Shown here: in pieces, positions 1-64,000 of the stretch | How positions within the stretch are numbered: position 1 is the stretch's first letter | How the letters are laid out: the number at the start of each line of letters is the position of its first letter | Assembly (NCBI RefSeq): GCF_004363655.1 | Contig: NZ_SNZH01000008.1 | Span: forward strand, 1-64,000 | Origin: Tahibacter aquaticus | Lineage (GTDB): Bacteria; Pseudomonadota; Gammaproteobacteria; Xanthomonadales; Rhodanobacteraceae | DNA: 64,000 nucleotides | Direction of reading: 5' to 3' | The notes under the pieces: model-generated | The model's input: only the letters and a program-made list of their open reading frames with translations | Database searches by the model: none | Told to the model about the DNA's origin: nothing | Position numbers and translations under genes: made by a program

Positions 1-894
1 CTGCCGATCATCGTCGGCCGGGTCTACAACACCAACAACCCGCATCCCTGGGGCCTGCCGGCGAATGCCACGCAGTCGGGCTTCCTGACGCGATCAAGCA
101 TGGGCGCGACCTGGCAGAACGCCAACGCGTTCCGCTTCGAGGACAAGAAGGGCGAGGAACAGGTCTGGCTGCACGCGGAGAAGAACCAGGACATCGAAGT
201 CGAGAACGACGAGACGCACTGGGTCGGGCACGACCGCACCAAGACCATCGACCACGACGAAACCGTGCACGTCAAGCACGATCGCACCGAGACGGTGGAT
301 CACAACGAAACGATCACGGTGCACAACGACCGCACCGAGACCGTCGATGGCTTCGAAACCATCACTATCCACAAGGATCGCACCGAGACGGTCGATGGCC
401 ACGAAACCATCACCATCCACAAGAACCGTACCGAGACCGTCGACAAGAACGAAACGATCAGCATCGGCCAGAACCGCAGCGAAGACGTCGGCAAGAACGA
501 GAAGGTCAGCATCGGCAAGAACCGCACGGTGACCATCGGCCAGAACAAGAGCGAGACCATCGGCATGGCCTCGATGATCAATGTCGGCCTGGCCCAGGTG
601 ACCAATATCGGCGGCGCCTATGCGCTCAACGTCGGCGCGGGCTGGATGAGCAATGTCGGCCTGATGCACCTGCACAACGTCGGCGTGAAGCTTGCGGTGA
701 CGGTGGGCAAGACCATCAGTGTCAGCGCCGGCAATTCGGCGACGTACGAGGCGGGCGACAAGCTTTCGCTGATCTGCGGCGATTCGATGATCGTGCTGGA
801 GAAGAACGGCACGATCACGATCAGCGGCAACAAGATCAAGGTCATCGGCGAGAAGCATGTCGACGTCAACGGCAAGCTGATCGACATCAACTGA
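1..894 (+). CDS. vgrG: VgrG spike protein of type VI secretion, C-terminal part (5' end outside window)
   Basis: The frame is open from the first base and encodes 297 residues, so the start lies upstream. The visible part begins at the end of the gp5-like OB region (PIIVGRVYN, HPWGLP, then SFEDKKG-like FRFEDKKGEEQVWLHAEKNQ). It continues into a long needle of short degenerate repeats of the type xxDRTETVDxxETITIH (residues about 70-180), followed by a glycine- and valine-rich beta-helical end. This is the layout of VgrG proteins that form the puncturing tip of the T6SS tail and carry effectors. No separate effector domain follows the needle. The stop lies one base before the DUF2169 start, and the genes downstream encode an adaptor, a PAAR-like effector and Rhs toxins, so this VgrG probably delivers them. 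Family assignment is secure; cargo is inferred from position. Confidence 0.93.
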   Translation: MPIIVGRVYNTNNPHPWGLPANATQSGFLTRSSMGATWQNANAFRFEDKKGEEQVWLHAEKNQDIEVENDETHWVGHDRTKTIDHDETVHVKHDRTETVDHNETITVHNDRTETVDGFETITIHKDRTETVDGHETITIHKNRTETVDKNETISIGQNRSEDVGKNEKVSIGKNRTVTIGQNKSETIGMASMINVGLAQVTNIGGAYALNVGAGWMSNVGLMHLHNVGVKLAVTVGKTISVSAGNSATYEAGDKLSLICGDSMIVLEKNGTITISGNKIKVIGEKHVDVNGKLIDIN

Positions 895-895
895 C

Positions 896-2056
896 ATGGC
901 GGAGCTGATCAATCACACCGCGTTCCCGGCCTTGCTGTTCGACGCACTGGACCAGAACGACGCGGGGTTCAGTGTCCTCGCCGTGCGGCTGAGCTACGAC
1001 CTGAACATCCGCGCCGAAGACGGCGCCGCCTGGCTGACCTTCTGCAAGGAACAGACGCCGCTGTGCATGGCCGACGAGCACTATGCCGAGCCGGCCCGCA
1101 GCAGCGTGCGCACGGAAAGCGATCTGTCGCCGTACAAGCCGCGCCTGGACGTCATCGTCAACGGCACGGCCTTTGCGCCGGGCGACAAGCCCGAGCCGGC
1201 GTTCGGTGCGGCCGTGCGTGTCTACGACCGCACCACTGCCGTACTGGTCAGCGGGCCCCGCTGGTGGAAGCGCGGCGTGATGGGCTGGAGCCTGACCGAG
1301 CCCGCACCGATCGCGTTGCTCGACCTGCGCTACGAACTGGCCAGCGGCGGCCTGATCGAGTTTGGCGACAAGGAATTCGCCGCCGGCTTCAACAATGTCG
1401 GTATGGGCTGGTATCCGGCCGAGTTCCTGCGTGAGTACAAGGGCGACACCTTGCCGGCGCCGCAGATCGAGTCGGCCGAGCACCGCCTGCGCGGCATCAG
1501 CGACGCACTGCCCGCCACCGGCTTCGGCTTCATCGGCCGCGGCTGGCGCGGCCGGCTGGAATTCGGCGGCACCGCCGATGCCGCCTGGCAGGAAGAACGC
1601 CATCCGCTGCTGCCGCGCGATTTCCGCATGGACTTCTGGAACGGTGCACCGACCGTGCTGCAGTTCCCGCATCCCAAGCCGCTGAGCAGCGTGCCCATCG
1701 CGCTGCAGAACTTCGTGCCGGCGCGCGACGTACCCGGCCAGGGCATCTATCTGCAGGTGCCGGTGGAAAGCGTGTTCGCCCTGGCCGGCCTGGCCAGCGG
1801 CGTAGGCCTCACGCGCGACCTGACCCTCGACACCATCGTCGTCGACGTCAATGCACGCCGCGTGTACTGCACCTACCGCTTGGCCCTGGCCGAAGAGCTG
1901 GACCTGATGGAAGTGCAGCTGCGCTACATCGCCGCCGACGACCGCGAACACCAGCGCCAGCTGGCCGCGCGCATGAACCCCGATCCGGCAACGCGCGAAT
2001 TCGTGCCGCTGCCGCCCAGCCTGATGACGCAAGCCGCCGGACCCGCCCATGGCTGA
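896..2056 (+). CDS. DUF2169 family protein, T6SS effector-loading adaptor type
   Basis: A 386-residue protein that begins MAELINHTAFPALLFDALDQ and has the all-beta, W/Y/G-rich character of DUF2169 proteins encoded between vgrG and PAAR or effector genes. No signal peptide or membrane segment is seen, so it is expected to be cytoplasmic. Members of this family are thought to help load effectors on VgrG. The gene starts one base after the vgrG stop, and its last eight bases overlap the start of the DUF4150-lipase gene, indicating one transcript with coupled translation. The specific partner is inferred: the adjacent PAAR-like effector is the likeliest client, while the two Rhs proteins are also possible. 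Confidence 0.85.
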   Translation: MAELINHTAFPALLFDALDQNDAGFSVLAVRLSYDLNIRAEDGAAWLTFCKEQTPLCMADEHYAEPARSSVRTESDLSPYKPRLDVIVNGTAFAPGDKPEPAFGAAVRVYDRTTAVLVSGPRWWKRGVMGWSLTEPAPIALLDLRYELASGGLIEFGDKEFAAGFNNVGMGWYPAEFLREYKGDTLPAPQIESAEHRLRGISDALPATGFGFIGRGWRGRLEFGGTADAAWQEERHPLLPRDFRMDFWNGAPTVLQFPHPKPLSSVPIALQNFVPARDVPGQGIYLQVPVESVFALAGLASGVGLTRDLTLDTIVVDVNARRVYCTYRLALAEELDLMEVQLRYIAADDREHQRQLAARMNPDPATREFVPLPPSLMTQAAGPAHG

Positions 2057-3347
2057 CAATCTTGCCGCGCGAAAAGATGGAAAATGGCGCATTGTATTCC
2101 TGGCGCCCGATTTCTGCCTGACCCCGGGCTCGCCGACGCCGGTGCCGTATCCGGTCACGTCCGACCTGGGCATGTCCAAGAACGTGATCACCTCGGTGCG
2201 GCTGAACAAGAAGCCGGCCTTCGTCTATGACGCGAGCAAGGCACCGCGCACCATCGGCGACCAGGCCGGCATCAACAAGGGCGTGGTCAGCCGCACGGTC
2301 GGCGCCGACTGCTGGCCGATGATGCATTCGCCGGATACGCGCATCGGCCAGAAATGGGTCGTGCGCAACGGCGAAATGTTCTACATGAACGGCAACTTCA
2401 ACAAGCCGCCGGGCAAGAACCTCAGCAAGAAGGAACGCTGGGAAGAACGCCGCCGCCTGATCGAACAGGGCAAGCAGAGCAGCGATCCCAAGGTACGCGC
2501 CGCGGCGGAACGCCTGGAACGCAACAACGTCGGTGTGGAAAAGGCCAAGCTGGCCCAGCACATCTACGACCCGAGCAAGCCGGCGCCGGAAGGCTGGACC
2601 GACATCAGCAACAACAAGGAAGCGCTGGCCAAATACGGCCTGACTCCCGATGACATGTCGATCAAGGGTACGCCGAGCTTCCGCGCCGGCATGTACGAGC
2701 CCGATCCGGCCGTATTCGGCAACAGCATGAAACCCTCGGTGGTGTTCCAGGGCACCAACCCGTCCAGCATGACGGACTGGAAGAACAACTTCGCCCAGGG
2801 CTTGAACATGAATTCGCCGTACTACGACCGCGCCGTGAACATCGGTTCGGCCGTGGGCAACTCGGGCCAGTCGGTCGACATCGTCGGTCACTCGCTCGGT
2901 GGCGGCATGGCCTCGGCCGCGTCGCGCGCCAGCGGTGCGCCGGCCTGGACCTTCAATTCCGCCGGCCTCAACTCGAATACGGTGGGCCGCTACGGCGGCA
3001 CCAACCATGTGCCCACGACCGAGAACGTCACCGCCTACCAGGTTGCCAACGAAGTGCTGACCGGCATCCAGCAGCAAGGCTGGAAGGGCACCCTGGCCGG
3101 TGCCGGCGCAGGTGCGGCCATCGGTGCGGCCTTCGGCGGACCGTTCGGCGCGGCCATCGGCGCACTCGCCGGCGGCCTGGCCAAGCTCGGCCTCAGCGCA
3201 GCCATGCCCGATGCGGTCGGCAACAAGTTTCCGCTGGAAGGCCATGGCAACCCGGTCTCGCGCCACGGCATGGACCAGGTCATCGACGGCATCGAAAAAC
3301 AGAAAGACGAAGACGTGGCCATCATCAGCGCGGCTGGCGGAGGCTAG
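2049..3347 (+). CDS. T6SS effector: N-terminal PAAR-like (DUF4150) domain fused to a lipase-like domain
   Basis: 432 residues. Residues 1-120 match the DUF4150/PAAR-like pattern: a proline-rich PDFCLTPGSPTPVPYPVT start, then a TIGDQAGINKGVVS motif and a strand ending in GEMFYMNG. A charged linker follows (about 120-190). The C-terminal half is alpha/beta-hydrolase-like, with the nucleophile elbow VGHSLGGG (Ser282) and a late RHGMDQ motif (His406) like the catalytic histidine of class 3 and Tle lipases. Between them lies a Gly/Ala-rich hydrophobic stretch (about 350-385) that could insert in or contact membrane. Prediction: the PAAR-like tip caps VgrG and the lipase attacks phospholipids of target cells. 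The acidic triad member was not assigned. The ankyrin gene immediately downstream is the candidate immunity gene. Confidence 0.82.
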   Translation: MADNLAARKDGKWRIVFLAPDFCLTPGSPTPVPYPVTSDLGMSKNVITSVRLNKKPAFVYDASKAPRTIGDQAGINKGVVSRTVGADCWPMMHSPDTRIGQKWVVRNGEMFYMNGNFNKPPGKNLSKKERWEERRRLIEQGKQSSDPKVRAAAERLERNNVGVEKAKLAQHIYDPSKPAPEGWTDISNNKEALAKYGLTPDDMSIKGTPSFRAGMYEPDPAVFGNSMKPSVVFQGTNPSSMTDWKNNFAQGLNMNSPYYDRAVNIGSAVGNSGQSVDIVGHSLGGGMASAASRASGAPAWTFNSAGLNSNTVGRYGGTNHVPTTENVTAYQVANEVLTGIQQQGWKGTLAGAGAGAAIGAAFGGPFGAAIGALAGGLAKLGLSAAMPDAVGNKFPLEGHGNPVSRHGMDQVIDGIEKQKDEDVAIISAAGGG

Positions 3348-3349
3348 TC

Positions 3350-4171
3350 GTGCCGTCGTGGTCGGCGGTGCGACGTTGGTGCGTGGCGATGGCGGCAATA
3401 CTGTCGCTCTGGACATTGGAAAGTGCAGGCATGAAGACCCAACCGGCAGAAAAATTCTTCAGCGGTCCCACCCTGACCCTGGCCCAGGCGATCGAACACG
3501 GCGACGTGGCCGAAGTCGACGAGCTGGCGCGCACGGTCGACTTGAACAAGCCCGGTGCAGAAGACATGACCGTGCTGTTCTTTGCCCTGAGCCAGGCCTT
3601 CGGCGAAAAGCCCAAGCAGCTGGAAATCATCACCCACCTGGTCAAGGCCGGTGCCGACCCGCTGCGTCCGGTGAAAGACCTGGGCAGCGTGCTTGGCGTA
3701 TCGCTGCAGGCCAAGAGCCCGCTCTACGTCAAGGCACTGCTCGATGGCGGCGTCAGCCCGGATACGGTCGAAGGCAGTACGCCCATCCTGTTCGACGTCA
3801 CCCACGAACACACTTTCGACACGCTCAAGCTGCTGCTCGACCGCGGCGCGAGCATCGACAAGACCGACACGCTGGGCAATACCGCGCTGATGCGCAGCCT
3901 CATGCGCATGCAGCTGGACCAGACCGTCTACCTGCTCGACCGCGGCGCCAATCCGAACTTCGTCAACGTCAACGGCGTGTCCTTCGCCGGCCAGCTGAAA
4001 TTCCAGATCGAGCGCCAGCAGGCCGGTTCGCCGGCCCAGCTGAAGATGCTGGAAATCCGCGAACGCATCGTCGCCAAGGGCGTGGCCTGGCCGCCGCCGA
4101 CGCGCGACCAGGAACGCGAACGCATGCTTGCGCGCGGGCAACAGCCCGACAAACCACTGCAAATAAACTAA
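3350..4171 (+). CDS. Ankyrin-repeat protein, candidate immunity partner of the lipase effector
   Basis: 273 residues from a GTG two bases after the effector stop; an internal ATG at 3389 is an alternative. The N-terminus (basic residues, then VAMAAILSLWTLESAG) looks like a signal anchor or signal peptide, placing the protein in the periplasm, where a phospholipase effector would act. The rest shows ankyrin units: LAQAIEHGDVAEVDELART, HLVKAGADPLRP, ALLDGGVSPDT, LLLDRGASIDKTDTLGNTALM and LLDRGANPNFVN. Ankyrin-type proteins are known neighbours of some T6SS lipase effectors. Tight spacing and predicted location support an immunity role, but this is inferred from context. Confidence 0.75.
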   Translation: MPSWSAVRRWCVAMAAILSLWTLESAGMKTQPAEKFFSGPTLTLAQAIEHGDVAEVDELARTVDLNKPGAEDMTVLFFALSQAFGEKPKQLEIITHLVKAGADPLRPVKDLGSVLGVSLQAKSPLYVKALLDGGVSPDTVEGSTPILFDVTHEHTFDTLKLLLDRGASIDKTDTLGNTALMRSLMRMQLDQTVYLLDRGANPNFVNVNGVSFAGQLKFQIERQQAGSPAQLKMLEIRERIVAKGVAWPPPTRDQERERMLARGQQPDKPLQIN

Positions 4172-4258
4172 TAAACACGTGAATTCGTATTCGTCGCCGG
4201 CGTGAACAGCCCTGGGAAACGAACACGCAATGGTGCAGTTGTCTGAGCGGAAGCGATC

Positions 4259-7200
4259 ATGGCCGTAGGGAATACGATAGGCAAACTCAACGCCGAACCG
4301 AAAATGCGGGAAAGCACGCCCGCCGGCAGTGCCAATCCTCCCGAGAAGAAAAGCTGGTGGAGCAAGTGGGGCGACGTCGTCCACACCGGCCTGGACATCC
4401 TCGGTGCCGTACCCGTCATCGGCATCGTTGCCGACGGCGCCAACGCGGCGATCTATGCGGCGGAAGGTGACTACGTCAACGCCGCCATTTCCGGCGCCTC
4501 GGCCGCAGCCAACCTGATCCCGGGCGGTGGCGCGGCGATGAAGGCCGGCAAGGCTGCCGTGGCGGTGGGCAAGCAGGCCATCAAGGCCACGGCCAAGGAA
4601 GGCGCGGAAGCGCTGGCCAAGAAGGCGGCCAAGGAACTGGCGGAAAAAGCCGCGAAAGAAGCCGCCGAAAAGGCTGCCAAGAAGGAAGCGGCCGAAGCCG
4701 CCGGAAAAAAGGCCGCCAAGAAAGCCGGCAGCAACAAGGGCGGCGGCGTCAAAGGCAAGGGCAAGAAGACCAAGCCCTGCAAAACCAAATTCGGCGTGGG
4801 CAAGCCGGTCAATCCGGTGCTCGGCATCAAATTCCTCAGCGGCGAGGAAGAACTCGATTTCAGCCTACCCGCGCCACTGCCGCTGCCCTGGCAGCGCAGC
4901 TATTTCTCCGACCAGCTCGGCAACGGCTGGCTGGGCCAGGGCTGGGCACTGCCGCTGTCCGTGCGCCTGCTGCGCCGGCAGGACGCCCTGGTCCTGATCG
5001 ACGAACAAGGCCGCGAGATCGAACTGCCGGAGCTGGAGCCCGGCGAAGTCGAACACAATCGCTACGAAGACGTGCTGCTGTCGCGCGAGGCGAACGGACG
5101 CTACCGCCTGAGTGCGCCCGACGGCGGCCTGCACCAGATCTTCGCGCCGCTGGGCCTGGACGGCGGCGATACCGACGGTTCGCGCTCGAACTACCTGCCG
5201 CTGGTCGCGCTGGAAGACCGCAACGGCAATCGCGTACGCATCTGCTACGACGAGCAGGGCTATCCGCGGCTGATCGAGGATTCCGCCGGCCGCCTGCTCG
5301 GCCTGCAGTTCGATGCAGTGCCCGGCGGCACTACCGCCGTACCGTTCGTGCGCCTGACCCGTGTCGTGCAATTGCACGGCGATGCGCGCAGCGACGGCAA
5401 CTGGGGCGCAGAGCAGATCGAAACCCTGGTGTCGTATGCCTACGACAGCGACGGTGACCTGAGCAGCGTGCGCAACGGCCAGGGCGAGCTGACGCGCGAG
5501 TTCCGCTATCGCGCGCACCTGCTGATCGAGCATAGCCAGCCCGGCGGCCTGTCCGCGAGCTACGAATACGACCGCTACGACCGCAGCGGCCGCGTGATAC
5601 GCCACACCACCAGCCTCGGCCAGAGCTGGCAGTTTGCCTACCTGGGCGGCGAAACCGTCGTCACCGACCCGCTGCAGCGCGTCACGCGCTATCGCTTCAA
5701 TGCCGACGAAGAACTGGTATCGCTGGTCGACCCCGACGGCGGCGAAACCCGCTTCGAGCTGGATGCCTATGGCAGGATCTCCCAGGTCGTCGACGCGGCC
5801 GGTGGAGTCTCGCGCTACCACTACGACGATGCGGGCAACGTAGTCAGCGTGGTCGAAGGCGGCGTGCGCATCGAACTGCATTACGACGAACGCTGGCGCC
5901 TGCCCAGCATCATCACCGATGCGAACGGCGCCAGCGTGCGCTACGACTACGACGCCGCCGGCAACCTGATCCGCCAGACCGACGCGCTCGGCCGCGCCAC
6001 CCAGTACAACCATGACGCTCGCGGCCTGGTTGTGCGCATCGCCGATCCGGCCGGTGGCATTCGCCGCTACGCCTACGACAGCCGCGGCCTGCTGCTCAGC
6101 GCCACCGACTGCAGCGGCAATACCACGCGCTATGGCTGGGATGCGCACGGCCACCTGAGTTCGATCACCGATGCACTGGGCGCGGTGACCGAATACCGCC
6201 ACGACCTGCGCGGCAACCTGCATCAGGCCACTTATCCCGACGGCGCGACCGAACGCTTCGACTACGACCACCTGGGCCGGGTGATTGCCGAGACCGATGC
6301 CAACGGTGCGCGGCAACAATGGGAATTATGCGCAGACGGCCTGCCGCAGGCACGCATCGATGCGCTGGGCCAGCGCATGAGCTACCAGTACGACCTGGCG
6401 CGGCGCCTGGTCGTGCTGACCGACCCGAACGGCGCGCACTACCGCTTCGCCTACGATGCGCTGGACAACCTGGTCGCCGAGCAGGGCTTCGACGGCCGCG
6501 TCACGGCCTATGCCTACGACGCCGTCGGCCGCGTGGCGCAGCGGCGCGAACTGGGCTTGCGTCCTGGCCCGGCGGTGGCGATACCGGCCGACGACACGCC
6601 CGAAACCCTGCTGACGCGCTACCTGCGCGACGGCAACGGCCGCCTGATCGAGAAAGTGACCGGCCGCGACAACCGTGCCCAGCGCGTGCGCTACGCCTAC
6701 GATGCGGTCGGCCGCCTGACCGAAGCGGTCAGCGGCGGCGGCCGCGTCGGCCTGGCCTATGACGAAGCCGGCCAGCTGGTGCAGGAGTCCAGCCTGGTGC
6801 AGGGACGCCAGTACACCTTGCAACATGTCTACGATGTGCTGGGTAACTGCGTCGAAACCACGCTGCCCGACGGGCGCACGCTGCAGCAGCGCTATCACGC
6901 CAGCGAACTGCACCAGATCCTGCTCGACGGCGAGGTGGTCAGCACCATCGAACGCGATGCGCTGCAGCGCGAAACCGTACGCAGCCAGGGCCAGCTGACC
7001 AGCTTCTACGACTACGACGCCGCGGGCCGTCTCAGCGCTAGCCGCGCGCGGAAGGCCAGTCACAGCGCCGAGGAACCGGTTGCGCGCCAGTATCACTACG
7101 ACCGCATCGGCAATATCACCGGCCTGCAGGACAAGCGCTTCGGCAGCACGCATTTCGAGTACGACCCGCTGTCGCGACTGATCCGGGCCAACCAGGAACG

Positions 7201-8392
7201 CTTCCGCTTCGACCCGGCGCACAACATCAGCGTCGACGGCAGCCGCGTGCCGGGCAACCGCATCGCCGCGTTCGAAGACCGCCAGTACCGCTACGACACC
7301 CACGGCGACCTGGTCGAGAAGAAGATCGGCGGCCATACCGCGCTGCTGCTGGACTACGACGCCGAGCACCAGCTCGCCTGCGCCCGCGTCAGCCGCGCTG
7401 GCGTGACGCAGGAAACCCGCTACGGCTACGACGCGCTGGGCCGCCGCGCCTGGAAGCAGGATGCGTTCGGCCTGACCACGTTCTGCTGGGCTGGCAACCG
7501 CCTGCTGTGCGAAAGCCGCGGCGCACGCACGCTGACCTACCTCTACGAACAGGACAGCTTCGCACCGCTGGCCCAGGTCGAAAGCGTGACGGCCCCGGCG
7601 CCGCAGCATGACAGTACCCACATTCGCTACTACCACAACGACCAGGCCGGCACGCCGCACGAACTCAGCGACGGCGACGGTGCCATCCGCTGGCGCGCCA
7701 GCTACAAGGCCTGGGGCAATACCGCGCTGGTGGAAGTGTTCATGGCCGAGGCTGCGCCGGGTGGCGAAGCCGTGCACCAGCCGCTGCGCTACCAGGGCCA
7801 GTACTACGACAGCGAAACCGGCCTGCACTACAACCGCTTCCGCTACTACGATCCGGACATCGGCCGCTTCGTCACGCAGGATCCGGTCAATCTGCTCGGC
7901 GGCGAGAACAACTACGAATACGCCCCCAATCCCGGCGCTTGGATCGATCCGTACGGCCTCAAGCGCAGCAAGTGCGGCAAAGATCCCTGCGACGGCGTCA
8001 ATCCCGCCGCCTGGGCGCGGCAATGGCAAGGTCATGGCGACTACCCGGGCCGCGACGTCTGGACCAATACCGTGCTGAAGAAGGGCACGGTGATCTACGG
8101 CGGCTGGCCGGGTCCGTCGGGCTTCCATTTCGATGCCAAGACCCTGGCTGCTTCGGGCGGCAGCAAATCCAAGCTGTTCCAGAGCCTGCAGGTACTGCCC
8201 AACCCGAAGCGCGGCTACCGGCCGCAGTACCAGAAATACATTGTCAAGAAAGATACTTGTGTCGCCACCGGCCAGGCACTGGCGCAAGACCCAAGCAAGG
8301 GCTTCGGCAGCGGCGGCGGTACCCAGTTCTTCCTGTCCAACTTCAAGAAGGCATTGAAGAAGGACGGCCCGCCCATCGGCCTGGGACCGTAG
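4259..8392 (+). CDS. Rhs polymorphic toxin 1, C-terminal toxin possibly TNT-like
   Basis: 1377 residues. Residues 25-100 hold a WWSKWGDVVHTGLDILGAVP region with two hydrophobic, small-residue segments, then an Ala/Lys-rich helical stretch (about 105-165), then the DUF6531 start of the Rhs shell (NPVLGIKFLSGEEELDF). About 1000 residues of YD repeats follow. The shell ends in GENNYEYAPNPGAWIDPYGL (Asp1230, Pro1231), the usual self-cleavage boundary. The last ~143 residues are the variable toxin: GTVIYGGWPGPSGFHFD, a YQKYIVKKD strand and a final GFGSGGGTQFFLSNF. The order G-x-x-G loop, Y-V-K strand, terminal GGG-T/V-Q resembles TNT-like NAD-consuming toxins, but this is a weak, motif-level match. 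No PAAR domain is present. The downstream small gene is the likely immunity gene. Confidence 0.88.
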   Translation: MAVGNTIGKLNAEPKMRESTPAGSANPPEKKSWWSKWGDVVHTGLDILGAVPVIGIVADGANAAIYAAEGDYVNAAISGASAAANLIPGGGAAMKAGKAAVAVGKQAIKATAKEGAEALAKKAAKELAEKAAKEAAEKAAKKEAAEAAGKKAAKKAGSNKGGGVKGKGKKTKPCKTKFGVGKPVNPVLGIKFLSGEEELDFSLPAPLPLPWQRSYFSDQLGNGWLGQGWALPLSVRLLRRQDALVLIDEQGREIELPELEPGEVEHNRYEDVLLSREANGRYRLSAPDGGLHQIFAPLGLDGGDTDGSRSNYLPLVALEDRNGNRVRICYDEQGYPRLIEDSAGRLLGLQFDAVPGGTTAVPFVRLTRVVQLHGDARSDGNWGAEQIETLVSYAYDSDGDLSSVRNGQGELTREFRYRAHLLIEHSQPGGLSASYEYDRYDRSGRVIRHTTSLGQSWQFAYLGGETVVTDPLQRVTRYRFNADEELVSLVDPDGGETRFELDAYGRISQVVDAAGGVSRYHYDDAGNVVSVVEGGVRIELHYDERWRLPSIITDANGASVRYDYDAAGNLIRQTDALGRATQYNHDARGLVVRIADPAGGIRRYAYDSRGLLLSATDCSGNTTRYGWDAHGHLSSITDALGAVTEYRHDLRGNLHQATYPDGATERFDYDHLGRVIAETDANGARQQWELCADGLPQARIDALGQRMSYQYDLARRLVVLTDPNGAHYRFAYDALDNLVAEQGFDGRVTAYAYDAVGRVAQRRELGLRPGPAVAIPADDTPETLLTRYLRDGNGRLIEKVTGRDNRAQRVRYAYDAVGRLTEAVSGGGRVGLAYDEAGQLVQESSLVQGRQYTLQHVYDVLGNCVETTLPDGRTLQQRYHASELHQILLDGEVVSTIERDALQRETVRSQGQLTSFYDYDAAGRLSASRARKASHSAEEPVARQYHYDRIGNITGLQDKRFGSTHFEYDPLSRLIRANQERFRFDPAHNISVDGSRVPGNRIAAFEDRQYRYDTHGDLVEKKIGGHTALLLDYDAEHQLACARVSRAGVTQETRYGYDALGRRAWKQDAFGLTTFCWAGNRLLCESRGARTLTYLYEQDSFAPLAQVESVTAPAPQHDSTHIRYYHNDQAGTPHELSDGDGAIRWRASYKAWGNTALVEVFMAEAAPGGEAVHQPLRYQGQYYDSETGLHYNRFRYYDPDIGRFVTQDPVNLLGGENNYEYAPNPGAWIDPYGLKRSKCGKDPCDGVNPAAWARQWQGHGDYPGRDVWTNTVLKKGTVIYGGWPGPSGFHFDAKTLAASGGSKSKLFQSLQVLPNPKRGYRPQYQKYIVKKDTCVATGQALAQDPSKGFGSGGGTQFFLSNFKKALKKDGPPIGLGP

Positions 8393-8400
8393 CCGCCGCC

Positions 8401-8874
8401 ATGAGCCTGCGCGACGACGGAACATTCCAAGTACAGGCCGACCTGGTATTGCGGCCCGGCATGCGCCATGCCGAGCTGCTGGCCCAGCCGGGCGAATGGG
8501 AGCAATGGCTGTTCTTCGACGGCGCGCCCGTGGCCTGGCGCCGCGTATTCGATGCCGACGGCGGCAAGAAGCCCGAAAAGACCGTGCTCATCGTCACCTT
8601 CGACGGTGCCGACGGGCCGATGGCGAAGTGGCAGATCGCACCGTGGAACCTGATGGACGGCGCGCAGAGCCGCCCCGAAGGGCCGCATACCAAGGCGTTG
8701 CGCGAGTGGTTCGAGCGCCGCCATGGCTGTGCGCTGCCGCTGAGCCGCGACTGGGGTCACGTCGATGCCGCACACGATCCGCACAATCAGGTCACGCTGG
8801 TGGTCTGCAACCTGCGCGAAGGCTTCGCCAGCGAGCGCGAGTGGCAGGCCTATCGCAATCGCAACGCACGCTGA
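8401..8874 (+). CDS. Candidate immunity protein for Rhs toxin 1
   Basis: 157 residues, starting eight bases after the Rhs stop. The ATG at 8401 is the natural start because the same frame upstream overlaps the toxin-coding sequence. The protein is soluble, acidic and tryptophan-rich (WEQWLFFDGAPVAWRRVFDA, KWQIAPWNLMDG, EWFERRHGC), with no signal peptide, consistent with neutralising a cytoplasmic toxin. I do not recognise a named family. The assignment rests on position: small, directly behind a variable toxin tip, and absent from the second Rhs copy, which has its own unrelated follower. Confidence 0.6.
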   Translation: MSLRDDGTFQVQADLVLRPGMRHAELLAQPGEWEQWLFFDGAPVAWRRVFDADGGKKPEKTVLIVTFDGADGPMAKWQIAPWNLMDGAQSRPEGPHTKALREWFERRHGCALPLSRDWGHVDAAHDPHNQVTLVVCNLREGFASEREWQAYRNRNAR

Positions 8875-9022
8875 CAGGCATGTCGCCGCCGTGCGCGGCG
8901 CTCGCGGACAGAGTTTCAAGATAAACAGATTGAATGATGCAAAGGTGGAAAGCGTTCGTGGCCTGCACAGGCAGGCACAAGGGGCACGGACAGGGTAGTT
9001 CTATCCTCGGAGCGGAAACGCC

Positions 9023-12000
9023 ATGGCCGTAGGCAATACGATAGGCAAACTCACCACCGAGCCGATGTTGCCCCAGAGCACGCCGGCCGGCAGCGGCAAC
9101 CCGCCGGAGAAGAAAAGCTGGTGGAGCAAGTGGGGCGACGTCGTCCACACAGGCCTGGACATTCTCGGTGCCGTACCCGTGATCGGCATCGTCGCCGACG
9201 GCGCCAATGCGGCGATCTACGCCGCCGAAGGCGACTACGTCAACGCCGCCATTTCCGGCGCCTCGGCCGCAGCCAACCTGATTCCCGGCGGCGGTGCGGC
9301 GATGAAGGCCGGCAAGGCCGCCGTGGCGGTGGGCAAGCAGGCTATCAAGGCCACCGCCAAGGAAGGCGCGGAAGCGCTGGCCAAGAAGGCGGCCGCGGAG
9401 CTGGCTGAAAAGGCCGCAAAAGAAGCCGCCGAAAAAGCCGCCAAGGAAGGCGCCGAGGCGGCGGGCAAGAAGGCCGCCAAGAAGGCGGGCAGCGATGCGG
9501 GGGGCGGGGTCAAGGGCAAGGGCAAGAAGGCCAAGACCTGCACCTCGAAGACCTGCGTGCTGCGGCCGGTAAACCCCATCCTCGGCGTCAAATTTCTCGA
9601 CGGCGCCGACGATCTCGACTTCAATCTGCCGGCGCCGATGGCGCTGCCCTGGCAGCGCAGCTATTTTTCCGACCAGATCGGCAACGGCTGGCTGGGGCAG
9701 GGCTGGTCGCTGCCGTTGTCGGTGCGTCTGCTGCGTCGGCGCGATGGCCTTGTTCTGGTCGACGAACAGGGGCGCGAGATCGAATTGCCGGAACCGGAAA
9801 TCGGCGAACAGGAATTCGATCGCTACGAAGAAATCCTGCTGGCGCGCGAGGCAAACGGCCGCTTTCGCGTCAGCTCCAGCGACGGTGCTACGCACCAGAT
9901 ATTTGCGCCGCTGGAACTGGATGCCGGGGATCCGCTGGGCGAGCGCGCCAGCTATCTGCCCCTGGTTGCAATCGAGGATCGCAACGGCAACCGTGTCCGG
10001 TTGATCTACGACGGCAGCGGGCTGCCGGCGCAGGTATTCGACGCGGCCGGCCGCGTACTCGGCCTGCATTTCGAGAACCTGGCCGTTGCCGCCGATGCGT
10101 TTGCGCCACGCCTGCGCGCCGTCGCGCTGCTGCGCGGCGAGCCCCTGGCTAACGGCAGCTGGCCGCGAGAGCGGATCGAGATGCTGGCAGGCTACGAGTA
10201 CAGCGCCGAGGGCGATCTGGTGCGCGTGCGTGGCGGTGGCGGTGCCGTGCGCAGAGAGTACATTTATAACAATCACATTCTGGTGGAACATTCCGTCCCC
10301 GGCGCCGTCGTCGCGCGCTATGAGTACGACCAGTACAGCCCGGCCGGAAAGGTCATACGCCATACCAGCAATCTCGGCGATGCCTGGCAGTTCACTTACC
10401 TGGCCGGCGAAACCATCGTCAGCGACAGCCTGGGCCGCCAGACCCGCTATCGCTTCAACGCCGACGCCGACCTGATCGGCGTGATCAATCCGGCGGGCGG
10501 CCACACAAGGGTCGAAGTCAACGCCTGGAGCAAGCCGACGCGGGTCACCGATCCTGCGGGCAAAGCGACGCGATATCACTACGACGCCGAAGGCAATGTC
10601 GCTGCCATCGTCGATGCGAGCGGCGCGCGCACGCAGTTCCAGTTCGACGAACGCTGGGCTTTGCCGACCGCCATCACCGACCCGAACGGCGCAGTGACGC
10701 GCTACGCCTACGACGCTGCCGGCAATCTCATTCGCGAGACCAATGCGCTGGGCCATGTAACCGCCTACAACCACGACGAGCGCGGCCTGCTGGTGCGCCT
10801 GGTCGATGCGCATGGCGGCCGGCAGAAGCTCGAATACGACAACCGCGGCCTGTTGCTTGCGCATACCGATTGCGTCGGTCATGCGACGCGTTATGGCTGG
10901 GACGACTACGGCAATCCAGTTTCCATCGAGCATGCCGACGGCGGGCGTACCGAATACGTCTACGACCAGAACCGCAGGCTGCAGCAGATCGTTTATCCGG
11001 ACGGTTCGCGCGAATCGTATGCCTACGATGCGGCCGGCCGGATGGTTGCGACCACCGATACCGGCGGACAGGTTACCCGCTGGGAGCTGGCGCCCGACGG
11101 CCTTCCCGTAACGCGCACCGACAGCTTGGGGCACCGTTTCAGCTACCAATACGACGTGGCGCGGCGCCTGGTCGTGCTCACCGACGAGAACGGGGCGTTT
11201 TTCCGCTTCGCCTACGACGTCAACGACAACCTGATCGGCGAGCAAGGATTCGACGGTCGCGTCACCCTGTATCGCTACGACGCAGCCGGTGCACTGCTGG
11301 AACGGCGGGATCTCGGACTGCAGCCCGGCCCGGGCGTGAACCTGGCCGATGACAGCATTCCCGAATTGCTGCGCACGCAGTATCTGCGCGACCCGGCCGG
11401 CAACGTGATCGAGAAGATCACCGGACGCGCACGCGACAAGCGCGTCGCGACGAGCAAGTACACCTACGACGCGGTCGGACGCGTGCTTTCGGCCATCAAC
11501 GGCAGCGGCCATGTCCATCTTGCTTACGACGAGCTGGGGCGGCTGGTCGGCGAAACCACGCAAAGTCTCGGCCGCAGCCAGACCATAGAGCATCGCTACG
11601 ATGCCCTCGACAACCGCATTGAGAGCACGCTGCCGGACGGCCGCCGCGTTACGCAGCACTACTACGGCCCAGGCTACCTGCATCGCATCGAGCTGGACGG
11701 CACGCTGATCAGCGAGATCGAGCGCGACGTCATGCAGCGCGAAACCGTGCGCAGCCAGGGCGCACTGACTAGCTATTTCGACTACGACGCGATGGGCCGG
11801 CGCATTGGTCAGCGCGCGCGCAAGAACGGCGTGAGCGCGCCGGAAAACATCGCCAGGCGCTACGTCTACGATCGTGCGGGTAACCTGCAGGCGATGAGCG
11901 ACCAACGCTTTGGCCAGGTCAGCTACAGCTACGACGCCATCGGCCGGGTAACCCGCGCCAATGCCGAACGCTTTGCTTTCGATCCGGCGCACAACCTGGT

Positions 12001-13120
12001 CGAAGCTGCCGGCCAGGTCGTGCGCGGCAATCGCCTCGCCGCCTACGAAGACAAGCGGTTCGTATACGACACGCACGGCAATCTGGTCGAGAAGCGCGTC
12101 GGCGGGCATACCCGGCTGCGTCTGGACTACGATCCGGAACACCAGCTCGAAGCCGTGCAGATCGAGCGCAACGGCGTGGCGCAGCAGGTCAGTTACGGCT
12201 ACGACGCCTTCGGCCGGCGTTGCTGGAAGCGCGACAGTTTCGGCCTGACGCATTTCTGCTGGGACGGCAATCACCTGTTGCAGGAAACGCGCGGCGACCG
12301 CTGCCTGACCTATCTGTACGAGCCTGACAGTTCCGTGCCGGTTGCGCAGTTGGAATCGCTTGCCGTCGACGCAGCAGCACGGCCCGACCGGCCTGCACGT
12401 GTGCGCTATTTCCACACCGACCAGATTGGCGCACCGCGCGAACTGACCGAGTCCGACGGCAGCATCAGCTGGCGGGCGAACTATCGCGCCTGGGGCAATA
12501 CGCTCGTCGTCGAATATCTCGAGCCCGCCGCTGCCGTTGCATTGCAAGGCGAGCCCGTGCACCAGCCCATCCGATTCGAAGGGCAATATTTCGACGCAGA
12601 AACCGGCCTGCACTACAACCGTTTCCGCTACTACGATCCCGATATCGGCCGATTCGTCAGCCAGGATCCGATCAGTGTCTGGGGTGGTTCCAATACCTAT
12701 CAGTACGCACCGAACGCCCAGGGCTGGATCGATCCCTGGGGCTTGGCGCGCTGTCCCAAGGCTTCCTATCCCTCCTGGATGAAGGCCAAGAAGGGGATGG
12801 AGCGTCACCACATCATTCCGTACCATCTGAAGGACCACCCGGTATTCCAGTCGTCGGGACTGAATATCAACGCGGCACACAACATGATGTATCTGCCACG
12901 CAAGGCGGGCGGTGCAGGCACCAAGACACGGCATTCGTACTTTCGCCTGGGCGATTGCCATCACAACAAATACGACGACTACATGCAGAACGTTCTCGAC
13001 GACGTACAGCGCCAGGCCAAGACCAACAAATGGGATGCGCAGCGGCTGCAGAAGGAACTTATGGATATTGCGAAGACTTCGCGGCGCGAACTCAATGCAG
13101 GGCGGAAGGTATGGCCGTGA
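9023..13120 (+). CDS. Rhs polymorphic toxin 2 with C-terminal AHH-type HNH nuclease
   Basis: 1365 residues. The first ~165 residues and much of the shell are nearly identical to Rhs toxin 1: the same WWSKWGDVVHTGLDILG segment and Ala/Lys helix, then DUF6531 and YD repeats. The shell ends at WIDPWGL (Asp1237, Pro1238). The last ~124 residues differ completely from the first copy. They contain ERHHIIPYHLKDHPVF (His1262-His1263), LNINAAHNMMYLP and a distal HNKYDDYM, matching the AHH family of the HNH/endonuclease VII superfamily. Predicted activity is metal-dependent cutting of DNA in a rival cell after Rhs self-cleavage. As in copy 1 there is no PAAR domain, so loading needs the separate adaptor or PAAR protein. 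The last ten bases overlap the next gene. Confidence 0.9.
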   Translation: MAVGNTIGKLTTEPMLPQSTPAGSGNPPEKKSWWSKWGDVVHTGLDILGAVPVIGIVADGANAAIYAAEGDYVNAAISGASAAANLIPGGGAAMKAGKAAVAVGKQAIKATAKEGAEALAKKAAAELAEKAAKEAAEKAAKEGAEAAGKKAAKKAGSDAGGGVKGKGKKAKTCTSKTCVLRPVNPILGVKFLDGADDLDFNLPAPMALPWQRSYFSDQIGNGWLGQGWSLPLSVRLLRRRDGLVLVDEQGREIELPEPEIGEQEFDRYEEILLAREANGRFRVSSSDGATHQIFAPLELDAGDPLGERASYLPLVAIEDRNGNRVRLIYDGSGLPAQVFDAAGRVLGLHFENLAVAADAFAPRLRAVALLRGEPLANGSWPRERIEMLAGYEYSAEGDLVRVRGGGGAVRREYIYNNHILVEHSVPGAVVARYEYDQYSPAGKVIRHTSNLGDAWQFTYLAGETIVSDSLGRQTRYRFNADADLIGVINPAGGHTRVEVNAWSKPTRVTDPAGKATRYHYDAEGNVAAIVDASGARTQFQFDERWALPTAITDPNGAVTRYAYDAAGNLIRETNALGHVTAYNHDERGLLVRLVDAHGGRQKLEYDNRGLLLAHTDCVGHATRYGWDDYGNPVSIEHADGGRTEYVYDQNRRLQQIVYPDGSRESYAYDAAGRMVATTDTGGQVTRWELAPDGLPVTRTDSLGHRFSYQYDVARRLVVLTDENGAFFRFAYDVNDNLIGEQGFDGRVTLYRYDAAGALLERRDLGLQPGPGVNLADDSIPELLRTQYLRDPAGNVIEKITGRARDKRVATSKYTYDAVGRVLSAINGSGHVHLAYDELGRLVGETTQSLGRSQTIEHRYDALDNRIESTLPDGRRVTQHYYGPGYLHRIELDGTLISEIERDVMQRETVRSQGALTSYFDYDAMGRRIGQRARKNGVSAPENIARRYVYDRAGNLQAMSDQRFGQVSYSYDAIGRVTRANAERFAFDPAHNLVEAAGQVVRGNRLAAYEDKRFVYDTHGNLVEKRVGGHTRLRLDYDPEHQLEAVQIERNGVAQQVSYGYDAFGRRCWKRDSFGLTHFCWDGNHLLQETRGDRCLTYLYEPDSSVPVAQLESLAVDAAARPDRPARVRYFHTDQIGAPRELTESDGSISWRANYRAWGNTLVVEYLEPAAAVALQGEPVHQPIRFEGQYFDAETGLHYNRFRYYDPDIGRFVSQDPISVWGGSNTYQYAPNAQGWIDPWGLARCPKASYPSWMKAKKGMERHHIIPYHLKDHPVFQSSGLNINAAHNMMYLPRKAGGAGTKTRHSYFRLGDCHHNKYDDYMQNVLDDVQRQAKTNKWDAQRLQKELMDIAKTSRRELNAGRKVWP

Positions 13121-13677
13121 CGGTCCATTACCTGCGCGCCAAGGTCAAAAGCTCGGCACACAACGTCGTTTTCAAGGCGGGCAAGGTATTCGACCGCATC
13201 GAGGAATTCTTCGTCGTCGGCAACGACCCGCCGGGCACGCCATTCGTGCCTCCGCTGGTCGGGCAATTGCAGGACGGCGTGAAAGCGGCCAGCCTGGCTG
13301 CGCTCGACTATCTGCCTTCCTTTGGCGGCGTGCCGCTGTTCTCGCCGAAATTCGTGCATGTCATGGGCGAACTGCTCAAGAATGAAGTGGAGTTCCATCC
13401 CTGCAGCGTGATCTGCGAGGAAACACCGCACGAATTTTTCGTGGCGCGATTGCTGCAGCGCCGGCATCTGCTCGACTATCCCAGCTCCGGCCTGGGCGAA
13501 GGTGCTGGACGCTTCCAGTCGAATTTCATCCGCAGCGATCTGGACGAAGACTTTCTGCTCGCGCGCGAGCAGCATGAACTGAAATGCTATGTCTTCGTGG
13601 CTAGCGAGCGGTTCAAGCAGGCCGTCGAGAAATTGAAGCTGGGTATTGCGTTCAATCCGGCAGCGGTGCAGGGCTAG
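13111..13677 (+). CDS. Candidate immunity protein for the AHH nuclease (Imm11/DUF1629-like)
   Basis: 188 residues from the ATG at 13111, overlapping the Rhs stop by ten bases; the same frame is open further upstream, but only as a shadow of the toxin. The pattern FSPKFVHVMGELLKNEVEFHPC, then CYVFVASERFKQAVEKLKLGIAFNP is the layout seen in Imm11/DUF1629-type immunity proteins (a conserved SerF/SerR strand-helix near the end). It is soluble with no export signal, as expected for protection of the producer's own DNA. The family call is from motif memory; the immunity role is from context. Confidence 0.65.
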   Translation: MAVTVHYLRAKVKSSAHNVVFKAGKVFDRIEEFFVVGNDPPGTPFVPPLVGQLQDGVKAASLAALDYLPSFGGVPLFSPKFVHVMGELLKNEVEFHPCSVICEETPHEFFVARLLQRRHLLDYPSSGLGEGAGRFQSNFIRSDLDEDFLLAREQHELKCYVFVASERFKQAVEKLKLGIAFNPAAVQG

Positions 13678-13723
13678 ACGCCCAGGCTGTCGCACTCGGC
13701 ATCATCGGCGCTACCAGTGCAGC

Positions 13724-13822
13724 GCAGGGCGCATCAGCATTGCGAATTGCGCCGTGGGAATTCTGCGACAGGCGGCCCTCGGACCTTGCGGCGTAATTCG
13801 TCGGCGGCTCATCGCACCCTAC
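13724..13822. repeat. Inverted pair of REP-like elements (GGTGCGATGAGC family)
   Basis: Two diverged copies of the same 30-33 bp element face each other, 13724-13753 and 13790-13822. Each has an outer (G/C)TAG- or GCAG-type head, then a GC stem and an AATT core. They match the clearer pair at 14619-14718. Such head-out doublets are the form of REPIN/BIME repeats mobilised by RAYT transposases. They lie between the Rhs immunity gene and the terminator. Confidence 0.6.
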
Positions 13823-13870
13823 GGGTACTGCCATTGCGCGGGGCGCTGTCGCCGATGCGGCGCGCCATAA

Positions 13871-13896
13871 AAAACCCCGGCTTGCGCCGGGGTTTT
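13871..13896. terminator. Bidirectional intrinsic terminator
   Basis: A 10-bp perfect stem (13871-13880 with 13887-13896, AAAACCCCGG / CCGGGGTTTT) closes a CTTGCG loop. A-run on one side and T-run on the other allow termination in both directions, fitting its place between the convergent Rhs island (+) and lipoprotein gene (-). Confidence 0.85.
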
Positions 13897-13923
13897 CGAG
13901 ACTTCTGACCGGTATGGCGGCGA

Positions 13924-14346
13924 TCAGAAGTCGGTGCAACCAAATGCCTGCATCGAGGTCTTGGCGGCATCGCTGGCGGCGGCGCAGGCCTGGGCCAGGC
14001 TGGCCTTGCCATCGGTCGTAGCGGCAGCCTGCTTCCACGCGGCGCGCATCTGGTCGAGGCTGGCCTGCAACTGGGCGCGCGAGGCTTCGGGCACCTTGCC
14101 GCTGACGCACGCGACGTACTTGGTGATGTAGTTGTCGCATTCCGGTACGCCGACCGAATCGGCAGTTGCCGGTGCGGCAGCAGCCGGAGGCGGGGTGGCA
14201 GCGGGAGCAGCGGCCGGCGGCGGCGTAGCCGGCGCAGTCGCCGGAGCCGGCGTGGTGGCGGGCTTGGCCGGCTCGGATTCCTTCTGGCAGGCAGCCAGGG
14301 ACAGCACGGCGGTAGCGATCAGCAGCGGGCGAGCAAAACGGATCAT
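13924..14346 (-). CDS. Small exported lipoprotein, function unknown
   Basis: 140 residues from an ATG at 14346 that has a GAGGAGAAACC ribosome site; a longer in-frame start exists but lacks both. The N-terminus MIRFARPLLIATAVLSLAACQK is a lipoprotein signal with an LAAC lipobox, so Cys19 would be lipidated and the protein anchored to a membrane facing the periplasm. Residues 20-65 are a Pro/Ala-rich, low-complexity spacer. The compact C-terminal part carries three cysteines (PECDNYITKYVACVSG, AQACAAA) and ends QAFGCTDF. The cysteines suggest disulfides. It resembles small conserved proteobacterial lipoproteins without a known role. It stands alone between a terminator and a long repeat region. 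Confidence 0.78.
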   Translation of the reverse strand: MIRFARPLLIATAVLSLAACQKESEPAKPATTPAPATAPATPPPAAAPAATPPPAAAAPATADSVGVPECDNYITKYVACVSGKVPEASRAQLQASLDQMRAAWKQAAATTDGKASLAQACAAASDAAKTSMQAFGCTDF

Positions 14347-14618
14347 CGGTTTCTCCTCAATAAACGATGGCACCGCCCCCTACGGGCGATGAAGAAACAA
14401 CGTTGCGGCGGTTCGCGATCGAACATCCCCATCCACCGCAGGGCCGTAAAGACACGGCACGCGGCGCACTCTAACCCAGCCGAACGGGGTTTTCGTGTCC
14501 GCAACATGAACGGCTGAGACAGCGGTGGTTGGATGTAAAAAATCGGTGAAATGGCGAACGCCGGTTGGCCGCAGCGGCGAATGCCACCAGCACACCCGGC
14601 CAAAGCGAGGCGCACCCC

Positions 14619-14718
14619 GTAGGGCGCCGATGAGCGCAGCGAATTGCGCCGAATGGTCGTTGCGATATGCGCCGGCAGATACCTTGCGGTGCAATTCGCT
14701 GCACTCATCGCACCCTAC
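14619..14718. repeat. GTAG-headed REP doublet (REPIN-like)
   Basis: The left copy, 14619-14650, reads GTAGGGCGCCGATGAGCG then CAGCGAATTGCGCC. The right copy, 14688-14718, is its inverse (GGTGCAATTCGCTGC then ACTCATCGCACCCTAC). Each has a 5' GTAG tetranucleotide followed by a stem closing on an AATT-containing loop, and the two face outwards. It is intergenic. No RAYT transposase is visible in the window. Confidence 0.7.
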
Positions 14719-14779
14719 GAAAATGTGCCGTGGTCGCGCGAGCATTGAAATAAATTACGAAATTTCAACTTAGAGAATA

Positions 14780-15090
14780 GTGCCAACACGGGCCATGTTG
14801 TTGCCGTTGCTTCTGCGCGCAGGAGGCGCGTCGCTTCCCCGGGGCCCCATATGTCGCGGCGAGGCACGCAGGGAAAAGCCCGAAGTGTCCCGGCCAGGGA
14901 TGGCCGCGAGTCCGCACGCAGGACAGGATGTCCTGTGTGCGGACCGCCGTAGTGCCTCGCGCAGTTTTTGGCCATGGAAGGCCCAAAACCGCGGCATCTG
15001 GGCTGGTTTTCTGTTGGTTACTTATCTTCTCCACACAAAGATAAGTAACGAGCGCGCCGCAGGCGTGCGATACGCTGTTGTTTCTGCTTT
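14780..15090. repeat. Palindrome-rich intergenic element
   Basis: A non-coding stretch with nested inverted repeats. CGGCCA / TGGCCG lies around GGGA (14891-14906). Arms of 14 bp (14912-14925 and 14929-14942) form a near-perfect hairpin around GGA, the GGACA-GGA-TGTCC core. An outer pair is GCGAGGCACGC near 14853 with GTGCCTCGCGC near 14952. Short frames here are not convincing genes. I recall similar sequences scattered in Xanthomonadales genomes, so it is probably a dispersed element; that part is memory and unverified. Confidence 0.5.
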
Positions 15091-15140
15091 TGCTTCACGA
15101 TGTTTTCCACCGGTCAACGCAACAAAAACCACCTCAGTTC

Positions 15141-15163
15141 AAAAGAGCAATACCGTTGCTCTT
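15141..15163 (-). terminator. Intrinsic terminator of the TonB receptor gene
   Basis: Read on the - strand, an 8-bp stem AAGAGCAA / TTGCTCTT with a CGGTA loop is followed by TTTTG. A second hairpin with 8-bp arms (15162-15182) precedes it. Both lie within 55 bases of the stop of the TonB receptor gene. Confidence 0.6.
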
Positions 15164-15195
15164 GCCTTCAAAAAGAAGGCAACCGCCGACCCCAC

Positions 15196-17688
15196 TCAGA
15201 AGCGATACGCCACCCGCGCATAGTAATACCCGCCGTTCAGGCCGAACGGCAGTGTTTCCCAGCCGTACTTGAAGCCGAGGTAGGGAAACGGATTCTGGTC
15301 AGGCCCGGTCGATTCCCACTTGTCCGGATAGACGTCGAAAATATTGTTGCCGCCCAGGGTCAGGCGCAGATCGTCGGTGACGTTGTAGCTCACCGACAGG
15401 TCGGTCAGCCATTTGCCGCCCCACTTCTGCTTCAGGCCCGGGGTGAAGCCTTCGCCGGAAACCGAGCCGTAGTAGTTGAATGCCAGGTCGGTATGCCAGG
15501 GACCGGTGTGGAAGTTGGTGCCCAGGGTGACGCGCTGGCGCGGCTGGCCTTCCTCGATCAGGGTGACCTGCTCGCGCGCGAACAGCACCGAGGACGGCAG
15601 TACCGACGACGGCGAGTTGACGCGCAGCACCTCGGTCTTGTTGAAATCGAGTGCGGCGGAGAAGCCCAGGCGTGCGCCGCTCTGCAGCTCGGTCACGTAT
15701 TCGCCGACGATGTCCAGGCCGCGGGTCTTGGTGTCGACGGCGTTGGTGAAGAACGTAGCCTGGCCGACATTGAGCGGGCGCAGCAGCAAGGCGATCGGGC
15801 AGACAGTCGGATCGGTGCAGTTTTCGCTGCCGGCTTCCGGGCCGATGGCGCTGGAGAACACGATGCGATCGTCGATGCTGATCTGGTACAGGTCGGCGGT
15901 CAGCGAGAATTGCTGGCTCGGCTTCCAGACGAAGCCCAGCGAGTAGTTGTTCGACGACTCTTCCTTCAGCGGCTTGATGCCGAAGGCCAGTGCTGCCGGG
16001 CTGCCCTGGCGCGCGGTGATGGTGTCGGTCAGCACGCCGTTGGCATTGAGGTTGGTCGACACCTGGCTGAAGAACTGCTGCTGCACGCTGGGCGCGCGAA
16101 AGCCCTTGGATACCGTGCCGCGCAGGCTGAAGGTATCGGTGAAGTTGTAGCGCAGGCTCAGCTTGCCGGTGCTGTTGGTGCCGAAGTCGCTGTAGTCCTC
16201 GAAGCGGCCGGCGGCGCCGATCAGCAGATTCCTGGTCACGTACGATTCTGCGTCGACATAGATGCCGAAGCTGCGGCGGCTGGCGTCGATCTCGGTGCCT
16301 GGCGTGAAGCCCGGAAAGCCCTGGATGCCTGCCGCGGCGATGCCGCCGGCGGCATTGCGGATTTCGATGCCGGGATCGTTGGTGCGGCCGTACTGGTAGG
16401 ACACCGGGTCGCCGGCGATGATCTGGTAGCCGTCGCGGCGCCATTCGCTGCCAAAGGCCAGGTACAGCGGTTCGGCGCCGATGCCCCAGTCCACGCTGCC
16501 CTTGAGGTCGAAATTGGCGGTGGTCTGCTTGAAGCGCAGGGTGCCGTCCTGGGCCGAGGTCGGCGTTTCGCCGTAGATGCCGCCGCCGGGCTTGGGTTCG
16601 TAGTAATAGCTGACGTTGGCCGTGCCTTCCGAGGCGAACTCGAACTGGTTCCAGCCGCGGTTGACGCTGAAATCCCAGCTCCAGGCATCATTGATGGCGT
16701 GACGGTAGCCGACCGCCAGGGAACGGTCGTCGGTGGTGGTCAGCAGGATGGGCAGGAAGCCGTTCGGATACAGCTGCGGAATGGTGCGGCCGTCGCCGGC
16801 CGAGCGGAAGAAGCCCGACGAATTGCCCTCGCGCTTGGAAATGCCGCCGAACGCATACAGCTTGCCGCCGGCCAGCGGGATTTCCGAATTGATCCACAGC
16901 TGCTTGCCTTCCATGTCCGCCTCGCCCAGGCGCTGGGTGACGCGTGGCGGATCGACACGCAGGCTGTCCGGGCCGGCGCGGTTGGTTTCCAGGCGCTTGG
17001 TGTAGTCCAGCGTCAGGTTGAGAAAACCTTCCTCGCCGAGCTTGAAGCCGGTATTCAGGCTGCCGTGATACTGGTCGCCGTCGCCGGCATAGGTCTGGCC
17101 GATTTCGATACCGACATCGGTGTGGTCGGTCTGGTCCTTGAGGATGATGTTGATCACGCCGGCGATGGCGTCGGAACCGTATTGCGCCGAAGCACCGTCG
17201 CGCAGCACTTCGATGCGTTCGATCGAGGCGATCGGAATGGAATTGATGTCGGTGCCGGCCGAGCCGCGGCCGATGGTCTGCTGCACGTTGACCAGCGACT
17301 GCTGGTGGCGGCGCTTGCCGTTGACGAGAACCAGTACCTGGTCCGGGCCCAGGCCGCGCAGCGTGGCCGGCCACACCAGGTCGGTGCCGTCGGAAACGAA
17401 GTTGGTGGGGAAATTGAACGACGGCGCGAGCTTCTGCAGCAGCTTGCCGGTTTCCAGCGCACCGGTGGCTTCGATGGCGTCCTTGCCGATCACGTCGACC
17501 GGTGCAGCCGTGTCGGTGTCGGAGCGGTTGCCGGCGCGCGTACCGGTGGAAATGACGTTGATGGTTTCCAGTCGCTCGTCACCGGTCTTGCCGCTCTGGG
17601 CATGGACCGGGACTGCGCTCAGGGCGGCAATCAAGGCAATGTAAAGCGCGGCGCGCGGCTGGCCGCGGCCCGGGATGGAAACGTTCAT
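15196..17688 (-). CDS. TonB-dependent outer-membrane receptor
   Basis: 830 residues from an ATG at 17688 with a GGGAG site; the frame is open further upstream but the signal peptide fixes the start (MNVSIPGRGQPRAALYIALIAALSAVPVHAQ). After a TonB-box-like stretch (ETINVISTGTR) comes the plug domain (residues about 45-165: APVDVIGKDAIEATG, LVLVNGKRRHQQ, SIERIEVLRDGASAQYGSDAIAGVINIILK). A ~22-strand barrel follows, ending YYYARVAYRF with a terminal Phe. The plug motifs are those of large Xanthomonad receptors for iron chelates or carbohydrate fragments; the ligand cannot be told. It is monocistronic, with a 430-base leader holding an operator-like dyad at 17915 and a terminator just after the stop. 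Confidence 0.9.
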   Translation of the reverse strand: MNVSIPGRGQPRAALYIALIAALSAVPVHAQSGKTGDERLETINVISTGTRAGNRSDTDTAAPVDVIGKDAIEATGALETGKLLQKLAPSFNFPTNFVSDGTDLVWPATLRGLGPDQVLVLVNGKRRHQQSLVNVQQTIGRGSAGTDINSIPIASIERIEVLRDGASAQYGSDAIAGVINIILKDQTDHTDVGIEIGQTYAGDGDQYHGSLNTGFKLGEEGFLNLTLDYTKRLETNRAGPDSLRVDPPRVTQRLGEADMEGKQLWINSEIPLAGGKLYAFGGISKREGNSSGFFRSAGDGRTIPQLYPNGFLPILLTTTDDRSLAVGYRHAINDAWSWDFSVNRGWNQFEFASEGTANVSYYYEPKPGGGIYGETPTSAQDGTLRFKQTTANFDLKGSVDWGIGAEPLYLAFGSEWRRDGYQIIAGDPVSYQYGRTNDPGIEIRNAAGGIAAAGIQGFPGFTPGTEIDASRRSFGIYVDAESYVTRNLLIGAAGRFEDYSDFGTNSTGKLSLRYNFTDTFSLRGTVSKGFRAPSVQQQFFSQVSTNLNANGVLTDTITARQGSPAALAFGIKPLKEESSNNYSLGFVWKPSQQFSLTADLYQISIDDRIVFSSAIGPEAGSENCTDPTVCPIALLLRPLNVGQATFFTNAVDTKTRGLDIVGEYVTELQSGARLGFSAALDFNKTEVLRVNSPSSVLPSSVLFAREQVTLIEEGQPRQRVTLGTNFHTGPWHTDLAFNYYGSVSGEGFTPGLKQKWGGKWLTDLSVSYNVTDDLRLTLGGNNIFDVYPDKWESTGPDQNPFPYLGFKYGWETLPFGLNGGYYYARVAYRF

Positions 17689-18126
17689 TGGTCGACTCCC
17701 AAGTACAAATTGGCACAAGGTAACAAGACGTTTCCGTATGGAATGTGTGTTTGTTGCCTTGCAGTTCCCCGCCCCCGCGGGTGCGCCGTAGCGCGGCGCA
17801 AGTGTCGCGGATTCGCCCGGCCGATGTACAGACGTCGATAGATACGCTGGGCTATATGCAAACTGCGAACTGGTACACATTGCTGTTGGAAAACTACCCC
17901 GTCGCGGTACCGGAGAAAACGCTTTCAGCGGTTTCCCTGGCCGCGGCAACATCCGCTGTTGCGGCAGAAAAACATGCTGCGTTGCCGCATGCGACCTGAA
18001 CGAAATTTGCAGATCTTTGAATTCACTTATTTTTGTAGTGGGCGCTGCGCCCGGGTTGATTTCGCGGCTGCAGGCGCAGGCGAAGACGGCCGTCCGGCTG
18101 TGGTGCCGATCAGCGGCAGCGGCTGT
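17689..18126. promoter_or_regulatory. Leader of the TonB receptor gene with an operator-like palindrome at 17915-17935
   Basis: The intergenic stretch carries a dyad of nine-base arms, GAAAACGCT - TTC - AGCGGTTTC, with one mismatched pair; it looks like a LacI/GalR-type half-site pair. It lies 227 bases upstream of the receptor start. A GTAG-headed hairpin (18035-18052, GGGCGC-T-GCGCCC) lies nearer the DUF4124 gene. No regulator gene is adjacent. Operator function is inferred from form only. Confidence 0.4.
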
Positions 18127-18672
18127 TCAGCGGCAGGGATCGCGGCCGAGATTGCGCTCGTAGGTGCCGACGTCCTCATCGCGTTCGTGGCCGGCGCGGT
18201 CGCTGGCGCTGGGCGCGTGAATAAGGCGGCAGGCTTCCTCGCGCGTCAGCGGGCGCGCCGACACGGCGAGCGCCGCGGGTGCGCCGCGGCGGCGTCCGCG
18301 CGTGGCCGCATCGCGCAGTTCGGCGCTGGCGGTTACCCGGTCGGGGCAGGGCGAATGCTGGTAGAACACCTCGCCGTTGCTGATGCGGCATTGCCAGGAC
18401 GGTGCGGACGTGGCCGTGGCTTCGCGCGGCCGGCGGGGTTTCGGCCGTGCAGGGCGGGAAGGTCGCGCGCTTGCCCCCGAGTCGGAAACTGGCGGTGCGG
18501 CTGCCGCGGCGGGTGGTGCCCGCAGCGTCATCACGCGCGAAGACAAGTGGGCGGCGCAGGGCACGGCCTGGTAGGCAATGTGGCCTTCTGCATCCGTGCA
18601 TTTATACACGGATGCGGCAAATGACGGGGCGGCCGGCAGCAGCACGGCGCAAAGCATAGCGAATCGGTACAT
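18127..18672 (-). CDS. Exported DUF4124-type protein
   Basis: 181 residues from the ATG at 18672 (MYRFAMLCAVLLPAAPSFAA, a clear signal peptide). Directly after it is a DUF4124 motif, SVYKCTDAEGHIAYQAVPC, repeated in weaker form later (SWQCRISNGEVFYQHSPCP). The two copies are separated by a Pro/Arg/Ala-rich linker. The C-terminal part is basic and low in structure apart from LTREEACRLIHAP. DUF4124 proteins are small periplasmic or envelope proteins with paired cysteines and no settled function. The gene is flanked by long non-coding stretches on both sides, so it appears monocistronic. Confidence 0.7.
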   Translation of the reverse strand: MYRFAMLCAVLLPAAPSFAASVYKCTDAEGHIAYQAVPCAAHLSSRVMTLRAPPAAAAAPPVSDSGASARPSRPARPKPRRPREATATSAPSWQCRISNGEVFYQHSPCPDRVTASAELRDAATRGRRRGAPAALAVSARPLTREEACRLIHAPSASDRAGHERDEDVGTYERNLGRDPCR

Positions 18673-19116
18673 GGCGGACTGGCCTGGGAAAGTCGGGTCA
18701 GTCTGGCTGGCGGTGGCCAGGCGCGCGTCGGCGGGCTTCTGGCTGGCGGGTCGGAAAATTCCGTGGCGTCGATTGTGTTTGCAATGGCGGGCACGGAGGC
18801 CAACTCCATCGCCATCCCAGTCTTCCCCGTGAAGGGGAAGGTGTGTGCCGGGCTGTGTTGACAGGCTAGCCCCGCCGGGGCGAAGGACGATGGCTGGACC
18901 GACTGTTCTCATCGGCCCGACCGCCCAGCCGGCCGAGGTGGGTACGGCGTTGCACTGCCCGTGACTGCCGTGCGTTAGCCGCTACGGGAACTCCCGCATG
19001 ACCGCAATGCAAATGGCCAACAGGGCAGCTCCTTCCCCTTCGCGGGGAAGGCCGGGTTGGGAATGGTGTTGCCGTATTGCCGAGACCCGCAATGATGGCA
19101 ATGCGACACAGGCGTA
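18673..19116. other. Intergenic region with short C/G-run hairpin repeats
   Basis: No gene is supported here. Two short inverted repeats of the same kind occur: CTTCCCCGTGAAGGGGAAGG near 18820-18841 and CCTTCCCCTTCGCGGGGAAGG near 19030-19050. They resemble dispersed intergenic repeats and could act as weak terminators for the flanking - strand genes. Confidence 0.5.
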
Positions 19117-20868
19117 TCAGTCTTCCAGCAACCCCCGATTACGCAGGAACGCCAGCACCTGATTGGCGATCGCGCCTGCGTCGGCCGTCGTCGTATCGAA
19201 GCTGAGTTCCGGGTTCTTCGGCACTTCATAAGGATCGCTCACGCCGGTGAATTGCGGAATCTTGCCCGCGCGTGCCTGGGCGTAGAGGCCTTTGCGGTCG
19301 CGGCCTTCGCACACCTCGATCGGCGTGGAAACATGGATTTCCACAAACGCGCCATGCTGCTCGACCAGGCGGCGGATCTCGGCGCGGGTTTCCGCATACG
19401 GCGCGATGGGTGCGCAGATGGCAATGCCGCCGTGGCGCGCGACTTCGCTGGCGACCCAGCCGATGCGCGTGACATTGGCGATGCGGTCTTCGCGCGAGAA
19501 GCCCAGGCCCTTGGACAGGTTCTTGCGCACCTCGTCGCCGTCGAGCAGGGTGATGGAGCGGCTGGAGCGTTCCAGCAGTTTGGCGATCACGGCTTCGGCC
19601 AGGGTCGACTTGCCCGAACCGGAAAGCCCGGTGAACAGCAGTGCGACGCCCTTCTTGGCACCGGCTGGATAGCGTTCGCGCAGAATGTCGACCACTTCGG
19701 GGAAGGTGAACCAGGCCGGGATTTCCTCGCCGCTGACCAGGCGCCGGCGCAGCTCGGTGCCGGAAATATCCTGCACCACATCGTCTTGGCGCACTTCGGT
19801 CGACGGCACGTAGGTGTCGCGGTTGGCGACGTAGACCATGGCCGGGAACGGCACGACGCGGATGCCGATTTCCTGCTGGTGGCGGGCCAGCAGTTCCTGC
19901 GCGGCGAACGGATCGTAGAACGGCTTGCCGTCGGCGCCATTGCCCGGGCCGGCGTGGTCGCGGCCGACGATGAAATGCGAGGCGCCGTAATTCTTGCGGA
20001 TGATGGCGTGCCAGACCGCTTCGCGCGGGCCGCCCATGCGCATGGCCAGCGGCAGCAGGGACAGCGTCGCCTCGTTCTTCGGGTAGTGCTTGAGCAGGGC
20101 GCGGTAGCAGCGCACGCGGGTGTAATGATCCACATCGCCGGGCTTGGTACGGCCGACCACGGGCTGGATCAGCAGCTTGGCTCCGACCTGCTCGGCCGCG
20201 CGCACGGTCAGCTCGCGGTGGGCGCGGTGCATGGGGTTGCGCGTCTGGAACGCGACGATGGTGCTCCAGCCGTGGCGGGCGAACCAGTCGCGCAGCTGGC
20301 GCGGCGATTCGCGCAGTTCGGCGAAATCGTAGTGCTGCGGCGGTTGTATGCCGCGCACCTTGCCGCCGATATAGACCGGATGGCTGCGCTGCAGCAGGTC
20401 GGCCACGCCCGGGTGCGTGGTGTCGGTGGTGCCGAACACTTCGCGCGCTTCGAGCAGCTTGTCGGGGAAATAAATGTCGTCGACGGTCAGCACGGCCAGC
20501 GGCACGCCCTGGGTATCGCGCAGCGCGATTTCGGCGCCGACCTGGATCGAGGCGGCAAAGGTTTCGCTGACGTCCAGCGTGATCGGCATCGGCCACAGCG
20601 TGCCGTCGGCGAGGCGCATCTCGTTCACGACGCGGTCGTAGTCACGCCGGGTCAGAAAGCCTTGCAGCGGCGAGAACGCGCCGTTGAGCAGCAGTTCCAG
20701 GTCGCACAGCTGGCGCTGGCTCAAGTCCCAGCCCTGCAGGGTGGCGCTGTGCTGCTTGAGGGCTTCGGCCTGCTCTGCAGGCAGGTAGAGCTCCTGCAGG
20801 CGGCCGCCGTGGGGCGGGTTGAGGCTGGACTGGAATTCGGTTTCGCGGACGGTAGCGGTATTCGACAT
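19117..20868 (-). CDS. Bifunctional sulfate adenylyltransferase / adenylylsulfate kinase
   Basis: 583 residues with an AAGGA site before the ATG. Residues 1-390 are the homomeric (Sat/MET3-type) ATP sulfurylase, with the nucleotide motif QTRNPMHRAH (His214) and a later GRDHAGPG. Residues 405-583 are APS kinase: P-loop GLSGSGKST (Lys420), LLDGDEVRKNLSKGLGFSREDR and the FVEIHVSTPIEVCEGRDRKGLYAQARAG lid. It makes APS from sulfate and ATP, then PAPS, the substrate of CysH next door. This single-chain form replaces the usual gammaproteobacterial CysD/CysN(C) pair. It lies 266 bases downstream of cysH on the same strand, separated by a REP element, so it may have its own promoter. Confidence 0.95.
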   Translation of the reverse strand: MSNTATVRETEFQSSLNPPHGGRLQELYLPAEQAEALKQHSATLQGWDLSQRQLCDLELLLNGAFSPLQGFLTRRDYDRVVNEMRLADGTLWPMPITLDVSETFAASIQVGAEIALRDTQGVPLAVLTVDDIYFPDKLLEAREVFGTTDTTHPGVADLLQRSHPVYIGGKVRGIQPPQHYDFAELRESPRQLRDWFARHGWSTIVAFQTRNPMHRAHRELTVRAAEQVGAKLLIQPVVGRTKPGDVDHYTRVRCYRALLKHYPKNEATLSLLPLAMRMGGPREAVWHAIIRKNYGASHFIVGRDHAGPGNGADGKPFYDPFAAQELLARHQQEIGIRVVPFPAMVYVANRDTYVPSTEVRQDDVVQDISGTELRRRLVSGEEIPAWFTFPEVVDILRERYPAGAKKGVALLFTGLSGSGKSTLAEAVIAKLLERSSRSITLLDGDEVRKNLSKGLGFSREDRIANVTRIGWVASEVARHGGIAICAPIAPYAETRAEIRRLVEQHGAFVEIHVSTPIEVCEGRDRKGLYAQARAGKIPQFTGVSDPYEVPKNPELSFDTTTADAGAIANQVLAFLRNRGLLED

Positions 20869-21028
20869 GTTCGTGGTCCTTGTGGGCGCGTTGCGCCGGG
20901 CCGCATTCTTTTGGGGTGTGCGGCGAATCGAGGGAGGAGTGTTGCGGGGTCTTGGTATCGGGGGCGTCGATGCGGCTTTGTTTGACGCCTTGAAAGGCTT
21001 CGATCGGCAGGGCGGCGGTGGGAAGCAC

Positions 21029-21068
21029 CTCGATGTCGGGGTAAGCCTGGCGGCTTACCCCAACCTAC
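21029..21068 (-). repeat. GTAG-headed REP element between cysH and sat-cysC
   Basis: On the - strand it reads GTAG, then a 13-bp stem with one mismatch, GTTGGGGTAAGCC - GCCA - GGCTTACCCCGAC (21035-21064). The same head and stem start (GTAGGTTGGGGTAAGCC) recur at 35408. A T-run follows on the + side (21073-21079). It could end cysH transcription or stabilise its 3' end. Confidence 0.65.
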
Positions 21069-21134
21069 GTTTCGCTTTTTTTCCGGTCGAATCGTTGTCG
21101 GTGTCGACATCGGTCGTGCGCAATGTGGCGGTGT

Positions 21135-21857
21135 TCAAATATCCACATGGATGCCGCACTCCCGCTTGAGGCCGAAGAAGCGGGTTTCCTCTTCGAGCAT
21201 GCCCGGTTCCCAGCGGGCTGTCGTATGCGTGTCGCCGATGGAGACGTAGCCTTCCTCCCAGAGCGGGTGGTAGGGCAGGTCGAAGCGCTGCAGGTAGACG
21301 TAGATGTCGCGGTCGGTCCAGTCGACCAGCGGCTGGAATTTCCAGCGGCCGTTCTTCAGTTCCAGCACCTGGGCGTCATTGCGCGTGCGCGCCTGGGCGC
21401 GGCGCAGGCCGGCGAACCAGGTGCGCACGGCCAGGTCGTCCAGTGCGCGGCGCATAGGCTCGACCTTGCGGATGGCGTTGTACTGGTCCAGGCCTTCCAC
21501 GCCGTTTTCCCACAGGCGGCCGTGGCGCGCTTCCATCCAGGCGCGGCTGACGGTGGAGCGGTAGACCTTGAGATTGAGGTTGAGCCGTTCGCCCAGCTCG
21601 TCGGCGAAGCGGTAGGTTTCCGGAAACAGATAGCCGGTATCGATCAGGATGACCGGAATATCCGGCGACTGCCGCGTCACCAGATGCAGTGCCGCGGCCG
21701 ATTGCGCGCCGAACGAGGTCGATAGCGCGCGGCTCTGCGGCAAGGTGGAGAGCGCCCAGGCGACGCGTTCTTCCGTCGGCAGCGCTTCCAGCTTGCGGTT
21801 GAGTTCGGCCAGGGCGCGGCCGTCTTCGGCGGCGCTGATCAGATCGGGAAAGCTCAT
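21135..21857 (-). CDS. cysH: Phosphoadenylyl-sulfate (PAPS) reductase
   Basis: 240 residues. The N-terminal half has the PP-loop-like [15 protein letters not shown] and the [17 protein letters not shown] motif. The C-terminus is [10 protein letters not shown] with the single catalytic Cys234. The paired CC motifs of the iron-sulfur APS reductases are absent, which makes this the thioredoxin-dependent PAPS-specific type and agrees with the APS kinase domain encoded next. It reduces PAPS to sulfite. The ATG overlaps the cysI stop (ATGA), and its ribosome site GGAGGTGAGG sits in the end of cysI, so the two are translationally coupled. Confidence 0.95.
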
Positions 21858-23542
21858 GTCCTCACCTCCAGCGCGATGCTGGGTTTTGCGGCGACGATGC
21901 CGCTCCTGAGCAGGTAGTCGCCGAAACGCTCGTCGGCGTTGCGTTCGGCGGCATAGCGGCCGAACAGTGCGTCGACGGTGTCCAGTATTTCTGCTTCGGC
22001 AATATTCTCTTTGTGCAGGCGGTTCAGGCGCTGGCCGCGGTGGTCGGCGCCGAGCATCAGGTTGTAGCGGCCCGGCGCCTTGCCCACCAGGGCGATCTCG
22101 CCCAGGTAAGGCCGCGAGCAGCCGTTCGGGCAGCCGGAAATGCGCAGGTGCAGCGGTGCATCGGCCAGGCCGTGGCTGGCCAGGCGCTGTTCCAGCTTGC
22201 CGACCAGCTCGGGCAGGTAGCGTTCGGCCTCGGCCATGGCCAGCGAGCAGGTCGGCAGGGCGACGCAGGCCAGTGCGGTCAGGTGCAGCGGCGAGGCGGT
22301 CTTGAACAGGTCCAGGCCGTATTCCTCGACCAGTGCATCGATGCGCGGCTTCAGCGCCGGCGGCACGCGCGCAATGATCAGGTTCTGGTTGCCGGTCAGG
22401 CGGAAATCGCCGCTGTGGATCTGTGCAATTTCGCGCAGGCCGCTGAGCAGGCGGCGCTGGCCGCGGTCGACGATGCGGCCGGCCTCGATGCGCAGGGTCA
22501 GGTGCCAGTCGCCGTCTTCGCCCTCGACCCAGCCGAAGCGGTCGCCGTTGTGGGCAAAATGGAATTCCCGCGCCGGCGCCAGGGCAAAGCCGGCACGGCG
22601 TTCCACCTCGGCGGTGAAATTGTCCAGGCCCTTGTCGTCGATGGTGTACTTCAGACGCGAGCGCTTGCGTTCGGCGCGGTTGCCCCAGTCGCGCTGGGTG
22701 GTGATCACGCCTTCGGCCACGGCGATGACCTGGTCGGGCGTGACAAAGCCGATCACGTCGGCCAGGCGCGGATACGTGGCCGGGTCGCCATGGCTGGCGC
22801 CGAAGCCGCCGCCGATGCTGACGTTGTAGCCGACGACGGCACCCTCTTCGACGATGGCGATGAAGCCGAGGTCGTTGGCGAAAATATCCACATCGTTGAG
22901 AGGCGGAACGGCGAACGCGGTCTTGAACTTGCGCGGCAGATACGTGGCGCCGTAGATCGGCTCATGCTCGGGCGAACCGGCCACCTGCTCTTCGTCCAGC
23001 CAGATTTCGTAGTAGGCGCGCGTCTTCGGCAGGAAATATTCCGACAGCGCCTTGGCCTGTTCGTAGACCACGGCATGTACCGACGACAGCAGTGGATTGG
23101 CTGCCGACAGCACGTTGCGATTCACATCGCCGCAGGCGGCGATGGTGTCGATCAGGCTGGCATTGATCGCGGCCAGCGTGGCTTTCAGTTCGGTCTTGAT
23201 CACGCCGTGGAACTGGAAGGCCTGGCGCGTGGTCACGCGCAGGCTGTCGTTGGCATAACGCGTGGCGATGGCGTCGAGCTGCAGCCACTGCTGCGGCGTG
23301 GCGATGCCGCCGGGCGTGCGCGTGCGGATCATGAAGCTGTAGTCGGGCTCGAGTTTCTGCTGGCGGCGCTCTTCGCGCAGGTCGCGGTCGTCCTGCTGGT
23401 AGCTGCCGTGGTACTTGATCAGGGTCTGGTCGTCTTCGCGCAGGCTGCCGGTGACGGCATCGGCGAGGCTTTGCTTGAGCGTTCCGCGCAGGAAATTGCT
23501 GTCGGCCTTGATTTTCTCTACCGGTGAAGCGGTCGCGCTCAT
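21854..23542 (-). CDS. cysI: Sulfite reductase hemoprotein (beta) subunit
   Basis: 562 residues, the usual length for CysI. It contains the two ferredoxin-like repeats (RTRTPGG near 75 and [15 protein letters not shown] near 300). The cysteine motifs that bind the 4Fe-4S cluster and siroheme are [15 protein letters not shown] and [16 protein letters not shown]. With CysJ it reduces sulfite to sulfide by six electrons. The start lies one base after the cysJ stop, and the 3' end overlaps cysH by four bases. Cytoplasmic; identification is firm. Confidence 0.96.
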
Positions 23543-23543
23543 T

Positions 23544-25355
23544 TCAGTACACGTCCCGGGCGTAGCGCCCTTGTTGCTGCAGCTGGTTCACATAGGCCTG
23601 GGCGTCTTCGCGGCTCTTGCCGCCATGGCTGACGGCCACTTCGATCAGCGCTTCGTGCACGTCCTTGGCCATGCGCGTCGCGTCGCCGCAGACGTACAGG
23701 TGGGCGCCGCCGTCGAGCCAGCGATACAGCTCGGCGCCGTGTTCGCGGATGCGGTGCTGCACATAGACCTTGTCGGCCTGGTCGCGCGAGAAGGCCAGGT
23801 CGAGCCGGTGCAGGCTGCCTTTCTTCAGTGCCTGCTGCCATTCAACCTGGTAGAGGAAATCGCTACGGAAATGCGGATTGCCGAACAGCAGCCAGTTGCG
23901 GCCGCTGGCGCCGACCGCGGCGCGTTCTTGCACGAAGCCGCGGAACGGTGCGACGCCGGTACCCGGGCCGATCATGATCACGTCGCGCGCCGCATCGCGC
24001 GGCAGGTGGAAGCGTTCGTTGTGCTCGATGAATACGGGCGCGCGCGCAGCTTCCTCGCGGCTGGCCAGGTAATGCGAAGCCGCACCCCAGTGGGCCGTGC
24101 CGAAGGCGTCGTAGCTGACATGGGCGACGGTGAGATGGGCCTCCTCGCCGACGGCTTTCTGGCTCGATGCGATGGAATACAGCCGCGGCGTCAGCGGGCG
24201 CAGCGCGGCAACCAGTTCCTCTGCCGACCAGGCGGCCGGATAGGCGCGCAGCAGATCGATGACCTGGTACTCGCTGAGCAGGCGCGCCAGCTGGGCGGCA
24301 TGGTCCGGCGACAGCAGGCGATTCAGTTCGGCGCTGCCGGCCAGGGCGGCATGCTGGGCCACCAGCGGGCGCGACAGTCGCGTCAGTTCGCGCTGTTCGC
24401 TCAGCAGCAGGCGCAGCGGCTGGGTCGAGTCGTCCAGGCTGACCGGCGTATTGCCGTCGAGCTTGAGCACCTCCAGCACCGCATCGACCAGCGCCGGCGG
24501 ATTGCGCGGCCACAGGCCCAGCGCATCGCCGGGCTCGTAGGCGAAGCCCGAGCCTTCCAGCGACAGTTCGATATGGCGGATGTCCTTGTCGCTGCCGCGC
24601 GCGGTGATGCGCTGGTTGGCGATGATTTCGGCGCTGAAGGGTTTTTCCCGCGACCAGGCCGGTGCGGCACTGGGGCGCAGTGGCGTGACCGTGGCCAGCG
24701 GCGCATGGCTCTTGAGCTGCTCGCGCACACCTTGCAGCGCCTTTTCGGCCCAGGGCTTGGCCACGCGCTCGACGTCGATGTCGGCGTCGGCGCGGTCGAG
24801 CAGGCGCGTCGCGCCCAGTTCGGCCAGGCGCGCATCGAGGCGCTTGCCGATTTCGCAGAACAGCGGATAGCTGCTGTCGCCCAGGCCGAGCACGCCGAAC
24901 TTCAGTTCCGCCAGTTCCGGCGCGCGCTTGCCCAGCAGGAAATCGACGAAGCCGCGCGCATCGTCCGGCGGATCGCCGTCGCCCTGGGTGCTGATGACGA
25001 CGATGAGCAGGCGTTCGCTTTTCAGCTCGCGCGTGGGATAGGCATCGGCGCGCAGCAGGCGCACCTGCAAACCGGCGCTTTCTGCATTTTTGGCCAATTG
25101 TTCAGCCAGGCGCTTGGCGTTGCCGGTCTGGCTGCCGTAGACCACGCTCAGGCGCGGCGCGCTGGCCGGTTCCTTGGCCAGCGCCGCGGAAACGGCGCGC
25201 GCCACGCTGGTGGGCTGGCTGGCCAGGCCGGCGGCATAGCCGGAAAGCCACCACAGCGAGGCATTGTCGAGTCCGTCTACCAGGCGCGCCAGGTCGCTGG
25301 CCTTGGCTTCGGGCAAGGGCGTCAGGGGCAGGGCGGGATTCGCGGACATGGGCAT
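23544..25355 (-). CDS. cysJ: Sulfite reductase flavoprotein (alpha) subunit
   Basis: 603 residues from the ATG at 25355; a GTG three bases earlier and an ATG at 25349 are alternatives, and no strong ribosome site separates them. Domain order: flavodoxin FMN domain (residues about 60-200, [14 protein letters not shown]), FAD-binding connecting domain (about 235-450, RLYSIASS) and NADPH-binding domain (about 450-600: [35 protein letters not shown], ending YARDVY). It passes electrons from NADPH through FAD and FMN to CysI. First gene of the cysJIH operon; its promoter must lie within 25356-25590. Confidence 0.95.
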
Positions 25356-25429
25356 CACCAGGGTCGTTTGGACGTCTAAACGCCCGTGTGGACAACGATC
25401 CTAGGTCTGCCTGTGCACGCCAGGAAAGG

Positions 25430-25624
25430 ATGGGGGGTTATGCGGTTATGCCCGGCTGGTATGTAGCGGCAATTGCCAGTGCTGGCGCGGTCTTGCACGC
25501 CTGGGCCCGGTCAGTGTTGCAGCGCGGCGTGACCGTGGCGGCATTCAGTCCAAAATGCCCGCCGCGCAGGCCTAAGAGCCTGCCGGGAGGGAACCCGTCG
25601 CAGTTCGCTGCGACGGGTTTTTTT
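25430..25624 (+). ncRNA. Possible small RNA ending in an intrinsic terminator
   Basis: A strong intrinsic terminator on the + strand has no gene in front of it. Upstream are a GC hairpin (GCAGGC - CTAAGA - GCCTGC, 25566-25583) and a GTAG-headed short palindrome near 25471. The 5' end is a guess. The terminator may instead belong to the leader of the protease gene or to an unannotated transcript. Confidence 0.3.
25592..25624 (+). terminator. Strong intrinsic terminator
   Basis: Twelve-bp perfect stem AACCCGTCGCAG / CTGCGACGGGTT with a TTCG tetraloop (25604-25607), continued by an unbroken T-run to 25624. Confidence 0.85.
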
Positions 25625-25833
25625 ATGCCCGCAGATCAAGCGCATAGGTCCAGAGGCGGATACAAATTAGGCCGCCAGACCGAAATACTCCTTTGGAATA
25701 GGTACGGATAATCGACCAGCGATTGAGACGAATTCAGGGCTTCGTCCAGTCGTGTAACCGGCCCACAGGGCCGGCGCCGGTGTGCTTCAGGGGGACGGTG
25801 AGGCAGGTCAACCGCGAATGGGAGTACAGAATA

Positions 25834-28521
25834 GTGCGCAAGTTTTTATACGCCAGCCTGGTGCTGGCCGTTGCCTGGGGTAGTGCCAACGCTGCCGGAC
25901 TTTCGGCAGACAAGACCAAGCTGACCTTCGACGCCCTGGATATGGACCGAGTGGCGCAGGAAGACGGAATCGGCGATGTGAAGGGCTATGGCAAATACCG
26001 TTTTGCCATACCGCACGATGTAAACATCAATACGACTGCCGACGGCCGTTGGGATAGCCGGCCCGGTGGCATGAACGTGTGGACCTTCGAGGTGGAAACG
26101 CCCGACGCCGCCCACCTGAACTTCGGTTTCAATCCGTTCTTCCTGCCCGACGGCGCCAGCCTGGTGATCCAGTCCAAGCGCGGCCTGGACAAGCTCGGCC
26201 CGTTCACCGCGAACAACAACGAAGAAAGCGGCCAGTTCTGGACTGGCGTGCTGCAGGGCGAGTCGGCCGTCATCGAACTGCAGGTGCCGGCCAACCGCAT
26301 GGCCGAGCTGAAGTTCGGCATTGTCCGCGTCGGCCACGGCTACCGCGGCTTCGGCGCCACCGCCAAGCATTGCAAGTCGGGCGCCTGTGAAACCGACGTG
26401 GCCTGCCTGAGCACCGGCGATCCCTGGAACAACCCGCGCCGTTCCGTGGCGGCGTATACCGTCGGCGGCACCGATACCTGTACCGGTTCGCTGGTCAACA
26501 ACACCGCCAACGACAAGCGCATGCTGTTCGCCACGGCGACCCATTGCGGCGTCAACAACAACACCATCGGCGCCACCCTGGTGGCGTACTGGAACTACGA
26601 GTCGGCCACCTGCCGCCGTCCGGGTTCGTCTGCCAGCGGCCAGATCGTGCCGCGGCCGAATACCACCCAGACCGGCGTGCGCTTCCTCGCCCAGACCGCC
26701 AACCCGTTTGCCGGCTCGGCCCCGGCCGGCGACCGTTCCGACTTCACCCTGCTGGAATTCCTGCAGCCGGCCAACGCCGCCTACAACCTGTACTGGGCCG
26801 GCTGGGACCGCCGCAATACCGATCCGGTCTGCTCTGCTCCGGCTGATCCGACCCTGACCACGGGCCTGTGCGCCTCCATCCACCATCCGAACGTGGATGA
26901 AAAGCGCATCACCTTCGTCGAAGCCACCATGCAGACCGGCAATATCTCCGGCGCCAGCGGCGTGCACTGGCATCCGTTCTGGGACCCGACCCCGCCCAAC
27001 CTGCCGAACTTCCCGGCCGGCGCGGCGCTGACCCCCAGCGTGACCGAGCCCGGCAGCTCCGGCTCGCCGCTGTATAACGCCAGCCAGCGCCTGATCGGCG
27101 TGCTGTCGGGCGGTCCTTCCGCCTGCGGTTCCACCGGCGCCAACCTGTCCGACTTCTACGGCAAGCTCGCCCATGCCTGGGACGGCCTGGGCACCACGAC
27201 CACGGCGGTGAAGAGCTACCTCGACCCGGGCGGCACCAATCCCGACTTCATCGACGGCCGCGGCGAATGCACCGCACCGGCCCAGCCGACCGCGGTCACC
27301 GCCACGGCGACTGCGCCGAACGCGATCACCGTCGCCTGGACGCCGGCTGCCGGCATCACCACCTATCGCATCTTCCGCGCCAGCGGCGGCTGCCCCGGCA
27401 CCAACTACACGCAGATCGCCGAGGTCACCTCGGGCTCCAGCTATGTCGACACCACCGTATCGGGCGGCAGCACGTACAGCTACAAGGTCAGCTCGCGCGA
27501 CACCGTGCAGCCTTGCGATTCGGCCCAGAGCGACTGCGTCAGCGCCGTCGCCACCGGCGTCTGCAGCCTGGCACCGAGCTTTGCCGGCGCTACCAGCGCG
27601 ACCACGGCCGGCACGGCCAGCTGCGCGGTCAACGTGAACTGGGCGGCGGCCACGCCGAACTGCGGCGGGGGCGGGCAGATCCGCTACAACGTCTACCGCT
27701 CGCTCAGCGCCGGTTTCACGCCGTCGGCGGCGAACCTGCTGCAGGGTTGTGTCACCGGCACCAGCTATACCGACAGCGCGGTCAGCGGCGCCAACACCTA
27801 CCACTACGTAGTGCATGCGGAAGACTCTTCCGGTACCGGCAGCGGTACCTGTGCCGCCGGCCTGGAAGACACCAACACCGTGCAGAAGTCGGCCCAGCCG
27901 GCCGGCCCGGACACCAACGCGTTCAGCGACGACGCCGAAGCCGGCCTGGCCCAGTGGACGGTTGCCGGTACCGGCGGCGGCGCCAACTTCGCCCAGGTGA
28001 CGACGCAGGCACATTCGCCGGCCAATTCCTTCTTCGTGCCCGATCCGGACGTGGTCAGCGACCGCACCATGACCATGACCAACGCCGTTGCCGTACCCGC
28101 GGCCGCTGGCACCACGCTGGAATTCTGGCTGCGCTACTTCAACGAGCTGAACTACGACGGCACCCTGCTGGAGTACTCGCTCGACGACGGTACTACCTGG
28201 ACCGACATCCTTGCCGCCCAGGGCAGCGTGCCGGCCGATCCGAACCGCTTCATCACCGGCGGCTACAACGCCACCATGAATGCCGCCAGCGCCTGGGGTG
28301 CACGCACCTCCTGGCACGGCGACTTCAGCACGGCCTGGCTGCGCTCCAGCGTCAACCTGAGTGCGTTCGCCGGTACCTCGGCCAAGTTCCGCTTCCACTT
28401 CAAGAGCGACTCGTCGGTGACGCGCCTGGGCTTCTGGGTCGACGATATTCGCCTCTACTACGGCAGTGCCTGCACCTCGGGCCTGCCTGATGTGATCTTC
28501 GCCAACGGCTTCCAGCCGTAA
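25834..28521 (+). CDS. Secreted trypsin-fold protease, lysyl-endopeptidase-like, with fibronectin-type and C-terminal accessory domains
   Basis: 895 residues from a GTG at 25834 preceded by GGGAG at good spacing; the signal peptide (KFLYASLVLAVAWGSANA) supports this over longer frames. After a propeptide-like region (residues 20-180) comes an S1 protease domain with ATHCG (His237), SDFTLLEF (Asp303) and VTEPGSSGSPLYN (Ser409), close in motif order to Achromobacter lysyl endopeptidase. Two fibronectin-type-III-like modules follow (about 475-690), then a jelly-roll module (about 700-880: DDAEAGLAQW, FWLRYFNELNYDGTLLEYSLDDG, GFWVDDIRLYYG). The chain ends GLPDVIFANGFQP, a short motif also seen in the protein at 60300. 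It is expected outside the cell as a scavenging protease; Lys specificity is inferred. Confidence 0.87.
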   Translation: MRKFLYASLVLAVAWGSANAAGLSADKTKLTFDALDMDRVAQEDGIGDVKGYGKYRFAIPHDVNINTTADGRWDSRPGGMNVWTFEVETPDAAHLNFGFNPFFLPDGASLVIQSKRGLDKLGPFTANNNEESGQFWTGVLQGESAVIELQVPANRMAELKFGIVRVGHGYRGFGATAKHCKSGACETDVACLSTGDPWNNPRRSVAAYTVGGTDTCTGSLVNNTANDKRMLFATATHCGVNNNTIGATLVAYWNYESATCRRPGSSASGQIVPRPNTTQTGVRFLAQTANPFAGSAPAGDRSDFTLLEFLQPANAAYNLYWAGWDRRNTDPVCSAPADPTLTTGLCASIHHPNVDEKRITFVEATMQTGNISGASGVHWHPFWDPTPPNLPNFPAGAALTPSVTEPGSSGSPLYNASQRLIGVLSGGPSACGSTGANLSDFYGKLAHAWDGLGTTTTAVKSYLDPGGTNPDFIDGRGECTAPAQPTAVTATATAPNAITVAWTPAAGITTYRIFRASGGCPGTNYTQIAEVTSGSSYVDTTVSGGSTYSYKVSSRDTVQPCDSAQSDCVSAVATGVCSLAPSFAGATSATTAGTASCAVNVNWAAATPNCGGGGQIRYNVYRSLSAGFTPSAANLLQGCVTGTSYTDSAVSGANTYHYVVHAEDSSGTGSGTCAAGLEDTNTVQKSAQPAGPDTNAFSDDAEAGLAQWTVAGTGGGANFAQVTTQAHSPANSFFVPDPDVVSDRTMTMTNAVAVPAAAGTTLEFWLRYFNELNYDGTLLEYSLDDGTTWTDILAAQGSVPADPNRFITGGYNATMNAASAWGARTSWHGDFSTAWLRSSVNLSAFAGTSAKFRFHFKSDSSVTRLGFWVDDIRLYYGSACTSGLPDVIFANGFQP

Positions 28522-28530
28522 CCGCGACGC

Positions 28531-28555
28531 CGCAGCCGGCCTTGTGCCGGCTGCG
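28531..28555. terminator. Hairpin downstream of the protease gene
   Basis: Ten-bp perfect arms CGCAGCCGGC / GCCGGCTGCG with a five-base loop, ten bases after the stop. It has no T-run and acts with the next hairpin. Confidence 0.6.
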
Positions 28556-28584
28556 GCAAGCGGTGCAACGCAGTGTGCGAACGG

Positions 28585-28612
28585 CGGCGGGCTTTGGCCC
28601 GCCGTTTTTTTT
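28585..28612 (+). terminator. Intrinsic terminator of the protease gene
   Basis: Eight-bp stem CGGCGGGC / GCCCGCCG with a TTTG loop followed by eight T (28605-28612). Confidence 0.9.
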
Positions 28613-28687
28613 GCACTTATGAAACCCGGCCATGCAGGGGCGCACAGTCGCGCAATCGCCGCGGGAATCTGCTTGAATCGGCAGTCC

Positions 28688-31549
28688 ATGACCGCGCCCG
28701 CCCATTCCTTCGCCGATTTCCTCGAATCGCGCTACGCCCACCTGCTGGCCCGCTGCCGCGAGGCCGGCGTGCCGTTCTATGACGACGCCGGCGTGGCCGA
28801 ACAACTGCAGCGCGTGCTGCTGGCCAGCGATTTCGCCTATGACTGCTTCTCCCGCGCACCGGCCCTGCTCGCGCCCGATGCACTGATGCTGATGAGCGAC
28901 CCGCGCCCGGCCGATGCCCGCGCCTGGCAGGTCGATGCCGCCGAACGCGACGAGGCGCGCCAGATGGCGCTGCTGCGGCGCTTCCGCAAGCGCGAGGCGC
29001 TGCGCCTTATCTGGCGCGACGTGAACGGCCTGGACGAAGTGGCCGACACGCTGGCCGGTTCCACCGCGCTGGCCGAATCCTGCATCGAATCGGCCCTGCG
29101 CTATGCGGAAACCCATCTCGGCGTGCGCCACGGCCTGCCGCGCGATGCCAAGGGCAAGCCGCAGCGCCTGGTGGTACTGGGCCTGGGCAAGCTCGGCGGC
29201 GGCGAACTGAATTTCTCCTCCGACGTCGACCTCATCCTCGCCTACGCCGAAAACGGCCAGACCGACGGGGCGCGCGCTGTCGACAACGAAGCCTTCTTCG
29301 CCAAGGTCGGCCAGCAGATGGTGAAGCTGCTGGCCGAGGTCAGCGTCGACGGCTACGTCTACCGCGTCGACCTGCGCCTGCGCCCGTTCGGCAATGCCGG
29401 CCGTGTCGCCCTGTCCTTCGCCGCGATGGAACAGTACTACCAGCGCGAAGGCCGCAACTGGGAACGCTATGCCTGGATCAAGGCGCGCCCGGTCGCCGGT
29501 GACCTCGCCGCCGGCAAGCGCCTGTGCGAAACGCTGCGGCCCTTCGTCTACCGGCGCTACCTCGATTACACCGCCTTCGGCGGCCTGCGCGAAATGAAGG
29601 CGCTGATCGACGCGGAAGTCGCGCGCAAAGACCTTACCGACAATCTGAAGCTCGGCCCCGGCGGTATTCGCGAAATCGAATTCATTGTGCAATTGTTGCA
29701 AATGATCCGAGGCGGCCGCGAACCCAGCCTGCGCGTGCGCGGCCTGTTGCCCGGCCTGGATGCCTGCGAACAACTCGGCGTTCTGGAAAAAGCGCGTGCG
29801 CAGGCCCTGCGCCGCAGCTATCTGTTCCTGCGCCGGGCGGAAAACCGCCTGCAGATGCTGCGCGACGAACAGACCCATGCGCTGCCGGCCGATGCGGTGC
29901 TGGTCGAACGCATCGCCCAGGGGCTCGACTACGCCGACACCGCCGCCTTCGCCGCTGCGCTGGCGCAGGAACGCGACAGTGTCGCCGAAGAATTCCGCAA
30001 CTTGCTCGCGCCGCTGGACAAGGGCGGCACCTCGCTCACGCCCGACAGCTGGATACAGCTGTGGCGCGCGCTGGAACGCGACGGCGGCGACGCCAGCGAC
30101 CTGGCCACGGCCGGCTTCGTCCCCGCCGAACCCGTGCGCGAAGCGCTGCTCGGCCTGACCCGCTCGCCGGCCGTGCGCAGCATGGCCAGCGGCTCGCGTG
30201 AGCGCTTCGACCGCCTGATGCCGCAACTGCTGCAGGCCGCCGCCGCCAGCCGTGCGCCGGCCGCCTGCCTGGAACGCCTGGTACGCCTGCTACACGCCAT
30301 CGTGCGCCGTGCCGCCTATCTGGTTCTGCTGGACGAACAGGCCGGCGCGCGCCGCCGCCTGATTGCCCTGTTCGCCGACAGCGCCTGGCTGGCCGAACGC
30401 GTGATCGCGCATCCGCTGCTGATCGACGACCTGTTCGATCCGCGCCTCGACGCCGTACCCATCGACCGCAGCGCCATCGAAACCGAGATCGTGCGCCGCG
30501 TTGCCACGCTCGAACAGAACGACCCCGACCCCGAAGCCGAAATCGAGCTGCTGCAGGAACTCAAGCACAGCCTGGGCTTTCGTCTCGGCCTGGCCTTCCT
30601 CGGCCGTCGCGCCGATGCAGTCGCCACCTCGCGCCGCCTGGCCGTGCTGGCCGAAACCATCGTCGCCACCGTACTCGCCCATGCCGAACGCGATGCCATC
30701 CGCCAGCACGGCCGCCTGCCCGGCCATATCGGCAGCGGCTCGGGCCTGGCCATCGTCGGCTACGGCTCGCTGGGGGCAGCGGAACTCGGCTTCGCGTCCG
30801 ACCTGGACCTGGTCTTTCTCTACGACGAAGCCCTGGGTTCAGTGGAAAGCGACGGCGCCAAGCCGCTGGACGGCCAGCGCTACTACGCCCGCATCGCCCA
30901 GCGCGTTGTGCATTTGTTGACAACCATGACCCGCGCCGGCCGCCTCTACGAAGTCGACGTGCGCCTGCGCCCCGATGGCGGCAAGGGCCTGCTCGTCACC
31001 AGCGTGCAAGGGTTCGCCGACTACCAGCGCGAACGCGCCTGGAACTGGGAACACCAGGCACTGGTGCGCTCGCGCCTGCTGGCCGGCGACACGCCGCTGG
31101 CGCGGCGCTTCGCCCAGGCGCGTGCCGCGGTGCTGGGACAAGAACGCGAAACCGCGGCGGTCTGCACCCACGTCGCCAGCATGCGCGCACGCTGGCGCGC
31201 CGAGCGCGATCGCTCGAATGCGGCCGAGCTGGACCTGAAGCAAGGCGCCGGTGCGCTGCTGGATATCGAATTTTTGCTGCAGGCACTGGTATTGGCGCAT
31301 GCATCGCGCTTTCCGGCGTTATTGCAGGTCAGCGACAGCGCGAGCCTGATTCGCGTGGCGGCAACGCACGCCTTGCTCGCGCCCGAGCAGGCCGATGCAC
31401 TGGCGCGGGCGCATGCGACGCTGCTCGATGCGGCGCTGACCTGCACGCTGGATGCGCGCTCGCGCATTGCGCCGCGCAATGCCTTGCTCGATGCGGCCGT
31501 TGCCGATGTATTGGGCGTGGCGCGGGCGGTGGGGCTGGCATTTGGCTGA
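28688..31549 (+). CDS. glnE: Bifunctional glutamine synthetase adenylyltransferase / adenylyl-removing enzyme
   Basis: 953 residues from ATG 28688 (MTAPAHSFADFLESRYAHLL); a longer in-frame start would run into the terminator upstream. Two nucleotidyltransferase domains are visible: residues about 165-270 (LGLGKLGGGELNFSSDVDLI, then VDLRLRPFG) and about 690-790 (VGYGSLGAAELGFASDLDLVFLYD, then VDVRLRPDG). They are joined by helical bundles. The N-terminal domain removes AMP from, and the C-terminal one adds AMP to, glutamine synthetase in response to PII and glutamine. Length matches the family (about 945). All catalytic GS-x10-DxD signatures are intact. It stands alone; cytoplasmic. Confidence 0.96.
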   Translation: MTAPAHSFADFLESRYAHLLARCREAGVPFYDDAGVAEQLQRVLLASDFAYDCFSRAPALLAPDALMLMSDPRPADARAWQVDAAERDEARQMALLRRFRKREALRLIWRDVNGLDEVADTLAGSTALAESCIESALRYAETHLGVRHGLPRDAKGKPQRLVVLGLGKLGGGELNFSSDVDLILAYAENGQTDGARAVDNEAFFAKVGQQMVKLLAEVSVDGYVYRVDLRLRPFGNAGRVALSFAAMEQYYQREGRNWERYAWIKARPVAGDLAAGKRLCETLRPFVYRRYLDYTAFGGLREMKALIDAEVARKDLTDNLKLGPGGIREIEFIVQLLQMIRGGREPSLRVRGLLPGLDACEQLGVLEKARAQALRRSYLFLRRAENRLQMLRDEQTHALPADAVLVERIAQGLDYADTAAFAAALAQERDSVAEEFRNLLAPLDKGGTSLTPDSWIQLWRALERDGGDASDLATAGFVPAEPVREALLGLTRSPAVRSMASGSRERFDRLMPQLLQAAAASRAPAACLERLVRLLHAIVRRAAYLVLLDEQAGARRRLIALFADSAWLAERVIAHPLLIDDLFDPRLDAVPIDRSAIETEIVRRVATLEQNDPDPEAEIELLQELKHSLGFRLGLAFLGRRADAVATSRRLAVLAETIVATVLAHAERDAIRQHGRLPGHIGSGSGLAIVGYGSLGAAELGFASDLDLVFLYDEALGSVESDGAKPLDGQRYYARIAQRVVHLLTTMTRAGRLYEVDVRLRPDGGKGLLVTSVQGFADYQRERAWNWEHQALVRSRLLAGDTPLARRFAQARAAVLGQERETAAVCTHVASMRARWRAERDRSNAAELDLKQGAGALLDIEFLLQALVLAHASRFPALLQVSDSASLIRVAATHALLAPEQADALARAHATLLDAALTCTLDARSRIAPRNALLDAAVADVLGVARAVGLAFG

Positions 31550-32200
31550 GGGGCGGGTGTCGCTGCCTAGCGGCGAGCGACACTACGCCGGTCGTGCCCA
31601 GGCCTGTTTTGCCCATCGCTGATCAAAATCTGCCCGACGACGAGTCGGGATAGTCAGCGACGGGATCCAGGCAGTCGATGCGGGGTTCCAGCCAATCGAC
31701 GGTGCCTGAAATTAGCTGTTGCAACGCCGGCCTTTCCCTGGCGCCAAGTAAAAATTGCTCGCGTGAGCTTTGTAGCGGCGCTTGCCGTACGCGCGCTCAA
31801 GCAGACCGATGTGTTGGCGCGCCCCTGCGGCCCTGCCCGTGCTGCCGCTATCTTCTGCCAGCCGCGCCAACCTCGCCTTGCAGGACATGACGCTTCGACG
31901 TGAGCGAGCGCCGGCAGCGGTGCAGCACGACGTCGCTATGCGCAGAAGCCCTGCAAATACCGAAGATTTTTTGCGCTTCGTTTTTTTTCCCCAATGCCAT
32001 TCGCAGGCCCGTTTCGGTGTTTCGTTCCGCCTTCCCGGTCGTTCATCCCTTCGTCGTTGACGGGCCAGCGGGTGGGCCGGCTTACTCGACTCGCGTCGAC
32101 GACGCAGGAGTTGCCGGCGCGAGTTCCAGGAAAATGCCGAGTGCGTTTCATGCAGTCCAGCGGCTCTTCACTGCAAACGCTCATTTCAGGAGTAGGGTGT
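31550..32200. other. Long intergenic region with a REP element at its start
   Basis: Apart from the REP at 31557-31586 and a weaker GTAG-headed hairpin near 31773, I see no supported gene or RNA. The distal part (31960-32190) is less GC-rich and has T-runs, and leads into the small exported protein gene, whose promoter it must contain. Confidence 0.5.
31557..31586 (-). repeat. GTAG-headed REP-like hairpin after glnE
   Basis: On the - strand GTAG is followed by GTGTCGCTCGCC - loop - GGCAGCGACAC, an imperfect 11-bp stem with one bulge. It begins eight bases after the glnE stop. Confidence 0.6.
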
Positions 32201-32458
32201 ATGAACCGGAAAATATCCATTGCGCTGCATGTTTCTGCGGTCTTTCTGCTGGGCATTTCCTCTGGCGCGGCGTTCGCAGAACCCTGCCACGCCGAGCGTC
32301 TCGCCATGGAAGGCGCAGACCTCAATGCCACCGCCATTTGCTCGGGACCACCCACAGAAGAGCAATTGCGCGCCTGCTACTACGCCTATGGCGTGTACTC
32401 GGTGATGGCCAATCAGTACCAGCAATGCATGGCCTACGAACATCAGGGCCCTCTCTAA
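32201..32458 (+). CDS. Small exported cysteine-containing protein, unknown function
   Basis: 85 residues from an ATG with a good AGGAG site (32188-32192). MNRKISIALHVSAVFLLGISSGAAFA is a textbook signal peptide, leaving a mature chain of about 59 residues: EPCHAERLAMEGADLNATAICSGPPTEEQLRACYYAYGVYSV, then QQCMAYEHQGPL. The mature protein has four cysteines, enough for two disulfides, and is helical in character. I do not recognise a family. The strong start signals and a hairpin terminator 100 bases after the stop support a real monocistronic gene. Confidence 0.65.
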   Translation: MNRKISIALHVSAVFLLGISSGAAFAEPCHAERLAMEGADLNATAICSGPPTEEQLRACYYAYGVYSVMANQYQQCMAYEHQGPL

Positions 32459-32815
32459 GGCCGCTTCGAACGACCCCGCACTCCCTCATGCTCATGGCCG
32501 AAGACGGTTTCGTCGTCGGGATCGAGCATCGGGGATGGTTGTTTGAAACGAAAAGCAGAGCAAAGGCCGCTATTGCGGCCTTTGCTACCTTCAGAAAACG
32601 TCCTGTGGACGCGGCGCATCTTCGACACCTTCCACTGTGCGGACAGCGCTATCTGTTTTCGGGTCTGCGCGCCCATGCGCGTTCCAGCCGCGGGAGAATT
32701 TCGTGGGCCACAGCACGCCATGCAAGTCCACGTTCTCATCGGCCAGGTTCGGCTTCAGAGACGATAGATAGATTTTCCCGCAGTTTTCCAGCAGCCCATG
32801 CTTCATCCACATCAC
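32459..32815. other. Intergenic region between convergent genes
   Basis: Contains the hairpin at 32560-32585. Short open frames on both strands lack ribosome sites and recognisable products; I see no gene here. Confidence 0.5.
32560..32585. terminator. Hairpin terminator between convergent genes
   Basis: Eleven-bp perfect stem GCAAAGGCCGC / GCGGCCTTTGC around TATT. The A-rich left flank gives a T-rich 3' end on the - strand; on the + side only TTTGCT follows. It can serve both convergent genes. Confidence 0.6.
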
Positions 32816-33805
32816 TTATATGGCTCCCCGCCGGCGCCGTCTCACCTCGTCCGCAATGGTCCGCGTTTCGCGCAACGGCTCCGGTCTGGACTGCTTTGCC
32901 GGCTGTCCCAGCATCTGCACATGTCCACTTTCAAATAACGCTGCATGCAGCCGCCCCAGCTTGCCCCGCGCCGGCTGCGGCAACCATGTCGTCACCGGCA
33001 CGCCGACCGCACAGGCTTCCGACAGCATGTTCACCGAATCCGGCGTGACGAAGATCGAATCGGCACTGGCGAGAAAGCCTGCATACGGATTCGGCCCGTC
33101 GTCCGGCCCGCTCCAGAACACGCCGGGCAGCCTGGCGAACGCGCTGCGCAGGAAATCGACCAGCACCGTCGGTGTGCGGCGCGAGGTGCTGACCATGAAG
33201 CTGCCGCCGTGCTTCGCATGCTTCTTTGCCAATGCCTCGACCACGCTGACGCAATACTGCGTGTCGATATCGACCGCGCTGGTGCGGGCACCGAACAATA
33301 CCGCGCGGCGTGGCGAGGGCAGGCGGGCCAGGTCGGGAAACGCGGCCGCGCCATCGGCCAGCCAGGCGGCATCGACCGGGTTGAGCGAGCCCAGCGGGTT
33401 GAGCACATTGCTGCCGCGCAGACGGTCGTGCTGCGGGGCGATGACCAGATCGTAATGATGCGGCGCTATACGCGGGTCGAGGATCTGCACGGTGAAGGTG
33501 CGGCCCTGGCTCCACTGGCGCAGGCCACGGGTATACAGCGCGGCGGCGCGGCCGCAGCCGATGGCCAGGGCCGGCCAGGGCGGCACGAACTGGTGGCGCT
33601 GCAAGGCGGGCAGGGCGGATACGGCACCAGCGAGCAGGCGCGGCGCCAGCCAGGACCAGGGCGGCGCGGGCTCAACCTGCCAGACGCGGGTCGCCACAGC
33701 CAGGCTCTCGGCCAGGGCCAGGGCCTGCCGCTCGTTGCCGGCGGCACCGTCGGTTATCACCCAGCACGTCGTCGCTGTTTCCGGCATGATCCGTTTCTGT
33801 GCCAA
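32816..33805 (-). CDS. ELM1/GtrOC1 family protein (mitochondrial-fission ELM1-like, DUF1022)
   Basis: 329 residues (second possible ATG at 33787). The sequence WVITDGAAGNERQALALAESL at the start, CGRAAALYTRGLRQW, DPRIAPHHYDLVIAPQHD in the middle, and the late GPDDGPNPYAGFLASADSIFVTPDSVNMLSEA are characteristic of the DUF1022/ELM1 family, which has a GT-B glycosyltransferase-like fold. In bacteria the role is uncertain; links to cell-surface glycolipid synthesis have been suggested by context elsewhere. No signal peptide is present. It is divergently transcribed from the nitroreductase gene across a 125-base gap that holds both promoters. Confidence 0.85.
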   Translation of the reverse strand: MAQKRIMPETATTCWVITDGAAGNERQALALAESLAVATRVWQVEPAPPWSWLAPRLLAGAVSALPALQRHQFVPPWPALAIGCGRAAALYTRGLRQWSQGRTFTVQILDPRIAPHHYDLVIAPQHDRLRGSNVLNPLGSLNPVDAAWLADGAAAFPDLARLPSPRRAVLFGARTSAVDIDTQYCVSVVEALAKKHAKHGGSFMVSTSRRTPTVLVDFLRSAFARLPGVFWSGPDDGPNPYAGFLASADSIFVTPDSVNMLSEACAVGVPVTTWLPQPARGKLGRLHAALFESGHVQMLGQPAKQSRPEPLRETRTIADEVRRRRRGAI

Positions 33806-33930
33806 AGGCCGCGCATTGTAAAGCGCGGTTCACCAATCTGTTTTGGCCTGGCACGATGACCGGCCCCCCACCCACTCTTACACTGCGCGTCCCCAGGATA
33901 GTCGCGGTCGCCCTGCAGGAAACTCATTCA

Positions 33931-34536
33931 ATGCCGCATACGCCTATCGACGCCGCTGCCCTGGACCAGCTGTTCCTGGACGCCCGCACCTTCCGCGGTT
34001 CCGAACGCGCCTGGCTGGACAAGCCGGTCAGCGACGAACAGCTCACGCAGATCTACGACCTGGCCAAGATGGCGCCGACCAGCGCCAACTGTTCGCCGGC
34101 ACGCATCGTCTTCATCCGTTCGGCCGAGGCCAAGGCGCTGCTCAAGCGCACCCTGGACGGCGGCAATATCGAACAGACCATGGCCGCGCCCGTCACGGCG
34201 CTGATCGGCAGCGACCATGCGTTCTATGAACATATGGATCTGCTATTTCCCAACACCGGTGCGCGCTCGTGGTTCGAAGGCAAGCCGGATGTCATTTTCA
34301 ATACGGCTTTCCGCAATGCGTCGCTGCAAGGTGGTTATTTGATTCTTGCGGCGCGCGCGCTGGGCCTGGATTGCGGCCCCATGTCGGGCTTCAACAATGC
34401 CCTGGCCGACGAGTTGTTCTTCCCGGGCAGCCAGGTAAAGTCGAATTTCCTGGTGAATATCGGTTACGGCAATCCGGACGTCTTGAAACCGCGCAACCCA
34501 CGCTTCACGTTCGAGCAGGCCTGCCGCATCGCCTGA
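33931..34536 (+). CDS. RutE-like nitroreductase family protein (malonic semialdehyde reductase type)
   Basis: 201 residues from the ATG at 33931. The whole chain follows the RutE/HadB subgroup of FMN-dependent nitroreductases: LFLDARTFRGSERAWLDKPVSDEQLTQIYDLAKMAPTSANCSPARIVF, then NTAFRNASLQGGYLILAARALGLDCGPMSGFN and a closing NPRFTFEQACRIA. RutE reduces malonic semialdehyde in pyrimidine breakdown, but no other rut gene is nearby, so the physiological substrate here is open. Cytoplasmic FMN enzyme. A YceI gene follows 35 bases later, possibly on the same transcript. Confidence 0.85.
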   Translation: MPHTPIDAAALDQLFLDARTFRGSERAWLDKPVSDEQLTQIYDLAKMAPTSANCSPARIVFIRSAEAKALLKRTLDGGNIEQTMAAPVTALIGSDHAFYEHMDLLFPNTGARSWFEGKPDVIFNTAFRNASLQGGYLILAARALGLDCGPMSGFNNALADELFFPGSQVKSNFLVNIGYGNPDVLKPRNPRFTFEQACRIA

Positions 34537-34571
34537 TGCCCTGCAACGTCGTATACAACGGAGGAATTCCC

Positions 34572-35144
34572 ATGTTTCGCAAGCTCGCTCTCGCCGCCGC
34601 CCTCGCCGCCGCTTCGTTCACCGCCGCCGCTGCGGACAAGTACGAATTCGACGGCGGTCATACCAATGTCGTGTTCAGCTGGAACCACTTCGGCCTGTCC
34701 AACCCGTCGGCCCGCTTCGCCAAGATCGAAGGCGAACTGCTGCTGGATACCGCCGACCTGACCAAGTCATCGGTCTCGGTCACCCTGCCCATCGACAGCA
34801 TCCAGACCGACGTGCCCAAGTTCGACGAACATCTGCGCAGCGCCGATTTCTTCGACCTGGCCAAGTTCCCCACCGCCACCTTCAAGAGCAGCAAGGTCGA
34901 GAAGGCCGGCGACAACAAGCTGAAAGTCAGCGGCGACCTGACCATCCACGGCGTGACCAAGCCGGCCGTGCTCGACGTCACCGTGAACAAGATCGGCGAA
35001 CACCCGATGTCGAAGAAGCCGGCCGCCGGCTTCGATGCCAGCACCACGATCAAGCGCTCCGACTTCGGCATCGGCAAGTACGTGCCGAACGTGAGCGACG
35101 AAGTGAAGATCCAGATCACCACGGAAACGAAGAAGGCCGGCTGA
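34572..35144 (+). CDS. YceI family periplasmic lipid-binding protein
   Basis: 190 residues with a strong GGAGG site. A signal peptide (MFRKLALAAALAAASFTAAAA) precedes a lipocalin-like YceI barrel: YEFDGGHTNVVFSWNHFGLSNP, SADFFDLAKFPTATFKS, VSGDLTIHGVTKPAVLDVTV and FGIGKYVPNVSDEVKI are the family hallmarks. YceI proteins bind isoprenoid-type lipids in a hydrophobic pocket and are often base- or stress-induced. Length is typical (about 190). It lies 35 bases downstream of the nitroreductase and is followed by a hairpin terminator. Confidence 0.92.
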   Translation: MFRKLALAAALAAASFTAAAADKYEFDGGHTNVVFSWNHFGLSNPSARFAKIEGELLLDTADLTKSSVSVTLPIDSIQTDVPKFDEHLRSADFFDLAKFPTATFKSSKVEKAGDNKLKVSGDLTIHGVTKPAVLDVTVNKIGEHPMSKKPAAGFDASTTIKRSDFGIGKYVPNVSDEVKIQITTETKKAG

Positions 35145-35623
35145 GCCGACTGATCCAGCGTGTGCAAACGGCCGCCTCAGGGCGGCCGTTTGCGTCGTGG
35201 GGGAAGTGTGCACGTCAGCGCTTTGTGCCTGATATCCCGATTCGTTTTGTGCCATGGTGTTTTCGGTTCGCCGCGCTGGCTGGCCCCGTTGCCCGTTCCG
35301 ATCCGCATTGGAAGGTGTATTTCGAGTGCCTCCATCCAGATCGGCGACGCCGCCGCGCATGCGGGCGGCGAGTACGGCGGCTGGGAGTCTCCGGCCCTCG
35401 CCGTAGCGTAGGTTGGGGTAAGCCCCACGCACACCCCCGACATCGCGGCCTGCCACCCGCAAACAACCCATGCCCGGGCAATGTTCGCCTCTTGCCGCAT
35501 TGAAACTAATTTTATTGTTTTATACGTATACTTTGAACGAAGTGCCGAAAGGTGGCTTCGCCAGGGGTTTTTCGCCGGGTGGAATACCGCGATGTCGGGG
35601 GTGTGCGTGGGGCTTACCCCGGC
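35145..35623. other. Intergenic region holding a terminator and a long inverted repeat pair
   Basis: Holds the yceI terminator (35166-35191), the REP pair (35408-35628) and, between the two repeat arms, an AT-rich stretch (35500-35540). No gene is supported. Confidence 0.6.
35166..35191 (+). terminator. Terminator of the YceI gene
   Basis: Eleven-bp perfect stem AAACGGCCGCC / GGCGGCCGTTT around TCAG, 21 bases after the stop; T-run short. Confidence 0.75.
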
Positions 35624-35628
35624 CTAGG
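35408..35628. repeat. Inverted pair of 41-base REP elements
   Basis: Left copy 35408-35448 (head GTAGG), right copy 35587-35628 in inverse orientation (head CCTAGG). The two arms share 34 identical bases (starting GGGGTAAGCCCCACGC, ending ACATCGCGG) and enclose 138 bases. The stem contains its own small hairpin, GGGGT-AA-GCCCC. The right copy runs into the coding end of the CoA-transferase gene and supplies its stop codon (TAG, 35624-35626). Confidence 0.8.
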
Positions 35629-36835
35629 TTTCAGCATCTGTTGCAATACCTGCGGCCGGCGCGAATTGCTGCGAGGACTCGTCGATCGCCGCGTTGTGCT
35701 GGCCCAGCGTCGGCGCGGCGAACGGCTCCGGGCCTGGCGTGCGGCTGAAGGTGAGCGGGCGGGTCAGGCCGCGGTAGCTGCCGACGACCGGATGCGCGAC
35801 GGTCGCGATCATGTCCTCGGCCTGCACCTGCGGGTGGTCGAACATGTCCTCGACCCGGCGCGCGGCGGCGCAGGGCACGTCGTCGCCGAATTCGGCTTCC
35901 CATTCCAGTGCTGTCCTGGCCAGCAGCGCCGAGCGCAGCTGCGGCACGATTTCCGCCGCACGCTGGGCGCGCTTGCGCACGCTGTCGTAGCGCGTGTCGG
36001 CGGCCAGGCCGGCCAGGCCGGTCTTGGCGCACAGCGCTTTCCAGAAATGCGGTGTATTGGCAGAAAGGTACAAATGCCCTTCACGTGCGGGGTGGATGCC
36101 GGTCACGCCGCCCGAATGCATGTCGCGGCCCACGTCCAGCGGTTCGCCCTCGGCCCAGATCAGCCGTGCCGACTGCATGGTCAGCGCACTGCGCAGCAGC
36201 GATACGCCGACCACCTGGCCGCAGCCGCTGCGCTCGCGTTCGTACAGCGCCGAGGCCACGCCGCTGGCGACCAGGGCCGCGGCGTAGTAGTCGACCACCG
36301 AGCCGTAGACCACTTCCGGCGTGCCGCCGCGGCGGCCCTGCAACACGCAGATGCCGGTCAGGCTTTGCAGCACCTGGTCGTAGCCGGCCTTGTCCTTGAG
36401 TGGGCCGCGCTCGCCGTAGCCGGTGACGGCGCAGTAGATCAGGCGCGGGTTGAGCAGGGCCAGTCGTTCGGCGTCGATGCCGAGGCGGCGCGGCACGCTG
36501 GGGCGAAAATTGTGTACAAGTACGTCGGCCTCTCGCACCAGGCGCAGCAGGGCGGCCAGTCCCTGCGGGGTTTTCAGGTCCAGCACCACGCCGCGCTTGC
36601 TGCGGTTGACGCCGAGAAAGGCGCGGCTTTCCGCTTCCAGCGTGGAAGGGTATTTGCGCAGGTTGTCGCCATCGGGCGGCTCGACCTTGATCACGTCGGC
36701 GCCTTGGTCGGCCAGCAGGGTGCAGCCATAGGGACCGGCGATATAGGCGCTCAGATCGAGTACGCGCACGCCGCTGAGCGGTCCGGGCGGGCCGCTGCGC
36801 GCGGCGTGGTCGAAGGGGCTGGCATCCTTTGGCAT
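35624..36835 (-). CDS. Class III (CaiB/BaiF-type) CoA-transferase
   Basis: 403 residues. Motifs: LSGVRVLDLSAYIAGPYGCTLLADQGADVIKVEPPDGDNLR (N-terminal CoA-binding fold), FLGVNRSKRGVVLDLKTPQG, LVHNFRPSVPRRLGID, and VVDYYAAALVASGVASALYERERSGCGQVV, whose Asp sits where the catalytic aspartate of the family lies. It moves CoA between carboxylic acids; the acid pair cannot be told. It is 136 bases downstream of the GH127 gene on the same strand. A CitE-like CoA-ester lyase gene lies 11 kb upstream, a combination known from C5-dicarboxylate pathways, but distance makes a joint pathway speculative. Its last codons and stop fall in a REP element. Confidence 0.88.
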   Translation of the reverse strand: MPKDASPFDHAARSGPPGPLSGVRVLDLSAYIAGPYGCTLLADQGADVIKVEPPDGDNLRKYPSTLEAESRAFLGVNRSKRGVVLDLKTPQGLAALLRLVREADVLVHNFRPSVPRRLGIDAERLALLNPRLIYCAVTGYGERGPLKDKAGYDQVLQSLTGICVLQGRRGGTPEVVYGSVVDYYAAALVASGVASALYERERSGCGQVVGVSLLRSALTMQSARLIWAEGEPLDVGRDMHSGGVTGIHPAREGHLYLSANTPHFWKALCAKTGLAGLAADTRYDSVRKRAQRAAEIVPQLRSALLARTALEWEAEFGDDVPCAAARRVEDMFDHPQVQAEDMIATVAHPVVGSYRGLTRPLTFSRTPGPEPFAAPTLGQHNAAIDESSQQFAPAAGIATDAET

Positions 36836-36971
36836 GGCTACTGTCCGTGGGTTCCTGCATGCGGCAGTGCGCAGGCGAGTGAGGCGGTAGCGAGTCTGCG
36901 CCGGGTCGCGCGGGCGACACAGCGCAGTGGCCTAGTTTCATGCCGTAGAAAAACTTGGGAGAGGCGTATAT

Positions 36972-38798
36972 TCACGCGCCGGCGAGGGACAGCCAAGTGA
37001 TGCGCCAGCTGCCGTCGCTGCGGCCGCCACTGAGGAAATACGGCTGGAACAGCAGCGGTGCGCGCCCGGCCGGGGCGAGTTCGAGCACGGGTACATCGGT
37101 CCAGTCGAGTTCCTGCAGCGCCGCCCCGGCGTCGGCGGGCAGGTGCACGGTTTCCTGGGTCTTGTAGCCGTCGATCAGGCCGGTGGCAAAGGCCAGCGGG
37201 CCGCGCGTGACGGCGACGTAGGCGTCGTCCAGTACCTCCTGCTGCACCAGGCTGCCGTCGGGTGCACGCGATTCCTGCACATTGCGGTTGCGCCGTATCT
37301 GCAGCCGCGGCTGCAGCGGCAATTGCAGCACGACGACGTCGCCGGTCTGCCATTCCCGCGCGATGCTCAGGTAAGCACCGGCTTGCACGTGGTCGACCGG
37401 ACGGTTGTTGACGCTGGCCTGCGCTGCCTCGGCCCAGGCTGGAATGCGCAGGCGCAAGGTGAAGGCGCGCGGCATGTCGATGGTGATCTGCACACCTATC
37501 GTGCCGGTGTACGGATAGCGCGTGGTCTGGCGCAGTTCCAGGCGGCCGCCGTCGGCGAAGCAGACCTGGCTGGTGCTGGCGCCGTAGAGATCCAGCGTGA
37601 CCTGGCCGTGCGCGTCGACGCGGCAGAACAGCGCCGGCAGTTCCTCCAGCGCCATGGCGCCGCTGGATTTGCAGCAGCGCCAGTACGTGGTGTGAATACG
37701 TTTACCATTGGGGAAAATGTAATAACACCAATTTTCCCCGTCGGGTGCCTGCGCCGCGAGCAGGTCGTTATAGGCCGTGCGTTCGATCTCGTCGGCATGG
37801 CGTGGCTGGTCGGACGCCAGCAGCAGTTCGCGGTTGAGCTGCAGCCAGGCCAGGGTAGAGCAGGTTTCCACATAGCCCTGCGGACTGAAGGCACCCGGTG
37901 CGTTGAACACCTCGCGCGAGCGGTGCGCGACGCCGCCCCAGGGGCCGCCGCCCAGGCTCAGGTGATGCGTCTGCACGCTGTGCCAGAGCCGCTCCACCGC
38001 TTCGCGCCAGTCGTCCCGGCCGCTGGCCTGGCTCAGCTTGGTCAGGCCGACCAAGTTCCACAGCAGCTGGTAGGCCTTGCCGGTGGCGATTTCCGCCGCG
38101 TCGGCACCGGCCAGGGCTTTGCGGAGCAGGGCCAGCGCCGGATTCGCATCGGCCTGCTCCAGCACGCGTTCGGCCAGCGCGCGATAGCGCGCGTCGCCGC
38201 TGTGCGCATGCAGGGTCATCGCCGCGTCCATCAGCACCGTGGCCGACAGGCCATGGTGATTGCCCAGCTCGCAGATATCCAGCCCGCCCGGGCCGAAGGT
38301 GGCGATGCACAGGTCGCCGATGCGCTGCGCCGCGGCCAGATAGGTTTCGCCGCCGAGTACGCGATGCGTTTCGACCAGGCCGAGTATCAGGTACGCATGT
38401 ACCCAGACATCCCAGGTGCGCAGGCTGGGCGCGCCATCCCAGCTCGGCGGCTTGGGCGGCTGCGGCTGCATGAAGCGGCGCGCGGCGGCATAGGTGCCGA
38501 GGTAGCCGTCAGGCTGCTGCTGTGCCAGCAGATAGTCGGCCACGCGGCGCAATGCTGTCTGCAGCACCGCGTCGTTCGAGCGCGCGCAGGCCTTGGCCGC
38601 GGCATACAGCCATTTGCCGGCGTGCTCGCCGTACCAGTCGCCTTCGTGGTTGTTTTCGCGATGCGCCGCGCCGAACAGGACGATGGCCGGACTGTCGGGG
38701 CCGGCGATGAAATGGCTCAGGCGGCCGCGCAGATTGGCCTCCAGCGCAGCGCCCAGCAGTCCGCCGACGCGGGTTTGCACCGTTGCGTGCTGGCTCAT
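36972..38798 (-). CDS. Glycoside hydrolase family 127 (DUF1680) protein, beta-L-arabinofuranosidase type
   Basis: 608 residues from ATG 38798, which overlaps the stop of the upstream gene (ATGA). The alpha/alpha-barrel catalytic region spans about 30-420, with GDWYGEHAGKWLYAAAKAC, DGYLGTYAAARRF and WDVWVHAYLILGLVETHRV. A Cys-rich motif at ETCSTLAWLQLNRELLL and YWRCCKSSGAMALEELP matches the zinc-bound catalytic cysteine site of GH127. C-terminal beta domains follow. No signal peptide is seen, so it is probably cytoplasmic or needs another route. Family members remove beta-L-arabinofuranose from plant glycans; the exact linkage here is inferred. Translationally coupled with the barrel/SUMF1 protein, so they probably act on the same material. 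Confidence 0.85.
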   Translation of the reverse strand: MSQHATVQTRVGGLLGAALEANLRGRLSHFIAGPDSPAIVLFGAAHRENNHEGDWYGEHAGKWLYAAAKACARSNDAVLQTALRRVADYLLAQQQPDGYLGTYAAARRFMQPQPPKPPSWDGAPSLRTWDVWVHAYLILGLVETHRVLGGETYLAAAQRIGDLCIATFGPGGLDICELGNHHGLSATVLMDAAMTLHAHSGDARYRALAERVLEQADANPALALLRKALAGADAAEIATGKAYQLLWNLVGLTKLSQASGRDDWREAVERLWHSVQTHHLSLGGGPWGGVAHRSREVFNAPGAFSPQGYVETCSTLAWLQLNRELLLASDQPRHADEIERTAYNDLLAAQAPDGENWCYYIFPNGKRIHTTYWRCCKSSGAMALEELPALFCRVDAHGQVTLDLYGASTSQVCFADGGRLELRQTTRYPYTGTIGVQITIDMPRAFTLRLRIPAWAEAAQASVNNRPVDHVQAGAYLSIAREWQTGDVVVLQLPLQPRLQIRRNRNVQESRAPDGSLVQQEVLDDAYVAVTRGPLAFATGLIDGYKTQETVHLPADAGAALQELDWTDVPVLELAPAGRAPLLFQPYFLSGGRSDGSWRITWLSLAGA

Positions 38799-40966
38799 GC
38801 GGCGTCGGCCACGCAGCGGAAACCGATCATGCCGCTGCGGTCCCGGCCCGGTGCCATGAGCAGGTACTTGCCGTGCTGGTCCAGCCGCAGTGCCTGTGGG
38901 AAGTACCAGTGCGAAGTCTGCGGCTGGTAGGCACTGCCGCCGCGCAGCACCGCGGCGCGGGTGTGCTCGTCGTGGTATTCGTCGGTCCACTGCCAGACGT
39001 TGCCGACCAGGTCGAGCAGGCCGAACGGACTGGCCGCCTGCGGATACGCATCGACGTCGGCCGGTGCCGTCAGGTAACGGCCGCGGTTGCGTGGCGGCAC
39101 GCACGTCTCGTCCCAGGCATTGCCCCAGGGATAACTGCGGCCGTCGCTGCCCTGGGCGGCGTACTGCCATTCCCATTCCCGCGGCAGGCGCTTGCCGGCC
39201 CAGCGCGCGTAGGCGCGGGCGTCTTCCAGCGACACCCAGGTGACGGGCTTGTTGTCCCAGCCGGGCGGTGGCGCACCGTCGATCCAGTGCTGCAGAAAGC
39301 GCTGTGCATCGGCCGGACGATAGGCGCTGGCCTGCAGGAACGCATGGAACGCGGCGTTGGTCACCGGCGTGCGGTCGATGAAAAAGCGCGGCAGCGCGAG
39401 GCGGCGCCGGTGATACCGCCGCGGCGTGGATTCCCAGGCATATTGCACATCGAGGCCGGCCCAGTTCTGCCCCTCCACCTCGATACCGCCGACCGCGAAA
39501 TCGAACTCGCCGGCGGGAATCTCGATCATGTCCGGCGGCGCCTGCGTGGCCGCCGCTGTGGCTTCCACGGCAACGCAGTGCTGCGGCAAGGGCTGCCAGC
39601 GGTCGCTCAGCGACTGCAGCGGCGTCAGGGCGAATTCGCGCATGCGTGCCAGCAGCGGCGCGAGCGCGGCTGCGTCGACATTGGGCTCCAGCGTGAGCAC
39701 AGCGCCGAAGCCGCGCGCCTCCAGCGCAAACGCCAGCACGGCGCGGCTGCCGTCCAGGCGCGGCTGCAGTTCGAGGCCGTGCCAGAGATCGAAATAGCGC
39801 CGGCCGTCCACGTGGCCTACGGCGATCTGCTCGCCGTCGACGGTATATTCGTTGCGATTGATCAGTGTCCACAATGCGCGATCATCGCCCGGGAAACGGC
39901 TGGCGAACACGCCGTTGTGCACGGTACGCACATACGGACGCCAGTGCGCGCTGACCAGCAGCGCGGCGCAGGCGCGGCTGACGGTCATGATGCGCTGCAG
40001 GCTGGCGGCATCGCGCGGGGTCAGGCCGTTCCAGATGCCCCAGATGTTTTCCCAGGCGTTGTAGCCGATGCCGTTGAAGAAGATGTGCTGCAGATCGTGG
40101 TTGCGTTCGCGGCCCCAGCGGTTTTCGTAGTTGATCATGTGGCGCGGTTCCAGCCACTTGAACTTCGCCACCGAGGGAATGAATTCCAGCGGCGCCTTCT
40201 TGCCCCAGCTCTGCAGGTTCCAGTTGAGCTGTTCCTCGGCGCTGATGGTGGATTCGGGCTGTACCACCACGCCAATGCCGCGCCGGGCGCAGGCATCGAC
40301 GAACGCGCGCGGCACGCCGTTGTAGGTATCGCCGTTGATGCCGTCGGCGCCGATGGCGACGAGGATATCGGCGATGGCTTCCCAGTCGGGCTGGCCTTCG
40401 GGCCGCGTGCCGTTGTCCCAGGGCATGGTCGGCAGGAAGACCTTGACGCCGCGGCGATGGAAATCGGCGACCGCGCCGCGCAGGCCTTCCAGGCCGCCGG
40501 GCAGGCTGCGGGCCAGGTCGAACTGGTTGCGCTCGTCGATACCGATGTTCGGATAGACCGGCCAGACCAGCACGCTGTCGAGGCCACCGTAGCGCGCCTC
40601 GACGTCGTCGAGATAGCGGTCGACGGTATAGCAGCCGGCGACGGGGTCGTAGAAATAGCGGTCTTCCACCATCATCTGCGCCTGCACGAGATTGCGCTGC
40701 GACCAGGCCAGGTCGTCGCGCCGGTACATCGCGTCGTCGTAGCCGATGCGGATCAGGTGTTCGCGGCGCCAGGCCACCAGCTCGCGGACCCAGTCGTCCG
40801 CGCTGCCGTCCACGTCCATCTTCCACTGGCCTATGTCGGCGAAGGGCCAGCCCGGCGCCTTGCCCGGCGTGGGCAGATAGCGCTGTGTCAGTACATGTGA
40901 AAACTTGTACTCGGTGCGGACCGGCTGGTCGGGCAGGTCGTAGGGCGACAGGTCGGAACAGTTCAT
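38795..40966 (-). CDS. Two-domain protein: glycosidase-like barrel fused to a SUMF1/FGE-fold domain lacking the catalytic cysteines
   Basis: 723 residues. The N-terminal ~470 residues read as a TIM-barrel carbohydrate-active region with a C-terminal beta domain: DSVLVWPVYPNIGIDERNQFD, GVKVFLPTMPWDNGTRPEG, IGADGINGDTYNG and VVQPESTISAEEQLNW provide plausible acids (Asp in DGINGDT, Glu in QPEST). I do not recognise a numbered GH family. Residues about 490-723 are an FGE-sulfatase/SUMF1 fold: IEIPAGEFDF, PRFFIDRTPVTNAAFHAFL, PVTWVSLEDARAYARWAGKRLPREWEWQYAAQG, YPWGNAW, GLLDLVGNVWQWTDEY, LRGGSAY and GFRCV. The cysteine pair after the RGGS motif, required for formylglycine formation, is missing, so this module is probably a binding module. 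No signal peptide. It overlaps GH127 by four bases. Confidence 0.75.
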   Translation of the reverse strand: MNCSDLSPYDLPDQPVRTEYKFSHVLTQRYLPTPGKAPGWPFADIGQWKMDVDGSADDWVRELVAWRREHLIRIGYDDAMYRRDDLAWSQRNLVQAQMMVEDRYFYDPVAGCYTVDRYLDDVEARYGGLDSVLVWPVYPNIGIDERNQFDLARSLPGGLEGLRGAVADFHRRGVKVFLPTMPWDNGTRPEGQPDWEAIADILVAIGADGINGDTYNGVPRAFVDACARRGIGVVVQPESTISAEEQLNWNLQSWGKKAPLEFIPSVAKFKWLEPRHMINYENRWGRERNHDLQHIFFNGIGYNAWENIWGIWNGLTPRDAASLQRIMTVSRACAALLVSAHWRPYVRTVHNGVFASRFPGDDRALWTLINRNEYTVDGEQIAVGHVDGRRYFDLWHGLELQPRLDGSRAVLAFALEARGFGAVLTLEPNVDAAALAPLLARMREFALTPLQSLSDRWQPLPQHCVAVEATAAATQAPPDMIEIPAGEFDFAVGGIEVEGQNWAGLDVQYAWESTPRRYHRRRLALPRFFIDRTPVTNAAFHAFLQASAYRPADAQRFLQHWIDGAPPPGWDNKPVTWVSLEDARAYARWAGKRLPREWEWQYAAQGSDGRSYPWGNAWDETCVPPRNRGRYLTAPADVDAYPQAASPFGLLDLVGNVWQWTDEYHDEHTRAAVLRGGSAYQPQTSHWYFPQALRLDQHGKYLLMAPGRDRSGMIGFRCVADAA

Positions 40967-41078
40967 GAGGGACGATTCTCAGGCGCTGCCGCACAGGGCG
41001 GCAAGCGTGGCGATGACGGGGTGTTTGCGCTGCGCGCTGCTGGCGCGATGCGCGCGACCGGAGCGCAGGCGTCGCGAC

Positions 41079-42392
41079 TCACGGCACCAGTGCCTGATAG
41101 ACAAGATTGTAGTAGCGGTGCTGCAGCTTCGGCAGATCGTGCGCGCCGCCGCGCGGCAGGTATTGCAGCAGCAGGATCGCGACCAGGTCTTCCGCCGGGT
41201 CGACGGTGTAGTACGTCGATGACGCGCCGGACCAGCCGAACTGGCCGTTCGTGCCGAGCCGGCCGCGCTTTGCCGCGTCGAGCAGTACCGAGCCGCCGAG
41301 GCCGAAGCCTTCGCCGTCGGGCAGGCCGGTCACGGACAGGCCGGGTTGTGTGAGGTGGTCGTGCAGCATCAGCTCGACCGTCTTGCGGCCGAGCAGCGGT
41401 GTGCCGCGTTCGAGCAGCATCTGGGAAAAGCGCCAGTAGTCCTGCGCAGTCGAATACAAACCGCCGGCGCCGCTGTCGTACGGCGTCAGGCGTGCGCCGG
41501 GTTCGCGCGCGCTGATCTGGTCGGCGGGCACGAGGTGGCCGCTGTCGTCGGACGACACGAAGTCGGGCACGCGTCCGCGCGCAGCGGCATCGACAGCGAA
41601 GCCAGTGTCGCGCATCTGCAGCGGCACGAACACGCGCTCGCGCAGGAACTGCGCGTACGGCTGCCCGGATACGACTTCGACGAGACGGCCCGCGATGTCC
41701 GTGTTGACGCCGTCGTAGCGGAAACGCGTGCCGGGATCGGCGCCGAGCGGCGCGCGAGCGGCGCGCTCGGCGTAGTCGCTCAGGCTCGCCGCCTCGCGCA
41801 GGTTCGCCTGTTCGAGCAGGCTCGTCGCGGTTTCGCCGGAGACGGTCGCGAAGCCCGCGGTATGGGTCAGCAAGTGCCGGATTGTGATCGGCCGCGCAGG
41901 CTGGCGCAGTTGCGGCGCTGCGGGCGTGCCGCCGGTATACACCTGTACATCGGCGAACGCGGGCAGGTAATTGCCGATCGGGTCGTCGAGGCTGAGCCGG
42001 CCCTCTTCGAGCAGCAGCAGCACGGCGACGCTCGCGATGGTTTTGCTCATGGAATAGATGCGGAAGATGGCATCGGTGCGCATCGGCTGCGTGCGGGCGA
42101 GATCGCGGTGGCCGTAGGCCCGGTAGTGCACGACCTTGCCGTGTCGCGCGACCAGCGCGACGGCGCCGAGATAGGCGCCGGGGCGCGTCGCTTCGCTCAG
42201 GAACGCATCGATGCGTTGCAGGCGCTGCACGGAAAAGCCCTCGACCGTGGGTTCCGGTCGCCTGCCGGTGGCGGGTTTCGCGCGATTCCCGCCTTCGATG
42301 TCGGCTGCCGGCAACGATGGGGTCTGCCCTGCGTGCGCGCTCGCCGCCGCAAGGACGGCGAGCCACGCAAACGTGCGCAGGCGACCTACCAC
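41079..42392 (-). CDS. Exported serine hydrolase of the beta-lactamase class C / esterase family
   Basis: 437 residues with a signal peptide (MVGRLRTFAWLAVLAAASAHAG). The active-site motifs are SMSK (SxxK, in IFRIYSMSKTIAS, near residue 116), YDGVN (YxN) and a late GQFGWSG region in place of KTG. This family includes D-amino peptidases, esterases and transglycosylation enzymes. It overlaps the end of the TonB receptor gene by seven bases, which ties the two functionally: a hydrolase acting on whatever the receptor imports (for example an ester-linked siderophore or acylated sugar) is a reasonable inference. Confidence 0.87.
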   Translation of the reverse strand: MVGRLRTFAWLAVLAAASAHAGQTPSLPAADIEGGNRAKPATGRRPEPTVEGFSVQRLQRIDAFLSEATRPGAYLGAVALVARHGKVVHYRAYGHRDLARTQPMRTDAIFRIYSMSKTIASVAVLLLLEEGRLSLDDPIGNYLPAFADVQVYTGGTPAAPQLRQPARPITIRHLLTHTAGFATVSGETATSLLEQANLREAASLSDYAERAARAPLGADPGTRFRYDGVNTDIAGRLVEVVSGQPYAQFLRERVFVPLQMRDTGFAVDAAARGRVPDFVSSDDSGHLVPADQISAREPGARLTPYDSGAGGLYSTAQDYWRFSQMLLERGTPLLGRKTVELMLHDHLTQPGLSVTGLPDGEGFGLGGSVLLDAAKRGRLGTNGQFGWSGASSTYYTVDPAEDLVAILLLQYLPRGGAHDLPKLQHRYYNLVYQALVP

Positions 42393-44728
42393 GTCAACTC
42401 GTGGGTCAGCGAGAACAGGCGGCCGCGGCCGGCCCAGTAATTGCGGAAGCCGGGCACCTGCGACCAGGACAGGGTGTACTGCTTGTTGGTCAGGTTTTCC
42501 ACGCCGATCGAGAAGCGGCCGTAACGTTCGGTGCGGTAGTTCGCGCTGAGGTCGAACAGCGTATAGCCGTCGGTGTGTTCCACATAGCGGTAGGTCGCAG
42601 CATCGAACGCACGCGTGTCGCTGCCGGAAAGATCGCGCGACAGCAGGGTCGTGGAGCCGAGCGTGATGTCGCCGTCGGGTGCAAACTTCCAGCGCAGCGA
42701 CAGGCCGATCTTGTCCGGATTGACGTCGAGTGCACCCATCGGTTTGTTGAGGCCACCGGCACCGAAGCGGCCGGCCGGATCGGCGCTCCAGAATGAGGTG
42801 TTGCCGCGGATGTGCGAGTACAGGCCGGACAGTTTCCAGGCGTCGCTGAGGTTCCAGTCTGCTGTCAGTTCCCAGCCCTTGATGCGCGTCGGTGCGCGGA
42901 ACAGCACGTAGTCGTTCGTCGCCGGGTCGATCGCGAACGACGTGCCGAAGGCCGAACGCGAGTCGTAGCGCGACATGCTGAAATACGTGCTCTCGCCCTG
43001 CCAGTTCAGGCCGAACTCGCGGTTGTCGACGACGACGGGCTGCAGGTCGAACAGGTCGCCGACGGTGACGGGCGGTGCGTCGGGGCAGCCGTTGCCGGGC
43101 GAGACGGGGCAGGAGATGTTGCGCAGCGGAATGCCGACGTTGGGCAGGCCGAAGCCTTCGCCGTAGGCCGCAAACGCCGACCAGCCATCGGCAAAGCGCC
43201 AGATGCCGCCGATGTTCTTCAGTGTCTCGCCGTATTCGAGTTCGCCGCCGGTGACATTGCGCCGGCCGCGGAACCAGGTCGTGGTGTAGTCCTCCACGTT
43301 TAGCTTGCCGTCTTCGCGGCGCACGCCGCCGCTGAAGGTGAACTGGCCGATGTCATAGGACATCTGCACATACGGCGCGACACTGGTGTACTCCATCGGC
43401 GGCACCCACAGGCGCTGGGTCAGCGCGAGGCGCTGGTCGGCCTTGTCGCGCACCCAGTCGATGCCGGTACGCAGTTCCAGCCCTGCGACGTTGAACAGAT
43501 CCGCGCGTGTCCAGCCGGTACGCAGGCCGACCTTGTCGGAATTGATTTCCGACTGGTCCCAGATCAGGCCATCGGGGCCGTTCGGCGGAATCAGCGGGTC
43601 CTGGCGGTCCGAGCCGTTTTCCGGCGGATAGCGCATCGCCTGGTCGGCCCAGTAGGCGTTGGCCGAGAAGGTGCCGCCGAACAGATTCGCGTCGCTGTAC
43701 TGCAGGTTGAACTGCTGAAAATCGTTGAACTCGGCCTTGGTGCCGAAGATATGCCCGCGCTCTGACGTATTCGGCCGCGGGTTCGGACAGGATTCCGCGT
43801 CATAGCGGCAGCCGTCGACCTGGATGTAGTTGCCGTTGCCTCTGAGTTCGAAATGGCTGTAGGTTGCCTGCAGGCGTTTCTCGCCGCCTTCGCCGAAATT
43901 GTAGCCGCCCTTGAAGAACAGGTTTTTCGCGACCGAGTCGTTGGTCGAGCCGCTCGTGTTCATGCCCAGGCGCACGCCGTCGGCGTCGTAGCCCATGCCG
44001 CGGTCGATGATCGATGCGCCGGCGACGAAGTCGTAGTCGTCCTGCTTGTGCTTGAAATTGAGGCCGACTTTCCAGCCGCCACTGTCGTCTTCGAACTGCG
44101 TGGAGTAGCGCGTGAGCAGGCGGAATTCGTTGCCTTCCTGCGTCGGCGTCGCCGACAGGTAGTTGATGATGCCGCCCGAGGCGCCGACGCCTTCGGAGGC
44201 CGACGGACCGTTGATCACTTCGATGCGGCCGACGATGCCCATGTCGGTGAACGTCGCGTTGCGGCTGCCGTCACGCAGCGGCGAGCCCTGTGGCACACCG
44301 TCGAACAGGCGCAGCGCGACGCGGCCGCGCAGCGTTTCGCCGGAATTGCTCAGCGCCTGCGACGACTCGGCATAGCCCGGCACGGTGCGCGCGAGCACGG
44401 CGGTCGCGTCGTCGGTCTGGGTCAGCGTGCGCTGGATTTCGATCGGCGTGACGACGGTGATCGCGCCGGGAATCTTGTCGACAGCCTTGGCGCTGCGCGT
44501 GCCGGTGGTGACGGTGACCGTATCGAGTTTCTGCGCATCGGCGCGGTTCGGGTTTTTCTTTTTTGCCGCGCTGCTGTCATCCGCCGCGGTGTCCTGCGCA
44601 GCGCTGGCGTTAGCGGCGCTGGTGTCGGCAGCGGTGTCGGCCGTGGCAGCGTCCTCGGCCCAGGCATTGCAGGCGACGGCGATGGCCAGCGCCAGACAGG
44701 CACGGCTTACACGTACTGGTGTTTTCAT
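42386..44728 (-). CDS. TonB-dependent outer-membrane receptor, siderophore-receptor-like
   Basis: 780 residues from ATG 44728 with a G-rich site; signal peptide MKTPVRVSRACLALAIAVACNAWA. A 50-residue Ala/Asp/Thr-rich linker follows, then a TonB-box-like KLDTVTVTTGTRS, the plug (KIPGAITVVTPIEIQRTLTQTDDATAVLARTVPGY, GRIEVINGPSASEGVGASGGIINYL) and the barrel. The chain ends LFSLTHELTW, with a terminal aromatic. The plug wording and the late VENLTNKQYTLSW are typical of siderophore-type receptors, but sugar receptors cannot be excluded given the glycosidase genes downstream. Four genes follow on the same strand with overlaps or short gaps, suggesting an operon. Confidence 0.88.
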   Translation of the reverse strand: MKTPVRVSRACLALAIAVACNAWAEDAATADTAADTSAANASAAQDTAADDSSAAKKKNPNRADAQKLDTVTVTTGTRSAKAVDKIPGAITVVTPIEIQRTLTQTDDATAVLARTVPGYAESSQALSNSGETLRGRVALRLFDGVPQGSPLRDGSRNATFTDMGIVGRIEVINGPSASEGVGASGGIINYLSATPTQEGNEFRLLTRYSTQFEDDSGGWKVGLNFKHKQDDYDFVAGASIIDRGMGYDADGVRLGMNTSGSTNDSVAKNLFFKGGYNFGEGGEKRLQATYSHFELRGNGNYIQVDGCRYDAESCPNPRPNTSERGHIFGTKAEFNDFQQFNLQYSDANLFGGTFSANAYWADQAMRYPPENGSDRQDPLIPPNGPDGLIWDQSEINSDKVGLRTGWTRADLFNVAGLELRTGIDWVRDKADQRLALTQRLWVPPMEYTSVAPYVQMSYDIGQFTFSGGVRREDGKLNVEDYTTTWFRGRRNVTGGELEYGETLKNIGGIWRFADGWSAFAAYGEGFGLPNVGIPLRNISCPVSPGNGCPDAPPVTVGDLFDLQPVVVDNREFGLNWQGESTYFSMSRYDSRSAFGTSFAIDPATNDYVLFRAPTRIKGWELTADWNLSDAWKLSGLYSHIRGNTSFWSADPAGRFGAGGLNKPMGALDVNPDKIGLSLRWKFAPDGDITLGSTTLLSRDLSGSDTRAFDAATYRYVEHTDGYTLFDLSANYRTERYGRFSIGVENLTNKQYTLSWSQVPGFRNYWAGRGRLFSLTHELTW

Positions 44729-44906
44729 GCATATCCCCCCGAAATTCTGACGGCGCGGCGCGGCAGCTTGTCTGCGCCGGACGCCGGCCTGCAGCAAACG
44801 AAGCTGTTTGCTGCGCGGCCGACGCGACCGGACCGGCGGCTGCCGGGCGGATGGCAGTCTGTGCGGGGGCGGGACGGAATCCCATGGCCGGGGTCTATGT
44901 TCAGGC
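44729..44906. promoter_or_regulatory. Leader of the TonB receptor gene with a perfect dyad (44791-44814)
   Basis: A 24-base dyad, GCAGCAAAC - GAAGCT - GTTTGCTGC, with nine-bp perfect arms lies 63 bases upstream of the receptor start. There is no T-run after it on either strand, which argues for an operator or leader hairpin rather than a terminator for the LysR gene that ends 92 bases further upstream. Confidence 0.45.
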
Positions 44907-45794
44907 TCAAGAATTTATTGCTTGTCGCTGCATTGCAACGCGAGCCTGCTGCAGGAATACGCGCACCAGGCGCAGGCGGATCGTCGAACGCGACCAGACC
45001 GCACCGATGCGGCGCGAATCGAACGCGATAGGCACCGGCAGGCGCAGCAGGCGCAGGCCTGCGGGCCAGGGGCGTGCCCAGTCGGGCACCAGCGATACGC
45101 CGAGTCCGCGGTCGACCATCACCGCAATGGCGTGCAGCGCATTCAGTTCGAAGCGCTCGTGCGGCACGATCTGCGCCATGCGCAGGTATTCGTCGGCCAG
45201 GCGCCCGCCCCATTGATTGCGGTCGTAGCGGATCAGCGGCTGGGTGGCGAGCAGTTCGTGCGGATCGTGACTGGCGGCGTTTTCCGGCGCGATGACGATC
45301 AGCGGTTCTTCGCGCAGCAGTTGCCAGTCGCAGGTCTTGGGCAGGACGTAAGGCGCCTGCAGCACGATGGCCGCGTCGAGTTCGGCGTTTTCCACGGCGC
45401 GGTAGAGGTCGGCCGAATAGCCCGGCTGGATGAACACTTTCAGGTGTGGAAAAGTTTCCACGAGCAGCGCGAGGATGTCCGGCAGCATGCCCGACATCGC
45501 GGTTGGACAGGCGCCCAGGCGCAGTTCGCCGGCGATCGACTCGTCGTTGGCCACCGCGCGCAATTCGCCGATATCGCGCAACAGGTCGCGCGAGCGCTGC
45601 AGCATGCGCGCGCCGGCCTCGGTCACGCTGACGGTGCGGCCGACGCGCGCAATCAGGCTGGTACCGATCTCGCGCTCCAGTGTGCGTATCTGCTGCGCAA
45701 CCGCTGCCGGCGTGATGTTGAGCAGGCGTGCCGCCGCTGCCATGGAGCCATGGTCGGCGACTGCTACATAGGTTTTCAGGAACTCGCTATCCAC
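44907..45794 (-). CDS. LysR-family transcriptional regulator
   Basis: 295 residues. The N-terminal winged helix-turn-helix is clear (MDSEFLKTYVAVADHGSMAAAARLLNITPAAVAQQIRTLEREIG, residues 1-45), followed by the linker helix and the two-lobed effector domain (ELRLGACPTAMSGMLPDILALLVETFP, GLGVSLVPDW). Its position between the symporter gene and the TonB receptor gene, in the same direction as both, suggests it controls one or both. The co-inducer cannot be predicted. Confidence 0.9.
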   Translation of the reverse strand: MDSEFLKTYVAVADHGSMAAAARLLNITPAAVAQQIRTLEREIGTSLIARVGRTVSVTEAGARMLQRSRDLLRDIGELRAVANDESIAGELRLGACPTAMSGMLPDILALLVETFPHLKVFIQPGYSADLYRAVENAELDAAIVLQAPYVLPKTCDWQLLREEPLIVIAPENAASHDPHELLATQPLIRYDRNQWGGRLADEYLRMAQIVPHERFELNALHAIAVMVDRGLGVSLVPDWARPWPAGLRLLRLPVPIAFDSRRIGAVWSRSTIRLRLVRVFLQQARVAMQRQAINS

Positions 45795-45866
45795 GGTGCC
45801 TCCACTGCGAGGCCGAGGCTACACCACGGCGGCGCCGCGCCGGAGCGTGCAGTGCCGCCGGCAACG

Positions 45867-48260
45867 TCAGGAATTGTTGCGGGGGACGTCGCGATAGATA
45901 GTCAGGCCATCGAGCGAGCGCGCCGGCGCTGGAAAAAACAGGCTGGCGATGTAGCCGATCACGATGCACAGCATGATCGAGATCGCCAGGTAGAAATACG
46001 GATGCACCAGGCGCATCCACCAGGCGACCAGGGTCAGCGCGATGCTGGCGGCGACGCCGATGGCGACGCCGGGCGAATTGGCGCGGCGCGTGAACATGCC
46101 CAGGGTATACGCACCGGCGAAGCCGCCGCCGAGCAGCCCGGCCAGTTCGATCGACACATCGAACAGCGAGCGGATGTCGAAACGCGACAGCACCAGCGCA
46201 ACGGCGATACCGACCAGGCCCGTCGCCACGGTGGCGATTTCGGCGAACAGCACGCTTTTCTTCGGCGTCGGGTTTTTCGCCAGCTTCTCGTAGAAATCGA
46301 CCGAGGCCAGCGTCGCCACGCTGTTCATGATCGATGACAGCGTAGCCATGGCGGCGGCGAAGATGCCGGCGATGATCATGCCGGTCACGCCCATGGGCAG
46401 TTCGGCGGCGATGAACAACGGAAACGTCGCGTCGATGGGCAGCAGCGGGTCCAGCCGTTCCGGATGCGTCTTGTAGTAGGCGAACAACGCCGTGCCGATG
46501 GAATAGAAGATGATGCCGCCGGGAATCATGATCGCGGCAAACGCCCAGATCGAGCGGCCGGCTTCCTTGTCCGACTTGGTCGACAGCGTGCGCTGCATCA
46601 GCACCTGGTCTTTGGGAAACGTCAGCACCACGTCGAATACGACCAGGAAGATGAAGCCCCAGACCGTGGCCTTGGTCAGGTCGAAACTGAAATCGAGCAG
46701 ATGCGTCTTGTCGTCCGCCGCGGCGATGGCGGCGAATTCGCCGAAGCCGCCCTTGAGATGCCAGATGATGAAACCGATGGCGAAGACCGCACCGCCCATC
46801 TTGACGATGACCTGTACCACGTCGGTCCAGATCACCGCCTTCATGCCGCCCATCGCGGTGTAGACGATGGTGAAGCCGCCCATGATCAGCACGCTCCAGA
46901 CCACGTCGATGCCGGTGATCGTGGCGATGGCCAGCGCGGGCAGGAACAGGATCACGCTCATGCGGCTGCCGATCTGCATGACGATGCACAGCGCGCTGGC
47001 GAACATGCGTATCGCCGGGTGGAAGCGCGTTTCCAGATACGAGAACACCGACATCAGGTCGAGCCGGCGCAGCAGCGGCACGATGTACACGCCGACGAAT
47101 ACCAGGCCCAGCACGGCGATGAGGTTGTTGGTCAGGTACTGCCAGTTGGTCTCGAAGGACTTGGCGGGAATGGCGATGAAACTGATCGAACTGGTGTTCG
47201 CGGCGTACAGGCTCAGCCCGGCGGCCCAGAAGGGAATCTTGCGCCCGCCGACGAAGAAGTCCGAGGTCGAGTTGCGTTTCTCGCGCAGGTAGAAATACAG
47301 GCCCATGCCGACCATCGCGGCGAGATAGACGACGATGACGATCCAGTCCAGCCAGCGCAGCAGCAGCTTGCCCGACTGCGGCTGCGCATAGGCGAATGTG
47401 CTGCGGCCTGCGCCGGTGTCGAGCTGCCAGGCAATGCCGTTGTTCCAGCGCGTGGCGGCAATTGCGCCGGCGGTCGCGGTTTGCGGCAAGGCCGCCCAGG
47501 CTGAAGTGATGGTGTGATAGCTCATCAGTTGCGGGCCTGCGGGCTGCCCGGACTCGACCAGGAACAGCAGATGCGCCTGGCCCAGCGCGCGCGCCGATCC
47601 CGCCACGATGCGGCCGGGCAATGGCGGTTTTTCGATCCAGCCGCTTTCGGCATTCCAGCGCAACAGCTGGTCGGCGCCCGACGCAGTGCGCAGCACGGCG
47701 TACAGCGCGCCGGCCTGGGCGATCAGCGCGACGGGTGTGCCCGCCTGCGACCAGACCGCCGCGGTCTGCCACTGCGCATCGGCCGGCAGCGGCACGGCGA
47801 TGCGCCAGAGCTGCGGCACGGCATCGCTGATGCCGGCTACATACAGATAGCCACCAATCGCCGCGCCCTGCGCATCGCTGAGCGCCAGCGGCAGCCGCGG
47901 CAGTTCGTTGCTGCCGACCTGCGCGCCGGCCAGGGTCAGTTCAATTACCTGTTGGGTTGCCTCGCGGCCGGCGAACAGATAGGTCTGGCGGCCGTCGCTT
48001 GCCATGCCTCGCACTGGCGCTGGCGGTGACCACGCGGCCTTGCTCCAGTGCGCGGCATCCGGCGCGAGCAGCCAGGTGCCGTCGTCGGCAAACGCGAGCA
48101 GGCTGCCGTCGATCGACACCAGTTGTCGCGATTGCGCCGGCAGTGCCGGCAGCGAGCCCGCATCGACGCTGACCAGACTTTCCGCGGTGGCGGCGAACGC
48201 CGCGAAGGCGAGCAAGACGGCGAATGCAGCCCGCGTCAGCGTTGCAGGGATACCCCTCAC
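45867..48260 (-). CDS. Sodium:solute symporter with an N-terminal periplasmic beta-propeller (NanM-like) domain
   Basis: 797 residues from a GTG at 48260 overlapping the upstream stop (GTGA); the frame is open further but antisense to coding sequence. A signal peptide (TRAAFAVLLAFAAFAATAE) leads to about 290 residues of Kelch-like blades (LPALPAQSRQLVSIDGSLLAFADDG, YLYVAGISDAVPQLWRI, LLFLVESGQPAGPQLMSYH). Then come 12-14 membrane segments of the SSS family: DFFVGGRKIPFWAAGLSLYAANTSSISFIAIPAKSF (core Na-site region), YTAMGGMKAVIWTDVVQ and AMATLSSIMNSVATL. Such propeller-transporter fusions pair a sugar mutarotase with uptake in sialic acid systems; here the substrate is unproven. It is the second gene of a two-gene unit with the CitE-like lyase. 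Confidence 0.85.
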   Translation of the reverse strand: MRGIPATLTRAAFAVLLAFAAFAATAESLVSVDAGSLPALPAQSRQLVSIDGSLLAFADDGTWLLAPDAAHWSKAAWSPPAPVRGMASDGRQTYLFAGREATQQVIELTLAGAQVGSNELPRLPLALSDAQGAAIGGYLYVAGISDAVPQLWRIAVPLPADAQWQTAAVWSQAGTPVALIAQAGALYAVLRTASGADQLLRWNAESGWIEKPPLPGRIVAGSARALGQAHLLFLVESGQPAGPQLMSYHTITSAWAALPQTATAGAIAATRWNNGIAWQLDTGAGRSTFAYAQPQSGKLLLRWLDWIVIVVYLAAMVGMGLYFYLREKRNSTSDFFVGGRKIPFWAAGLSLYAANTSSISFIAIPAKSFETNWQYLTNNLIAVLGLVFVGVYIVPLLRRLDLMSVFSYLETRFHPAIRMFASALCIVMQIGSRMSVILFLPALAIATITGIDVVWSVLIMGGFTIVYTAMGGMKAVIWTDVVQVIVKMGGAVFAIGFIIWHLKGGFGEFAAIAAADDKTHLLDFSFDLTKATVWGFIFLVVFDVVLTFPKDQVLMQRTLSTKSDKEAGRSIWAFAAIMIPGGIIFYSIGTALFAYYKTHPERLDPLLPIDATFPLFIAAELPMGVTGMIIAGIFAAAMATLSSIMNSVATLASVDFYEKLAKNPTPKKSVLFAEIATVATGLVGIAVALVLSRFDIRSLFDVSIELAGLLGGGFAGAYTLGMFTRRANSPGVAIGVAASIALTLVAWWMRLVHPYFYLAISIMLCIVIGYIASLFFPAPARSLDGLTIYRDVPRNNS

Positions 48261-49123
48261 GCTGTGCTCCGTTCGCGCTGCGCCGCGGCAACGATGCCCT
48301 GGGCGCGGCGCAGGAACGGTGCATCGACCATGCGTCCGTCGACGACGAAGGCGCCGGCACCGCGCCGGGCGGCGTCGTCTGCTGCGGCGACGATGCGTTG
48401 CGCGGCGGCCAGTTCCGCCGGGCTGGCGCGGAATACGTCGTTGGCCAGGGCGACCTGGCTGGGGTGGATGCAGGTCTTGCCGCAATAGCCCAGGCGCCGT
48501 GCCATCTCGGCTTCGGCGCGGTAGCCGTCGCTGTCGCGCAGATCGGCGAAGGCCGCATCGCAGGCGAACACGCCGGCTTCCGCCGCGGCCATGCGCATGC
48601 CGAACATGGCCGCGTGCACGTTGGCATTGTCGCGCCGGGCAATGCCGGGCGGCTCGAACAGATCGCCCAGGCCGAGCTGCAGGCCCGCCACGCGGTGATG
48701 CGCCGCGGCAATCGCCGCAGCCTCGCGCAGTCCGCGCGGCGTTTCGATATTCAGCAGCAGGGCTGCCGTTGCGGTCACGCCGTGCCTGGCCTCGGCCGCC
48801 TCCAGGGCCGCGACGGCATCGCGTACCGCCTGCGCCGATTCGGCCTTGGGCAAATTGATCATGTCGGCGCCTGCATTGGCGATGGCGGCCAGATCATCGG
48901 CGAAATGCACCGAGTCCGCCGCATTGATGCGCACGATCAGCAGTTTTCCGCTGTCCCGCGCCGCGGCACTGCGCAGAAACGCGGCCACGGCCTCGCGTGC
49001 GGCCGCCTTGCCGTCGGCGGGCACGGCATCTTCCAGGTCGAACGAGATCGCATCTGCCTCGCCGGCCAGTGCCTTGGCGAAGAGTTCCGGACGGCTGCCC
49101 GGGACAAACAGTTTGCTACGCAT
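48257..49123 (-). CDS. CitE-like CoA-ester lyase (HpcH/HpaI aldolase family)
   Basis: 288 residues. MRSKLFVPGSRPELFAKALAGEADAISFDLEDAVPADGKAAAR is the family's start with the Mg- and CoA-site acids. LLNIETPRGLREAAAIAAAHHRVAGLQLGLGDL and GKTCIHPSQVALANDVF complete the barrel signature. Stand-alone members cleave citramalyl-, malyl- or related 3-hydroxyacyl-CoAs and lack the CitD/CitF partners, which are also absent here. The overlap with the symporter gene suggests that the imported compound feeds a pathway ending in this cleavage. Confidence 0.87.
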   Translation of the reverse strand: MRSKLFVPGSRPELFAKALAGEADAISFDLEDAVPADGKAAAREAVAAFLRSAAARDSGKLLIVRINAADSVHFADDLAAIANAGADMINLPKAESAQAVRDAVAALEAAEARHGVTATAALLLNIETPRGLREAAAIAAAHHRVAGLQLGLGDLFEPPGIARRDNANVHAAMFGMRMAAAEAGVFACDAAFADLRDSDGYRAEAEMARRLGYCGKTCIHPSQVALANDVFRASPAELAAAQRIVAAADDAARRGAGAFVVDGRMVDAPFLRRAQGIVAAAQRERSTA

Positions 49124-49469
49124 GCAGGGTTTCCTCGATGCGCGCAGTGTCGGGCAATCGCCGCGCGGGAAAACGCGCGGGCAGCGGGTTTCAGACGATA
49201 GATTTTTTTGCGATTGAGGTGTTGCGGTGCAGCGAAGCGGATGCGCTGCAGCGACGGCTCAGTGCTTCTGTTTCGTTGCCGGCACTAGAATCGGCGGCTG
49301 TTTGATTCCGCCGCCCCTGGTTGCTGGCAGGATTGCTGCCGCCGGTCGAACGGTAACGGAAAATATTCCGCAAAGTAGCAATTGACAAAAATCTCTGTTG
49401 TCGGTGGAGTTTCCGGCTTGCGCCGGAAAGCCGCGCGGCAAGAAGGTGGTCCCAGTCGAGGTATAAGTC
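49124..49469. promoter_or_regulatory. Divergent promoter region between the CitE-like gene and the unknown + strand gene
   Basis: A consensus -35 TTGACA occurs at 49382-49387 facing the + strand gene, but the hexamer 17 bases on is poor. A hairpin TTTCCGGC - TTGC - GCCGGAAA at 49410-49429 lies in the probable leader. The remaining sequence holds the promoter of the lyase-symporter unit; nothing else is recognised. Confidence 0.4.
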
Positions 49470-50303
49470 ATGGATAGCGCTACCCCCGCGCGCCTGCATG
49501 TACTGCTCGCCCGCGACGCGCCGCACGCGGTGGTCATTCGCCGCGGACCGAGCAAGCACACCGCCGTGATCGGCTGGAATCGCGAAACCGACACCTTCAG
49601 CCTGGGCCAGTGGCTGCGTGGCCGCATCTACGAGCGGCGCTGCGATCTTTCGCCCGACGGCGAGCACTTCCTCTATTTCGCGATGAACGGCAAGTGGGCG
49701 TCGAGCGTGAAAGGTTCCTGGACGGCGATTTCGCGCGCGCCGTATCTGAAGGCGATCACGCTGTTCGCCAAGGGCGATTGCTGGAACGGCGGCGGACTGT
49801 TCCGCTACAACCACAGCTATCGGCTCAACGAAGGCCTGTATGCGCATGCGCTGCAGTGGCAGGACGCCAGTCTGCGCCGTGTCGACGACGCAGACTGGCA
49901 GCGCCAGCCCGGCGAATGTCCCGGCATCTACTACGAGCGGCTGGCCCGCGACGGCTGGATCGCCGGCGTTGCTTATGGCGACGGCAGCGGTGGCGGTGTA
50001 CTGCCGTTCGACAAGCCGATTTCGGACCGCTGGCTGCTGCGCAAGTACGCGCATGCGGGTCCGGCGCGTCACGCCGGTCGCGGCTGCTATTTCGACACGC
50101 ATGCGCTGGTCGATAGGCGCGAGGGCACGACGATCGCGAAGGACGCGTGGGAGTGGGCCGATGTGGACCGTGGCCGACTGGTGTGGGCGGCGAACGGAAT
50201 ACTCGGAACGACGCGCATCGACACCGAGGGAGAGCCCGGCGCGGACACGCTGCTGCACGATTTCAATGCAATGAAGTTCGAGCGGTTGGTGGCGCCGTAT
50301 TGA
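49470..50303 (+). CDS. Conserved protein of unknown function
   Basis: 277 residues; an in-frame GAGG lies just upstream. Soluble, no signal peptide, very rich in Trp, Tyr and Gly. Notable stretches: AVVIRRGPSKHTAVIGWNRETDTFSLGQWLRGRIYERRCDLSPDGEHFLYFAMNGKW, LFAKGDCWNGGGLF and WAANGILGTTRI near the end. The wording recalls an uncharacterised family found across diverse bacteria, with a propeller-like beta-rich look; I cannot name it. It lies between a divergent promoter and maeB, 264 bases upstream of maeB, so it is probably transcribed alone. Confidence 0.6.
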   Translation: MDSATPARLHVLLARDAPHAVVIRRGPSKHTAVIGWNRETDTFSLGQWLRGRIYERRCDLSPDGEHFLYFAMNGKWASSVKGSWTAISRAPYLKAITLFAKGDCWNGGGLFRYNHSYRLNEGLYAHALQWQDASLRRVDDADWQRQPGECPGIYYERLARDGWIAGVAYGDGSGGGVLPFDKPISDRWLLRKYAHAGPARHAGRGCYFDTHALVDRREGTTIAKDAWEWADVDRGRLVWAANGILGTTRIDTEGEPGADTLLHDFNAMKFERLVAPY

Positions 50304-50566
50304 CGTGCATGCGATGTGGCGCGCCGGCTCCGTGCTGCGCGGCGTCGTGCCGTTGCCGGCGTCCCTCGATGCCCCGCATCGCGTCCACCTTCGCTGCGCG
50401 CGGCTCTCGTACAGCCCGGCCATCGTTGTTGCGCCGCGGCACTTGCGCTTGACCGTTGCCGCCGTCGCTGCGCCGCTTTGCAGCAAAGCCCGCCGTGAGC
50501 CCTGTGGTATATTCGCCGCCCGCATTTTTTCCTTGCGCAGCAAGCGTTTCCGGCGCACATCACCCT

Positions 50567-52888
50567 ATGGTCACCATGTCCAACGCTGACGAACTGAAGA
50601 AAGCCGCTCTCGAATATCACCGTGCGTCGCCGCCGGGCAAGATCAAGGTAGTCGCGACCAAACCGATGCTGACCCAGCGCGATCTGGCGCTGGCCTATTC
50701 GCCCGGCGTAGCGGCGGCCTGCGAGGCCATCGTCGAAGACCCGCGCGAGGTTTCCACCGTCACTGCCCGCGGCAACCTGGTCGCGGTGATCACCAACGGC
50801 ACTGCGGTACTGGGCCTGGGGCCAATCGGTCCGCTGGCGGCCAAGCCGGTGATGGAAGGCAAGGGCGTGCTGTTCCAGAAGTTCGCCGGCATCGACGTGT
50901 TCGACATCGAGATCAACGAACTCGACCCGGACAAGCTGGTCGACATCATCGCCAGCCTTGAGCCCACCTTCGGCGGCATCAACCTCGAAGATATCAAGGC
51001 GCCGGAGTGCTTCACGGTCGAGCGCAAATTGCGCGAAAGGGTAAAAATACCGGTTTTCCACGATGACCAGCACGGCACCGCGATCATCGTCGGCTCGGCC
51101 GTGATCAATGCGCTGAAAGTGGTCGGCAAGGATATCGGCAAGGTCAAGCTGGCCGCTTCCGGCGCCGGCGCCGCCGGCATCGCCTGCCTGGACATGCTGG
51201 TGCAGCTGGGCGTGAAGCCCGAGAACATCACCGTGGCCGACCGTTTCGGCGTGGTGTTCACCGGCCGCACCGAGGACATGGACGACGACAAGTCGCGCTA
51301 TGCCCGAGATACCGCGGCGCGCACGCTGGCGGAGATCGTCGTCGGTGCGGACATTTTCCTCGGCCTGTCCGCTGGCGGCGTGCTCAAGCCCGAGATGGTC
51401 GCCACCATGGGCAGCCGGCCCATCATCCTGGCGCTGGCCAATCCGAATCCGGAAATCCTGCCGGAACACGCCAAGGCGGTGCGGCCAGACGCCATCATCG
51501 CGACCGGGCGTTCGGACTATCCGAACCAGGTGAACAACGCGCTGTGCTTCCCGTATATCTTCCGCGGTGCGCTGGACGTGGGTGCTACCACGATCAACGA
51601 AGCGATGAAGGTCGCCTGCGTGCATTCCATCGCCGCGCTGGCGCGGCGCGAGGTCAGCGACGTGGCGGCGCGCGCCTACGGCGGCAAGCCGCTGTCGTTC
51701 GGGCCGGATTACCTGATTCCGCAGCCGTTCGATCCGCGCCTGCTGGTGGAACTCGCCCCGGCCGTGGCGAATGCGGCGACGATTTCCGGCGTGGCCACGC
51801 GGCCCATCGCCGACCTGAATGCGTACCGCGAGAAACTGACCAGCTTCGTGTTCCGCACTGGCCTGATCATGAAGCCGGTGTTCGACCGGGCCAAGTCCGA
51901 TCCCAAGCGCGTGGTCTACGCCGAAGGCGAGGAAGAAACCGTGCTGCGGGCGATACAGGTCGTCGTCGACGAGGGCTTCTGCCGCCCCATCCTGATCGGC
52001 CGCCCGGACGTGATCGAGAAGCGCATCCAGCGCATCGGCCTGCGCCTGCAGCCGGGCGTGGATTTCGAGATGTGCAATATCAACGACGATCCGCGTTTCA
52101 ACGACTACTGGCAGCACTACCACCGCATCATGGAACGCCGTGGCGTTTCGCCGGCGCTGGCGAAAGCCGTGGTGCGCTCGCGCTCCACCGTGATCGCGTC
52201 GCTGATGGTCGAGCGCGGCGAAGCCGATGCGCTGATCTGCGGCGTGGTCGGCCGCTACGCCAAGAAGCTGACCTACCTGCGCGACATCATCGGCCTGGAC
52301 CAGGGAGTGCAGCAGCCCTCGGCCATGTCGGCGGTGTTCAACGACAAAGGCGTGTTCTTCTTTCTCGACACGCACGTACAGCACGATCCCTGCGCCGAGG
52401 AAATCGCCGAGGCCACCTTGCAGGCGGCGATCCGCCTCAAGCTGTTCGGCATCCACCCGAAGATTGCGCTGCTGTCGCACAGCAATTTCGGCAGTTCCGA
52501 ATCGCCCAGCTCGTGCAAGATGCGCAAGGTGCTGCAGATCCTGCGCGAGCGCGCGCCCAAGCTGGAAGTGGAAGGCGAGATGCAGGCCGATGCGGCGCTG
52601 ATTCCCGAGATCCGCGAGCGTCTTTTCCCCAATTCCAAGTTGGCCGGTAGTGCCAATGTGTTCGTATTTCCCAACCTTGACTCGGCCAACATCAGCTTCA
52701 ACATGCTGCGCGCGATGACCGACGGCGTGGTGCTGGGTCCTATCCTGATGGGCGTGGCCAAACCGGCGCATGTGCTGACCCCGTCGGCGACTGTGCGGCG
52801 CGTGGTCAACATGACCGCGATCGCGACCGTGGAAGCGCAGATCCGCGGCCAGGGCCGTTTCCCGGGCGCTGCCGCGGCGCAGGGCTGA
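50567..52888 (+). CDS. maeB: NADP-dependent malic enzyme (malic enzyme-phosphotransacetylase type)
   Basis: 773 residues from ATG 50567; ATG 50576 ([15 protein letters not shown]) is equally good. Residues 15-430 are the malic enzyme: [53 protein letters not shown] (catalytic region), [12 protein letters not shown] (metal site) and [15 protein letters not shown] (nucleotide site). Residues 445-765 are the phosphotransacetylase-like domain ([61 protein letters not shown]), which in MaeB is regulatory, sensing acetyl-CoA, rather than catalytic. It makes pyruvate, CO2 and NADPH from malate. Followed closely by a terminator. Confidence 0.95.
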
Positions 52889-53251
52889 GCCCCGGCAAAA
52901 CGTGGCGGCGGCGGCCGCCCCGGACAGCACACCGAGCCGGCCCCGCGCCGGCTTTTTGTTGCCTGCCGCGTCGCGGTGCGCACCGGCTCGCCGTCCGGCT
53001 GGCCACAGCCCGCCCATGCCCAGGGTCGTGCCCGGCCGTATACGGCACCGTGCGGCAACTGTCGCTAAATCTACTTGTCATTAAATAACATCGACTTGGC
53101 GAAGGTTCTTCAGGCCGGGGCGCTGTCCGCGGCGACGGATCGTAGAAATTTCATGTCCGCCAATGATCTCCAGTCTTGATGATATGGAAAAATTATGTAG
53201 AGTGTTTAGTTGCTGTTTATACAAACAGCATTAACCCAATGGGGACAACGC
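52889..53251. promoter_or_regulatory. AT-rich leader of the small-peptide locus, with maeB terminator and a perfect dyad
   Basis: After the maeB terminator (52935-52957) the composition falls sharply from GC-rich to AT-rich from about 53060 to 53250, unlike any other intergenic region here. An 8-bp-arm perfect dyad, TGCTGTTT - ATAC - AAACAGCA (53211-53230), sits ten bases before the GGGGAC ribosome site of the peptide gene. It is placed like an operator or a leader hairpin controlling initiation. Confidence 0.5.
52935..52957 (+). terminator. Terminator of maeB
   Basis: Seven-bp stem AGCCGGC / GCCGGCT with a CCCGC loop followed by five T (52953-52957), 47 bases after the stop. Confidence 0.85.
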
Positions 53252-53383
53252 ATGAAAAAGTTTGTCGTTCGCGAAGTCGAAACCGTCAAGACTACGTCCG
53301 CGATGTACGAATGCCGTATGTGCTTCCCGGATTGGTACTGCGACATCATCGAAGGCCCGCAGGTACCCGGCGACGGTTTCTGA
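53252..53383 (+). CDS. 43-residue cysteine-containing peptide, candidate RiPP-type precursor
   Basis: ATG 53252 with GGGGAC six bases upstream. The product begins MKKFVVREVETVKTTSAMYE, a charged strand-like leader without a hydrophobic signal. It goes on to a core with C21-x2-C24-x5-C30 embedded in aromatic and acidic residues (ECRMCFPDWYCD) and ends IIEGPQVPGDGF. A short alternating hydrophobic/charged leader followed by a compact Cys/aromatic core is the form of ribosomal peptide precursors that are read by PqqD/RRE domains; the next gene encodes such a domain. It is followed by a terminator-like hairpin, which would make this short message more abundant than the downstream genes. Too short for routine gene calling. 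Precursor role is inferred. Confidence 0.6.
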   Translation: MKKFVVREVETVKTTSAMYECRMCFPDWYCDIIEGPQVPGDGF

Positions 53384-53397
53384 GGTCGTGCGATGCG

Positions 53398-53423
53398 GAG
53401 GACGGGCTTGCCCGTCCTCTTTT
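53398..53423 (+). terminator. Terminator/attenuator between the peptide gene and the protease gene
   Basis: Nine-bp perfect stem GAGGACGGG / CCCGTCCTC with a CTTG loop and a short TTTT run (53420-53423). It sits 14 bases after the peptide stop and 20 before the protease start. The short T-run suggests partial read-through. Confidence 0.75.
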
Positions 53424-53442
53424 CGTGGTTCCGCCAACGGAT

Positions 53443-54654
53443 ATGTCCATGCAGGATTCGGCGCCGCAAGTGCTTGCGTATTCCGTCCAGCCGGACGGCG
53501 ACGATTTCATCATCGGCTCGGTCGCGCGCGGTTCGTTCCTGTCGGTACCGGCCGAGGTGGTGGAAATCCTGCGCGCGTTCGAGGCCGGTCACGGTCCGGA
53601 ACAAGTGCGCCGGGACTATCTGCAAAAGCACGGCGAGACGCCGGATCTCGACGACCTGGTGCAGGTGCTGACTGCCCACGGCATCCTGGCTGATCCCGCT
53701 GCGGCAGGCGTTGCCGATGCCGCACCGGCAAAGCCGGCGAAGCGCTATCACTTCGAATGGATCACGCCGCCGGTCGCGCGGCTGGTCTGGAACCGCTACA
53801 CGCTGGGCCTGATGGCGCTGACTGTCGCCGCGGCCCTGCTGGTGCTGCTGTGGCAGCCCGCGCTGTTGCCGGGCTGGCGCGCGTTCTATTTCCCCCAGGA
53901 CACAGCCAGCCAGGTGCTGGGCCTGATGCTGCTGGGCATGGCGTCCACCTTTCTCCACGAAATGGGCCATCTCACGGCGGCGCGCGCGGCCGGCGTGTCC
54001 TGCCGCTTCAGCATCGGCAACCAGCTCTGGTTCGTGGTCTGGTATACGGAAATGAACGGCATCTGGGCGCTGCCGCGCAATCGCCGCTACCTGCCGATAC
54101 TGGCCGGGCCGCTGGTCGATCTGGTTTCGGCGGCGCTGATCGTGCTGCTGCTGGCCGCCGCCGCGCACTATGCCTGGCCGCTGCCGGCCTTGACGCGGAA
54201 CATCCTCTCGGCGCTGCTGTTTCTCTACATCGTGCGCATCATCTGGCAGTGCTACTTTTTCGTTCGTACCGATTTCTACTATGCATTCTCCAACCTGCTC
54301 GGCTGCAAGCGCCTGATGCAGGACACGGAAGACTGGCTGCGCAACCGCTGGGCGCGGCTGCGGGGCAGGGCGGAAAAAGTGGACCAGGCTGGCCTGCCCG
54401 CACACGAGCGGCGCATGCTGCCCGGCTATGCGGCGATCTGGCTGCTCGGCCGCAGCGTGGCCCTTAGCATGCTGTTGTTCGTGCAGCTGCCCCTGCTGCT
54501 GAGCTACCTGCTGTTGTTGTTCGAATCGACCACGGCACCTGCCGGCAGCCAGGGCTCCAGCGCCAGTGCGCTGCTGGCCGGCCTGCTGTTCAGCACCTTG
54601 CTGCTCGCCGGCCTGGCGATGTGGGTGCGCCAACTGATGCTGCGCAAAGGATAA
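53443..54654 (+). CDS. Membrane zinc metalloprotease (site-2/M50-like) with N-terminal PqqD/RRE-like domain
   Basis: 403 residues from ATG 53443; GTG 53425 in the same frame is possible, while the open frame further upstream only shadows the peptide gene. Residues 15-85 resemble a PqqD-type winged fold (FIIGSVARGSFLSVPAEVVEILRAFEAGHGPEQVRRDYLQ, then DLVQVLTAHGIL). From 115 on there are about six to seven membrane segments. TFLHEMGHLTAARAAGV carries the HEMGH zinc site (His172, Glu173, His176), and LPILAGPLVDLVSAAL (Asp226) matches the position of the third M50 ligand motif. Predicted role: binding of the upstream peptide by its PqqD-like part, then cleavage or export at the inner membrane. 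It ends four bases before the TPR gene. Confidence 0.75.
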   Translation: MSMQDSAPQVLAYSVQPDGDDFIIGSVARGSFLSVPAEVVEILRAFEAGHGPEQVRRDYLQKHGETPDLDDLVQVLTAHGILADPAAAGVADAAPAKPAKRYHFEWITPPVARLVWNRYTLGLMALTVAAALLVLLWQPALLPGWRAFYFPQDTASQVLGLMLLGMASTFLHEMGHLTAARAAGVSCRFSIGNQLWFVVWYTEMNGIWALPRNRRYLPILAGPLVDLVSAALIVLLLAAAAHYAWPLPALTRNILSALLFLYIVRIIWQCYFFVRTDFYYAFSNLLGCKRLMQDTEDWLRNRWARLRGRAEKVDQAGLPAHERRMLPGYAAIWLLGRSVALSMLLFVQLPLLLSYLLLLFESTTAPAGSQGSSASALLAGLLFSTLLLAGLAMWVRQLMLRKG

Positions 54655-54658
54655 GCCG

Positions 54659-56572
54659 ATGTCTGCACGCTTCGCCCTGCCCGAACTGACCCTGCCTGCC
54701 ACGGGCCCAGGCACGCTGACGATTGCAGCCGCCGCTGCCGGCGATGCGCGCGATAGCTGGCTGCGCGCTGCCGTCGCCCAGGCCGCGCCAGCGGCGGCGG
54801 TGCATCATCTGGACTGTCGCCTGCGCCTGGGCGGTCCCTGGGCCGGACTGGCCGACTATCTGCAGGCGCTGCTGCCGCAGATCGACGCGGCCGCGCCAGA
54901 CCTGCTGCAGCGGCATCGCTACGAACTGGCCCAGGCCGTGCCGTCGCTGCGCTCGCGCTTTCCCTTGAGCGAGGCCAGCCTGACCGACGCCTCGCCGGTA
55001 AAGGAGCGCGTGCGCAGCTATCCGGTCGATCGCGCCTATCGCCTGCTGCACGGCCTGATCGAACTGCTGGACGAATGGCTGCCCCAGGCCGGCCGGCGCC
55101 AGGTGCTGGTGCTGCATCATTTCGACGAAACCAGTCTGCTGATGCGGCGCTTCTTCCACGATCTGGTTCGGCGGCGCCTGGCCGCACTGCCGCTGGACCT
55201 GGTGGTCGCGGTCGCGCCGGCGAATGCCCTCGACGTCGCCGCGAAATTCGACGCCGGCACGCTGCAGCACATCGAGGCGGCGCTTGCGCCCGGTAGCGCC
55301 GCGCCGGACATGGCAGCCTTGCGCGCACAGGCGCAGGCACTGGAAGAACAGGTCAACCGCGCCATGGGCCGCGCCGACAATCTGCTGCCGCGCCTGATCG
55401 ATCTGCTCGACAGCCTGGGCGAGCATGCCCAGGCCCAGCGCTGGCGCTCGGCCACGCTGGCGCTGTACAACCATTACGGCCTGTACGAGGACGCGCTGTT
55501 CTTCGGCGAACCGATCCTGGCCGACCTGGACGAGATCGACCAGGGCGAGCGCCGCTTTGGCCGCTGGAACATTGTCTCGGGCCTGTTCAATGCCTATGCG
55601 GCCCTCGGCCGCCCGGAAGATGCGCTGGCCGTGGTGCGCGACGAGGCCATGGCCAAGATCAGCGAGCCGAATGATCTGATCAGCATCTACTACACCATGG
55701 CCATGCTGTATTGCCGCTTCCTGCCCCGGCGCGATTTCGCCCTGGCCGAGGAATACCTGCACAAGTCGATGGCGCTGATCGACGTAGTCACCTTGCCTGA
55801 GGCGGAGAAGCACTACCTCGCCGTGTTCAATCTCAACGGCGTGGCTTTCATCCGCTTCCAGCAGGGGCGTATCGCCGAGGCGGCGGAACTGTGCCGCGAA
55901 GGCTACGAGCGGCTGGAAAAACACCTGGGTGCGAGCGAGTACCGCCTGCACCGCTCTGTTCTTCTATACAACATTGCACAGGTGTATTCGGCAACACGCG
56001 CCTACGACGAGGCGATTGCCTACTACAGCCAGGCGATGGAGCTGGACCCGCGCTATTCCGAGTACTACAACGAGCGCGGCGGCGTGTATCTGAAAGTCGG
56101 CCGGCTCGACGAGGCGGTACGCGATTTCCACGAGGCCATCCGCCTGAGCGCACCGTATTTCGAGGTGTGGACCAACCTCGGCCAGGCCTACCGGCGCATG
56201 GGCAATGCGACAGCGGCCGTCGAGGCGTACAGCCACGCGCTGGACATAGAGCCGGCCGCGGCGCTGGCGCGCATAGGCCGTGCCGAAGCCCATGCGCAGC
56301 TCGGCCAGGTCGATGCGGCATTGGCCGACTACGGCATTGCCCTGACGCGCGATCCGGCCGATGCCCAGCTCTGGTCCAACCGCGCCGTGCTGCTATACGA
56401 GGCCGGTCGCGTGACCGAGTCCCTGCACGATCTGGACGAAGCGGTGCAGCGCGCGCCGAGCCTGCCCGACCTGTACGAAAACCGCGCGATCGCGCTGGCT
56501 TCGCTGCAGCGGCACGAGGAGGCGCAGCGCGACCGCGACTACGCTTTGCATTTGCAGGCGGCGGCTGCCTGA
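54659..56572 (+). CDS. TPR protein with a degenerate ATPase-like N-terminal domain
   Basis: 637 residues, four bases after the protease stop. The first ~215 residues look like a STAND/AAA-type remnant: a hydrophobic strand (GTLTIAAAAAGDARDSWL) where a Walker A would be but without GK[ST], and a Walker-B-like RRQVLVLHHFDE, followed by PLDLVVAVAP. Residues about 250-420 are helical repeats (YEDALFFGEPILADLDEID). Residues about 420-630 are clear TPRs (AYDEAIAYYSQAMELDPRYSEYYNERGGVYLKVGRLDEAVRDF; AAVEAYSHALDIEP). No signal peptide or membrane segment. Such proteins act as scaffolds; here it probably works with the protease and peptide. It is the last gene of the unit. Confidence 0.7.
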   Translation: MSARFALPELTLPATGPGTLTIAAAAAGDARDSWLRAAVAQAAPAAAVHHLDCRLRLGGPWAGLADYLQALLPQIDAAAPDLLQRHRYELAQAVPSLRSRFPLSEASLTDASPVKERVRSYPVDRAYRLLHGLIELLDEWLPQAGRRQVLVLHHFDETSLLMRRFFHDLVRRRLAALPLDLVVAVAPANALDVAAKFDAGTLQHIEAALAPGSAAPDMAALRAQAQALEEQVNRAMGRADNLLPRLIDLLDSLGEHAQAQRWRSATLALYNHYGLYEDALFFGEPILADLDEIDQGERRFGRWNIVSGLFNAYAALGRPEDALAVVRDEAMAKISEPNDLISIYYTMAMLYCRFLPRRDFALAEEYLHKSMALIDVVTLPEAEKHYLAVFNLNGVAFIRFQQGRIAEAAELCREGYERLEKHLGASEYRLHRSVLLYNIAQVYSATRAYDEAIAYYSQAMELDPRYSEYYNERGGVYLKVGRLDEAVRDFHEAIRLSAPYFEVWTNLGQAYRRMGNATAAVEAYSHALDIEPAAALARIGRAEAHAQLGQVDAALADYGIALTRDPADAQLWSNRAVLLYEAGRVTESLHDLDEAVQRAPSLPDLYENRAIALASLQRHEEAQRDRDYALHLQAAAA

Positions 56573-56645
56573 GTCGGTCGCGACGACGCTGCGGGCAACG
56601 GCCAGGCCGAGCCTCGTCGCGGCGGCGAAGCAGAACCAGCGCCTT

Positions 56646-57351
56646 TCGGAAACCATCGGATCGATGAGATGGCGGCCATGCGCGGCCTGGTGCACGTGGC
56701 CATGGCCACGTGCACCAGGCCGCATCGGTTCATCGTATTCGAGCATTCAACGCGCTGGGACTGACCGGCCGGCTGGAAGTGTTCGCCGCGGCCAACGATT
56801 GGGTGAGCGCGCCGAAGCTGGGATGGGGGCGATATGCTGGCTGCTGCGGCACGCTGCCGTACGATGACGGCAACACTCTGGGGCAAGGCGCGCGGAATAT
56901 CCGGCTGCTGCCAACGGTGCTTTCTGTACCGCCAGGAACGATTGCGACATCCGTAGACCAGACACTGACTTTCACGGGGGCGAACTCCATCAGTTTTCCT
57001 GATCTGGGCGATTTTTCCAGTCCTGATTATGCTGATCGACAGCGCCTCAGTGTCGGCGTCACGCACGGAACCTTAACGGTAGTCAACACGGCCGGTGTCA
57101 GCTTTATCGGGCCGAACGGTTCGGCCGCATTTGAGTTCGAGGGTTCAAGTAGCGGCGTGCGAGTGGCGCTGGATGGGCTGATCTCTACACCTGTTGCAGG
57201 CTACGAAGGCGGTGACCTGCTCGTCGTCACATTGAGTGGGCGTTTCGTTCATCCGCAAGGCCAGGCTGGCGTAGTAGAGATTGATCGCAAGGACATCCCG
57301 CTGCGCGTAGGTACAACGCCGGTGACATTGCAGTCCTTCGACATCGATTGA
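56646..57351 (+). pseudogene. Broken duplicate of the GlxA-type regulator 5' end, joined to a cadherin-like fragment
   Basis: 56646-56800 matches 57497-57660 (untranslated region plus the first ~35 codons of the intact regulator) base for base except for scattered changes. The copied start codon (56702) reads MATCTRPHRFIVFEHS and then goes out of frame by a one-base loss, and the +1 frame continues FNALGLTGRLEVFAAANDW. After 56800 the similarity stops. From about 56905 to 57351 the frame encodes a cadherin/adhesin-like module: LSVPPGTIATSVDQTLTFTGANSISFPDLGD, TLTVVNTAGVSFIGPNGSAAFEFEGSSSGVRVALDGL, then GDLLVVTLSGRF. Both pieces are incomplete, so I treat the region as decayed. A 42-bp palindrome lies in the copied part. 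Confidence 0.65.
56682..56723. repeat. Perfect 42-bp palindrome without a loop
   Basis: Each arm is 21 bases: GCGGCCTGGTGCACGTGGCC then A, followed by the exact reverse complement; the centre is between 56702 and 56703. The matching place in the intact gene copy (about 57531-57585) is only a partial palindrome. Confidence 0.9.
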
Positions 57352-57553
57352 CGTCCGCGACGGCACACCCAAGCGCCGAGTAGTCGCGATGACGCCTCGC
57401 CCTTGCAATACACGGCGGCATGCGTAGGCGACAGAAATTGTGTGAGTGGCTTGCACCATCGCCATCAACGTGTTGGTCGCGCGGTTCCCGCCTGTCCGAA
57501 ATCGTCGGATCGATGGCATGGCGGTCATGGGCGGCCTGGTGCATGCTGCCGTC

Positions 57554-58561
57554 ATGGCCACGTCTACGCGCACCCGCCGCATCGGTTTCGTCGTCTTCGA
57601 GAATTTCAACGCGCTGGATCTGACCGGCCCGCTGGAAGTGTTTGCCGCGGCCAATGACCTGGCGCAGGAACAGGCTGCCCGCCGTGCCAGGCCGCTTTAC
57701 GAAGCGGTGATTCTCGGCCCGGCCGTGCGCGTCTATCGGGCCGAGTCCGGCGTGGCGGTCAAGGCCGATGTGCGGCTGGCTGCGTCACCGCCGCTGGATA
57801 CCGTGCTGATGCCGGGCGGTCATGGCATCCGCGAGCCGGCCACGCTGCGGCGCCTGGCTGCCTGGCTGCAGCAACAGGGGCGTGTGCGCCGCATCGCCTC
57901 GGTCTGCACCGGCGCCTATGCACTGGCCGAGGCCGGCCTGCTCGACGGTTGCCGCGTCAGCACGCACTGGCGCCATGCGCAGAAGCTGGCGCAGCGCTAT
58001 CCGGCCTTGCAGGTCGATGCCGATGCGATCTTCCTGCACCAGGGCCGCTGCTATACCTCGGCCGGCATCAGCGCCGGCATCGACCTGGCCCTGGCCCTGC
58101 TGGCCGAGGACCACGGCTCTGCGCTGGCACTGGCCGTGGCACGGGAACTGGTAGTGCCGTTCAAGCGCGACGGCGGGCAGAAACAGTATTCCGATTCGCT
58201 TGCTTTCCAGACCCAGGCCGGCGACCGCCTGGGCGAACTGAGTGCCTGGATGCTGGCCAATCTGGCACAGGACCTGTCCCTGCCCCGACTGGCGCAGCGC
58301 GCCTGCGTGAGTCCGCGCCAGCTCAGCCGGCGCTTCCAGCAGGCCTTCGGCCTGGCCCCGGCGGCGTATGTGGAAAAGTTGCGTGTGGAACAGGCGCGCC
58401 AGCGTCTGAGCGAAAGCCGCGCCAGCATTGCGCGCGTTGCCGCCGCAGTGGGTTTTCGCAGTGCCGATGTGTTCCGCCGTGCGTTCGAGCGGCGCGTCGG
58501 CGTCAACCCGGCGACGTATCGCGCGCGTTTCGGCGCGGCACTCGCCGCGTCTTCGACTTAG
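57554..58561 (+). CDS. GlxA-type transcriptional regulator (DJ-1/PfpI domain plus AraC helix-turn-helix)
   Basis: 335 residues from ATG 57554 (MATSTRTRRIGFVVFENFNALDLTGPLEVFAAAND); in-frame ATGs further up (57512-57524) are less likely. Residues 10-180 are the DJ-1/PfpI glutamine-amidotransferase-like domain with the nucleophile-elbow Cys in SVCTGAYALAEAGLLDG and TSAGISAGIDLAL. Residues 230-330 are the AraC DNA-binding domain with two helix-turn-helix units (LSLPRLAQRACVSPRQLSRRFQQAFG and ARVAAAVGFRSADVFRRAFERRVGVNPATYR). Family members sense small metabolites. A serine hydrolase gene follows nine bases downstream with its own AGGAG in this gene's end, so the regulator may be co-transcribed with it. 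Confidence 0.92.
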   Translation: MATSTRTRRIGFVVFENFNALDLTGPLEVFAAANDLAQEQAARRARPLYEAVILGPAVRVYRAESGVAVKADVRLAASPPLDTVLMPGGHGIREPATLRRLAAWLQQQGRVRRIASVCTGAYALAEAGLLDGCRVSTHWRHAQKLAQRYPALQVDADAIFLHQGRCYTSAGISAGIDLALALLAEDHGSALALAVARELVVPFKRDGGQKQYSDSLAFQTQAGDRLGELSAWMLANLAQDLSLPRLAQRACVSPRQLSRRFQQAFGLAPAAYVEKLRVEQARQRLSESRASIARVAAAVGFRSADVFRRAFERRVGVNPATYRARFGAALAASST

Positions 58562-58570
58562 GAGCACCTC

Positions 58571-60058
58571 GTGTTCAGCCGATGCTTGATTGTCCTCGCC
58601 CTGCTGTCAGGCAGCATGTGCGTGTTCGCCCAGGCGGCGCCCGATTTCGGCGCCGTGGAACAGCACGCGCAACAGGCGATCGCCGCGGGCAAGGTGCCGT
58701 CGCTGGCCTTTGCGCTGGCCGTGGACGGCAAGATCGTCTACGAGGCGGCCTTCGGCTTTGCCGACCAGGCCGCACAGGTTGCCGCGACGCCGCATACCGC
58801 CTATGCGCTGGCATCGGCGTCCAAGCCGGTCACGGCGACGGCGCTGATGCTGCTGGCCGAAAAACGCAAAGTGGATTTGTCAGCACCAGTGCAGAAGTAT
58901 CTTGCGCCGCTGAAATTCCGTGACGGTGCCGGCCGCGGTGCTGCGGTGAACCTGGAACAGCTGCTCAGCCATACCTCGGGGCTGGGCACGTATGCGCAGA
59001 TTCACTACGGCGACGCGATTGCGGCGGCGCCCGACATGGTGGCGGTTTTCCGGCGCTACGGCGTACTGGTGCAGAAGCCCGGCACGGTGTCGGAATATTC
59101 CAACCTCGGCTACGGCCTGATCGGCGAAGTGATACAGCGCCGCAGTGGCGAAACGTTCGAGGCCTTTCTTGCGCAGCAGCTGTTTGCGCCGCTGCAGATG
59201 GCCGACTCCTTCGTCGATACACCGGGTACGCGGGCCGTGGCGGTGAACTACGGCGTGGACAACGAAGTGCTGCCGCCGCTGCACAACGACACGCTGGGTG
59301 CAGGCAACATCCACTCCAGTGCGCACGACCTGGCGCGTTTCGGGCTGTTCCATCTCGATCCGGCTGTCGTGGCGCCGGGCCTGCTCAAACCGGCCACCGT
59401 CGCGCGCATGCAGCGCCAGGCACAGCCGCGGGCGTTCCATCATTACTACGGCAAGTCGTACTACGGCCTGGGCTGGTATGTGCGGCCCGACGACAACGGC
59501 TACCGCGTGCTGTGGCACGAAGGCGGCATGCCGGGAGCGAGCAGCATTCTCAAGCTGCTGCCGGACCAGCGGATCGCCGTCGCGGTGCTGGCCAATCGCA
59601 GCGAGGCGAATGCGATTACCCAGGCCATCGCCAACGAACTGCTGCAGGTGGTGCAGCCGGACTATCGGCCGCTGCCGCTGGACGCCGTGGCGAACTACCA
59701 GCCGTATGCGGCGCAGGCGGAATTCCTCGGGCGCTGGAGCGGACATGTCCTGGTCGAGGGCTATGAACTGCCGTGCACGCTGGAATTCAAGGCCGATGGC
59801 AAGGTGCAGGTCAGCTATGGCAAGGCGGGCGCGCAGACGCAGGCCGAGACCGGCGGCCTGGTTTATCGCGACTCGTTCATCGGCGCGATACCGGGCAGGC
59901 TGCCGGTGGCTGAGCAGGCGCAGGCCGCAAGTCCGCTGCTGTTGCTCAAGCTGATCCGGGACGGCAAGCGGATCAACGGCGGCATGGTGGCGTATGCGTC
60001 GCCGCAGCGGCTGGAGTATCTGCTGCCGTTCTATCTGCGTGTGGAACGGGAGAAGTAG
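58571..60058 (+). CDS. Exported serine hydrolase, beta-lactamase class C / penicillin-binding-like
   Basis: 495 residues from a GTG at 58571 with AGGAG at 58560-58564. Signal peptide VFSRCLIVLALLSGSMCVFAQA. Catalytic motifs are SASK (SxxK, in YALASASKPVTATALMLL, near residue 77), YSN (in SEYSNLGYGLIGEVI) and HEGG (in LWHEGGMPGASS), the third-box equivalent. A C-terminal beta-barrel (about 370-495: FLGRWSGHVLVEGYELPCTLEFKADGKVQVSYG) is the lipocalin-like extension of this subgroup. Probably periplasmic esterase or peptidase activity; substrate unknown. Follows the GlxA-type regulator closely and ends before a hairpin. Confidence 0.88.
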   Translation: MFSRCLIVLALLSGSMCVFAQAAPDFGAVEQHAQQAIAAGKVPSLAFALAVDGKIVYEAAFGFADQAAQVAATPHTAYALASASKPVTATALMLLAEKRKVDLSAPVQKYLAPLKFRDGAGRGAAVNLEQLLSHTSGLGTYAQIHYGDAIAAAPDMVAVFRRYGVLVQKPGTVSEYSNLGYGLIGEVIQRRSGETFEAFLAQQLFAPLQMADSFVDTPGTRAVAVNYGVDNEVLPPLHNDTLGAGNIHSSAHDLARFGLFHLDPAVVAPGLLKPATVARMQRQAQPRAFHHYYGKSYYGLGWYVRPDDNGYRVLWHEGGMPGASSILKLLPDQRIAVAVLANRSEANAITQAIANELLQVVQPDYRPLPLDAVANYQPYAAQAEFLGRWSGHVLVEGYELPCTLEFKADGKVQVSYGKAGAQTQAETGGLVYRDSFIGAIPGRLPVAEQAQAASPLLLLKLIRDGKRINGGMVAYASPQRLEYLLPFYLRVEREK

Positions 60059-60154
60059 TGTTTGCGCAATTGGCTAGTTGTTCGGGTCTGGCGGGACGCG
60101 AGCCGGCGCCGACAATCGCACGGCGTCGCTGGCAAGTACCGCCCCCTCACCTGG

Positions 60155-60184
60155 CCTCTCCCCCAGGCGAGCTTGGGGGAGAGG
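60155..60184. terminator. Hairpin between convergent genes
   Basis: Eleven-bp perfect arms CCTCTCCCCCA / TGGGGGAGAGG around an eight-base loop. No T-run; of the same C/G-run type as the repeats near 18.8 and 19.0 kb. Confidence 0.5.
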
Positions 60185-60299
60185 GATTCAAGCATCGCGC
60201 GCAACATTCCACGCAAGTTACTGCAACCCAGCAGCGCTGCTCCCGACGGCGATGGCGGGTTCAATTTATCCTGCTGTCCTTCAAGTTACCCACTACCCT

Positions 60300-62378
60300 T
60301 CAAGGCAACAGCTCCACCCGGTTCGCCGCCCCGCTCAAATCCCGGTTCAAGGTAATCCAGATCTCGTTCGGACTGCTGCGCAGCGAAGGGAAATAATCCA
60401 CATCCAGCACCAGCACCGCGCCGTTGAAACGCAGCGTGGCCGGATACGCGGTCACCCCGCGTACGACCAGCAGCGGCTTGCGCAAGGTGCCGCTGCCGAC
60501 GGCGATATTCGCATCCAATGCGTTGCCGGCGGCGTTGAAGGTCACGGCGGCATAGACCGGGTCGTAGCCGGCCGGCGCATAGGCGATGGTGTCGACACGG
60601 CCGGCGCCTGCGGGGCCGCTGGTCGCCACGCTGCCGATGCTGGCCGTGGCGGTCAGCGATTGCATGGTCTCGACCTGGCCTACCTGGGCACCGACCGGAT
60701 CGGTGGAATGCGTGCCCAGCACGATATGCGTGGAATAGCTCTTGCGCGGCCAGCCTGCGGCGGTTGCATTCGGCAGGGGGCCGCCCCAGTAGGCGCTGCC
60801 ATGGACGTAGTAGCTGGTCTGGCCGAGGAAACCGAAATTGGTGCCCCAGGCCAGGCGCGTGTTGTTGGTCGGTGTGTTGACGCCGCCGAAGGAATAGTTG
60901 ATCGACTGGTACGGCCAGTTGTAGTCGCACGGCATCAGCGAGGCGGGGCTGGTACAGGCGTTGCCGGCGGCGCTGGTGCTGTTCCAGCGGCTGGTGCCGA
61001 AGTAACCGCCGGCGTCCTGCTGGGCGATGGGCTGGGTCTGTACCGTGCCCATGGTGGCGTCGACGGCGGTTGTCCACAGTTTTACATAGGGAATAGTGTT
61101 CGGCGTGTTCCAGCTCCAGCTGGAGCTGTAGGTGGCCGGGCTGCTGGTGGTCTGGAATTTGTAGCGGTCGCCCCAGCCTATGCCGGCGATGGTGCTGTGC
61201 GCGCCGGGCGTGGCGGCGCCGTCGAATAGCAGTTCGCCGTAGGGCGCGCGGGAATCGGCTTCGATTGCATCGGCCGGCGTGGCGCTCAGATCCCAGCTGA
61301 TGGCCCAGAGCGGAAAGTCGTGGCCGCTGGCAAACACCCAGTCCAGCGTGACGGGTACGTCGTAGCGCGTATTCGGCGGCACGGCCGTGGTTGTCGACCA
61401 GCGCGGATAGTTCTGGCTGAAGCGGAAGATGGCGTGGTGGCGGCCGGTCCACACGCGCTGCAGCTGGCCGGTGAAACCATGGCCCAGCGGCGAGTCGTCG
61501 GTGCCGATACCGGTAGAGCCTTCGCTGCGATGGCTGACGACGTAGCCGAAGCCGCTGGCGCCGCTGCTGTTGGACGCGCCTACCACGCGGGTGTTACCGC
61601 CGACCTGGTAGCGGAATTCCCGCAGCTCGCCGCCGCGGCTGCCGTTCGGGCCGCTCTGGCCGGTGTTGTGGGCGAGTACGGCGACACGGGGCTGGTTGGC
61701 CGAATCGCGCCAGGTGAAGCGGTCGCTGGTCATGCCCAGCACGCTGACGCCTTGTTCCTGCACCAGGCCGTTGGCGGCCGGCGGCAGGCTGGAGGATTCG
61801 AAGCCGTTGCGGAAGATGGCGTCGGCCGGCAGGACGACGGGCTCGGCCAGCACGATATCGTCGATATACAACACCGGCTGGGCGACGGCCGAATCGCTTT
61901 GCAGGTCGATGCGGTCGAACGCACCGTTGTAGTTGAGCGCGCCGCTGGTCAGCGGCACGACCACCTCGCGCCAGGCACCGGCGACCAGGGCGCCGCCGCT
62001 GATGTAGGCATCCAGTTCGGCCTGGGCGACGATGACGTCGTTGTGCTGCAGGTACAGGCGCAGCTGCTGGCCGCCTGCGGCACCGCCGTGCACCCAGAAG
62101 CGCAGGCTGGGGTAGGCCGCTGTGCTCAGGTCCGGATCGTGGAAGAACGACAGGGCATTGAAATTGTTTGGCTGGCCGTTGCCGCCGGCGAAGCGGATCG
62201 AGAGCGTGCCGCTGTGCGCCTGTTCGTTGCTGCCGAAGGTGGCGCCGCCGCCGTAGGAATAGTTGTCGAAGCCGTTCTGCAGCGCTTCGTCGTAGACGGC
62301 GAGGTTGGCCGACCAGGCCGGTACGCACCAGGCCGGCGCGGCCAGCACCCACAGCAGCAAACCCGTCCACTTGCGCAT
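60300..62378 (-). CDS. Large exported protein, carbohydrate-binding-like N-terminus, internal IFxxGFE motif
   Basis: 692 residues with a signal peptide (MRKWTGLLLWVLAAPAWCVPAWSA). Residues 25-180 form a jelly-roll with carbohydrate-binding-module wording (LAVYDEALQNGFDNYSYGGGATFG, YPSLRFWVHGGAAGGQQLRLYL, FDRIDLQSDSAVAQPVLYIDDIVL). Then PADAIFRNGFESSS (Ile188) closes this part, like the very end of the protease at 25834. Residues 210-692 are a beta-rich, Trp/Tyr/Ser-rich domain that I cannot place (WRDSANQPRVAVLAHNTGQSGPNGSRGGELREFRYQVGG; GYFGTSRWNSTS; WGTNFGFLGQTSYYVHGSAYWGG). The layout suggests a secreted glycan-binding protein or enzyme. Monocistronic, convergent with the serine hydrolase. 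Confidence 0.65.
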   Translation of the reverse strand: MRKWTGLLLWVLAAPAWCVPAWSANLAVYDEALQNGFDNYSYGGGATFGSNEQAHSGTLSIRFAGGNGQPNNFNALSFFHDPDLSTAAYPSLRFWVHGGAAGGQQLRLYLQHNDVIVAQAELDAYISGGALVAGAWREVVVPLTSGALNYNGAFDRIDLQSDSAVAQPVLYIDDIVLAEPVVLPADAIFRNGFESSSLPPAANGLVQEQGVSVLGMTSDRFTWRDSANQPRVAVLAHNTGQSGPNGSRGGELREFRYQVGGNTRVVGASNSSGASGFGYVVSHRSEGSTGIGTDDSPLGHGFTGQLQRVWTGRHHAIFRFSQNYPRWSTTTAVPPNTRYDVPVTLDWVFASGHDFPLWAISWDLSATPADAIEADSRAPYGELLFDGAATPGAHSTIAGIGWGDRYKFQTTSSPATYSSSWSWNTPNTIPYVKLWTTAVDATMGTVQTQPIAQQDAGGYFGTSRWNSTSAAGNACTSPASLMPCDYNWPYQSINYSFGGVNTPTNNTRLAWGTNFGFLGQTSYYVHGSAYWGGPLPNATAAGWPRKSYSTHIVLGTHSTDPVGAQVGQVETMQSLTATASIGSVATSGPAGAGRVDTIAYAPAGYDPVYAAVTFNAAGNALDANIAVGSGTLRKPLLVVRGVTAYPATLRFNGAVLVLDVDYFPSLRSSPNEIWITLNRDLSGAANRVELLP

Positions 62379-62714
62379 GATCGTCTCCGAAGGGCGGAAC
62401 TGGCCGGACGCCGCCGCGGTGGGGCGTCCCGGTACGCTTCCGGCTTGCTCTGCTTACGCGTCTTGGCGGCCGCAAGCGACATCGCGGCGCGGCCGAGCAT
62501 ACTCTGGCGTGTTGTCAGTCACTGCCGCGGCGGCAGGGAGCGGACACGTTCCACCAAAGGCGGGGCATATCAAACGCCTGTTCGGCATACAGCCGGCCCG
62601 CCTAAGCCGGTAGACTTGGACCGATGCGCCACCGGCGCCGCCGCTTTCTCAGAACGACAACAGCAAAGAACGCCACTCCTCCCCAGGGCATACGGCGTTC
62701 GTGGAGGGATACCC
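62379..62714. promoter_or_regulatory. Divergent promoter region upstream of aceE
   Basis: The leader before aceE has a spaced dyad GAACGCC (62668-62674) / GGCGTTC (62694-62700), ending two bases before the GGAGG ribosome site. It could be an operator or a leader hairpin. No gene is supported in the region. Confidence 0.4.
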
Positions 62715-64000
62715 ATGAACATGCTGCAGGACATCCTCAACCAGGATCTCGACCCCACCGAAACCCAGGAGTGGATCGACGCGCTCAACGCCGTGATCGG
62801 CGCCGACGGCCCGGAGCGCGCGCATTACCTGCTGGAACGCATGGTCGACGCGACGCGCCGTGCCGGCGGCCACCTGCCGTTCCAGCCGACCACCGAATAC
62901 GTCAATACCATTCCGACCCAGGCCGAAAAGCGCAATCCCGGCAATGCGGCGCTGGAATGGCGCATCCGCTCCCTGGTGCGCTGGAACGCGCTGGCCACGG
63001 TGGTGCGGGCCAACCGCAAGCCGGGCGAACTGGGCGGCCATATCGCCAGCTTCGCCTCCTCGGCCACGCTGTACGATGTCGGCTTCAACCATTTCTGGCG
63101 CGCCCCCAGCGAGAACCACCCGGGCGACCTGCTGTATGTGCAGGGCCACTCCTCGCCGGGCGTCTACGCCCGCGCCTTCCTCGAAGGCCGCATCAGCGAA
63201 TCGCAGCTGGACCGCTACCGCATGGAAGTCGACGGCGGCGGCCTGTCGTCGTATCCGCACCCCTGGCTGATGCCCGATTTCTGGCAGACGCCGACCGTGT
63301 CGATGGGCCTGGGGCCCATCATGGCGATCTACCAGGCGCGTTTCTGGAAGTACCTGGAACACCGCGAGATGCTGCCGGTGTCCGACCGCAAGGTCTGGTG
63401 CTTCATGGGCGACGGCGAAACCGACGAGCCCGAATCGCTGGGCGCCATCTCCCTGGCCGGGCGTGAAAATCTGGACAACCTGATCTTCGTGATCAATTGC
63501 AATCTGCAGCGCCTGGACGGCCCGGTGCGCGGCAACGGCAAGATCATCCAGGAACTGGAAGGCGTGTTCCGCGGCGCCGGCTGGAACGTGATCAAGGTGG
63601 TCTGGGGCTCGTACTGGGATCCGCTGCTGGCCCGCGACACCAAGGGCCTGCTGCGCAAGCTGATGATGGAAACCGTCGACGGCGAATACCAGGCCTGCAA
63701 GGCGTTCGGCGGCGCGTATACGCGCGAGAACTTCTTCGGCAAGTACGCCGAGCTGAAGGAAATGGTCGCCAACCTCAGCGACGAGGACATCTGGCGCCTG
63801 AACCGCGGCGGCCACGATCCGCACAAGGTGTATGCGGCCTATGCCGAGGCAACGACGAATGCCAACGGCCGTCCCACCGTGATCCTGGCCAAGACGGTCA
63901 AGGGCTATGGCATGGGCGGCGCCGGCGAGTCGATGAACATCACCCACCAGCAGAAGAAGATGGACGACGAGGCGATCCGCGCCTTCCGCGACCGCTTCAA
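62715..64000 (+). CDS. aceE: Pyruvate dehydrogenase E1 component, N-terminal part (cut by window end)
   Basis: ATG 62715 with GGAGG at 62703-62707; 428 codons are visible and the frame is open at the window end (full proteins are about 890 residues). It is the homodimeric AceE type: ETQEWIDALNAVIGADGPERAHYLLERMVDATRRAGG at the start, LGGHIASFASSATLYDVGFNHFWRA, GDLLYVQGHSSPGVYARAFLEGRI, and the thiamine-diphosphate site MGDGETDEPESLGAISLAGRENLDNLIFVINCNLQRLDGPVRGNGKIIQELE. It decarboxylates pyruvate and passes the acetyl group to the E2 lipoyl arm. aceF and lpd are expected downstream outside the window. Confidence 0.97.
   Translation, partial: MNMLQDILNQDLDPTETQEWIDALNAVIGADGPERAHYLLERMVDATRRAGGHLPFQPTTEYVNTIPTQAEKRNPGNAALEWRIRSLVRWNALATVVRANRKPGELGGHIASFASSATLYDVGFNHFWRAPSENHPGDLLYVQGHSSPGVYARAFLEGRISESQLDRYRMEVDGGGLSSYPHPWLMPDFWQTPTVSMGLGPIMAIYQARFWKYLEHREMLPVSDRKVWCFMGDGETDEPESLGAISLAGRENLDNLIFVINCNLQRLDGPVRGNGKIIQELEGVFRGAGWNVIKVVWGSYWDPLLARDTKGLLRKLMMETVDGEYQACKAFGGAYTRENFFGKYAELKEMVANLSDEDIWRLNRGGHDPHKVYAAYAEATTNANGRPTVILAKTVKGYGMGGAGESMNITHQQKKMDDEAIRAFRDRF

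Follow-up and report, generated by a model that had tools for sequence, protein, structure and literature searches.

The 64,000-nt stretch of DNA analysed here, referred to as the window, comes from Tahibacter aquaticus (GCF_004363655.1, contig NZ_SNZH01000008.1, positions 1-64,000, forward strand). It carries a compact three-gene unit, all on the (+) strand, in which the stop of a 43-codon peptide gene (53252-53383) is separated by 59 bases from the ATG (53443) of a gene for an RRE-M50-type protease (53443-54654). The protease stop ends at 54654 and, after 4 bases, a TPR gene (54659-56572) begins with its ATG at 54659. A sequence-only reading had noticed this association of a small Cys peptide, a PqqD-like/M50 protease and a TPR protein, and re-reading of the coordinates confirmed it, except that the cassette had been made to start at 53211, a position beside a palindrome; the peptide actually starts at 53252. 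The features are:

53176..53203, (+) strand: candidate promoter, TTGATG, 16 bases, TAGAGT, read from the sequence by its likeness to the consensus
53212..53229, no strand assigned: near-palindrome GCTGTTTATACAAACAGC (16/18 positions), a candidate operator or 5' hairpin between promoter and start codon
53252..53383, (+) strand: putative precursor peptide gene, with a leader of ~20 residues, MKKFVVREVETVKTTSAMYE, and a Cys-containing core, CRMCFPDWYCDIIEG...
53398..53423, (+) strand: terminator-like hairpin GAGGACGGGCTTGCCCGTCCTC followed by TTTT, between the peptide and protease genes
53443..54654, (+) strand: RRE-M50-type membrane metalloprotease, 403 aa, with HExxH at residues 172-176 and D277 as third ligand
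53467..53679, (+) strand: N-terminal PqqD/RRE-like domain of the protease (predicted fold, ~residues 9-79)
54659..56572, (+) strand: STAND-like/TPR protein, 637 aa, with a degenerate α/β N-terminal region without Walker A, then a TPR superhelix

The peptide has 43 residues, with Cys at positions 21, 24 and 30 (C-x2-C-x5-C), and its gene ends in TGA. In 3/3 close relatives found, the protease gene has the corresponding frame upstream of it, and the alignment of the window peptide with these three has 24 invariant columns and keeps all three Cys. Of 6 pairs, three had unsaturated dS, and their dN/dS was 0.167, 0.100 and 0.117; among the close relatives non-synonymous change is rare in the first 33 codons, and frames 2 and 3 contain a stop in every pair compared. 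The two outcomes that the sequence-only reading had named against itself, absence of a small frame upstream of orthologous proteases and lack of protein-level constraint on the 43 codons (dN/dS 0.10-0.17 where computable), did not occur. The division into leader and core given above is suggested by the conservation pattern.

The promoter elements and their spacing are identical in one close-relative locus (L006); in another (L005) TTGATG is followed 18 bases on by TACTAT, and at the third locus compared (L004) the elements were not seen. The near-palindrome is unchanged in L005 and L006, while in L004 the arms read GCTGTTT...AAACAGC and the spacer is longer. Sites of the form GCTGT-N8-ACAGC number 11 in the 7.27 Mb genome, the window site included, against 4 for the reversed-pattern control. 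A strong hairpin follows the peptide gene in 4/4 loci (window, L004, L005 and L006; fold z of -2.0, -5.5, -2.8 and -3.0 against mononucleotide shuffles); the T run after it has four bases in the window and L006, three in L004 and only two in L005. Since the peptide gene appears to have its own promoter and a terminator-like hairpin, its transcripts probably outnumber those of the protease and TPR genes.

The zinc site reported in the membrane protein, HEMGH, occupies residues 172-176 of the protease, and H172, E173, H176 and D277 are invariant in 14/14 protease homologues; the window protease therefore has both the HExxH and the third-ligand Asp expected of an M50 membrane protein. Pfam M50 scores 26.7 bits (4.3e-6) on the protease alone, just below the 27.2 cut-off, and 28.5 when neighbours in frame are included. 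For the N-terminus AlphaFold2 predicts a β-β-β-α-α-α order, with block pLDDT of 66-85 in residues 11-80. The two top Foldseek matches are both TbiB1 (5v1v_A and 5v1u_B; probability 1.00, E 0.12-0.17, TM 0.72 by target length), and no match reached E 0.001. The proposed PqqD-like domain thus stands as a predicted fold that resembles the lasso RRE TbiB1, with a weak E value and a protease model of low confidence (mean pLDDT 58).

The third protein combines a TPR superhelix, given by Foldseek and AlphaFold2 (model mean pLDDT 68, the N-terminal part partly below 50) and by Pfam TPR_1 (9.4e-34), with an N-terminal region that has ERVRSY at residue 116 and a Walker-B-like VLVLHHFDE at residue 149. 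No Walker A (GxxxxGK[ST]) is present, as the sequence-only reading had noted, and 0/15 TPR family members have this motif of STAND NTPases; looser remnants of it occur in 4/15 (L065-L068). Sub-threshold matches to AAA_16 (6.6e-4, L067) and AAA_22 (0.019, L063) suggest a STAND-like ancestry, and the window protein is probably a former STAND NTPase without its P-loop. Full-length homologues of 24-27% identity occur in Rhizobium, Agrobacterium, Microvirga and Streptomyces, and the ER.R.Y motif is found in 12/15 members examined. PADLOC models of known anti-phage defence proteins gave 0 matches at 1e-3 with the protease and the TPR protein of the window, the TPR protein of Rhizobium and the first TPR ORF of Vibrio.

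Five congeners lack the cassette, and in the three that were opened its flanking genes lie ~150, 156 and 237 bases apart; the cassette is therefore a discrete module, gained or lost as a whole. No exporter gene adjoins it. The usual RiPP enzymes had been called absent, and the Pfam scan of the seven window ORFs at 49.5-60.1 kb agrees: it contains no ThiF, radical SAM, lasso, daptide enzyme or PEARL genes. ThiF-family genes number 3, 2 and 1 in the cassette-bearing genomes G000, G227 and G230 (the last 87% complete) and 3 and 3 in the cassette-free G229 and G225; these cassette-bearing genomes have no extra one.

Opening 14 further TPR loci, which span Actinomycetota, Alphaproteobacteria, Vibrio and Bacilli, showed that in 14/14 the TPR gene is directly preceded by a tiny ORF (in Streptomyces locus L056 the protease gene is). 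These peptides carry leaders of the MKK..VR..E.V.TT type, and their partners are MFS, prolyl oligopeptidase, LysE, EamA or M50 proteins; in 11/14 loci the gene run also includes one for an exporter or a membrane protease. Similar leaders accompany 9/9 ThiF/M50 pairs opened. Several of the related peptides have a Tyr after the [KR]TT element. Locus L056, on a plasmid, has the window gene order and a related leader (MRKISVRRTEPIKVTSAPF...), and its peptide is Cys-free. Its TPR protein lacks ER.R.Y and resembles the N-terminal part of the window TPR protein modestly (BLASTP 2e-5 over 95 residues, hhalign probability 45). The L056 protease groups, in the protease tree, with ThiF-linked Streptomyces proteases (support 0.915) and apart from the window's; on this phylogeny the pairing of protease and TPR protein may have been put together more than once.

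Most related peptides were first picked by eye from their position, several of their starts are inner ATGs of our choosing (the Microvirga frame has 72 codons), and frames this small are common. A leader HMM built from the four close peptides only was applied to 20 other loci (6563 six-frame segments) and gave 5 matches at 7 bits or more, all of them tiny ORFs adjoining M50 or TPR genes; 9-base-block shuffles gave a mean of 0.65 and a maximum of 2 in 20 runs. These 5, together with two further true matches down to 6.5 bits, represent three distinct peptides. Leave-one-group-out HMMs ranked the tiny peptide first in 15/22 loci and 10/13 groups; the Mesorhizobium peptide ranked 16th. Among loci read only afterwards and scored with HMMs made without them, the tiny ORFs ranked 1 and 2 of 376 segments at L048 and 1 of 240 at an Agrobacterium locus. 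At two loci of Listeria seeligeri, in which the TPR protein has NQLRFY in place of ER.R.Y, the tiny ORF is in the expected place and outside the HMM top 6.

What survives of the initial framing is a unit conserved across species, in which a precursor-like peptide under selection adjoins an RRE-like M50 protease whose catalytic residues are intact. It was too narrow in tying the system to its Cys motif and to M50: L056 combines the window gene order with a Cys-free peptide, and the TPR protein and tiny peptides recur at loci without M50. Judged from these sequences, the cysteines are needless for the system type. An encoded precursor with a conserved leader and a variable core, the general mark of a RiPP, is present.

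Several known systems share parts of this arrangement. Daptide MpaP, as described in a section of PMC10036551, has an RRE fused N-terminally to an intramembrane site-2 protease, which cleaves off the leader, and short precursors adjoin its gene; the window cassette also has a short precursor-like peptide and a protease, the latter with a predicted RRE-like N-terminus. Two distant same-family relatives of the window protease (L011 and L014) match the MpaP model NF041824 at 1.4e-24 and 4.3e-26, below its 300-bit cut-off. However, the window protease does not match NF041824 at E up to 10, the peptide has neither the ELExMEAP leader nor the C-terminal Thr, the seven ORFs include no daptide enzyme, and a TPR protein is present instead; we rejected identity with the daptides. 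The epipeptide protease YydH/EpeP/LiaK is also an M50 protein by a small precursor, and a portion of PMC10885120 credits it with cleavage and export. An M50 membrane protease likewise adjoins a small precursor in the window, but NF058609 scores 16.2 bits against a cut-off of 225 and the seven ORFs contain no radical SAM, so the cassette is not an epipeptide one. The lasso RRE TbiB1 (PDB 5v1v/5v1u), likened to the protease N-terminus by predicted fold, is a stand-alone RRE, whereas the predicted RRE-like domain of the window is part of a protease, with no lasso gene among the seven ORFs.

The ThiF + M50 pairs of Streptomyces, Nocardia, Actinacidiphila, Nonomuraea and Priestia replicons have an M50 protein homologous to the window's (24-31% identity) and tiny ORFs with related leaders, such as MKKIVVRKLATVTVPQLRPGT (three times), MEIKVRKVEDVKATGLQV and MEKIEIRMLDKLETTAVCHEDVPCS. 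They carry a ThiF adenylyltransferase that the window cassette lacks, and no window-type TPR gene was seen adjoining them; with no ThiF among the seven ORFs, the cassette does not belong to the ThiF (TLAT) RiPPs. In tiny peptide/STAND-TPR/MFS clusters (Vibrio coralliilyticus, Streptomyces NBC_00503 and others), for which we found no name, the TPR protein is homologous and in most cases has ER.R.Y, and the gene immediately upstream encodes a tiny basic peptide. An exporter there replaces the M50 protease, and two loci add a soluble peptidase (prolyl oligopeptidase).

We consider it somewhat more probable than an even bet that the cassette is a minimal RiPP-type unit in which a ribosomal peptide would be captured by its leader and processed at the inner membrane. 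On this reading the peptide gene would encode a precursor whose basic leader, MKKFxVREVETVKTT, is conserved and whose short core keeps three Cys. Capture of the leader may fall to the RRE-like domain, as predicted fold and leader conservation suggest, and the active site of M50, whose sequence is intact, would cut the precursor at or in the inner membrane, freeing the core to the periplasm or for export. The TPR protein, which recurs with tiny peptides even without the protease, would bind the precursor and present it, keep it soluble or modify it. Relatives have MFS (twice with prolyl oligopeptidase), LysE or EamA in the membrane/protease role, so the general scheme would be a precursor, a TPR handler and a membrane/protease output. 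Where M50 is missing from a TPR locus another reader of the leader is required, and the shared leader is therefore no proof of RRE binding.

Eep-type M50 proteases mature pheromones, and in RRNPP systems the peptides are classically received by TPR superhelices. By analogy, the protease could mature an exported pheromone and the TPR protein could be its intracellular receptor, controlling something outside the cassette. The peptide and TPR genes are neighbours in 14/14 further loci (at L056 separated by the protease gene), an operator role is conceivable for the palindrome near the promoter, and a passage in a paper on RiPPs proposes such a receptor role for the TPR genes of BGCs (PMC10352776). 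We nevertheless regard signalling as unlikely: Pfam finds no DNA-binding domain in the window TPR protein, prolyl oligopeptidase, O-methyltransferase or ThiF, all RiPP-type tools, occur at some related loci, and the distant loci are alike in the leader and not in the C-terminus, opposite to the pattern expected of a pheromone. It is rather improbable, in our estimate, that the TPR protein is itself a modifying enzyme, for example a flavin enzyme acting on core Tyr or Cys, the peptide perhaps being a scaffold from which M50 releases a small product. In its favour, LysE, EamA and MFS transporters, whose usual cargo is small molecules, occur at related loci, and several peptides have the Tyr after [KR]TT. 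Precedents are BhaC1 of the ammosamide pathway, described in an excerpt of PMC11002830 as an FMN enzyme with a TPR domain, and the M50 proteases TglG/TmoG, which according to a part of PMC10885120 cut modified residues off the scaffold C-terminus (TglG in pearlins). Yet the N-terminal region, where the model is of low confidence, gives no recognised enzyme family, and no PEARL, the LanB-like enzyme by which pearlin scaffolds gain an amino acid, was found among the seven window ORFs scanned.

The invariance of Cys 21, 24 and 30 in 4/4 close homologues and the Cys pairs that end the two ThiF/M50-linked peptides of L048 would suit a secreted or periplasmic peptide with a metal-binding or disulfide-forming role, for which M50 would be no more than the leader peptidase. 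We think this very unlikely, the peptides of L056 and of most other listed loci being Cys-free, so that such a role would at most be a local one within the system. Least credible, with a slim chance at best, is a peptide that regulates or inhibits the protease, in regulated intramembrane proteolysis of another target, instead of being its substrate; only proximity speaks for it, and the leader-like sequence, the hairpin terminator after the gene and like peptides adjoining TPR genes without any M50 speak against it.

The favoured RiPP-type reading makes the cassette a variant of known peptide systems and possibly a new class. Related tiny peptides beside related proteins in distant bacteria point to a little-studied family of ribosomal peptide systems, and there is slightly less than an even chance that this is an undescribed cross-phylum class. 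Its constant part would be a tiny precursor (~20-45 residues if the inner ATG starts are right) with a basic leader of the MKKxxVRxxExVxTT type and a P-loop-less STAND/TPR binder, perhaps modifier. Its output module would be interchangeable, being M50 here and, at other loci, LysE, EamA or MFS, the last with or without prolyl oligopeptidase. The family is rare, with at least 1/398 genomes drawn from the phylum, a lower bound as at most 2 and 5 candidates were scored per genome. Genome mining for ribosomal peptides mostly searches for known modifying enzymes. If the class is real, the handles would instead be the decayed STAND/TPR protein and the leader type across Pseudomonadota, Actinomycetota and Bacillota, which would explain why such tiny genes are overlooked. 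The two- or three-gene systems would form a testable set for leader guidance of a membrane protease and for a TPR role in peptide maturation, and the leader type would go with unrelated partners (M50, ThiF, MFS, prolyl oligopeptidase, LysE, EamA). Upstream of three ThiF/M50 pairs (L049, L052 and L055) lies a BTAD regulator gene, that of L049 encoding a BTAD/NB-ARC/TPR protein.

The cassette consists of a peptide gene, a gene for an M50-type protease with a PqqD-like leader-binding domain (RRE) as its likely N-terminus, and a gene for a STAND-like TPR protein. When the coordinates were re-read, the layout described in the sequence-only reading (a small Cys peptide, an M50 membrane protease and a TPR protein) proved accurate. 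The features of the region are as follows.

53176-53203, candidate promoter near the peptide gene
53212-53229, near-palindrome GCTGTTTATACAAACAGC, kept in 2 of 3 close relatives
53252-53383, peptide gene, 43 aa, MKKFVVREVETVKTTSAMYECRMCFPDWYCDIIEGPQVPGDGF, Cys 21, 24 and 30
53398-53423, terminator-like hairpin between the peptide and protease genes
53443-54654, protease gene, starting 59 bases past the peptide gene
54659-56572, TPR gene, starting 4 bases past the protease gene

The genome-collection scan yielded three relatives of the protease, at 68-70% identity, from a Lysobacteraceae MAG (L004), a Lysobacterales MAG (L005) and Tahibacter harae P2K (L006). In all three the protease gene is preceded by the peptide gene and followed by the TPR gene, the latter cut by the contig end in L005. 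The small frame proposed as a peptide gene was looked for upstream of the orthologous proteases and was present in every close relative. The four peptides have 24 invariant columns in common, including all three Cys. Protein-level constraint on the 43-codon frame was also evident: over the first 33 codons dN was 0.08-0.15 and dN/dS was 0.167, 0.100 and 0.117 in the three computable pairs, dS being saturated in the other three. A strong hairpin lies past the peptide gene in all four loci, with a sequence that is altered between loci and a run of four Ts after it in only two; it would likely provide a short, abundant peptide transcript with weaker read-through into the protease and TPR genes. 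We considered the palindrome, CTGT-N8-ACAG, as a possible site of SOS/LexA control; GCTGT-N8-ACAGC occurs at 11 genome sites, compared with 4 for the reversed pattern, and the 11 are a mixed set.

Within the genus, 3 of 8 genomes carry the TPR gene, and the same three carry the protease. The cassette of T. harae is flanked by genes for a malic enzyme and for a secreted-looking protein; the window cassette shares both flanks (the malic enzyme matching Pfam malic and PTA_PTB) and also has an AraC/DJ-1 gene and one of the beta-lactamase family. In the three cassette-free congeners opened, out of five, the flanking genes sit close together, with gaps of about 150, 156 and 237 bases between the ends of the alignments, which marks the cassette as a discrete module gained or lost at this site.

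The window protease scored 26.7 bits (4.3e-6) for Pfam M50, where the cut-off is 27.2, and 28.5 bits when taken with its neighbours in frame. HExxH and the later Asp were invariant in all 14 protease homologues. AlphaFold2 modelled the protease with low confidence (mean pLDDT 58), better at residues 11-80, for which it gave strand-strand-strand-helix-helix-helix. A Foldseek search of the PDB gave no match at 0.001; its best two matches (probability 1.00, TM 0.72 by target length, E 0.12-0.17) were to TbiB1, a lasso-peptide RRE whose structure was solved with its leader, and most of the others among the matches listed were membrane channels of low probability. On this modelling, the N-terminus of the protease is likely an RRE. 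Passages of PMC10036551 describe RRE-M50 fusions in daptides, yet the window protease did not match the daptide model. Other genera in the family to which the window belongs have daptide-like M50 genes following short ORFs (L011:1108-3877 and L014:485-2478); these ORFs carry the stretch I-x-E-L-E-x-R-[LV]-E and end in Cys-containing sequence. The next gene in L011 is presumably arginase-like.

The TPR protein has homologues in Rhizobium (BLASTP 3e-16 for the N-terminus against the window), Mesorhizobium, Agrobacterium, Microvirga, Streptomyces, Vibrio and Nonomuraea, and among Bacilli in Bacillus badius, Priestia megaterium, Exiguobacterium and, weakly, Listeria seeligeri. Seven of the homologues align over their whole length. 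The motif ER.R.Y (ERVRSY in the window) is present in 12 of 15 TPR proteins, at residues 115-131 or, in the shorter Bacilli forms, 70-79, and is missing in L056, L062 and L071; the Listeria protein, outside the 15, has NQLRFY. All 15 lack a Walker A motif; remnants like GPDGAGKH in Vibrio and SPDGGGKA in Streptomyces point to a STAND-type NTPase that lost its P-loop.

We opened 14 TPR loci beyond the window and its close relatives (L056, L062-L072, L075, L076), and in every one a tiny ORF lies directly upstream of the TPR gene or, in L056, of the protease gene. Several of the starts are inner ATGs that we chose, and the Microvirga frame has 72 codons.

Examples of tiny peptides encoded at TPR loci
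Rhizobium: MKKKIAETNTVIRTTTPYTGTV
Agrobacterium: MKKKVALSKASIRTTTPYTGTV, spanning the origin of a circular record
Vibrio: MKKSMLKKLPKLNKKVRTTTPYQAA
Streptomyces: MKVKVSEKQDTVRTTTSYVAG
B. badius: MKKVKVKATPVKAANAVVYSGN
Exiguobacterium: MKTVVIKKNSVRAKVVLGYN, three tandem copies

In 11 of the 14 loci the gene run also encodes an exporter or membrane protease (MFS 8, LysE 1, EamA 1, M50 1); L064 and L066 have none in theirs, and L071 lay outside the scan. A peptidase S9 gene then follows in Streptomyces and Vibrio coralliilyticus, where tiny peptide, STAND/TPR protein, MFS exporter and S9 peptidase are encoded consecutively (L067:3586-10040 and L068:3809-9512). The Vibrio TPR protein is split over two ORFs, and its S9 domain lies in a 207-aa ORF following an unassigned one of 515 aa. 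In two Bacilli an O-methyltransferase gene stands ahead of the MFS gene. The Bacilli loci L069:3601-7716, L070:3600-7710 and L072:1276-6802 combine the tiny peptide and TPR protein with an O-methyltransferase, an MFS protein and a protein of 77-84 aa that had no Pfam match above cut-off; the Exiguobacterium locus has an additional, divergent ThiF gene. L. seeligeri also has a tiny ORF upstream of its TPR gene and an MFS gene next to it, an assignment supported by position only.

Searching plasmids by tblastn with the window protease gave 25 records, 21 of them from Streptomyces, and a second search from a relative gave 25; ten loci were opened (L048-L057). Nine of them (L048-L055, L057) have a gene of the ThiF family ahead of the protease gene, separated from it by one gene in Priestia, and all nine contain tiny ORFs with a similar leader. 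In Nocardia, Actinacidiphila, Nonomuraea (MKKKKLEVKIRKLEKIETTINRGGASG) and Priestia, which has three tandem copies of MKKIVVRKLATVTVPQLRPGT, these ORFs precede the ThiF gene. In L049, L052, L055 and L057 the ORF follows the protease gene and encodes MEIKVRKVEDVKATGLQV in each case; L048 has two ORFs in this position, with the Cys-containing ends ...LETTAQSCPRCA and ...LETTAVCHEDVPCS. Such precursor-like ORFs on these Actinomycetota and Priestia replicons are mostly unannotated. The nine loci possibly represent a ThiF-peptide family of its own. The tenth, L056 (Streptomyces NBC_01450), has the gene order of the window, with the tiny peptide MRKISVRRTEPIKVTSAPFSHQPAIVPV (read from an inner ATG), protease and TPR protein. 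Its protease-TPR pairing may be a separate assembly, because the N-terminal part of its TPR protein is only modestly like that of the window (BLASTP 2e-5; hhalign E 2.2e-4, probability 45) and, in the tree, its protease clusters with those of L049 and L055, apart from the window protease.

The likeness of the leaders was assessed with an HMM of residues 1-20 built from the four close peptides only and run against 6563 six-frame segments from 20 other loci. At 7 bits or above there were 5 matches, each a tiny ORF next to an M50 or TPR gene, compared with a mean of 0.65 and a maximum of 2 in 20 block-shuffled versions. Lowering the threshold to 6.5 bits gave 8 matches (0.85 in shuffled sequence), comprising one chance match and 7 such ORFs, which represent three distinct peptides: that of Nonomuraea L071, the Priestia triplet, and MEIKVRKVEDVKATGLQV, which came from this search and was not picked by eye. 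In the window and 14 other loci nothing else reached at least 5 bits. With HMMs that left out one group at a time, the peptide took rank 1 in 15 of 22 loci, covering 10 of 13 groups, rank 2 in 2, ranks 3-5 in 4 and rank 16 in 1, with weak single-locus E-values of 4e-5 to 10. This ranking is partly circular because the peptides were originally picked by position and look. HMMs made without L048 ranked its ORFs 1 and 2 of 376; the held-out Agrobacterium ORF ranked 1 of 240, helped by close Rhizobium relatives, and two Listeria tiny ORFs fell outside the top 6.

A cassette for peptide maturation and release fits the leader conservation, the hairpin, the RRE-like protease and the replacement of M50 by exporters, twice together with a prolyl oligopeptidase; in it the leader would be bound, the precursor cut and the product exported, perhaps with chemistry on the core. 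All three Cys are invariant among the close peptides, recur in L048 in a different arrangement and are absent from most of the peptides. The main rivals assign the TPR protein a different part. It could be the receptor of a signalling peptide, or it could itself be an enzyme, for which passages of PMC11002830 offer a precedent in BhaC1. In the maturation and release reading, too, the TPR protein would have a role of its own.

By membership tests the window cassette is neither a daptide, an epipeptide nor a ThiF RiPP system. It would work like an RRE-M50 leader-processing system, with putative leader capture and cut, and the TPR family may define a new class. Among the matches listed, the open-access literature held no description of the peptide/STAND-TPR pair, and the excerpts of PMC12710340, PMC12250964, PMC10885120, PMC10036551, PMC12707348, PMC10352776 and PMC11002830 held no match to the cassette. 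Biphenomycin BipC, earlier called a tetratricopeptide repeat protein and encoded beside an MFS gene, was rejected as a relative, being a UPF0489 arginase according to passages of PMC12707348. Bacteroidales RiPP clusters contain TPR genes, and M50 is not named in the corresponding passages of PMC10352776.

The cassette is rare. Protease matches at 1e-5 came from 9 of 233 genomes of the family, six of them distant (27-31%). Across 369 genomes of the class the protease profile gave at least one match, the window itself (at most 5 candidates scored per genome), and across 398 of the phylum the TPR profiles gave at least one each, again the window (at most 2 or 5 scored). The peptide profile had matches at E up to 1 in 251 of 398 genomes of the order; they were significant, at about 1e-28, only in the cassette-bearing genomes G000 and G227, and the remainder, partial and with E from 0.006 upward, were dismissed as chance. 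Viral contigs gave no match for the protease or two TPR queries, nor did phages for the Rhizobium TPR N-terminus.

A perfect 42-base palindrome, GCGGCCTGGTGCACGTGGCCATGGCCACGTGCACCAGGCCGC, occupies 56682-56723, downstream of the TPR gene. The stretch 56640-56795, between the TPR gene and the DJ-1/AraC gene, duplicates 57489-57654 at the start of the latter (82% over 167 aligned positions). Elsewhere in the window, two very large ORFs lie in tandem at 4259-8392 (1377 codons) and 9023-13120 (1365 codons), with the near-identical starts MAVGNTIGKLNAEPKM... and MAVGNTIGKLTTEPML....
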